From positions 1 through 33,459 of the forward strand of contig JALOPH010000006.1 of assembly GCA_025453995.1 (NCBI GenBank): a stretch of 33,459 nt of DNA, read 5' to 3'. Positions 1 through 33,459 of the stretch are shown piece after piece; the stretch's first letter is position 1; each line of letters begins with the position of its first letter. The notes beneath the pieces are model-generated. The model was given only the letters and a program-made list of their open reading frames with translations, did not search any database and had not been told where the DNA came from. The position numbers and the translations under genes are program-made. The DNA comes from Desulfobacterales bacterium (GTDB taxonomy: Bacteria; Desulfobacterota; Desulfobacteria; Desulfobacterales; Desulfosalsimonadaceae).

Positions 1-1407
<1,407 letters not shown>

Positions 1408-1424
1408 TTGAAGTTTAATCGCCA

Positions 1425-1458
1425 TTAAAAAAGGGAAAGCCTTATCAGGCTTTCCCTT
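1425..1458 (-). terminator. Rho-independent terminator of the 44-aa peptide gene
   Basis: Perfect 12-bp stem (1431-1442 with 1447-1458) around a 4-nt loop. Read on the minus strand it is followed by six T (1425-1430), the classical intrinsic terminator layout. It lies 23 nt past the stop codon of the small exported peptide. On the plus strand the hairpin follows katG by 23 nt but has no U-tract there, so termination of katG is less certain. Confidence 0.8.
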
Positions 1459-1480
1459 GAACTGATGCATTTAAAACTTG

Positions 1481-1615
1481 TTATTTGTTCACCATGACCC
1501 GTTTGACTTTGCCTTTGCCGATATCGCCGTGATTTTTATCTCCTTCAGCAAAAGCATTGACTGTGATGACGCTGAGGAATGCCGCAATCATCAAAATAAC
1601 TGCAATTTTTTTCAT
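1481..1615 (-). CDS. 44-residue exported peptide with signal sequence, function unknown
   Basis: Short gene of 44 codons starting MKKIAVILMIAAFLSVI. A Lys-Lys n-region, a hydrophobic stretch of about 15 residues and an NAFA|EG motif form a good signal peptidase I site, leaving a mature peptide of about 21 residues that is highly basic and hydrophilic (EGDKNHGDIGKGKVKRVMVN then K). A strong ribosome binding site (AAAGGAG) sits 8 nt before the ATG. The unit has its own sigma-54-like promoter about 130 bp upstream and its own terminator just downstream, which argues strongly that this tiny frame is real. No Cys and no recognisable domain. It lies convergent to katG; whether it takes part in stress responses is not shown by the sequence. 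Function unknown: a signalling, chaperone-like or envelope peptide are all possible. Confidence 0.75.
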   Translation of the reverse strand: MKKIAVILMIAAFLSVITVNAFAEGDKNHGDIGKGKVKRVMVNK

Positions 1616-1744
1616 TTGAACATCTCCTTTTTGTTTTAGAGTATAAAGTGAATGTATTTAACCGGTACTTGTTAATATTAAACTCCATCCAAACAGAAAA
1701 GTTTCGGATTTTTTTAAAACTGAAAATATTTTTTACTTATCATT

Positions 1745-1761
1745 TGCAAAGGTTATGCCAA
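1745..1761 (-). promoter_or_regulatory. Sigma-54 (-24/-12) promoter candidate for the 44-aa peptide
   Basis: On the minus strand the segment reads TTGGCATAACCTTTGCA. It has the invariant GG (1758-1759) and GC (1746-1747) separated by exactly 10 nt, as the TGGCAC-N5-TTGC consensus requires. The predicted transcript start near 1735 gives a 5' UTR of about 120 nt before the peptide ATG. The rest of the 356-bp gap 1616-1971 is AT-rich and holds no other gene that I can support. Confidence 0.6.
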
Positions 1762-1839
1762 GCTTTTTATATGGATTTACAGAGTAATTTTGAGTTTAAA
1801 TCCTTATAAATCAAAAAGTTTAATAGAGATTCAGAAATA

Positions 1840-1852
1840 ATCGCAAAGCGAT
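1840..1852. promoter_or_regulatory. 13-bp dyad, possible enhancer-binding-protein site
   Basis: The perfect dyad ATCGC-AAA-GCGAT lies about 105-117 bp upstream of the predicted sigma-54 transcript start on the minus strand. That is the distance at which bacterial enhancer-binding proteins usually bind. Only one copy is seen, so assignment as a regulator site is inference. Confidence 0.3.
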
Positions 1853-1971
1853 AACGCGTCCGGTTGTAATATCTTGTGTATCGGTGTTCATAAAATAATA
1901 CAGTCGGGGCAAAACACCTTAAAGTCAATTCGATCAACCCATACTTTCTTGGTGAAATGGTAATTTCAGGA

Positions 1972-2319
1972 TTAAAAAGTAATAATTTCGTACCCTTCAA
2001 CAATATACGCTGCCATGGAGGGGTGGCCGGACATGTCTTCGAGCATGCCGAGGCCCTGGTCATTCGCCGCGGATAGCGCGCCCAGTTTGTTCGAGCAGGC
2101 GCGGCAGACGCCATGGATCAAGCCGGCGGATTTTGCTTTTTCCCATAAGGCATGAAGCGGATGGTCCGGTTTTGCAAGCTCGGGGATGAGCTTAACTGCG
2201 GCTCCTTCGATAACGGTTTTCACCATGTATCCTTTTTGATGCATATCCAGGGCGTTTAACAAAACGTGGATAAAGCACATGGGATCTCCGTTAAACACAA
2301 ACAGGGCTTTTTTTGTCAT
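1972..2319 (-). CDS. DsrE/F-like family protein, 115 aa
   Basis: Small cytoplasmic protein with the DsrE-like alpha/beta fold pattern: MTKKALFVFNGD at the N-terminus, VKTVIEGAAVKLI for the second strand and helix, and a HGVCRACSNKLGA motif with Cys72 and Cys75, plus Cys15. DsrE-family proteins handle sulfur or persulfide on cysteines; which partner this one serves cannot be told here. The start at 2319 is chosen because AAAGGAGG sits 8 nt before this ATG, whereas the longer upstream reading (to 2424) has no ribosome site and unrelated sequence. It is divergent from the seleno-peroxiredoxin gene and shares a roughly 200-bp control region with it, so a common redox theme is plausible. Confidence 0.8.
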   Translation of the reverse strand: MTKKALFVFNGDPMCFIHVLLNALDMHQKGYMVKTVIEGAAVKLIPELAKPDHPLHALWEKAKSAGLIHGVCRACSNKLGALSAANDQGLGMLEDMSGHPSMAAYIVEGYEIITF

Positions 2320-2432
2320 TTCGCATCCTCCTTTTGATGAATGGTTTTGTGCGGGCGGCGTCTTTTTTCTGATTGGAATAGCACATCTTTCAGAGGATTG
2401 AAATAATTTATGGCATATGCCCAAAATAAGAA

Positions 2433-2476
2433 TTGAAAAAATGAATCGATTTTTATAATTTGATCTAAAAGATCAA
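2433..2476 (+). promoter_or_regulatory. Promoter with overlapping dyad operator upstream of the seleno-peroxiredoxin
   Basis: TTGAAA (2433-2438) and TATAAT (2454-2459) with a short 15-nt spacer form a sigma-70-like promoter. The dyad TTGATC-N5-GATCAA (2460-2476) begins at the base after the -10 box and would cover the transcript start, a typical repressor position. Spacer length is suboptimal, so the assignment is moderate. The dyad does not match the PerR or Fur consensus closely. Confidence 0.4.
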
Positions 2477-2517
2477 TTGTTCAACGCTTCAACTGAGCCA
2501 ATAAGGAGGTAGCGATT

Positions 2518-3237
2518 ATGGGAGAAGAAATGGAGGTCGGCTGCGCCCGGCCAACCGGAGGACCAGTGGGTGAAAGCGTTCAAGGCGAACCTGTCAAAGA
2601 AGCCACGACAACCAAGGAGACGATACGCATGATACAAGTCGGAAAAAAAGCGCCTGATTTTGTGGCCCCGGCATATCAGCAGGGGAAATTTATTTCAGTC
2701 AAACTTTCCGAATATTTGGGCAAGTGGGTGCTGCTCTGCTTCTACCCCGGCGATTTTACCTTTGTCTGAGCGACCGAACTTTCGGCAGTTGCCGAAAAAT
2801 ATGCGGATTTTCAAAAGCTGGGTGTGGAAATCCTTTCCATGAGCATTGACAGTATTTTTGTGCATAAGATGTGGAACGACAATGAGTTGTCAAAGATGGT
2901 CAAGGGCGGCGTTCCGTTTCCCATGTTGTCGGATGCCGGAGGTCGGGTCGGAAAAATTTTCGGGATATTTGATGAAGATGCAGGCGTTGAAACCCGTGGA
3001 AGGTTTATCATCGATCCTGAGGGCGTGGTCCAGGGGTATGAAGTGTTGACCCCGCCGGTGGGCCGCAACATATCCGAATCCTTCCGGCAGGTTCAGGCGT
3101 TCCAGCATGTTCGCAACAGTAAAGGAAAAGAAGCGACTCCTTCCGGCTGGAAACCCGGCAAACTGACCCTTAAACCGGGACCGGATCTGGTGGGCAAGGT
3201 TTGGGAAGTCTGGAAAACGGACATGGCGTTTGACTAA
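2518..3237 (+). CDS. Selenocysteine-containing peroxiredoxin (AhpC/TSA family), 239 aa with UGA read as Sec84
   Basis: Thiol peroxidase fold reducing H2O2 or organic peroxides in the cytoplasm. The reading frame is continuous across TGA at 2767-2769, which falls exactly at the peroxidatic position: PGDFTFV-U-ATELSA corresponds to the PGDFTFVCPTE motif of 2-Cys peroxiredoxins, with Pro77, Thr81, Sec84 and the conserved Arg in [16 protein letters not shown]-like hairpin follows the TGA. Similar Prx selenoproteins are known in Desulfobacterota. The region where AhpC carries its resolving Cys (EVCPAGWKPG) reads [10 protein letters not shown], with Thr207 instead, and no Cys occurs after Sec84; the only cysteines are Cys9 (VGCARP, in a 37-residue N-terminal extension) and Cys74. 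Start chosen at 2518 because AAGGAGG lies 8 nt upstream. An internal Met38 would give the classical Prx start but lacks a ribosome site. Sec insertion needs SelA/B/C, not in this window. Confidence 0.9.
2767..2797 (+). promoter_or_regulatory. UGA Sec codon and bacterial SECIS-like stem-loop
   Basis: The TGA codon is followed 17 nt later by the apical loop AGTT (2787-2790) of a perfect 7-bp hairpin (2780-2786 with 2791-2797). Published bacterial SECIS features are a stem-loop immediately inside the coding region, an apical loop with G in its first two positions, and a loop roughly 16-37 nt after the UGA. All three are met. The stem is small, so SelB binding is inferred rather than certain. Confidence 0.75.
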
Positions 3238-3297
3238 CCGGTTTTTTTCTTTATCTCTGCCGGGGCTTTGGGCGGCTCGGCGGGCCGGCGAGAGCAG

Positions 3298-3326
3298 AGG
3301 ATGCGTTTATTCAAAAAGCGCATCCT
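3298..3326. terminator. Hairpin between convergent peroxiredoxin and histidine kinase genes
   Basis: 8-bp perfect stem (3298-3305 with 3319-3326), extendable through weak T-A pairs into a 13-nt loop. It lies in the 113-bp gap between two convergent genes, the usual place for a shared terminator. No good U-tract follows on either strand, so function is uncertain. Confidence 0.35.
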
Positions 3327-3350
3327 TGGCGCCGGCATGGTGAAGCAAAA

Positions 3351-5429
3351 TCAAATTTTGTTTTTTTTGTGAAAAATTTCCGCCAGCAAGCGGCCCAATT
3401 CTTCCATGGAAAAAGGCTTGATAAGAACGCCTGACAATCCGAGAGATTCAGATTCGCCAACTATCGGGTCATTGGGATAATTGGCGCAAATCGCAATGGG
3501 AATAACGGGGCTTATTTTTTGCAGGTGTTGAATGGTTTCTTCACCACGAATGCTGAATTTATGGGTCATATCGATTAAAACAGCCTTAACCGGCTGATTC
3601 GACCCGTATGATTTTCGAAATATTTTTATAGCCTCATCGCCTGTGGACGCGGATACAGGGTCATATCCCAGGCGGTGAAGCATTTTTGCAAGCATTCTCC
3701 GCAAAGGTTCTTCGTCATCTAAAACCAGGATTCTCTCACCGTGGCCTGTCCGCTTTCGGGTCAAATCCACTGCATATTGCCTTTCGGGAAGGATGTCTTT
3801 GGCAGAGGAGGCATTTAAATATAGGGTGATGGTGGTGCCGGCGCCGGGTTCGGATTTTACATCCATCATCCCGTCATGTTTATTGATAATCGCTGAAGCC
3901 ACTGAAAGACCGAGTCCCAACCCTTTGAAGATTCCCGTTTCTTTGGTTGAAAAATCCGGTTCAAATATTTTTTCCATATGTTCTTTGGCGATGCCGGGCC
4001 CCCGGTCTTTAATGGATATTTTGACATATTTTCGGGCAGCCATATCCGGATCCGCCTTGTCTTTGCGTTCGATATTTTCGCAATGTACGCGGATATGCCC
4101 CCTGCCACTCATGGCTTCGACCGCGTTTAAGGTCACATTGTGCAGAGCGTGTTTAATCAGCCAAGGATCAATTTCGACAGGCCAGAGATTTTCAGGGATA
4201 TCAAATTCGCACTGAATTTTGAAACCGCGTATAGCCGAGTTCACGGCGTCCCAAACGATTGTATGGAGAAAGGATGAGATTTTGACAGGGTCTCGTCCTC
4301 CTGAAAACAACAGAAGCCTGGAGGCCATCTCCTTGGCCCGCAAGGACGCCTCTCTGGCTTCGGACAGATATTCCAGAGCTTCTGAACCGGCTTCAAGGCT
4401 GTCTTCCATCAAAGAAATGTTTCCCAGGATCAAAGTCAGGATGCTGTTGAAGTCATGGGCGATTCCGCCTGCAAGGCTGCTCATGACCTCGAATTTTTTA
4501 GAACGGAATAAGTTTTTTTGAAGATTCAGTTGATCGGTAATATCTTGACCCACGGCAAGCAGTCCGATGGTTTTGCCGTCATTGTCTTTTAATGGCTTAT
4601 CGTACCATATGATGTCCCGGCGGTTCCCATCCTTTGTCATAATGGTGGAAAGGCTCCCGACGGGAGCTTTGTGATCTTCGGCTTCCTGCGCAAGATCAGT
4701 GATGCTTTTACGCCCGTTTTCCGGGGAGAAGATTTCATTCCAGTTTTTTCCCTGCACTTCTTCCAGCTTGTAACCGGATATCTTTTCCATATAGGGATTT
4801 AAGCGCAGAATGCGGCCATCGGTGTCCATGATGAGCACGATTCCGGGGGCGCTCTTAAACAGGCTTTCAGCGTAATCCCGGCTTTTTCTGAGCCGGTCTT
4901 CAATCTTTTTGCGTTCGGCCACTTCCATTTCAAGAGCCATCTTTTCTTTGTCCAGCTCCTGCATTTTTTTTTCAAGCTTGGTGACCAGGCGTTCACTGTA
5001 TAGTTTGTATACGCCCTTTTCTTCAGGCGGGTCGGCCAGCCCTGTTTTTATTTTTCCTGATTGAACGTTTTTAAGGACTTTTTCAATTGTTTGAAGCAGG
5101 GATTTTTGGTCACAGGGTTTTTTGATGTATGCTTCGGCACCGAACTTTAAGGCTATCTGCTCATCGGTTTCATCAATATAAGTTCCGGTGCAGATAATAA
5201 TCGGGATATGTCTTAACGTTTCGTCTTTTTTGCATGCCTGCGCAAGCTTGTATCCATCCATGACCGGCATCAGGATATCCGACAGAATAAGGTCGAATGC
5301 ATCAGAATGTAGTTTAAGGAGCGCTTCTTCCCCGTTGAGGGCGGACGTCACCTGATATCCTTTTTGTTCAAGAAGGGTTGTCAACAAGGACAAATTGGAA
5401 AAATCATCGTCAACAATGAGGATTTTCAT
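3351..5429 (-). CDS. Hybrid sensor histidine kinase/response regulator (REC-PAS-HisKA-HATPase-REC), 692 aa
   Basis: Soluble hybrid two-component protein without membrane segments. Order: receiver 1 at residues 2-120 (Asp7-Asp9 acidic pocket, phospho-acceptor Asp51 in LSDILMPVMDGY, Lys103-Lys104); a charged coiled coil at about 145-185; PAS at 185-300; HisKA with the H-box GGIAHDFNSIL (His325); HATPase with N-box around Asn435, GPGIAKEHMEKIFEPDFS and GLGLGLSVA; receiver 2 at 566-690 with Asp620 and Lys671. Receiver 2 is divergent: the usual D-x-x-M-P after the acceptor is DMTHKF, so its phosphorylation is less sure. AAAAGGAG precedes the ATG by 10 nt. The LysE-type exporter gene ends 36 nt upstream on the same strand, so the two may be co-transcribed. 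N-terminal receiver plus kinase suggests a phosphorelay intermediate taking input from another kinase; the signal is unknown. Confidence 0.93.
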   Translation of the reverse strand: MKILIVDDDFSNLSLLTTLLEQKGYQVTSALNGEEALLKLHSDAFDLILSDILMPVMDGYKLAQACKKDETLRHIPIIICTGTYIDETDEQIALKFGAEAYIKKPCDQKSLLQTIEKVLKNVQSGKIKTGLADPPEEKGVYKLYSERLVTKLEKKMQELDKEKMALEMEVAERKKIEDRLRKSRDYAESLFKSAPGIVLIMDTDGRILRLNPYMEKISGYKLEEVQGKNWNEIFSPENGRKSITDLAQEAEDHKAPVGSLSTIMTKDGNRRDIIWYDKPLKDNDGKTIGLLAVGQDITDQLNLQKNLFRSKKFEVMSSLAGGIAHDFNSILTLILGNISLMEDSLEAGSEALEYLSEAREASLRAKEMASRLLLFSGGRDPVKISSFLHTIVWDAVNSAIRGFKIQCEFDIPENLWPVEIDPWLIKHALHNVTLNAVEAMSGRGHIRVHCENIERKDKADPDMAARKYVKISIKDRGPGIAKEHMEKIFEPDFSTKETGIFKGLGLGLSVASAIINKHDGMMDVKSEPGAGTTITLYLNASSAKDILPERQYAVDLTRKRTGHGERILVLDDEEPLRRMLAKMLHRLGYDPVSASTGDEAIKIFRKSYGSNQPVKAVLIDMTHKFSIRGEETIQHLQKISPVIPIAICANYPNDPIVGESESLGLSGVLIKPFSMEELGRLLAEIFHKKNKI

Positions 5430-5465
5430 CAGTGATACTCCTTTTGAGAGGCTTCTTCCCAGGTA

Positions 5466-6092
5466 TCACAACGGAGCAGATTCTGTCAGCAATTTTATTC
5501 CATCATAGAATAAGAATCCGGCCAGGATAAGCAGCATAAAACCGAGGCACCGCATTGTAAAAATATAAACTTTGCCGGCCAGAAAAGACCTTGATTTGAC
5601 GACAATGAAGGCGATAACGATTTTGGAACCCACCAGCAAGAAGTAAAAACTGCCGATGAACGCCGCCGCCGCAAAAAGGCTGTGTTCCATGGCCTTCACC
5701 GTTATAGGCGCGCCCACTGTCAGCCAGAACAGATAAGGATGAGGACTTAAAAAATTGACGGCAATCCCTTTTTGAAGCGATCGTTCTGTGACGTTTTCAT
5801 CAGGAATCTTTGCGCCTGTTGAGCGGATGTTCTGACATCCCAGATACAAAACAAAACACCCCCCGATGATTGAAATGCCTCCCAGAGCGGCGTGGAAATG
5901 GGATATTTTGGATAGAATAAACAACGTCAGAATAACGATGGGGATGTCCGTTATCAAGGGCGCAAAGGCAATCTTGATGCCCGCCTTTAAATTGTGCCGA
6001 AGGGTTTCAGAGATGATCAGCGCCAGCAGCGGACCGGGCGAAACGCCGGCGGACAAGCCTAAAATAAAACCTGAGGTCAAAAAAGCGATCAT
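5466..6092 (-). CDS. LysE/RhtB-family amino-acid exporter, 208 aa
   Basis: Inner-membrane protein with about six hydrophobic segments. The N-terminal FILGLSAGVSPGPLLALIISETLRHNLKAGIKIAFAP is characteristic of the LysE/RhtB superfamily (the SPGP element). Length fits the family (about 200-215). Substrate cannot be read from sequence; family members export lysine, threonine, homoserine lactones or other small metabolites. The ribosome site is weak. It precedes the hybrid kinase gene on the same strand (36-nt gap) and diverges from groESL. Confidence 0.85.
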   Translation of the reverse strand: MIAFLTSGFILGLSAGVSPGPLLALIISETLRHNLKAGIKIAFAPLITDIPIVILTLFILSKISHFHAALGGISIIGGCFVLYLGCQNIRSTGAKIPDENVTERSLQKGIAVNFLSPHPYLFWLTVGAPITVKAMEHSLFAAAAFIGSFYFLLVGSKIVIAFIVVKSRSFLAGKVYIFTMRCLGFMLLILAGFLFYDGIKLLTESAPL

Positions 6093-6250
6093 TTTAAAGC
6101 CGAAAATTCCATTTCCTCAAATAAATACTGATGATGAATACGGTTGAATTTCAATTGGTTTTTTAGTATCCGGCATTGGTAAGACAATGCATTATACCTG
6201 CACAAGGATTTGAATCAAGAGATTCTGCTTAGTATATTTATTCAGCCGCC

Positions 6251-6278
6251 TTGACATGAAAGAAAACAGACTTATAAT
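6251..6278 (+). promoter_or_regulatory. Sigma-70 promoter of groESL
   Basis: A perfect -35 TTGACA (6251-6256), 16-nt spacer and perfect -10 TATAAT (6273-6278). The predicted start near 6285 gives a leader of about 195 nt before groES. No CIRCE element (TTAGCACTC-N9-GAGTGCTAA) is visible in 6093-6480, so HrcA control is not supported here. Confidence 0.65.
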
Positions 6279-6320
6279 GTAAATAAATTTTTAAATCGAT
6301 ATAAAATCTCATATAACCAC

Positions 6321-6346
6321 TTTTATTTTATTGAAATAAAATAAAA
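6321..6346. repeat. AT-only inverted repeat in the groESL leader
   Basis: Perfect 12-bp arms (6321-6332 and 6335-6346) with a 2-nt centre, composed only of A and T in the arms, about 40-60 nt after the predicted transcript start. It could be a regulator site or a leader hairpin. It may also be chance in AT-rich DNA, although a 24-base perfect match is long for chance. Confidence 0.45.
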
Positions 6347-6480
6347 ACCATTTCTTTTTTAATAAATTGTCAATTTGTTTTCAGAGTTATCCGGCCATGA
6401 GTTTGATTGGGATGCGGTGGTAAAATAAACCGTTGTCTTAGAAATGTTTAAACTATGTAAGAAGAAAGGGATTAAAAGCA

Positions 6481-6768
6481 ATGAAAATCAGACCATTAAA
6501 CGACAGAATTCTGGTAAAACGAACGGAAGAGGAAACCAAGACCAAAGGCGGCATTATCATTCCGGATACGGCGAAAGAAAAGCCCCAGAAGGGCGAGGTG
6601 ATTGCGGTTGGTCCGGGGAAAATGGGGGATGATGGGAAGCGGATTCCGCTGGATGTGAAAGCAGGTGATAAAGTTTTGTTTTCAAAATATGCCGGGACGG
6701 AGATCAAGGTTGACGGCTTGGAGCAGATATTCATGCGCGAGGACGATATTTTGGGGATCATCGGCTAA
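6481..6768 (+). CDS. groES: Co-chaperonin GroES, 95 aa
   Basis: Heptameric lid of the GroEL chaperonin. Full-length (about 95 residues) with [14 protein letters not shown], the mobile-loop region [24 protein letters not shown], and the C-terminal [31 protein letters not shown] sits upstream of the ATG. First gene of a two-gene operon; groEL starts 38 nt later. Confidence 0.98.
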
Positions 6769-6791
6769 AATTATTCATATATATAAGGTAA

Positions 6792-8447
<1,656 letters not shown>

Positions 8448-8451
8448 TTCA

Positions 8452-8487
8452 TTTTTCCACCTCCTGAAAAATCAGGCGGTGGAAAAA
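8452..8487 (+). terminator. Hairpin after groEL
   Basis: Starts 5 nt after the groEL stop: 10-bp outer stem (8452-8461 with 8478-8487), a T/C internal mismatch, 5-bp inner stem (8463-8467 with 8472-8476) and an AAAA loop. There is no U-tract, so this may protect the mRNA 3' end or act with the next hairpin. Confidence 0.6.
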
Positions 8488-8507
8488 CGATAATCCATTA
8501 AAATTAG

Positions 8508-8539
8508 GCGTTTCGGATTAGACTCCGAAACGCTTTTTT
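8508..8539 (+). terminator. Rho-independent terminator of groESL, overlapping the proA 3' end
   Basis: Perfect 10-bp GC-rich stem (8508-8517 with 8524-8533), 6-nt loop and six T (8534-8539) on the plus strand. The stop codon of the convergent proA gene (8518-8520) lies in the loop, so one arm of the terminator encodes the last residues of ProA (KKRFGV). Confidence 0.85.
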
Positions 8540-9816
8540 ATTTGACGATGGGTGTAAGTTCTCGCGTTTTTGCCGGAATAATCCGCCACGATATGGCCGT
8601 TGCCCACCAGCCGCCATTTGTAGATCAAAAGCCCCTCTAAGCCTACGGGACCACGGGCGTGGATTTTGCTGGTGCTGATCCCCACTTCGGCGCCCAGGCC
8701 GAACCGGAATCCGTCTGAAAACCGGCTGCTGGCGTTTAAAAACACGCAGGCTGAATCCACAAAGTCCATGAACTTGACGCCGTTACTGGCGTCTGATGTC
8801 ACGATCACGTCCGTATGACCTGATCCGTATCGGTTGATATGTTCGATGGCGGCATCGAGACTATCTGCTATTTTAATGGAGATAATCAAATCCAGATATT
8901 CTGTACGCCAATCATCTTCTGTCGCAGGTTTGGCATCGATGATCTTTCCGGTGGCCTCGCACCCCCGGATTTCAACGCCTTTTTCATCCAGGGCGGCTTT
9001 GAGCCGGGGCAGGAGAGCCGCCGCTATATCTTTGTGAACAAGTAAAGTTTCAGCCGCGTTGCACACCGCCACATACTGGGTTTTGCTATCGACCGCAATC
9101 TTGACAGCCATTTCAATGTCTGCCTTGCGGTCGATATATACATGGCAGATGCCGTCCGCATGGCCCAGCACGGGGATGTTGGTGTTGTCCATAATGTATT
9201 TGACAAACTCATTGCTTCCCCGGGGGATGATCAGGTCAATATGATCATCCAGAGAGAGCATGGCCGTGACGTCAGACCGGGCTTCCAGGAGCGTGAGCCA
9301 ACCATCTGGGATTCCGGCGCTGATGCTGGCTTGGTTGATGAGATCAGCCAGGATCCGATTGGTGTGAGCCGCTTCGCTGCCGCCTTTCATAAGCACGGCG
9401 TTGCCGCTTTTCAGGCAGAGGCAGGATATCTGAACCAAAGCATCTGGCCTTGATTCAAACACAATGCCGATCACGCCGATGGGACAGGCGACTTTAAAGA
9501 GTTCAAGGCCCGAATCCAGTTCAATTGCGCTGTGGGTCACACCCACGGGGTCAGGCAGGGCGGTCAGACTTTTTAAGCCGGATATGGCCTCGTCGATTTT
9601 TGCGTCGTCAAATTTTAGCCGCTTGAGCAGCGGCGCGGCCAGGTTTTCTTTTTGAGCGCGTTCCAGATCCGCCATATTGGCGGCCATGATGCCGGATCGG
9701 TTTTCATCCAAAGATCGGGCAACGGCTTCCAATGCTCGATTTTTTAAGTCGCCGCTGATTCCGGCCAGTTGAATGGAGGATTGCTTAGCGTTTTTTGCGG
9801 TAGTTTGAATATCCAT
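8518..9816 (-). CDS. proA: Gamma-glutamyl phosphate reductase (glutamate-5-semialdehyde dehydrogenase), 432 aa
   Basis: Second step of proline synthesis: NADPH-dependent reduction of gamma-glutamyl phosphate to glutamate semialdehyde. Motifs include FESRPDALVQISCLCLKSGNAVLMKGGSEA, IDLIIPRGSNEFVKYIMDNTNIPVLGHADGICHVY, the active-site Cys in KTQYVAVCNAAETLLVH, and GLGAEVGISTSKIHARGPVGLEGL. Start chosen at 9816 (MDIQTTAKNAKQSS), which matches the family length of about 415-435. The longer reading to 10002 runs through a HigA antitoxin relic and is not ProA. The ribosome site is weak (AGAAAG). No proB neighbour is visible. Confidence 0.93.
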   Translation of the reverse strand: MDIQTTAKNAKQSSIQLAGISGDLKNRALEAVARSLDENRSGIMAANMADLERAQKENLAAPLLKRLKFDDAKIDEAISGLKSLTALPDPVGVTHSAIELDSGLELFKVACPIGVIGIVFESRPDALVQISCLCLKSGNAVLMKGGSEAAHTNRILADLINQASISAGIPDGWLTLLEARSDVTAMLSLDDHIDLIIPRGSNEFVKYIMDNTNIPVLGHADGICHVYIDRKADIEMAVKIAVDSKTQYVAVCNAAETLLVHKDIAAALLPRLKAALDEKGVEIRGCEATGKIIDAKPATEDDWRTEYLDLIISIKIADSLDAAIEHINRYGSGHTDVIVTSDASNGVKFMDFVDSACVFLNASSRFSDGFRFGLGAEVGISTSKIHARGPVGLEGLLIYKWRLVGNGHIVADYSGKNARTYTHRQIKKRFGV

Positions 9817-9820
9817 AATA

Positions 9821-10020
9821 TTATCTTTCTGATGCAAATGTATCAATTTTGGACAGCTCGTCCGCCATCCTGTTTTCAACATGCCATAAATCATATGCCT
9901 GCTGCATACGCAGCCATAAGCCCGGCCCGTTGCCGGCAAACTTGCCAATCCGCAGCGCCATCTCGGTGGTATCGGGTGTGTGCTGGCTAAAACCCGGTGC
10001 AACTGCTGACTCGAAATATC
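9821..10020 (-). pseudogene. Relict HigA-type antitoxin (XRE family), frameshifted
   Basis: The last part of a HigA-like antitoxin is clear on the minus strand: TEMALRIGKFAGNGPG, then LWLRMQQAYDLWHVENRM and DELSKIDTFASER followed by a stop at 9821-9823. The upstream part (RRLDISSQQLHRVLAS, HTH-like) lies in another frame, with the shift near 9975-9990, and no start codon or partner toxin is present. It is a decayed antitoxin lying directly in front of proA and ending 5 nt before the proA ATG. Confidence 0.7.
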
Positions 10021-10189
10021 AAGCCGTCTGAAATTCCAGGGACACGAAACAAGCTTAATGCCAAATTATTTCGGCAACATGTCTCAATCTTTGATTTTTA
10101 ATGTTTTTTTTATGATGGCCAAAGAAAGAACCAATTCAATTATTCTAAATTGTTAAAAGTATATATAGAAAATCCAGGGCCATCTTTTT

Positions 10190-10358
10190 TTAACTCTTTC
10201 CAGAATCATCCCGCTCCTTGAAAACCTCTTTTGCAGCGTAAAGCCCGTTTAAAGCAGCGGGAAACCCGGCATAAACGGCAATCTACATGAGGACTTCAAC
10301 CACTTCCTGACGGGTGCAGCCGATGTTGAGCGCGGCGTTGATGTTAAACTTTTCAGGA
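10190..10358 (-). pseudogene. Carboxymuconolactone decarboxylase-like gene, 3' fragment with internal stop
   Basis: The minus strand encodes KFNINAALNIGCTRQEVVEVLM, stop, [21 protein letters not shown] and KERDDSGKS, closely following the C-terminal half of CMD/AhpD-fold proteins. The in-frame TAG (10283-10285) replaces a codon that is usually Gln in this motif. The N-terminal half with the CxxC motif is missing, and the fragment begins inside the 3' end of the BrnA-like gene. The gene is dead. Confidence 0.7.
10192..10248. repeat. Direct repeat copy A (CMD gene tail)
   Basis: A 57-bp segment repeated at 10899-10955 in the same orientation with about 5 mismatches and no gaps. It encodes the end of the CMD-like protein. 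Together the two copies bracket the BrnT/BrnA module. Confidence 0.8.
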
Positions 10359-10577
10359 TGCTTTTTTCAACCTCTCCGCCACCCATACTTTGATGATCGA
10401 TTGTCTCGGCACGCCGAGGCGTTTTGCTTCCTTGTCTAACTGCCGGATCATCCACAAAGGAAAATCCACATTGACGCGTTTCTGTTCCTGTTGGGGTCTT
10501 TTGGCTTTTGAAATATCGATATATTGGGAAATGTCTTCATTATTATTAAATTTTTTATCAAATTCTTTAGCTTTCAT
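10353..10577 (-). CDS. brnA: BrnA-like antitoxin (ribbon-helix-helix DNA-binding), 74 aa
   Basis: Antitoxin that neutralises BrnT and represses the operon. The C-terminal half, KRVNVDFPLWMIRQLDKEAK then RLGVPRQSIIKVWVAERL, is an RHH fold: a short strand followed by two helices. The N-terminal half (MKAKEFDKKFNNNEDISQYI) binds toxin in the family. It overlaps the 3' end of brnT by 11 nt, the usual toxin-first order of BrnTA modules. The stop lies at the breakpoint with the CMD relic. Confidence 0.85.
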   Translation of the reverse strand: MKAKEFDKKFNNNEDISQYIDISKAKRPQQEQKRVNVDFPLWMIRQLDKEAKRLGVPRQSIIKVWVAERLKKAS

Positions 10578-10827
10578 ATAGTTCGATCTCCTCTTTTCTT
10601 GATCGTCTTACGGAAGTAATTCTGATACAGTCTCCCCGATAGGTGATGACGCCAGACCAATGCATATCCCTAATTTTACCAATCACCAAAAATCGGTTTT
10701 CATCAACAGTCTTGGCCGGAATTTCAATAAAATTCGTATCGCTCCATAAAGCCTGCGCTTGGATAAAATCAATTCCATGCTTCTGCATATTGATCAGACT
10801 TTTTTCAGGGTCAAATTCAAATCTCAT
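10567..10827 (-). CDS. brnT: BrnT family toxin (ribonuclease), 86 aa
   Basis: Type II toxin with a RelE-like ribonuclease fold. Diagnostic features are MRFEFDPEKSLINMQKHGIDF at the N-terminus, DENRFLVIGKI, the WSGVITYRGDCIRITSVRRSRKEE core with its Arg cluster, and about 86 residues. All expected regions are intact, so the toxin is probably active. No Shine-Dalgarno is evident close to the ATG; TATACT lies just upstream, which may be the -10 of a nearly leaderless transcript. Confidence 0.88.
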   Translation of the reverse strand: MRFEFDPEKSLINMQKHGIDFIQAQALWSDTNFIEIPAKTVDENRFLVIGKIRDMHWSGVITYRGDCIRITSVRRSRKEEIELYES

Positions 10828-10866
10828 AGTATAATAAGTATACCTTTTAAATATATTTATTCAATA

Positions 10867-10955
10867 TTATTTATATAGAAGAGCGAGGGATGATTTTGAA
10901 CTCTTCCCCGAATCATCCCGCTCTTTGAAAACCTCTTTTGCAGCATAAAGACCGT
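10867..10955 (-). pseudogene. Second copy of the CMD-like gene tail
   Basis: The minus strand reads [20 protein letters not shown] then SSLALLYK and a stop at 10867-10869. It matches the first fragment over the 57-bp repeat, then diverges. Nothing of the rest of the CMD gene precedes it. Confidence 0.6.
10899..10955. repeat. Direct repeat copy B (CMD gene tail)
   Basis: Second copy of the 57-bp repeat at 10192-10248, offset 707 bp, same orientation. Confidence 0.8.
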
Positions 10956-11106
10956 GTAGAAAAATTGAGGACGCTTCTTACCCGGATTGGGACGCCAAAC
11001 TTTATGTGGCCTCAAAAAAAAATGGCCTAATCAAAGAAAAGGCCATATCCTGGGGTGGAGCGAAAAGGAATCCAAAGAACAGCAAAGCGCTTTTTAAATT
11101 CACACA

Positions 11107-11442
11107 TCATGCGAAGTTAAGAATCATGCTATCATCCGGCATATAGGTTTTATATGGCAGACCCGATTCTCTGGCAATATATCCCGGTACCGCAATGCCT
11201 GATTCGTACTGGGCGTAATCCACAAAGGTTCTTCCGTCAATGAGCACCTTCATCCCGCTCACCGGGTTTTTCAATGGAACGATGGCTTGGACGTGATTGA
11301 ATTTCTCCTTTAGATCGGCAAATCCGAGCGTCTCCGCCATATGGCCGATATTTATTTCACGATAGTAACGTGAATTTTCAAGAATGCTGTCCTTATATGT
11401 TTCACTGATTTTGTTAATAACTGTTTTCAGATTCTTTTCCAT
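11107..11442 (-). CDS. Uncharacterised cytoplasmic protein, 111 aa
   Basis: I do not recognise a domain. The start at 11442 is chosen because AGGAGG lies 10 nt before this ATG; a longer reading to 11505 has no ribosome site. The protein (MEKNLKTVINKISETYKDSI at the N-terminus, then an alpha/beta-looking half with MKVLIDGRTFVDYAQYESGI) has no Cys, no membrane segment and no signal. It stands alone, divergent from the leader RNA and cytochrome gene. Confidence 0.7.
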   Translation of the reverse strand: MEKNLKTVINKISETYKDSILENSRYYREINIGHMAETLGFADLKEKFNHVQAIVPLKNPVSGMKVLIDGRTFVDYAQYESGIAVPGYIARESGLPYKTYMPDDSMILNFA

Positions 11443-11533
11443 AGGTTCAAACCTCCTCAGCATCCCGTCTGTTTTACAATCTATCGAGTTCACGGGATAA
11501 AGCACTCGAATCGATTAAAATCACATATAGACT

Positions 11534-11539
11534 TATAAT
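11534..11539 (+). promoter_or_regulatory. -10 element of a candidate leader RNA
   Basis: Perfect TATAAT (11534-11539) with a poor -35 (TCGATT, 11511-11516, 17-nt spacer). Predicted transcript start near 11546. Confidence 0.4.
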
Positions 11540-11545
11540 AAGTTG

Positions 11546-11732
11546 CTTTCAGCGCCTGTCAAATTGCGACAGACTCTTAAAAGCTACGGATCCCCCTTGT
11601 CATTATTTTTCAAAGAAATCAGCTTTGCATTTTTACTCTTACTCCTTTTCGTCAAAACAGAACTGAACGGGAATCGCTTTTTTGGAATTCAATCAATTGC
11701 GATTCCCGCACCCGGGGCTGCCCCGTTTTTTT
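11546..11732 (+). ncRNA. Candidate structured leader or small RNA ending in an intrinsic terminator
   Basis: About 187 nt between a TATAAT box and a strong terminator, with a 5-bp hairpin (11556-11560 with 11568-11572), a possible 6-bp long-range pair (AAAGCT near 11580-11585 with AGCTTT near 11631-11636), and a perfect 10-bp hairpin (11668-11677 with 11699-11708) just before the terminator. The block AAAAGCTACGGATC (11579-11592), preceded by GTCAAA, weakly resembles the GEMM-I (c-di-GMP/cGAMP) riboswitch core, but other core parts are missing. It ends 97 nt before the cytochrome-rhodanese gene, so it may be an attenuator-type leader or a separate sRNA. An AUG-initiated frame across 11543-11827 is not convincing as protein. 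Confidence 0.4.
11713..11732 (+). terminator. Rho-independent terminator upstream of the cytochrome gene
   Basis: CGGGG-CTG-CCCCG stem (11713-11725) followed by seven T (11726-11732). It lies in front of, not behind, the plus-strand cytochrome gene and has no supported plus-strand gene before it, hence the leader-RNA proposal. Confidence 0.75.
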
Positions 11733-11828
11733 CTGGCTTATTCTACTTTTTTAAGGCAATAGTAATAAGAATATTTCACAACCCTCCCCAAATCATTCGG
11801 TTTAATCCATTTTATAAGGAAGTTTAAA

Positions 11829-12950
11829 ATGACATCCCAAAACCGCTCCCGGGTTTTGATAATCGGAACCCTGATTTTTTCAGTAATTATTTTCCTATCA
11901 TCACAAATAAGCTGTCTCGCCCTCGATCCGATAGCAATAAAAACCACAGCTCCCGCCATTTCGGAAAAGGGTTCGGCGCTGTATCAGGCATACTGTTCCA
12001 TGTGCCACGGCATTAATGGCGAGGGATATCTTGCCGATGAAGCCAGCGCCCTTTCCAACCAGGATTTTCTGGTCAGCGCCACCGATGAGTATATCCTCCA
12101 GGGAATCCTCAGAGGAAGGCCCGGCACGCCGATGTCAGCCTGGGATAAGGAAAAAGGGGGGCCTTTAACAAAAGAAAACGCTTCAGAAATTCTGATTTTC
12201 ATACGGGCATGGCAGAAAGAACCTTCTGTAGATGTGAGCCAGGTGATTGTCGCGGGGGATTCAAAAGCCGGGGAAGATATTTATCAACGCTGGTGCGCGG
12301 CATGCCACGGAAAATACGGCGCGGGCGGGAATGCCATCAAATTAAACAACCCGGTGTTTCAGGAAACGGCCAGTGACGGGTTCATCCGGTATGCGGTTGA
12401 AAACGGACGACGCCAAACACCCATGGCCCCGTATAAAAAAATTCTAAACAATCAGCAGATCGATGATGTTGTGTGTTATACCCGAACCTTAAAGACAACA
12501 ACGCCGCTGATCGAAACCGTCGCTGTGGATGCCGGGGAATTATCCAAGACAATCCGGGACAGGGGAGTGCTCAACCCCGGAAGCACTCCGGCAAGCTTTT
12601 CACTCATAAAAAATCTTTACGTGCCGGCCGATGATGTGTTTGCCGCATATACGGCAGGCCGGTCTTTCATCATCATCGACGCCCGGCCCCAAAGTGACTA
12701 CCTCCGGTCCCACATCAAGGGCGCCATATCCATTCCCTTTTACGATATTGACGGGGCTGTGGGCCTGCTGCCCAAAGACCTGTGGATCATCTTCTATTGC
12801 GTCTGCCCCCACGCCCTGTCCGGAAAAGCGGCCGATGCCCTCAAAGCAGCAGGTTATGACAAGGTCGCGGTTCTGGATGAAGGATTTTTCTTCTGGCAGA
12901 ATAAAGGATATCCATCCGAAAGCAGCGGCAACGCAAAGATTTCAAAATAA
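11829..12950 (+). CDS. Periplasmic diheme cytochrome c-rhodanese fusion, 373 aa
   Basis: Exported electron-transfer/sulfur protein. An N-terminal signal segment (residues 8-30) is followed by two class I cytochrome c domains: heme motif CSMCH (Cys56, Cys59, His60) with likely axial Met102, and CAACH (Cys156, Cys159, His160) with likely axial Met199. The C-terminal rhodanese domain (about 262-365) has the signature IIIDARPQSDYLRSHIKGAI and an active-site loop YCVCPHALSG carrying Cys324 and Cys326. Rhodanese domains transfer sulfane sulfur through a cysteine persulfide; linking this to two hemes suggests oxidation or sensing of sulfane sulfur in the periplasm (inference). AAGGAAG precedes the ATG. 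A terminator-bearing leader lies upstream and no operon partner is evident; the next gene is convergent. Confidence 0.88.
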   Translation: MTSQNRSRVLIIGTLIFSVIIFLSSQISCLALDPIAIKTTAPAISEKGSALYQAYCSMCHGINGEGYLADEASALSNQDFLVSATDEYILQGILRGRPGTPMSAWDKEKGGPLTKENASEILIFIRAWQKEPSVDVSQVIVAGDSKAGEDIYQRWCAACHGKYGAGGNAIKLNNPVFQETASDGFIRYAVENGRRQTPMAPYKKILNNQQIDDVVCYTRTLKTTTPLIETVAVDAGELSKTIRDRGVLNPGSTPASFSLIKNLYVPADDVFAAYTAGRSFIIIDARPQSDYLRSHIKGAISIPFYDIDGAVGLLPKDLWIIFYCVCPHALSGKAADALKAAGYDKVAVLDEGFFFWQNKGYPSESSGNAKISK

Positions 12951-12975
12951 TGGATCGGCTTCCTAAAAGAAAAAT

Positions 12976-14667
12976 CTATTTCGCAAATATCTCACCGAAT
13001 CTGTCTCCGGGCTCAGCCGCACCATAGATTTCGTGTATCGTCAAGGGATAATTTCCCTCGAAATGATTAAGGAAAGGGGTCCATTGGATGATTGGCGTTT
13101 CTGACATGGAGTTATTGTTTCTGACAACGGCAACGGCGCCTGCATCGGTTATTTGAAGGACATTGTGGTTGTAGGGAATGTCGTAACAGGGTATTCCGAC
13201 TGCCAGATCCATGACATCCCGGCCTTCAAAGTCGTCAGCCGCCAATGCATACCCTGTTTTGGCTGAACCATATTGCCACTGATCGCTGAAATTAAGCCCA
13301 GGCAATAAATATTCATTGAGATATGCCGTAAAAGTTTGAAGTCCGGTTTTGCTGCCATAACGTATTTTCACTCCTCCGCTGAAGCTGTTTAGGTAGTTCA
13401 TTGCGAAGTCCTCGAATCCATCATTGTCAAGATCAGCGCTTGCGAAGCACGCACTCCATCCGTAAAATTCCTGCGTCTTTTTTGACGAGAGCCTCTTGGG
13501 CGTTCCATAAATGACATGCACGGTGCGGTCGCCAGGAGCGCCCACCAACAATTCATCGCAAAGGTCTCCGTTGAAGTCTCCGCTTCCCAGAACGTTTCCA
13601 TATAAATCTCCGTCCTGAGCCTTGTTATTTCCGCCATCGGTGATTTGAGTCCAGACCTGGTTACCGTCTGCAATGAGCCCTTGATCTTTCCTGCCGTAAA
13701 TCACGCTGACCGCGCCAAACGACTGATAATCGACACCTTCTTCTTTGGGGGCGCCTACCGCGAGATCAGATGTTCCATCGCCGTTAAAATCCCCTGCAGC
13801 AAGCGCAGAACCGAATTGATCACGGTACTCGCTTTTCTCCCGAAGTCCGTTAAAACCCTGCCGCCAGAGCTGAAGTCTCGTCATCCCGAAACGGGACCCA
13901 TACCAAACCAATACCGCGCCTCGCCCAGTTCCGGGTGTCATCGTATCGCCGGCAGCGTCAGGTGCGCCGACAGCAATGTCGGCGTATTCATCAGCGTCAA
14001 AGTTCCCTGCGGCGATCGATATGCCAAACAAGCTTCTTTTGCGCATCCAATGAAACCAGGAGAGAAAGGAGGAATTTGATCCGGATAATCCATCTGGTCC
14101 GCCAGAAAAAATCACCACATCCCCGCCGCCTGGAATATCTGGTTGATCGCAATACGGGACTCCGACAGCCAGGTCTGAGTATCCGTCGCCGTTAAAATCA
14201 CCGGCCGCGAGCGCCCTGCCGAATTGCGCTCCCTTCTGCACGATCCCTGGAACACCTTTTGTGTTCTGGGTAAAAAATTTGTTATTAATTCCGGTTAAAC
14301 CATCCGCCGATCCATAGATGATATTGACGGCGCCGGCGTCTGCAGTCTTTCCCACATCCTCATAAGGAACGCCGACGGCTAAATCCGCATAGCCGTCAGC
14401 GTTGAAATCGATATGAGGTTTTGCTTCCAGTTTATTAGATGCAAAAAAAGTCAGACCTGCAAGAATTCCGAATATTGTTCGTATGGTTTTATTTCTTAAA
14501 GATTCGGTCGTCATGAACGCAGCCAACGCTTTGATAAACGACCGTATTCTAAAGACATCAACTGTCGTTTTCAAAAGTTTTTGCTGTCTTTGTGAGATCA
14601 CGCGCTGCGCATCAATATTTTCAACAATAGTCTCTTTGCGGGATTGATTCGGGAAGTTGATATGCAT
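12976..14667 (-). CDS. FG-GAP (integrin-alpha-like) seven-bladed propeller protein, 563 aa
   Basis: Exported beta-propeller protein. Seven FG-GAP calcium-binding repeats can be followed: DFNADGYADLAVGVP, DFNGDGYSDLAVGVP, NFDADEYADIAVGAP, DFNGDGTSDLAVGAP, DFNGDLCDELLVGAP, DLDNDGFEDFAMNYL and DFEGRDVMDLAVGIP, giving one full propeller. Between them are AGAVNIIYGS-type strands. Unusually, about 51 charged residues precede a secretion-like hydrophobic stretch (TIFGILAGLTFFASNKLEA, about 64-82), so the true start could be the internal Met52. However, the strong AGGAGG ribosome site belongs to the ATG at 14667. Such proteins bind ligands or partner proteins at the cell surface; the exact role is unknown. 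Convergent with the cytochrome-rhodanese gene (25-bp gap). Confidence 0.85.
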   Translation of the reverse strand: MHINFPNQSRKETIVENIDAQRVISQRQQKLLKTTVDVFRIRSFIKALAAFMTTESLRNKTIRTIFGILAGLTFFASNKLEAKPHIDFNADGYADLAVGVPYEDVGKTADAGAVNIIYGSADGLTGINNKFFTQNTKGVPGIVQKGAQFGRALAAGDFNGDGYSDLAVGVPYCDQPDIPGGGDVVIFSGGPDGLSGSNSSFLSWFHWMRKRSLFGISIAAGNFDADEYADIAVGAPDAAGDTMTPGTGRGAVLVWYGSRFGMTRLQLWRQGFNGLREKSEYRDQFGSALAAGDFNGDGTSDLAVGAPKEEGVDYQSFGAVSVIYGRKDQGLIADGNQVWTQITDGGNNKAQDGDLYGNVLGSGDFNGDLCDELLVGAPGDRTVHVIYGTPKRLSSKKTQEFYGWSACFASADLDNDGFEDFAMNYLNSFSGGVKIRYGSKTGLQTFTAYLNEYLLPGLNFSDQWQYGSAKTGYALAADDFEGRDVMDLAVGIPCYDIPYNHNVLQITDAGAVAVVRNNNSMSETPIIQWTPFLNHFEGNYPLTIHEIYGAAEPGDRFGEIFAK

Positions 14668-15259
14668 CTTTTTCCTCCTGTTGATTGGTGTTTGACCCAG
14701 AAAGTCTTCAGTCTCTGTTGAGCTTGTAAATCACCTCCAGGCTCATGTCCGGCTGTCTGCCGCCAAGATGTGCAGAACGGGAATCTGGTTGGTCTGTGAT
14801 CCGCTGATCGTTACCCCTAAAAGAATCTTGACGTCGAATCTGCCGCGCGTATGGCGTCTGCGGCACCGTGAAAATAAAAGGTTCGTGAGAAAAAAATGGA
14901 ACCAGAAAAAGCAAATCAGCTTTTCATAGTTCAGTGGCGGAATGAGGAAATGGATGAGTATGAGTTTTCCAAGAATTTTTTTATTGCATGAATTGGTTTG
15001 TATGTCAATTTTTTCGACCAAGATATACTAATTGGTAAAAATTAGCTGATCTTAAACAATCCCCAAAATTAAATCAAAAGCAACTGAGCATCTGATTATA
15101 TAATTTTGAATTTATTTATTATTTTTTAAATTATTGCATTTTCGGATATCATGGTTAATATTTACGCATGATTTAGAACGAATTTTTTCTATCTCTGACC
15201 TTGATACAGTTTGATTCAAACTGAGCTTTGAAGATTTTATTGGTTGAAAGGACACTATT
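14668..15259. other. 592-bp intergenic region without a supported gene
   Basis: The left part (14700-14870) is GC-rich and on the minus strand contains protein-like stretches in two frames (KILLGVTISGSQTNQIPVLH, and MSLEVIYKLNRD before a stop at 14708-14710), possibly a decayed gene, but I cannot name a family. The right part is AT-rich. It holds a promoter-like TTGCAT (15134-15139), 16-nt spacer, TAATAT (15156-15161) for the gene at 15260, and a 7-bp hairpin at 15207-15223. Confidence 0.4.
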
Positions 15260-16045
15260 ATGAATAATTTATTAAAGATACTGTTGATATCGATATCTGC
15301 AAGTGCGACCGCCTGTTCTTTATACTTTACCATCCCCTTTCAGGCGTATCAGATGTCCAAAGGGTTGCAAGTCGGCACACCCGCACTGCCGTATTATGCG
15401 TATTCGAAAACCTCGCTTGAAGTCATCAATGATGAATTCAAAAAAGCCAATGCAAAGGTGACCCTTGAGGATACTTACACTTACGCATACGGCAAATCCT
15501 TCAAGGGGCTTCCACCTGACGGGGACACGGGGCAGGAGTTCAAGGAGATGTCCACTGCATCCCGATATCTTCAGAATATACTGAAATCCAAGGGCGTGGC
15601 GGACGCCGACAATTATTTCATGACCAGCATTGATTCAGCGCGGTCTTTTGGATTTACGCTGATTGCGGCTGTTTATCGACCGGATGAAACGCTCATCGTG
15701 TTTGATAAGTTCGGCGCATCCAGCGAGAACACCCTGACCTGCGATGATCCGCCTTATTATCAGCCCTACCGGTTCGATTGCAGGGGAAAGCCTCTGGACA
15801 TCGTATATGAATGGGCTGCGGTGCCCAATGACTGCTTTGACAAGCAGGGGCATCAGGCCATCCTGCTGACGTTGACAGCCGGCAAAATTCTGGAGAAAAA
15901 TCCGAAGACCAATTACTGGGAAGCGGAAAGAAAGTGGATCGCCGGCAATTATAAATCCGTGGTCATTGATCAGGACTACATGGTCTGCCGGGAACTGGGG
16001 ATTGAAACAGGATACACCCAGCAGAAAAACGTGTTCACCAACTAA
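15260..16045 (+). CDS. Exported protein of unknown function, 261 aa
   Basis: Start MNNLLKILLISISASATACS with a signal segment of about 18 residues; Cys19 could be lipidated, but the lipobox (ATAC) is weak. The mature part is soluble, with PYYAYSKTSLEVINDEFKKA, a YAYGKSFKGLPPDGDTG loop and a strand-like core (SARSFGFTLIAAVYRPDETLIVFDKFG). Four further cysteines in TCDDPP, DCRGK, NDCFDK and MVCREL could form two disulfides in the periplasm. GAAAGGA precedes the ATG. I recognise no family. The downstream EVE-domain gene starts 25 nt later, so the two may be co-transcribed. Confidence 0.75.
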   Translation: MNNLLKILLISISASATACSLYFTIPFQAYQMSKGLQVGTPALPYYAYSKTSLEVINDEFKKANAKVTLEDTYTYAYGKSFKGLPPDGDTGQEFKEMSTASRYLQNILKSKGVADADNYFMTSIDSARSFGFTLIAAVYRPDETLIVFDKFGASSENTLTCDDPPYYQPYRFDCRGKPLDIVYEWAAVPNDCFDKQGHQAILLTLTAGKILEKNPKTNYWEAERKWIAGNYKSVVIDQDYMVCRELGIETGYTQQKNVFTN

Positions 16046-16069
16046 CCGGCTTGAACCCGGAGAGAAACA

Positions 16070-16564
16070 GTGCTGCAAAAACAATCACGACATTACTGGC
16101 TTCTGAAATCCGAACCTTCCTGCTTTTCAATCGACGACCTGAAGCGATCACCCAAAAAGATCGCTTCATGGGACGGAGTCCGGAACTTTCAAGCCCGCAA
16201 TCTGCTCCGGGACCAGATAAAACCGGGCGACGGCGTTCTTTTTTATCACAGCAGCATCAGGGAGCCTGCTATCGCGGGGCTGGCGAAGGTGGTCAGCGAC
16301 GGGTATCCGGACGCAACAGCCCTTGATCCGAAATCCGAGCACTTCGACCCAAAAGCCCGGCCGGATCATCCCATCTGGTTCATGGTGGATATCCAATATA
16401 TCACCGGCATCGATCCGCCCATCACCCGTGAGACCCTGAGATTTCATCCGGATCTGATGGATATGGATGTGTTGATAAAAGGCAACCGTCTCTCGGTCCA
16501 GCCGGTTACGCCGAAACAATGGAAGGCAGTTTTGAATATTGCCGGCATATTCGATCCGTTGTAA
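16070..16564 (+). CDS. EVE domain-containing protein, 164 aa
   Basis: The EVE domain belongs to the PUA/YTH-like superfamily and is thought to read modified nucleobases in DNA or RNA. Signature elements are HYWLLKSEPSCFSIDDL, SWDGVRNFQARNLLR, IKPGDGVLFYHSS, EPAIAGLAKVVSDGYPD and WFMVDIQYI, and the length fits single-domain members. It starts at GTG (16070) with GGAGAG 7 nt upstream; no ATG gives the conserved N-terminus. It sits alone without a nuclease partner, so a role in restriction is not suggested here. Confidence 0.92.
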   Translation: MLQKQSRHYWLLKSEPSCFSIDDLKRSPKKIASWDGVRNFQARNLLRDQIKPGDGVLFYHSSIREPAIAGLAKVVSDGYPDATALDPKSEHFDPKARPDHPIWFMVDIQYITGIDPPITRETLRFHPDLMDMDVLIKGNRLSVQPVTPKQWKAVLNIAGIFDPL

Positions 16565-16617
16565 CTATTGAGCTATTTTCGGATTCATTTAATTTTCAAG
16601 ATCAGGCGGTTGAACCT

Positions 16618-17598
16618 ATGACAAGCAAAGTTTTACTGACCGGCGCCACCGGCTTTATCGGCAAGCGGCTGTTATATAAACTTGATGAAAACGGGCATCA
16701 GGTCCGCTGCCTGGTACGTCCGCCGGAAAAGCTTACTCTCCCCCGACCGTTATCCCATGAACCTGAGATCTTCTATGGAGACCTTCTTAAGCCTGAAACG
16801 TTAAAGGAAGCGCTCAGTGGCATGGACGCCGCCTATTACCTGGTGCATTCCATGGGAGGACGCAGTATCCGGCAGACCCATGCATTTGAAGAAAAAGACC
16901 GGGCAGCGGCTAAAAATTTCCTCTCTGCCGCCGACAGCGTCGGACTCTCAAGGATGTTTTATCTCGGCGGCCTGGGCGATGTCTCCGACAACCTTTCCCA
17001 CCACCTCTCCAGCCGGCAGGAAGTCGGCCGGATTTTGCAGTCCGGCAGGGTCAAAACAACCGTGCTTAGGGCCGCGGTCATCGTGGGCGCCGGAGGGGCC
17101 GCTTTTGAAATTATCCGGTATCTGGTGGAACGTTTGCCGGTGATGCTCTGCCCCAAATGGGTCTACACGATGTCCCAGCCCATTGCCATTGACGATGTGC
17201 TGGCGTATTTGGCGGGATGCCTTGAAAATCCTCAGACTTCAGGCTTATCCCTGGATATCGGCGGGCCGCAAATCGTCAGTTATGCGGATCTGATGCGGAT
17301 GTACGCGAAGGTGCGCGGGTTGAAACGCCTGATTATCGGGATCCCCTTTGTTTCGCCGAGATTGTCGGCCTACTGGGTCAACCTGATCACCCCGGTGCCG
17401 GCAGGGATCGTCTTTCCCCTGGCCGAAGGACTTCGCAACAAGGCGATATGCCGGGAAAACCGCATCCGTGAACTGATCCCGGCGCGGCTCCTGTCCATGG
17501 AACAGGCCATCTGCAACGCCCTGGCCGAGGAAGAAGAAGGCCCGGGAAAATTATTGTCCCGTCAATCCTGCTTTCTTCCGGAGATTGAATCCAGATGA
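16618..17598 (+). CDS. NAD(P)-binding SDR-family protein (YbjT/NDUFA9-like), 326 aa
   Basis: Atypical/extended short-chain dehydrogenase with an N-terminal Rossmann motif (LLTGATGFIGKRLL, GxxGxxG), an acidic strand end (YGDLLKPETL) and AAYYLVHSM near the cofactor. The usual YxxxK catalytic pair is not evident, as in the NDUFA9/YbjT-type atypical SDRs that serve as cofactor-binding or regulatory proteins. Start chosen at 16618 (MTSKVLL); a longer reading begins inside the EVE gene. The stop overlaps the start of the SRPBCC gene by 4 nt (ATGA), showing translational coupling. In related proteins an SRPBCC-like domain is often fused behind the SDR domain, so the two products probably act together. 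Confidence 0.85.
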   Translation: MTSKVLLTGATGFIGKRLLYKLDENGHQVRCLVRPPEKLTLPRPLSHEPEIFYGDLLKPETLKEALSGMDAAYYLVHSMGGRSIRQTHAFEEKDRAAAKNFLSAADSVGLSRMFYLGGLGDVSDNLSHHLSSRQEVGRILQSGRVKTTVLRAAVIVGAGGAAFEIIRYLVERLPVMLCPKWVYTMSQPIAIDDVLAYLAGCLENPQTSGLSLDIGGPQIVSYADLMRMYAKVRGLKRLIIGIPFVSPRLSAYWVNLITPVPAGIVFPLAEGLRNKAICRENRIRELIPARLLSMEQAICNALAEEEEGPGKLLSRQSCFLPEIESR

Positions 17599-18029
17599 TT
17601 ATCGCCGCATCCATCAAAATCAACGCCCCCCTTTCGACTGTATGGGATGTTTTCACAGACATCCGCAACTGGAAGGAATGGAACCCTGTCTGCCGGGAGT
17701 GCCGTCTTGAAGAGGGAGACGCCATGGCCTGCGGCGCCTGTTTTTCTTTTGAATTGAATCCCATGATCCTTTCCATCCGGATCAAGGCGGTCATAGATCA
17801 GTTTGAGCCGGGGAAACAAGTTGTCTGGTCCGGGTCCCGGCTGGGCATTGACGCGACGCATACCTTTACCTTTATCGAGAATGACGGCCATGTGCTCTTA
17901 AAAAGCGAAGAATCTTTTTCAGGACCGCTACTTTTTCTGGCCCGGCTCATCGGCATCCCTTCACGACTGCATCAATTGTCCAATCGCCTGCTGGAGTCCA
18001 TCAAGCAGCAGGCTGAATCCCGGAGATGA
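17595..18029 (+). CDS. SRPBCC (START/Bet v1-like) ligand-binding protein, 144 aa
   Basis: Soluble hydrophobic-ligand-binding fold of the polyketide-cyclase/SRPBCC superfamily: MIIAASIKINAPLSTVWDVF, TDIRNWKEWNPVCRECRL, FEPGKQVVWSGSRLGIDATH, and a C-terminal long helix (HQLSNRLLESIKQQAESRR). Four cysteines in the middle (CRECRL, ACGACF) might bind metal; unverified. Start ATG is shared with the stop of the SDR gene (4-nt overlap). Ligand unknown. Confidence 0.85.
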   Translation: MIIAASIKINAPLSTVWDVFTDIRNWKEWNPVCRECRLEEGDAMACGACFSFELNPMILSIRIKAVIDQFEPGKQVVWSGSRLGIDATHTFTFIENDGHVLLKSEESFSGPLLFLARLIGIPSRLHQLSNRLLESIKQQAESRR

Positions 18030-18397
18030 TGGGGTTCTTTCCTCAGACTCAGACAAAATATGTAAATTTTGGCAAAAAATGTCATACGGCCCATCGGACT
18101 TTATCGCCTGGCGGATTGCCAGCATTCCTGGCGCCTTCCTAACTCTTTTAATTATCAGTTCATTTTATAAATCGAACGATTGCACAGCGCTGACGATGCC
18201 GGCGTTTTAGATCCGGTATAAAATTTGCATAATTATTCATTGATAAGGAATCAATAGGGGATATCGGGAGAGGGCCGCGCGTAGCATTATGCCGCTGAAT
18301 TTGACTGGCATATAAATTCCCTGATCATCATACCGGGAGGGGGTATTGCTGATGAGGATGCTGGTATAAATAAGTTGCGTTGCATCAGCCAATCATT
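18030..18397. other. 368-bp intergenic region without a supported gene
   Basis: Contains scattered short repeats (for example ATACC...GGTAT, 18331-18347) and promoter-like fragments such as TTGACT near 18300, but no convincing promoter pair, terminator or RNA structure. I cannot assign a function. Confidence 0.4.
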
Positions 18398-20626
18398 ATG
18401 TCGCTTCGAACGAAAATCGGAATTATTCTGGCCATTGCCGTCGCGGGATTCTGTCTGACGCAATTTCTGGTCCAGCATTATGTCGTATTGCCAGGCTTTT
18501 TATCCCTTGAAAGAGAAGAAGCCCTCAAAGACCTCCACCGGGTGGAAGCTGCTATACAGAGCGAAGTCGATCAAGTGGATTCATTCTGCGGCGACTGGTC
18601 GTCATGGGATGACACATATGACTACGTTCTTTCCCTTTCTGCGGAATATTCAAATTCAAATCTGGTTTATTCCTCATTTCTCAACAACGACCTGAATCTT
18701 ATTTATATTTGCGATAATACCGCCCGGGTGATTTGGGGGGGGATTTTTGATTTGACCGATCAATCCCCTATTGATCTTTCGCTCTTCCCCGCAGACCATA
18801 TGCCTCAAGCCCACCCGTTGTTTGAAGGCAGCGCAGACCCGGCATCCATTCAATTTATGAAAAAAGGTATTTTGATGACTGAAAAGGGGCCCCTGATCCT
18901 CTCCGCGCGGCCGATTTTAACAAGCAATGAAGGCGGGCCCTCACGCGGCATATTGATTATGGGAAGGTTTTTCACCGATTCGCTGAAACAGCGCTTGGCA
19001 TGTCAGACTCAGGTGGAATATGACATCCTGCCGATATCTGACGCCCATGTTTCCCCCCAGGATAGAAAAGCGCTGAGCCGCTTAAACGCTCAAACACCCC
19101 ATTGGATGGATGACGCTGATACGGGATGTATCAAAACTCATGCCCTGTATCCGGATATCAATGAAAAACCTGCGCTTCTGCTTACGGTTCAAACACCCCG
19201 GAGCATCGCGCATAAAGGGCATGAAACCGTCCGGATCGCTATTTACTCAGTGATGTTGGCTGGTCTGGGCATATTGCTGATGGTATTGCTGAGCTTGCAA
19301 CAGACCATCTTGACCCCCCTTGCCGGGCTCACGCAACATGCCCTTGCCGTCCGGCAGAGCGGAGATTATTCAAAGCGTCTTGCTTTAACCGGAAAAGATG
19401 AAATCGGCGTTTTATCAAGAGAATTTGACAACATGTTGGCGCATGTTGAAAAAACATCCCGGACCCTTGCGGAAATCAACGCGCAATTGCAGCATGACAT
19501 TGAGATAAGACGCCAGGTTGCCGCTGATCTCAAGGAAAGCGAAGAGCGATTCAAAGCCATGGTGGACCAGGCAGCGGATGCTGTTTTTTTAAACAACCGT
19601 GACGGACGCATCCGGATGGTCAACCAAGTGGCTTGCAGACGGCTGGGATATGAAACCCAGGAACTTCTTGAAATGAACTTGTTTGATATTGATCCGAACT
19701 TCCTGAACCGCTCGGAGCGAAACCAACTGTTCGATCAGCTTTCTCATCAGACGCCGGTCATTTTTGAAGCAAAACACCGGCGCAAGGACGGGACTTCTTT
19801 TCCGGTGGAAATCACTGTCAGTCCCATCCAATACAAAGGCGAAGATTTGTTTTTATCTATCGCCAGGGATATTTCCCAGCGCAAGCAACTGGAACTCCGC
19901 CTTCGATACGCCGATAAAATGGACGCCTTAAGAACGCTGACAGCCGGGATCGCCCATAATTTCAATAATATTCTTTCCATTATTTTCGGCAGCGCCGGAC
20001 TTGCCAAACAATATATTGCTGAGGATTCGGCTGCCTTCAACCTGATTCACAAAATAGAAACAGCCAGCATGCGGGCCAGGGAAATCGTATGGCAGCTGAT
20101 CAGTTTCAGCAATCCAGCCAGCGAACATTTAACCCCGCTTCACATCCACCAGTTGATAGGTGATGTTTTGGAAAAATTGGAGGCCTCAAAGCCAAACAAC
20201 ATCCGGATAGTTAAATATATTCAGCCGGATTGTTCTCCGGTTCTCGGCAACGCCAAACATTTCCATCAGATGATGACCAATCTATGGGAAAATGCAATTG
20301 AAGCGCTTTCCAATGGCGGCGGGGACATTGAAATACGAATTGAGGACATTTCTTTTATAACAGTTTCTCCGGATATGGGCCCGGACTTCAAACCGGGAAA
20401 TTATGTGAAAATAATGATGGCTGATAATGGCCGCGGCATTGATCCGTCAACCTTGCAAAGCATCTTTGACCCCTTTTTCAGCACAAAAGATTTTTCAACC
20501 GGCGCAGGCATGGGCCTGTCTGTTGTCCACGGAATCGTCAAAAGCCATGCCGGTTTCATTACTGTCAACAGCAAACCGGGTGAAGGAACCCGCATTATCC
20601 TGGTCTTTCCAGCCGTTCAGACATAG
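18398..20626 (+). CDS. Membrane sensor histidine kinase (CHASE4-like, HAMP, PAS), 742 aa
   Basis: Sensor kinase with two membrane segments (about 6-26 and 278-300) flanking a large periplasmic domain whose start, CGDWSSWDDTYDYV, is the CHASE4-type signature. Then HAMP (about 301-353), coiled coil, PAS (380-495), HisKA with the H-box GIAHNFNNIL (His520), and HATPase with NLWENAIEAL (N-box), MADNGRGIDPSTLQSIFDPFFSTK and GAGMGLSVVHGIVK. No attached receiver, so a separate response regulator is expected. The start is uncertain: ATG 18398 is preferred; an in-frame TTG lies at 18380, and neither has a good Shine-Dalgarno. It is convergent with the MBL gene. Signal unknown. Confidence 0.9.
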   Translation: MSLRTKIGIILAIAVAGFCLTQFLVQHYVVLPGFLSLEREEALKDLHRVEAAIQSEVDQVDSFCGDWSSWDDTYDYVLSLSAEYSNSNLVYSSFLNNDLNLIYICDNTARVIWGGIFDLTDQSPIDLSLFPADHMPQAHPLFEGSADPASIQFMKKGILMTEKGPLILSARPILTSNEGGPSRGILIMGRFFTDSLKQRLACQTQVEYDILPISDAHVSPQDRKALSRLNAQTPHWMDDADTGCIKTHALYPDINEKPALLLTVQTPRSIAHKGHETVRIAIYSVMLAGLGILLMVLLSLQQTILTPLAGLTQHALAVRQSGDYSKRLALTGKDEIGVLSREFDNMLAHVEKTSRTLAEINAQLQHDIEIRRQVAADLKESEERFKAMVDQAADAVFLNNRDGRIRMVNQVACRRLGYETQELLEMNLFDIDPNFLNRSERNQLFDQLSHQTPVIFEAKHRRKDGTSFPVEITVSPIQYKGEDLFLSIARDISQRKQLELRLRYADKMDALRTLTAGIAHNFNNILSIIFGSAGLAKQYIAEDSAAFNLIHKIETASMRAREIVWQLISFSNPASEHLTPLHIHQLIGDVLEKLEASKPNNIRIVKYIQPDCSPVLGNAKHFHQMMTNLWENAIEALSNGGGDIEIRIEDISFITVSPDMGPDFKPGNYVKIMMADNGRGIDPSTLQSIFDPFFSTKDFSTGAGMGLSVVHGIVKSHAGFITVNSKPGEGTRIILVFPAVQT

Positions 20627-20652
20627 AATATGAACAAACATGGTCAGGTTGT

Positions 20653-21612
20653 TTACTGAAACAAAAGAAACTCACGGCCTATGGCCATTGTGCGGACGGC
20701 GATGTCCGGTGCAACCATTGAAGCGGTTTCAAAAAATTCCGGCATATCAACTCCCCAGATCATGGTCGCTTCTTCATCCAGCGGTTTAAAAAAATTGTCG
20801 AAATGAATGGGGATGATCTGTTTTGCCTTCAGGGGAAGAGCCGTGCAACGCAGCAGGTTCTGTGAATCTTCCCTTCCGGCGATGCTCAAAAAGACCGTGT
20901 GCGCTTCCATACCGACAAACATATCCTCGAAATAACCTGCGCTTCCCAAATGAACGAAGCTGCTGCCGGGGTGGGTCACGAACAGGGAAAAGATTTCGCC
21001 GAGGCGATAATCGGAAGCCGCCGCCGGCGGGATCAGCGGGGCGGTTATTTCCCCCGGCCATGGCACACGGCCTAAGACCGCCTTGCTGTGCCGGCTTTTA
21101 ATAAAAACAACTTCAAACTTACCAAGGCTGATCCGGTCGCCGCCGCGCACAATTTTGATCTGATTTTCCGAAAGCCCCGCCCCGCGGCCGATCCATGCGG
21201 TGGAGCCGGAACCAATCAACTGCGCCCCTGTTTTTAGAGCGAAAAACGGCGCATCTAAGGCATGGTCATAATGGGAATGACTCACAATGACGGCGTCCGC
21301 ATGATGGCAGCCGACCCGGTTGATCCAGTCCTGTATGGTCTGGTGCTGAGGAGAAAGCGGACTCCCCCAGAGCACTTTCATCAAGCCATAGCGGCTCACA
21401 AAAGGATCGATGAAAAAACCAGTCTCTCCGTCGGTGACATAGAGCCCGGCTGTTCCCATCCAGGTGACGCGGACGGCGTCTTTTTTTATTAAACCATATG
21501 AATCATGAATCATTTTTTCTTTATACAGACGGCCGCCGCCATTGCACGCGGCTGCAAGAATCAGACTGATCGTCAGCATTGGCCATTTCATGGGGAATTT
21601 CATAAGCGTCAT
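20653..21612 (-). CDS. Metallo-beta-lactamase-fold lipoprotein (UlaG/RomA-like hydrolase), 319 aa
   Basis: MBL-fold hydrolase with the zinc motif SHSHYDHALD (His112, His114, Asp116, His117), a later SRHSKAV, and IIPIHFDNFF as the last His ligand region. The WMGTAGLYVTDGETGFFIDP start of the fold resembles UlaG/RomA/NAPE-PLD-like members. A signal segment precedes Cys23 (LILAAAC), a plausible lipobox, so it is likely an envelope-anchored enzyme. Substrate unknown. Last gene of the long minus-strand array, 52 nt behind the ABC permease gene. The ribosome site is not clear and the internal Met5 or Met8 are alternative starts. Confidence 0.82.
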   Translation of the reverse strand: MTLMKFPMKWPMLTISLILAAACNGGGRLYKEKMIHDSYGLIKKDAVRVTWMGTAGLYVTDGETGFFIDPFVSRYGLMKVLWGSPLSPQHQTIQDWINRVGCHHADAVIVSHSHYDHALDAPFFALKTGAQLIGSGSTAWIGRGAGLSENQIKIVRGGDRISLGKFEVVFIKSRHSKAVLGRVPWPGEITAPLIPPAAASDYRLGEIFSLFVTHPGSSFVHLGSAGYFEDMFVGMEAHTVFLSIAGREDSQNLLRCTALPLKAKQIIPIHFDNFFKPLDEEATMIWGVDMPEFFETASMVAPDIAVRTMAIGREFLLFQ

Positions 21613-21664
21613 TCTATCATGGCTTATTGTTCATTATTCAATTTGCTCAGAAGCTCAAGTATTT

Positions 21665-23362
21665 TTAAATATTGACAACCGACGTATCCAATATCTTTCC
21701 GGAGAGTTTTTTCTCCCCGTATTTCATGGGATAAATGACGGCAAGGATGCTGACGCCGGCTGCAAGAGCAAAAGATCCGATGATCCATACCCATCGGGCC
21801 AGGGGAAGGTCGCGGTTGAATACCCCCGACATATAGATGTGGTAAACCGGCGAAGCTTCCAGGACGATCACCACCGTAATATAGATGGCAGCCACCATCA
21901 TAAACATCAGCCCGCCGAAGCTGGTAATGGCCTGGGCCGCGTTTTCAGCGTTAAAATCCGGATATGCCGCGCCGAGTCCGACCCCCAGGGAAACCACCGC
22001 CGGAACGATAAACAGGATTGTAATCACCGACAAAACCATCATAAACGTCTCCACGTCGAGCATCAGGTTGGTCGCCACGATAAGCAGCTCGGTTAAAATC
22101 AGCAGCGGAATGAAGTAGATGAAAAATTTGATCCACAAAAACGTTCTGATTTTAATGGGCGCGGACCGCACCAGCCAGAAGGCCTCTCCCTCGATGCTTA
22201 CCGCCGGATAGGCAAACCGGCCGGTCACCGCGGTGAGCACAAACGAGGCAAGCCCCATGTTCAAAAACGACAGGATATTCTGAAGATACACGGTTTTGAT
22301 CGGCGACTTATCCAGGGGCAGCACTTTGAAATTGTAAATATAGATCACGATCAGGGCGAGGATTAAGAATATCTGGGACCACTGGGTCTGATCCCGGAAA
22401 AACGTTTTGATTTCCTTGACCACATACGCCTGGGCCGGCCGGGAGAGAAATGCAAGGACCCGGGCATTCTTGACATTGCCGGGTTTGAGCAGCGGTTTGC
22501 GGGCGGTCTGGCTTTTTGAAACCCCTTTGACATAGATGGCGTCCGCGATAATGACGGCCAATGAAATCATGGCTCCGGCGCAGGTAAAAAGAAGCATCAG
22601 ATCAAGAAACCCGTCCCTTGCAAACCCGTTGAGCGTAGCGTACAGGGCGTCATACGCCCATGAAGTCGGCAGAAAAGGCGAGGAGGGTGTTTTTAAAATC
22701 GACAAATAGCTTAGCACCGTCTCAAAGGCTTCCGGGTCCACGAGGCGTTCGGGCCGCACCAGGCGAAAGGCAAGATAGAGCATCAAAAACAGCATCAATC
22801 CAAGCAGAACGAAGATGCTCCTGACCCTGCCGGGCGGCATGACCACAACTGCGACCATAACCACCACCGCGCTGATGATGGACGCGATGACCGAGAGCAG
22901 GAGGAGCGTCCATGCGATCAAAAAATAATAAAAGGTTCCGCCGTCATAAATAATGCCGTAGGAGATCAGCACCGGCAACGTATAGATGATGATCATCCAT
23001 GAGCTGTCCGCGGCGCTTTCTATCCATCGGGCAAAAAAAATCTGATATCCTGGCGCCGGCGTGGAATGGACCAGCAGTAAATCCTTGCTCAAATAGAGCG
23101 TGGACAGGGCGTTGAGCAGGCTGGAGAATATCAGCAATGAAAAGTATATCACCAGGGTCATGGACATGAGCTTCCAGGAAAGGATGTTGCCGAGTTCCTC
23201 GATGCTTTGAAAATAATTAAGGACGCGAAGGGAAACAACAAACAGGCCGCCCCAGAAGGCCACGCCCAGTGCGCCGAAAACAATCAGTTTCCCCTTGCCG
23301 CCGTTTTTGGCGTTTTTAAAAGATAACAGCCTGGGGGTCAGGAGGGTGGTGATGTGATTCAT
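21665..23362 (-). CDS. ABC exporter permease subunit, 565 aa
   Basis: Large integral membrane protein with about 12 hydrophobic segments in two halves separated by a cytoplasmic stretch (KPLLKPGNVKNARVLAFLSRP, then KEIKTFFRDQTQWSQIF). The arrangement and motifs such as FRDQTQWSQ and EGEAFWLVRSAPI fit the putative ABC-exporter permease family found beside stand-alone ATPases. GGAAGG sits before the ATG. It follows the ABC ATPase gene on the same strand after a 210-bp gap filled with two hairpins. Probably the partner of that ATPase. Substrate unknown. Confidence 0.82.
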   Translation of the reverse strand: MNHITTLLTPRLLSFKNAKNGGKGKLIVFGALGVAFWGGLFVVSLRVLNYFQSIEELGNILSWKLMSMTLVIYFSLLIFSSLLNALSTLYLSKDLLLVHSTPAPGYQIFFARWIESAADSSWMIIIYTLPVLISYGIIYDGGTFYYFLIAWTLLLLSVIASIISAVVVMVAVVVMPPGRVRSIFVLLGLMLFLMLYLAFRLVRPERLVDPEAFETVLSYLSILKTPSSPFLPTSWAYDALYATLNGFARDGFLDLMLLFTCAGAMISLAVIIADAIYVKGVSKSQTARKPLLKPGNVKNARVLAFLSRPAQAYVVKEIKTFFRDQTQWSQIFLILALIVIYIYNFKVLPLDKSPIKTVYLQNILSFLNMGLASFVLTAVTGRFAYPAVSIEGEAFWLVRSAPIKIRTFLWIKFFIYFIPLLILTELLIVATNLMLDVETFMMVLSVITILFIVPAVVSLGVGLGAAYPDFNAENAAQAITSFGGLMFMMVAAIYITVVIVLEASPVYHIYMSGVFNRDLPLARWVWIIGSFALAAGVSILAVIYPMKYGEKKLSGKILDTSVVNI

Positions 23363-23411
23363 GGAAATGCCTTCCGTTCAGCAGACGTATAACAATAACC
23401 TGGATGCAAAT

Positions 23412-23438
23412 CATCAATTTCCGGATAGAAAATTGATG
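23412..23438. repeat. Hairpin 1 between ABC ATPase and permease genes
   Basis: 9-bp perfect arms (23412-23420 and 23430-23438), 9-nt loop. No U-tract, so not a clear terminator. Confidence 0.6.
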
Positions 23439-23464
23439 TCAAAAATCAGTTCTCTTTATCATTG

Positions 23465-23550
23465 AAAATTCACAATTCACAATTGACCATACACAATTAG
23501 CTTTTCGATATCTTTACTCCGGAAATTGTCAATTGTGGATTGTGAATTTT
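23465..23550. repeat. Long inverted repeat (palindromic element) between ABC genes
   Basis: 23-bp arms (23465-23487 and 23528-23550) with one mismatch and a 40-nt centre. The arms hold internal ATTCACA direct repeats. The type resembles dispersed intergenic palindromes of many bacterial genomes; on RNA it could slow or process the transcript between ATPase and permease. Whether other genomic copies exist cannot be seen here. Confidence 0.8.
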
Positions 23551-23572
23551 AATCGAGTTATTCTTGAATCCT

Positions 23573-24340
23573 TTATTTTCCATCCATATCCCCATAATAG
23601 ATCTGACCCAGACTCTCCTCCTGGGTCAGTTTCAAAAACACGTCTTCCAGATCGCCCGATGTAGCGCCGGCATGAACCTGAAGGTCATTGAGCGTTCCTT
23701 TGGCAATGAGCCTGCCTCTCCGGATAATGCCGATCTGGTCGCACAGATCCTGGGCGATGCTCAACGTGTGCGTGGATATGAAAAAGCTCACGCCGGTATC
23801 AGCCAATTCTTTAAACAGGGTTTTCACCATCTTGATCCCGGCAGGGTCAAGTCCTACCATGGGTTCATCCACAATGAGAATTTCAGGCTCGTGCAGGATG
23901 GCGGCCGCCATGATGAGGCGCTGTCGCATGCCGTGCGAATAAGCTTCAATCAGTTCATGGCGCCAGTCCAAAAGAGAAAACCGCTCAAGAACAGCTTCCG
24001 CTTTTTCCTTAAACCGGGCTTCCTTCATGCCATACAGGTCGACAATGAACTTTAAAAACTCCATTCCCGTGAGTTTTTCATACAGATAGGGGCGGTCCGG
24101 GATAAATCCGATGATCTGCTTGGCTTTTTCAGGCTCTGTTTTCATGGAAATACCCTTGATGAACACCTCACCCCTGTCCGGCTGGATGAGGCCGCCGAGC
24201 ATTTTGATCGTGGTGGTTTTGCCGGCGCCGTTGGGACCGATAAAGCCGAATATGGCCCCGCGGGGCACCGACAAGCTCAAACCGTTGACCGCATGAATAT
24301 TGTCGTACCGTTTGACCACATTTCGCAGTTCAATCATCAT
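23573..24340 (-). CDS. ABC transporter ATP-binding protein, 255 aa
   Basis: Stand-alone ABC ATPase: Walker A GPNGAGKT (35-42), Q-loop region IIGFIPDRPYLYEKLTG, signature loop YSHGMRQRL (variant of LSGGQ), Walker B ILIVDEPMVGLDPAG, and the switch His in ISTHTL. The length and domain order resemble CcmA/NatA-like exporter ATPases. Start at 24340 (ATGATG; the second ATG is spaced better behind GAGAGG). Expected to energise the permease encoded downstream. Confidence 0.95.
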   Translation of the reverse strand: MMIELRNVVKRYDNIHAVNGLSLSVPRGAIFGFIGPNGAGKTTTIKMLGGLIQPDRGEVFIKGISMKTEPEKAKQIIGFIPDRPYLYEKLTGMEFLKFIVDLYGMKEARFKEKAEAVLERFSLLDWRHELIEAYSHGMRQRLIMAAAILHEPEILIVDEPMVGLDPAGIKMVKTLFKELADTGVSFFISTHTLSIAQDLCDQIGIIRRGRLIAKGTLNDLQVHAGATSGDLEDVFLKLTQEESLGQIYYGDMDGK

Positions 24341-24383
24341 AGCCTCTCAACAATCTTTTTATCCCGCTATGTGGTATTTTTAG

Positions 24384-24413
24384 AGTAGGGGCGAAAAATC
24401 TTTCGCCCCTACT
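24384..24413. repeat. 13-bp-stem hairpin downstream of the transglutaminase gene
   Basis: Perfect 13-bp arms (24384-24396, 24401-24413) with a 4-nt AATC loop, starting 4 nt after the stop codon of the gene at 24417. The GTAGGGGCGAAA arm is of a type frequently dispersed in bacterial genomes as a palindrome. It may act as a transcript-end or processing hairpin; on the minus strand the following bases are not a pure U-tract. Confidence 0.7.
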
Positions 24414-24416
24414 TTG

Positions 24417-25919
24417 TTATTCGCGGGGAAGGACTTCTCTATCCTCCAGTATGGAAATTCCGACCCTGTCCACCACCGGCATCAGATTCATCTGGTCCGC
24501 CGGGCTGCCGCTGACAAACCGGATATGGGTGGCGTCGGCCGGAAATTGACCGAATGCGGAGTCTGCCGTCACCCATACGCCAACATAGACCAGGTTCCAG
24601 GCATGATAGTAAAACCGTCCGTCCAGGTAAACCAGTCCGGCTTCGATTTTGGCAGGTATTCCGGCAGCCCTGGCAAGGGCCGCAAAAAGCACGGCATGTT
24701 CATTACAGTCCCCGACCCGGTTTTCAAGGGTGGAAAGCGCGTCGGGAATGGAGAGCACCGGCCGCTGAGATATATTCTCGTTCATCCAGCGGATAATTTT
24801 TTTTGCTTTTTGATGGGGCGGGTCTTCAGACGACACGACAGCCTCCACCGTCTGCCTTATTTTAGGATGATCAGCTTCAATAAACGGTTCAGATTTTAAA
24901 AAATTTCTGGCTTCCATGGGCAGCGCGCCCAGCCGCAATATCTGACGACGCGGTATTTTTTCCTGGGATATTTCAAGAACGTCCTTCTCCAGCTTCTGCC
25001 GCCCCCCGTCCAGCGCAAAATTCCTGGTGTCGATGCCGCTCAGCCTGATTTTTAAGAAAACGGTCTTGCGGGGGTTTTCAATGAGCTTGTCCGCGGGCAC
25101 CGAGGCCAGCCGGGTGATGTCCTCTGCCGGCCGGTCCGGCAGCCCGGCATAAGCATCCTGGGCGGTTGTTTTCACAAGGGTCATTCCCAGCATCCCCTCC
25201 TCCCGGAGAATATCGCCTGTTTCATCCATCCACGCCGTTTCAGTTGATCCCTTGTAATTGATAATCAATTTTGTCGTCCGGGCGCGCTTTCCTGAATAGC
25301 TGATTTCTTCATCACCGGCCACATGGATGACCGCCTTTTCCTGGGTCATGGTGGCAGGGTCGAAAATATAAAAGGCAATCTGGTCGCCCGAGGAGAATTT
25401 TGATTCCTGAAAAACCGCGTACAGCAGCGCGGATGTCAGATAAAGCGGTTGTTTCAAGGGGATATCGATTTGCTGAGGCGTTCCGGCCAGGGTGGCAGTC
25501 ACGGACAGGGTGCGCATGTCTTTGACCTGCCCGGCGGCTGAAAACGAAAATATTCCGGAATTTAATTTGAAATCAAACGTGTTGATGGAAAGATCCGGAT
25601 TCAGGCCAGCCGTTGTGGCCATGGCCAGATCCTGGGAAAAACCCATGATGTTCATGCGCATGAAAATTTTTTCTTCAAGGCGAAAGCCGGATTCTGTTTT
25701 TGAAAGGGCGGAATGTGAATACCCGATTTTTTCATTCTTTAGATAAAGATTCATCCAGGTGTTCCTGGCGGATATCCCCTCCAGGGATATATCGTCAAGC
25801 AGACGGCCCTGGGAGGCCAGCTGCTTTATAAAGTCATAGCGAACTTCAAGGATGACAAAAAACAACAACATAAATACCCCTGCAGCAAGCCATACTCGTT
25901 TCATTTGTCCTGATGCCAT
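24417..25919 (-). CDS. Membrane-anchored transglutaminase-like protein, 500 aa
   Basis: An N-terminal membrane anchor (about 7-25) precedes a large periplasmic domain and a C-terminal transglutaminase-core domain with the catalytic triad: Cys405 (GDCNEHAVLFAALARAAGIP), His439 (YYHAWNLVYV) and Asp453 (VTADSAFGQ). Members of the family are cysteine proteases, peptidoglycan-linked peptidases or inactive scaffolds. The gene starts at the base after the mutL stop (TAA-ATG), so the two are tightly coupled. An internal start at Met6 (after AGGA) is possible. The substrate is unknown. Confidence 0.85.
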   Translation of the reverse strand: MASGQMKRVWLAAGVFMLLFFVILEVRYDFIKQLASQGRLLDDISLEGISARNTWMNLYLKNEKIGYSHSALSKTESGFRLEEKIFMRMNIMGFSQDLAMATTAGLNPDLSINTFDFKLNSGIFSFSAAGQVKDMRTLSVTATLAGTPQQIDIPLKQPLYLTSALLYAVFQESKFSSGDQIAFYIFDPATMTQEKAVIHVAGDEEISYSGKRARTTKLIINYKGSTETAWMDETGDILREEGMLGMTLVKTTAQDAYAGLPDRPAEDITRLASVPADKLIENPRKTVFLKIRLSGIDTRNFALDGGRQKLEKDVLEISQEKIPRRQILRLGALPMEARNFLKSEPFIEADHPKIRQTVEAVVSSEDPPHQKAKKIIRWMNENISQRPVLSIPDALSTLENRVGDCNEHAVLFAALARAAGIPAKIEAGLVYLDGRFYYHAWNLVYVGVWVTADSAFGQFPADATHIRFVSGSPADQMNLMPVVDRVGISILEDREVLPRE

Positions 25920-27761
25920 TTATGCTGTCCTCTTGAAGCCTTTCTCAAACTGCTTCAACGGCCACCGAATTACCGTGGGTCTTCCATGAGGGCATGAATT
26001 TGGATTTTCGCATTGATCCAGCTGGAACAGCAATTCCCGGATTTCCATGATCGACAATGACTGATGGGCACGGATCGCCCCATGGCAGGCCATCAGGATC
26101 AGGCACTGGTCCAGGGCATCGGCCAATCCGGGGCTGTATCCCACCGCGTCCATGGTTTCGGCGATTTCTACAATCAAAGGTTTAATCGTACTCTCGGCCA
26201 GCAGGGCCGGGACTGATTTCACCACAAACGTATTGCCGCCGAAATGCTCGATTTCAAGGCCAAGACCGCAAAGATCCGGAACCATCTGTTCAATAAGGGC
26301 GGATTCCTTAAACGACAGTTCGATGGTTTCAGGTATCATCAATGTCTGACGCTGTCCTTCGCCTTTTCGGGCCTGCTGCCTCTTAAGCTTCTCATAGACG
26401 ATCCGCTCATGGGCCGCGTGCTGGTCTATCACAACAAGGTCATCGCCATACTCGCAAAGGATATAGAGGTTGCGGAACTGTCCGATCACTGAGCAGTCGG
26501 CAAATTTTTGGGGAGAGTTTGTTTTTACGGATTCCGCGAGTTCATATAATGGGTGCTCTTCGCTTCGAACCCGCGCCTTTTCCATTTTCCCCAAAAATGT
26601 ATCCGGCGCTATTTGCGCCGGAGTATTTGAAAAAAAATCCGGCTCCGGATTTTTTTTAAATATTATTTTCGTATCCATTTTTGCCTGTTTAGGCAAAAAT
26701 GGATACGAAAATAATGGTTCGCTGATCCGGGGCTGCTGCCTCTCAGAGCCCGCCGGCGCCCACGATGCCTGCCGCCTGGTTTTCCAGGTCTGTTCCACAG
26801 CGGTTCGCACGGCTTCATAAACTTGACTCTGGCGGGCAAACCGGACTTCGCTTTTGGTAGGATGGACGTTAACATCCACCTGGTCCGGCGGCAGAACCAG
26901 AAAAAGCACGGCCACCGGAAACTGTCCTTTCATCATCCGTCCCTTATAGCCTTCAAAGAGAGCGTATTGAATGCCCCGGTCTTTCACATGCCGGCCGTTG
27001 ATATAAATATAGATTTTCTGGGAAGTGGCCCGGGTCACGGATGGGTCGGAGATCCAGCCGGAGAGTTGAATGTCTGAATGATTGAAGGCAAGAGGATGCA
27101 TCAGTGTCAACAAATCATGCCCCACCACATCAATCAGGCGGTCAAACGGGTTTTCAGCCCTGGACCAGCTTTTGACGGTCTTATGGTTATGCTCCAGGCG
27201 GAATTGAATTTGGGGCCAGGCAAGCGCCGTGCAGGAAATCATATCGGCGATATGCGCCATTTCCGTGCCGACTGCTTTTAAAAATTTCCGGCGGGCCGGG
27301 GTGTTGAAAAACAGCTGGCGGACGGCAATCATTGTCCCCTGGGGAGCGCCGGTTTCGGAGACCTTGAGGATCCTTCCGCCTTCCACCTGCACCTCGGTGC
27401 CGGCCATTGACGACGCGTCTTTGGTGGTCAGCGTGAATTTTGATACCGCGGCGATGCTGGGAAGCGCTTCCCCCCTGAATCCCAGCGTCTGGATGGCATA
27501 CAAGTCCGCGTCGGTGTATATTTTGCTGGTGGCATACCGTTCAATGGACAGCAGGGCGTCATCATGGCTCATGCCCTGCCCGTTGTCCGCGACCTGGATC
27601 AGGGATCGGCCGCCCTGCTCGATTGCAACGGAAATCTTGTCGCTCTTGGCATCTATGGCGTTCTCAACCAGCTCCTTGACCACAGACGCGGGGCGCTCGA
27701 CCACCTCGCCGGCTGCGATTTTGTTGGAAAGGATATCCGGAAGGATTTTAATGATGGACAT
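25920..27761 (-). CDS. mutL: DNA mismatch repair protein MutL, 613 aa
   Basis: ATP-driven coordinator of mismatch repair. N-terminal GHKL ATPase: IAAGEVVERPASVVKELVENAIDA, VADNGQGM, TLGFRGEALPSIAAV, FFNTPARRKFL. The C-terminal domain carries the endonuclease motif DQHAAHERIVYE, which fits DQHA(x)2E(x)4E, and the metal-site elements ACHGAIRAHQ and CPHGRPTVIRW. The cell can thus nick DNA without MutH. The start is placed at 27761 because the ribosome site AAGG sits at proper distance from this ATG; two residues earlier another ATG is too close. The linker (about residues 345-390) contains a triple-hairpin DNA sequence, described separately. Directly upstream of the transglutaminase gene. Confidence 0.97.
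   Translation of the reverse strand: MSIIKILPDILSNKIAAGEVVERPASVVKELVENAIDAKSDKISVAIEQGGRSLIQVADNGQGMSHDDALLSIERYATSKIYTDADLYAIQTLGFRGEALPSIAAVSKFTLTTKDASSMAGTEVQVEGGRILKVSETGAPQGTMIAVRQLFFNTPARRKFLKAVGTEMAHIADMISCTALAWPQIQFRLEHNHKTVKSWSRAENPFDRLIDVVGHDLLTLMHPLAFNHSDIQLSGWISDPSVTRATSQKIYIYINGRHVKDRGIQYALFEGYKGRMMKGQFPVAVLFLVLPPDQVDVNVHPTKSEVRFARQSQVYEAVRTAVEQTWKTRRQASWAPAGSERQQPRISEPLFSYPFLPKQAKMDTKIIFKKNPEPDFFSNTPAQIAPDTFLGKMEKARVRSEEHPLYELAESVKTNSPQKFADCSVIGQFRNLYILCEYGDDLVVIDQHAAHERIVYEKLKRQQARKGEGQRQTLMIPETIELSFKESALIEQMVPDLCGLGLEIEHFGGNTFVVKSVPALLAESTIKPLIVEIAETMDAVGYSPGLADALDQCLILMACHGAIRAHQSLSIMEIRELLFQLDQCENPNSCPHGRPTVIRWPLKQFEKGFKRTA
26602..26715. repeat. Array of three hairpins inside the mutL linker coding region
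   Basis: Three adjacent perfect inverted repeats lie in 114 bp of coding sequence: 25-bp arms (26662-26686 and 26691-26715) around GTTT; 12-bp arms (26631-26642 and 26645-26656), with a CT centre; and 8-bp arms (26602-26609 and 26615-26622). The frame stays open and encodes FSYPFLPKQAKMDTKIIFKK and neighbours in the poorly conserved MutL linker. It looks like a palindromic element accepted in-frame. Confidence 0.85.
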
Positions 27762-27835
27762 AGCCATCCTTCACTTATGATTAACCCTATGGAATCAAGG
27801 GGTTTTAGAAATGGTTTGAAACCGCTGAATCAGGG

Positions 27836-28009
27836 CAGCCGGATCAAAAGCTTCCAAGGAACTTGTCGTACTCAGTCCGGTTTTGGCCGGACGGTTCTCG
27901 TACTCGTACTCCTAATCGCTACCTAAAAACCGAGTACGAGCAGGAGTACGAGTACGAGGTAAAAAAAGTTACTTTCTGTAAAAATTCCGCACAGCCGGAT
28001 CAAAAGCTT
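27836..28009. repeat. Possible palindromic insertion flanked by 18-bp direct repeats, upstream of mutL
   Basis: CAGCCGGATCAAAAGCTT occurs at 27836-27853 and again at 27992-28009. Between them is a 17-bp perfect inverted repeat (27897-27913 and 27942-27958) of CTCGTACTCG-type sequence with a 28-nt centre. The composition (short tandem GTACT units) differs from the neighbours. This is the layout of a small non-autonomous inserted element. It occupies most of the 260-bp gap between mutL and the 57-aa gene. Confidence 0.65.
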
Positions 28010-28021
28010 TTTACGGGATTA

Positions 28022-28195
28022 TCACTTCTTGATATACGTCCGGATCAGGAACTCCTGATCATTGGGCTTTAAATCAAATTTCAGAGATGCTTTTTCTATA
28101 AGTTTCATTACCGGCATATCAACCTTATCCTGTAACATATCCGCGATCCACTTGACCGCTTTTCGCAGATCATCGCCTTGGGGCTGTAAGCTCAT
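28022..28195 (-). CDS. 57-residue conserved-looking small protein
   Basis: Encodes MSLQPQGDDLRKAVKWIADM, LQDKVDMPVMKLIEKASLKF and DLKPNDQEFLIRTYIKK: a compact, mostly helical cytoplasmic protein without Cys or membrane segments. GAGGTG sits 6 nt before the ATG, and the gene follows gatA by 32 nt on the same strand, so it is probably the operon's next member. Amphipathic pattern and codon use look genuine. Function unknown; proteins of this kind seem to accompany this operon in Desulfobacterota (recollection, not checked). Confidence 0.75.
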   Translation of the reverse strand: MSLQPQGDDLRKAVKWIADMLQDKVDMPVMKLIEKASLKFDLKPNDQEFLIRTYIKK

Positions 28196-28227
28196 ATTCA
28201 CCTCATCGTAAAATAAATAACGTGACT

Positions 28228-29700
28228 TTAAATTTCAGGGTTAAACGGTTTTCGTTTATGGAACTCCGTTGCCTGCTCAAAATGATATGCTGCCCGCAAA
28301 ATGGTCGGTTCATCAAAATAATTTCCCATTAACTGGAGACCGATGGGAAGGCCGTCTTTTGAAAATCCGCAGGGGACGGACATTCCGGGAATACCGGCCA
28401 GATTGGCCGAGAGGGTGAACACATCGGAAAGATACATGCTCAGCGGGTCATCGACGTTTTCACCGATCTTAAACGCCGGCGTGGGCGCCACCGGCGCAAG
28501 TATGATATCGCACGATTCAAATGCTCTTGCAAAATCATTCTTGATCAGGGTTCGGATCTGGGACGCTTTTTTATAGTAAGCGTCATAATAGCCGGCGGAC
28601 AGGGCATAGGTGCCCAGGATGATCCGACGCTGGACTTCAGCGCCGAAACCCTTGGACCGGGTCTGGCGGTACATGTCCATCAGGCTTTCGGCGGCAGGGT
28701 CCCGGAATCCATATTTGACGCCGTCATATCTGGCGAGATTTGAACTGGCTTCTGCAGGAGCGATGAGATAATACGCTGCCACGCCATAACGGGTGTGGGG
28801 CAGGGAAATATCGACCATTTCCGCGCCGGTGTTTTTAAAAATTTCTACTGCGCTATCAATGGCAGAAAGCACATCCCCGGAAACCCCGTTGGAGGTATGA
28901 TATTCCTCGGGAATGCCTATTTTAAGGCCTTTGATGTTTCGGGACAGAAGCGCCGGGTAATCTTCCACCTCCCGGTTGACGGACGTGGAATCCCTGGGGT
29001 CGTAGCCGGAAATTGTTTTTAAAAGAATGGCTGCGTCCATGACATCCTTGGCCAGGGGCCCGATCTGGTCCAGAGATGAGGCAAACGCGACCAGGCCGAA
29101 ACGGGACACACGGCCATAGGTCGGCTTGACGCCCACGACCCCGCAATGGGATGCGGGCTGGCGGATGGAGCCGCCGGTATCCGATCCCAGGGAGCCGAGG
29201 CACATGTCCGCCGCCACAGCCGCGGCTGATCCGCCGCTGGACCCGCCCGGCACATGGGCCAGGTTCCAGGGATTTTTTGTTATGTGAAAGCCTGAATTTT
29301 CCGTGGATGATCCCATGGCGAATTCATCCATATTGACCTTGCCCAGCATCACCGCGCCGCCGGCGTTTAACTTTTCCACCACGACAGCGTCATAGGGCGG
29401 GATAAAATTGTCCAGAATTTTGGACGCGCAGGTTGTTTTAACTCCCCGGGTGCAGATCAGGTCTTTGATGGCAAGGGGAATGCCGGTTAAAGTTTCTATT
29501 TCGCCCTTTGCGATGGCGGCGTCGGCTGCTTTTGCCTGATTCAACGCCTGATCATCCGTGACGGTTATATAGGCGCCGATTGCGGGATCAATGGATGCAA
29601 TCCGGTCAAGAATTCCACGGGTGATTTCGACGGCCGATACTTCCTTCTTTTTCAGCAGGTCATGGGCTTCATGAATGGTTAATGCATGAAGTGGTTTCAA
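28228..29700 (-). CDS. gatA: Glutamyl-tRNA(Gln) amidotransferase subunit A, 490 aa
   Basis: Amidase subunit of GatCAB, which releases ammonia from Gln to convert Glu-tRNA(Gln) (and, in some bacteria, Asp-tRNA(Asn)) to the amidated form. Catalytic triad residues are at their usual numbers: Lys79 ([11 protein letters not shown]), cis-Ser154 (GGSSGGSAA) and nucleophile Ser178 ([28 protein letters not shown] follows in two parts of the active-site region). It starts with TTG at 29700, spaced 6 nt behind AAGGAG. It follows gatC after a 60-bp gap containing a large palindrome. GatB is not in the window. Confidence 0.97.
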
Positions 29701-29717
29701 AATAAACTCCTTTATTT

Positions 29718-29763
29718 ATAATTTTCTGAGGCATGGAATGCATTCCATGCCTCAGAAAATTAT
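29718..29763. repeat. 46-bp perfect palindrome between gatC and gatA
   Basis: 23-bp arms (29718-29740 and 29741-29763) without a spacer, overlapping the gatC stop codon (29760-29762). Core is GGCATGGAATGCATTCCATG with CC following. A cruciform or a transcript hairpin with about 21 bp is expected between two translationally linked genes of one complex. Confidence 0.85.
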
Positions 29764-30047
29764 TCGATCACTTTGGGAACAATAAAACTGCCTGCATCTT
29801 CTTCAGGCGCGTTGCTCAAGGCGGCCTGCCGGTCGATGGAAGATGTAATCGCGTCCTCCCGGAATGCGTTGGACATGTCAATGGCATGGGACGTCGGCGT
29901 TACGCCGGCGGAATCCAGCTGGTTGAGCGTCTCTACATATTCAAGAACCTTGCCCAGTTGCACAGAAAAAAGGTCCACCATGGACTCATCCATATTGAGC
30001 CTTGCCAGATGCGCCACATGGAGGACTTCCTGTTTTGTGATTTTCAT
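29760..30047 (-). CDS. gatC: Glutamyl-tRNA(Gln) amidotransferase subunit C, 95 aa
   Basis: Small helper subunit that clamps GatA and GatB. Recognised by MKITKQEVLHVAHLARLNMD, FSVQLGKVLEYVETLNQLDSAGV, and the end DAGSFIVPKVIE. Start chosen at the ATG 30047, behind AAGGA, rather than the TTG one codon earlier. It lies between the SPOR gene (14 nt upstream) and gatA in one operon. Confidence 0.95.
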   Translation of the reverse strand: MKITKQEVLHVAHLARLNMDESMVDLFSVQLGKVLEYVETLNQLDSAGVTPTSHAIDMSNAFREDAITSSIDRQAALSNAPEEDAGSFIVPKVIE

Positions 30048-30061
30048 CAATGGTATCCTTT

Positions 30062-31177
30062 TTAATTGCCCACAGTAAACATCAAGACATCAAAACCTGC
30101 TTCCTCGAGACGTCGGCAGTCTTTTTCAGCAATGGCCCGGTCCGGATAAGGGCCGATCCGGACCCGGTGCCAAACTTCTCCCCGCACCGGAGAGCTCTGG
30201 CAATAGGCCGGGTATCCTTTTTCCCTGAATTTATCCTTTACGATATTGGCCTTGTCCGCTTCCCGCAGGGATGCCACCTGGATGGTGTACTGCTTGGATC
30301 CTGCCGGAGGCTTGCCTTCAGCTTCAGCAGGAGGCGTCTCTTGGGGCATGTTTACCATTGAAGCCTGCTCGTCAACAACCGGCGGCTGTTCATTGACCGC
30401 AGCCTGATGATCGCTGTTGGCTGTGTCCCTGATGCCGGTCTGTTCCTGGGATACTTTAGCCGGTTGTTCTTCCGGCTGAATGTGTTCGCTGCTGTCATTT
30501 GTTTTTTCCGTCCTGGGTTCCACGCTTGCCAACAGGGGAGGGGCTGGCTCCTTGATATGTTTGGGTTTGGGTGCGGCTTCCTTGATAACCAAAGGCTTAT
30601 CCTGTGGTATGGGCTCATTGATGGCTTCTCCGGGTTCAGCGGAAATGGGCGTTATATTTTCCTGGGCCGGCTGCCCAACAGGTTGCGCTTGGGCTACCTC
30701 CATTTCCGGCTGCTGAGTTTGCGTCTGTTCCGCCGGAAGTTGTTCCGGAGGAGGCTGTTCCTCAGCCGGCAATCCTTCTTTGGGTTTTTCATCTTTGTCG
30801 AATTTGGGGGCCTTAAGCGGCGGAATATACTGCTTGTAGGCCAGGAGGTTCTTTCCCTTTTCCTTGAGAGGCTCAAAAATATCTATGTTTTTGGCGACCT
30901 CAAGATAATGCTCCTTTTGTTTCTGGGCGGCTTCAATTCCTTTTTCAATCTGCGCCAGACTGCTGTTTTTCAAACGCCCCATCTTGGCGTCGATCTGATC
31001 CATATCAAAAACCGGCGCCGTATTTCTTCCGATCACCACGCCGATGACAAACATGCAACCCGAAAGGACAATAAAAGAGACCAGCCATCCGTATGCGCCC
31101 CACCGGCTCAAAGCCATATAGGGTTTGGGAGCTGATCTCAATGGGACGCGCCTGTTGATTGACGGTTTTTTTTCCAT
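30062..31177 (-). CDS. SPOR-domain membrane protein, 371 aa
   Basis: Bitopic inner-membrane protein: cytoplasmic N-tail, one membrane helix (about 28-50), coiled/charged section (about 60-130), a long low-complexity Pro/Glu/Gln-rich linker (about 130-290) and a C-terminal SPOR domain (about 293-371: YTIQVASLREADKANIVKDK, VWHRVRIGPYPDRAIAEKD). SPOR domains bind denuded glycan strands at the division septum, so a cell-division or peptidoglycan role like FtsN/DedD is likely; exact orthology is unproven. Lies between argS (45-bp gap) and gatC (14-bp gap). Confidence 0.9.
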   Translation of the reverse strand: MEKKPSINRRVPLRSAPKPYMALSRWGAYGWLVSFIVLSGCMFVIGVVIGRNTAPVFDMDQIDAKMGRLKNSSLAQIEKGIEAAQKQKEHYLEVAKNIDIFEPLKEKGKNLLAYKQYIPPLKAPKFDKDEKPKEGLPAEEQPPPEQLPAEQTQTQQPEMEVAQAQPVGQPAQENITPISAEPGEAINEPIPQDKPLVIKEAAPKPKHIKEPAPPLLASVEPRTEKTNDSSEHIQPEEQPAKVSQEQTGIRDTANSDHQAAVNEQPPVVDEQASMVNMPQETPPAEAEGKPPAGSKQYTIQVASLREADKANIVKDKFREKGYPAYCQSSPVRGEVWHRVRIGPYPDRAIAEKDCRRLEEAGFDVLMFTVGN

Positions 31178-31222
31178 GCTGCTCGTGACCTCTTTTGAAA
31201 AATTTTTATCCTTAAAAATTTT

Positions 31223-32890
31223 TTACATGGATTCCGGAGCCGACACGCCCAGAAGGGCCAGGCCGTTCCGGATCACTTTCCGCACCGCCACGATCAGATA
31301 GAGACGCCCGGCGGTGAGCGCCGGATCATCGGTCAGAACGCGGTGCTTATTATAATACGCATGAAAGGCTGCGGCAAGCTCCATCAGATAGAATGCAATC
31401 CGGTGGGGCTCAAAAAACTCCGCGCTCATTATCACGGTTTCCGGATATCTCGCCAGATGCTTGATGATCTGGATCTCTTCGGGCTCCCGGATCAAAGAGA
31501 TGGATTTATCATCAGCATTGATTTCTTCAATCGCCCGCTCGGCCTTTGCCTTTTTGATGATGCTCGATATCCTGGCATGCACATACTGGACATAATAGAC
31601 CGGGTTGTCGTTGGTCTGCTGCTTGGCGATCTCTAAATCAAAATCAAGGGGGCTGTCATAATGACGGGTGAGAAAAATAAACCTGGCCGCGTCCCGGCCG
31701 ACCTCATCAATGACTTCCCGGAGGGTGACAAACTGGCCGGAACGTTTTCCCATGGCCACCGGCTCCCCGGCCCTCAACAAGTTGACCAGCTGGGTGAGTA
31801 TCACGACAAATTGGTTTTCATCCTTTCCCGCAGCCTGTATGGAAGCCCGGATGCGCGGAATATAACCGTGATGATCCGCACCCCAGACATCGATGATCTT
31901 TTCAAACCCCCGGTCCAGCTTATCCTTGTGATAAGCGATGTCGGAGGCGAAATAGGTTGTCTGTCCGTTTCCCCGGACGACCACCCGGTCTTTTTCATCG
32001 CCGAATGCTGATGTTTTAAACCACAGGGCCCCGTCGTTTTCATATATCAGATTCTTTTGCTGAAAGTATTGGATCACTGCATCCACCTTGCCGGAATCAT
32101 ACAGGTGTTTTTCGCTGAACCAGTTGTCAAAGGATATGCCCAGCACGTCTAAGTCTTGACGGATAACAGTCAGAATCTTTCCGGCGGCATATTCTGCGCA
32201 ATAAGCGACTGCCTCGTCCTCTGCGACGGTCGTCAGCCGGCCGCCTTTTTCTTTGAGAATCTCTTTGGCCAGATCATAGACATAGTCGCCCTGGTAGCAT
32301 TCTTCCGGGAAATCTACAGGTTTCCCGGAAATCTGCATGCAACGATACAGCACCGATCGGCCTAAGGTATGGATCTGCCTGCCGGAATCATTGATATAAT
32401 ACTCCCGGTGAACATCGTATCCGCAGAAAGAAAGGATCGCAGCCACCGCATCGCCCACCACGGCGCCTCTGCCATGCCCCACGTGAAGGGGGCCGGTGGG
32501 GTTGGCACTGACAAATTCAACCTGAATCCTCTGGCCGCCCCCCAGGTTGCTTTCTCCGTAATGATGGTCTTTCTGGAAAATTTCAGCCAGGCTCGGATGC
32601 CAGGCCGCCGGGGTGATGAAAAAATTGATGAATCCGGGCCCGGCAATTTCAGATCTGGCAATAATATGATCAGGGTCCTGGATGTGCCGCAGAACAGCCT
32701 CGGCGATTTTTTTCGGCGCCATTTTCTGGACTCCGGCGCTGACCATGGCAAAGTTAGTCGCCAGGTCGCCGTGGGCGCTGGCCTTGGGCTCCGTGATTTG
32801 AAAGGGCGCAAACTGATCGGTGGCCAGATCCCCCTGGTCATAGGCTGCCTGAGCTGCCGACAAAACAATTCGCCTGATTTTGTCTTTCAT
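31223..32890 (-). CDS. argS: Arginyl-tRNA synthetase, 555 aa
   Basis: Class I synthetase charging tRNA(Arg). The HIGH box is ANPTGPLHVGHGRGAVVGDAV; the anticodon-binding C-terminus ends LLGVSAPESM. The KMSKS loop appears in a degenerate form (MGKRSGQFVTL), as in many ArgRS enzymes. The N-terminal Add1 domain is present (ASAHGDLATNFAMV). Start chosen at ATG 32890 (MKDKIRR); the TTG seven codons earlier is an alternative, and neither has a strong ribosome site. First gene of the argS-SPOR-gatCA array. Confidence 0.96.
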   Translation of the reverse strand: MKDKIRRIVLSAAQAAYDQGDLATDQFAPFQITEPKASAHGDLATNFAMVSAGVQKMAPKKIAEAVLRHIQDPDHIIARSEIAGPGFINFFITPAAWHPSLAEIFQKDHHYGESNLGGGQRIQVEFVSANPTGPLHVGHGRGAVVGDAVAAILSFCGYDVHREYYINDSGRQIHTLGRSVLYRCMQISGKPVDFPEECYQGDYVYDLAKEILKEKGGRLTTVAEDEAVAYCAEYAAGKILTVIRQDLDVLGISFDNWFSEKHLYDSGKVDAVIQYFQQKNLIYENDGALWFKTSAFGDEKDRVVVRGNGQTTYFASDIAYHKDKLDRGFEKIIDVWGADHHGYIPRIRASIQAAGKDENQFVVILTQLVNLLRAGEPVAMGKRSGQFVTLREVIDEVGRDAARFIFLTRHYDSPLDFDLEIAKQQTNDNPVYYVQYVHARISSIIKKAKAERAIEEINADDKSISLIREPEEIQIIKHLARYPETVIMSAEFFEPHRIAFYLMELAAAFHAYYNKHRVLTDDPALTAGRLYLIVAVRKVIRNGLALLGVSAPESM

Positions 32891-33174
32891 AAAAAATTCA
32901 AACAAATACAAATAGATAATAATTAATGAGCATCAAAGGGTTCAGCGACGGGATGCGCGCTGATTTGAATTTTTTACTTAAGAATTTTTCACACTGAAGT
33001 CAAGGGATGGTTTACGGGTATGTTTTATTATTGACATATTAAAAAGAATGGGTAAAAAAAGAAACTTGATTTTTAATCAGACTGGGATACAGATACTGGT
33101 CTATTTTTTTATTTTAGGTCATTCCAGAAGAAATTGATTCTCTCTTTTGGATATTAAAATGGAGGATTGTGTAT
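32891..33174. other. Divergent intergenic region of argS and the HdrC-like gene
   Basis: 284 bp, AT-rich. A -35-like TTGACA (33031-33036) points towards the right-hand gene but has no good -10 at the usual distance. GGAGGA lies 8 nt before the ATG at 33175. Nothing else is supported. Confidence 0.4.
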
Positions 33175-33459
33175 ATGGGTGAACCAGCAATCAAACTTGG
33201 TGGAAAAAGAAAAAGTATTTTTATGGATAAGGTCAAGGGTTTGCTGCCTGAAGGCGGCAATTTGAACCTTTGCCTTACCTGCGGCGCCTGTTCGTCGGGT
33301 TGTCCGGCGACCGGACTTGAGAACATGGACCCGAGAAAGTTCTTGCGCATGGCCGCGCTCGGCATGGATGAAGAGATCATGAGCACGCCCTGGGTGTGGA
33401 TGTGCTCCATGTGCACCCGGTGCGTCTATGTCTGCCCCATGAAGATCAATATCCCGCAA
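33175..33459 (+). CDS. HdrC-like 4Fe-4S dicluster protein, N-terminal 95 residues (3' truncated by window edge)
   Basis: Start ATG 33175 with GGAGGA 8 nt upstream. Two ferredoxin-type cluster motifs: CLTCGACSSGCP (Cys33, 36, 39, 43) and CSMCTRCVYVCP (Cys77, 80, 83, 87), the pair found in HdrC-type subunits of heterodisulfide-reductase-like complexes. These join electron carriers to quinone or thiol chemistry in sulfate reducers. The window ends in frame, so the full length and the rest of the operon are unseen. It could also be the start of a longer fused protein (for example HdrC-HdrB or a glycerol-phosphate-dehydrogenase-like GlpC). Confidence 0.85.
   Translation, partial: MGEPAIKLGGKRKSIFMDKVKGLLPEGGNLNLCLTCGACSSGCPATGLENMDPRKFLRMAALGMDEEIMSTPWVWMCSMCTRCVYVCPMKINIPQ

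Follow-up and report, generated by a model that had tools for sequence, protein, structure and literature searches.

A terminator-ended segment upstream of a cytochrome c-rhodanese gene in a Desulfobacterales bacterium: possible reverse side of a divergent promoter

Why should an intrinsic terminator lie in front of a gene? The question is raised by the window, the whole stretch of 33,459 nt analyzed here from a Desulfobacterales bacterium, in which a segment (11534-11732) that begins with a TATAAT box and ends in a terminator precedes a gene for a cytochrome c-rhodanese fusion protein. The intergenic region, 386 nt in length, separates the start of a divergent 111-aa gene (11442, minus strand) from that of the cytochrome c-rhodanese gene (11829, plus strand), and 96 nt lie between the end of the terminator and the start codon of the latter. 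A sequence-only reading had proposed a leader or small RNA with its own promoter, several hairpins, and a weak likeness to the GEMM-I riboswitch. The letters on which it relied (TATAAT, AAAAGCTACGGATC, GTCAAA, and CGGGG-CTG-CCCCG followed by seven T) were all in place, and the features of the locus are as follows.

11107-11442, minus strand: divergent gene for a conserved uncharacterized protein of 111 aa, the proposed main product of the shared promoter
11534-11539, plus strand: TATAAT, the -10 region of the divergent gene read from the opposite strand, with no -35 box; predicted start at 11546
11535-11540, minus strand: TATTAT, -10 box of the divergent gene; predicted start at ~11528, with 92 nt from the box to the start codon
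11546-11732, plus strand: predicted non-coding transcript of ~187 nt, as delimited by -10 box and terminator
11556-11572: inverted repeat CTGTC-AAATTGC-GACAG, recognized from sequence and fold, overlapping the minus-strand -35 box
11557-11562, minus strand: TTGACA, -35 box of the divergent gene (11 of 12 positions jointly with TATTAT)
11558-11563: GTCAAA, recognized from sequence
11579-11592: AAAAGCTACGGATC, recognized from sequence
11668-11677 and 11699-11708, plus strand: perfect 10-bp stem CGGGAATCGC/GCGATTCCCG with a 21-nt loop, immediately 5' of the terminator
11713-11732, plus strand: intrinsic terminator, CGGGG-CTG-CCCCG (11713-11725; 5 G-C pairs, CTG loop) plus seven T (11726-11732)
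11829-12950, plus strand: cytochrome c-rhodanese fusion gene of 373 aa (Pfam Cytochrome_CBB3, Cytochrom_C, and Rhodanese)

The promoter scan detected TTGACA-16-TATTAT on the minus strand (11562-11535), a match of 11/12 that only 6 of 2000 shuffled versions of the intergenic region attained. No plus-strand promoter of at least 9/12 was found in this region by the same scan: the TATAAT box, previously taken as an independent plus-strand promoter, had a best -35 match of only 3/6 at spacings of 14-20 bp, and the top plus-strand candidate by count (8/12, at ~11577) was located within the proposed RNA itself. At a looser scan threshold, three promoters were found in 10800-13100 against 4.0 expected from shuffles, which is no excess.

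The divergent 111-aa protein was detected in 32 of 98 genomes, including its own (E<=0.001). It had no Pfam match, no NCBIfam match over the cut-off, and a best match of E 0.17 to PDB sequences; by these comparisons, it appears to be a conserved uncharacterized family across the order. Among the 31 orthologues besides its own, 29 loci were read, with start codons placed from the alignment. A promoter of at least 9/12 within 200 nt of the start was present in 13 of the 29 (shuffle mean 4.3, sd 1.7) and one of at least 10/12 in seven (shuffle mean 0.76, sd 0.83); none of 200 shuffle sets attained either count, while the remaining 16 orthologues had no 9/12 promoter. Since the minus strand matches 11/12, the plus strand lacks a -35 box, and the orthologues are enriched for promoters, the -10 region (11534-11540) most likely belongs to the minus strand, as part of the promoter of the divergent gene. 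The CTGTC-AAATTGC-GACAG repeat at 11556-11572 may be an operator or a small hairpin.

Further along the minus strand, a BrnT toxin (Pfam) is encoded at 10567-10827 and is followed by a 74-aa protein that we take to resemble a BrnA-type antitoxin; 10353-10827 is likely a type II toxin-antitoxin pair.

The two faces of the -10 region have the geometry of a bidirectional promoter. In passages of PMC12825309 and PMC10268837, bacterial bidirectional promoters are described as having a near-symmetrical -10 with exchanged -7 and -11 positions and starts most often 18 bp apart, and a T at -18 is said to be able to stimulate transcription without other elements. At our locus, the plus-strand TATAAT and minus-strand TATTAT are offset by one base; 11535 and 11539 are -11 and -7 of one face and -7 and -11 of the other; and the starts predicted at the usual offset, 11528 (minus, A) and 11546 (plus, C), are 18 bp apart, within the 7-25 bp by which such promoters are recognized. 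The T at -18 is present for the plus face (11528) and absent for the minus face, which has a -35 box instead. That the predicted plus start is a C, next to a G at 11545, counts against plus-strand transcription, as does the missing -18T of the minus face against the arrangement as a whole. Moreover, a minus strand that reads TATTATA will almost automatically show TATAAT on its complement, so that the geometry is weak evidence of plus-strand transcription: suggestive, and not an independent proof. The locus thus resembles the promoters described by Warman, Grainger and colleagues (in the same passages of PMC10268837 and PMC12825309) in its near-symmetrical shared -10 between divergent genes, the -7/-11 exchange, the 18-bp distance, and the plus-face -18T; it differs from those described there in that its starts are predicted, one face has a near-consensus -35 and the other none, and the weak face is closed by an intrinsic terminator.

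The terminator itself was above chance: among 2000 dinucleotide shuffles of the 386-nt region between the two genes, just one produced a plus-strand site of this quality (at least 5 G-C pairs and 7 T of 8). Against this, the looser scan threshold gave five terminators in 10800-13100 where 3.2 were expected, no excess over chance. CGGGGNNNCCCCGTTTTT was found once in the genome assembly (91.7% complete), and exact CGGGGCTGCCCCGTTTTT was present in one of 97 other relatives searched (G006). The sequence-only reading was correct in placing a terminator-ended segment before the gene, but the promoter on which it relied is best read as that of the divergent neighbor, on the other strand.

A base rate was obtained from 60 stretches (675,204 bases of the 3.65-Mb genome) and the window, comprising 277 intergenic regions, with genes of at least 100 aa called by a crude longest-ORF rule and gaps of at least 50 bp; some of the stretches were picked for weak segment matches or GEMM-I hits, and the rest by contig number. 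Strong terminator-like sites (at least 4 G-C pairs and at least 6 T of 8) numbered 21, or 20 when the borders were drawn slightly differently, against ~2 in shuffles. Not all of them are gene terminators, because sites on the wrong strand in tandem regions (six) were about as frequent as those on the right strand (seven). Only three were located in the 52 divergent regions: besides that of the window, these were a site in a trp leader (L091) and a site 3' of a tRNA (L082). Both of the other cases hold an RNA element, a trp leader attenuator and a tRNA, so that within the sampled part of this genome a terminator placed between divergent genes tends to accompany a genuine RNA. In this respect, the general instinct of the sequence-only reading is supported.

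The trp leader attenuator (L091, 5829-5999; G000:C105) encodes the leader peptide MIPRNNLTYQTLNSRFWWWWRLT with WWWW (four Trp codons). Similar to the window segment, it lies between divergent genes, and its intrinsic terminator is on the same strand as the gene that follows; unlike the window segment, which has neither on the plus strand, it has an upstream TTGACA and the WWWW leader peptide. The leader as a whole (L091, 5829-6042) carries two tandem terminators before trpEGD-like genes, names that we assigned from the translations.

The reading that we prefer, with a probability of about 0.5, takes the segment as a divergent (bidirectional) promoter seen from its reverse side and followed by a terminator, by which a non-coding transcript of ~187 nt would be stopped before the cytochrome gene. 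The strong minus face, TTGACA-16-TATTAT, would serve the conserved 111-aa gene (11107-11442), and the near-symmetrical -10 would let the plus strand read TATAAT one base away. RNA polymerase bound in the reverse orientation would then make the ~187-nt non-coding RNA from 11546, and this RNA would end at 11713-11732 before running into the cytochrome c-rhodanese gene. Transcription of the plus face, activity of the terminator, and the lack of any sequence-specific role for the RNA are inferred. This reading is favored by the fact that no plausible plus-strand gene that the terminator could serve was found upstream, where plus-strand ORFs of at least 50 aa overlie minus-strand genes. The arrangement would then be close to ordinary.

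A transcription attenuator, in which the cytochrome c-rhodanese mRNA would begin with this RNA as its 5' leader and some signal would let polymerase pass the terminator under certain conditions, is a tentative alternative and rather unlikely. It is favored by the lack of a convincing promoter downstream of the terminator and ahead of the gene (7/12 at best), by the trp leader attenuator in a like position in the same genome, and by an alternative pairing: in the minimum-energy fold, ~11579-11597 pairs with the left arm and T-run of the terminator, which is then not formed. Because the free and terminator-forced ensembles are only ~0.55 kcal/mol apart, such an alternative state does exist in the predicted folds. 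However, the cost of forcing the terminator was no greater than with shuffled 5' parts, 42 of 200 of which gave an equal or larger cost (mean 0.46). Nor did the segment contain a credible leader peptide: none started with ATG or GTG, and the sole closed TTG frame has 13 codons and no evident ribosome site.

Comparison of the cytochrome c-rhodanese gene with its relatives also argued against an attenuator. Orthologues were found in four genomes of one other genus in the family (61-66% identity), together with one more distant partial match (37%); a protein scan of the genome contigs returned one relative (L053). In the three orthologues with complete upstream regions, the upstream DNA was unrelated to that of the window, and the upstream gene was different in each, from which it follows that the neighborhood has been reshuffled. 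A four-sequence alignment gave only AT-rich likeness, and a conserved upstream motif was rejected as a candidate; the best shared piece, which runs up to the start codon, was 24 nt at 79% (E 0.26). In one of these relatives (G014), the cytochrome gene and its upstream neighbor are separated by a terminator-like hairpin and T-run, and for this reason the promoter is probably close to the gene there (best match 8/12). A narrower version, improbable in our estimation, is an attenuator specific to this lineage, with its two states nearly equal and its bidirectional promoter shared with the 111-aa gene, through which the cytochrome c-rhodanese would answer a redox or sulfur signal.

Two other genes of this neighborhood may be mentioned. 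A 261-aa protein with no NCBIfam match (15260-16045, plus strand) has relatives that adjoin the cytochrome c-rhodanese gene in the same direction at three loci (L018, L019, and L020), a linkage that suggests a shared function. In the window, the two are separated by a convergent gene (12976-14667, minus strand), 3' of the cytochrome gene, for a 563-aa FG-GAP (integrin-type beta-propeller) protein.

It is also doubtful, somewhat more so than the general attenuator, that the terminator is a relic or a product of chance, left by a rearranged or lost plus-strand gene, or that the transcript is never made. The different upstream neighbors of the cytochrome gene in the three relatives, and the terminator-like hairpin that also precedes it in G014, are consistent with such a history. 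On the other side, the letters of the terminator are intact, and no gene remnant was recognizable. The 94-codon TTG frame (11543-11827) was rejected as coding: it had no NCBIfam match and only weak, mostly broken matches in 19 of 39 other genomes (best E 0.003), and an equally long open stretch occurred in 152 of 2000 shuffles.

There is little likelihood, in our view, that the segment yields a small RNA in its own right, acting in trans and confined to this lineage. A compact promoter-to-terminator unit of ~187 nt, with a stable 10-bp stem (11668-11708; pair probability 0.93-1.0) beside the terminator, would suit such an RNA. Against it stand the plus-strand TATAAT with no -35 box, the lack of any Rfam match, and an ordinary fold: the 187-nt z-score was -0.85, and 38 of 200 shuffles were equally stable or better, so the several hairpins that had been remarked on do not amount to unusual structure.

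Conservation of the segment argued in the same direction. Matches in the 97 relatives, all of other genera, were confined to pieces of 20-51 nt in eight genomes (E<=0.01; best seven candidates per genome), and an 18-nt core with one mismatch allowed was found in only two of them. Among 388 other genomes sampled from the order, pieces of 22-51 nt were found in seven (E<=0.001; best two candidates per genome); six of these seven fall on 11596-11673, and four overlap at 11607-11620. At four of six foreign loci inspected (L009, L010, L125, and L126), the match was located inside a frame of 380-450 codons, on account of which the pieces look like chance matches of AT-rich letters, not copies of an element; at the other two (L016 and L124), the longest frames over the match were 49 and 87 codons. 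Plasmid and phage records gave nothing for the segment at E<=0.01. Thus, no homologues were detectable in the genomes searched, and because only pieces of 22-51 nt matched in the 388 genomes (best two candidates per genome), these searches do not support a new family of conserved regulatory RNAs.

Within its own genome, the segment was single-copy. A dispersed repeat was rejected: the best second place (44 nt at 80%, E 0.054) was in L002; this stretch, 80% identical to 11604-11647 of the window, stands beside a longer hairpin repeat (L002, ~1490-1600; G000:C212), a long hairpin of GTACTCG-type repeats.

The suspected GEMM-I likeness was examined at several levels. At the gathering cut-off, Rfam gave no match in the whole 33,459-nt window, and a targeted search of 11400-11900 with the cyclic-dinucleotide families, including GEMM-I (RF01051), gave none up to E = 10. 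Other Rfam matches up to E = 10 (a miRNA and a streptococcal sRNA, both on the minus strand, HOTAIR, and a viral pseudoknot) were far below their cut-offs and were rejected. RF01051 matches over the cut-off were obtained at three places elsewhere in the same genome and in 33 of 40 genomes (its own included), and therefore the Rfam search works in this group. A local covariance model built from seven RF01051 hits scored the genome's own three GEMM-I RNAs, which were members of the training set, at 80.7, 77.3, and 58.8 bits. With default filters, this model had no hit in the window at E = 10 or better; with the filters off, it gave 0.4, -0.3, and -1.1 bits on the plus strand and 2.9 and 1.8 bits on the minus strand within 11534-11732, and the best score of the 701 bases scanned (5.9 bits) was located outside the segment. 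None of the scores in the segment reached the RF01051 gathering cut-off of 35 bits, and the conserved core GGCAAACC...GACGCAAAGCCACGG, taken from an alignment of the seven family hits, was absent. Like GEMM-I (the c-di-GMP-I riboswitch), the segment is placed before a cytochrome gene, and the link between this class and cytochrome genes in Geobacter agrees with the passages on GEMM-Ib in PMC6456294; unlike GEMM-I, it has neither the sequence core nor the fold (~0 bits). A diverged GEMM-I riboswitch for c-di-GMP or cGAMP, whose sole support is the brief resemblance between AAAAGCTACGGATC and the core, is thus refuted at the sequence level by the absence of any Rfam match and by at most 0.4 bits on the plus strand against 58.8-80.7 for the genome's own, and we regard it as extremely improbable.

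A false riboswitch lead has thereby been removed, and the locus illustrates how a neighboring gene's promoter, read from behind, can present a perfect TATAAT. If both faces fire, the terminator would close the idle face of a bidirectional promoter and shield the next gene, here that of the cytochrome c-rhodanese fusion protein.
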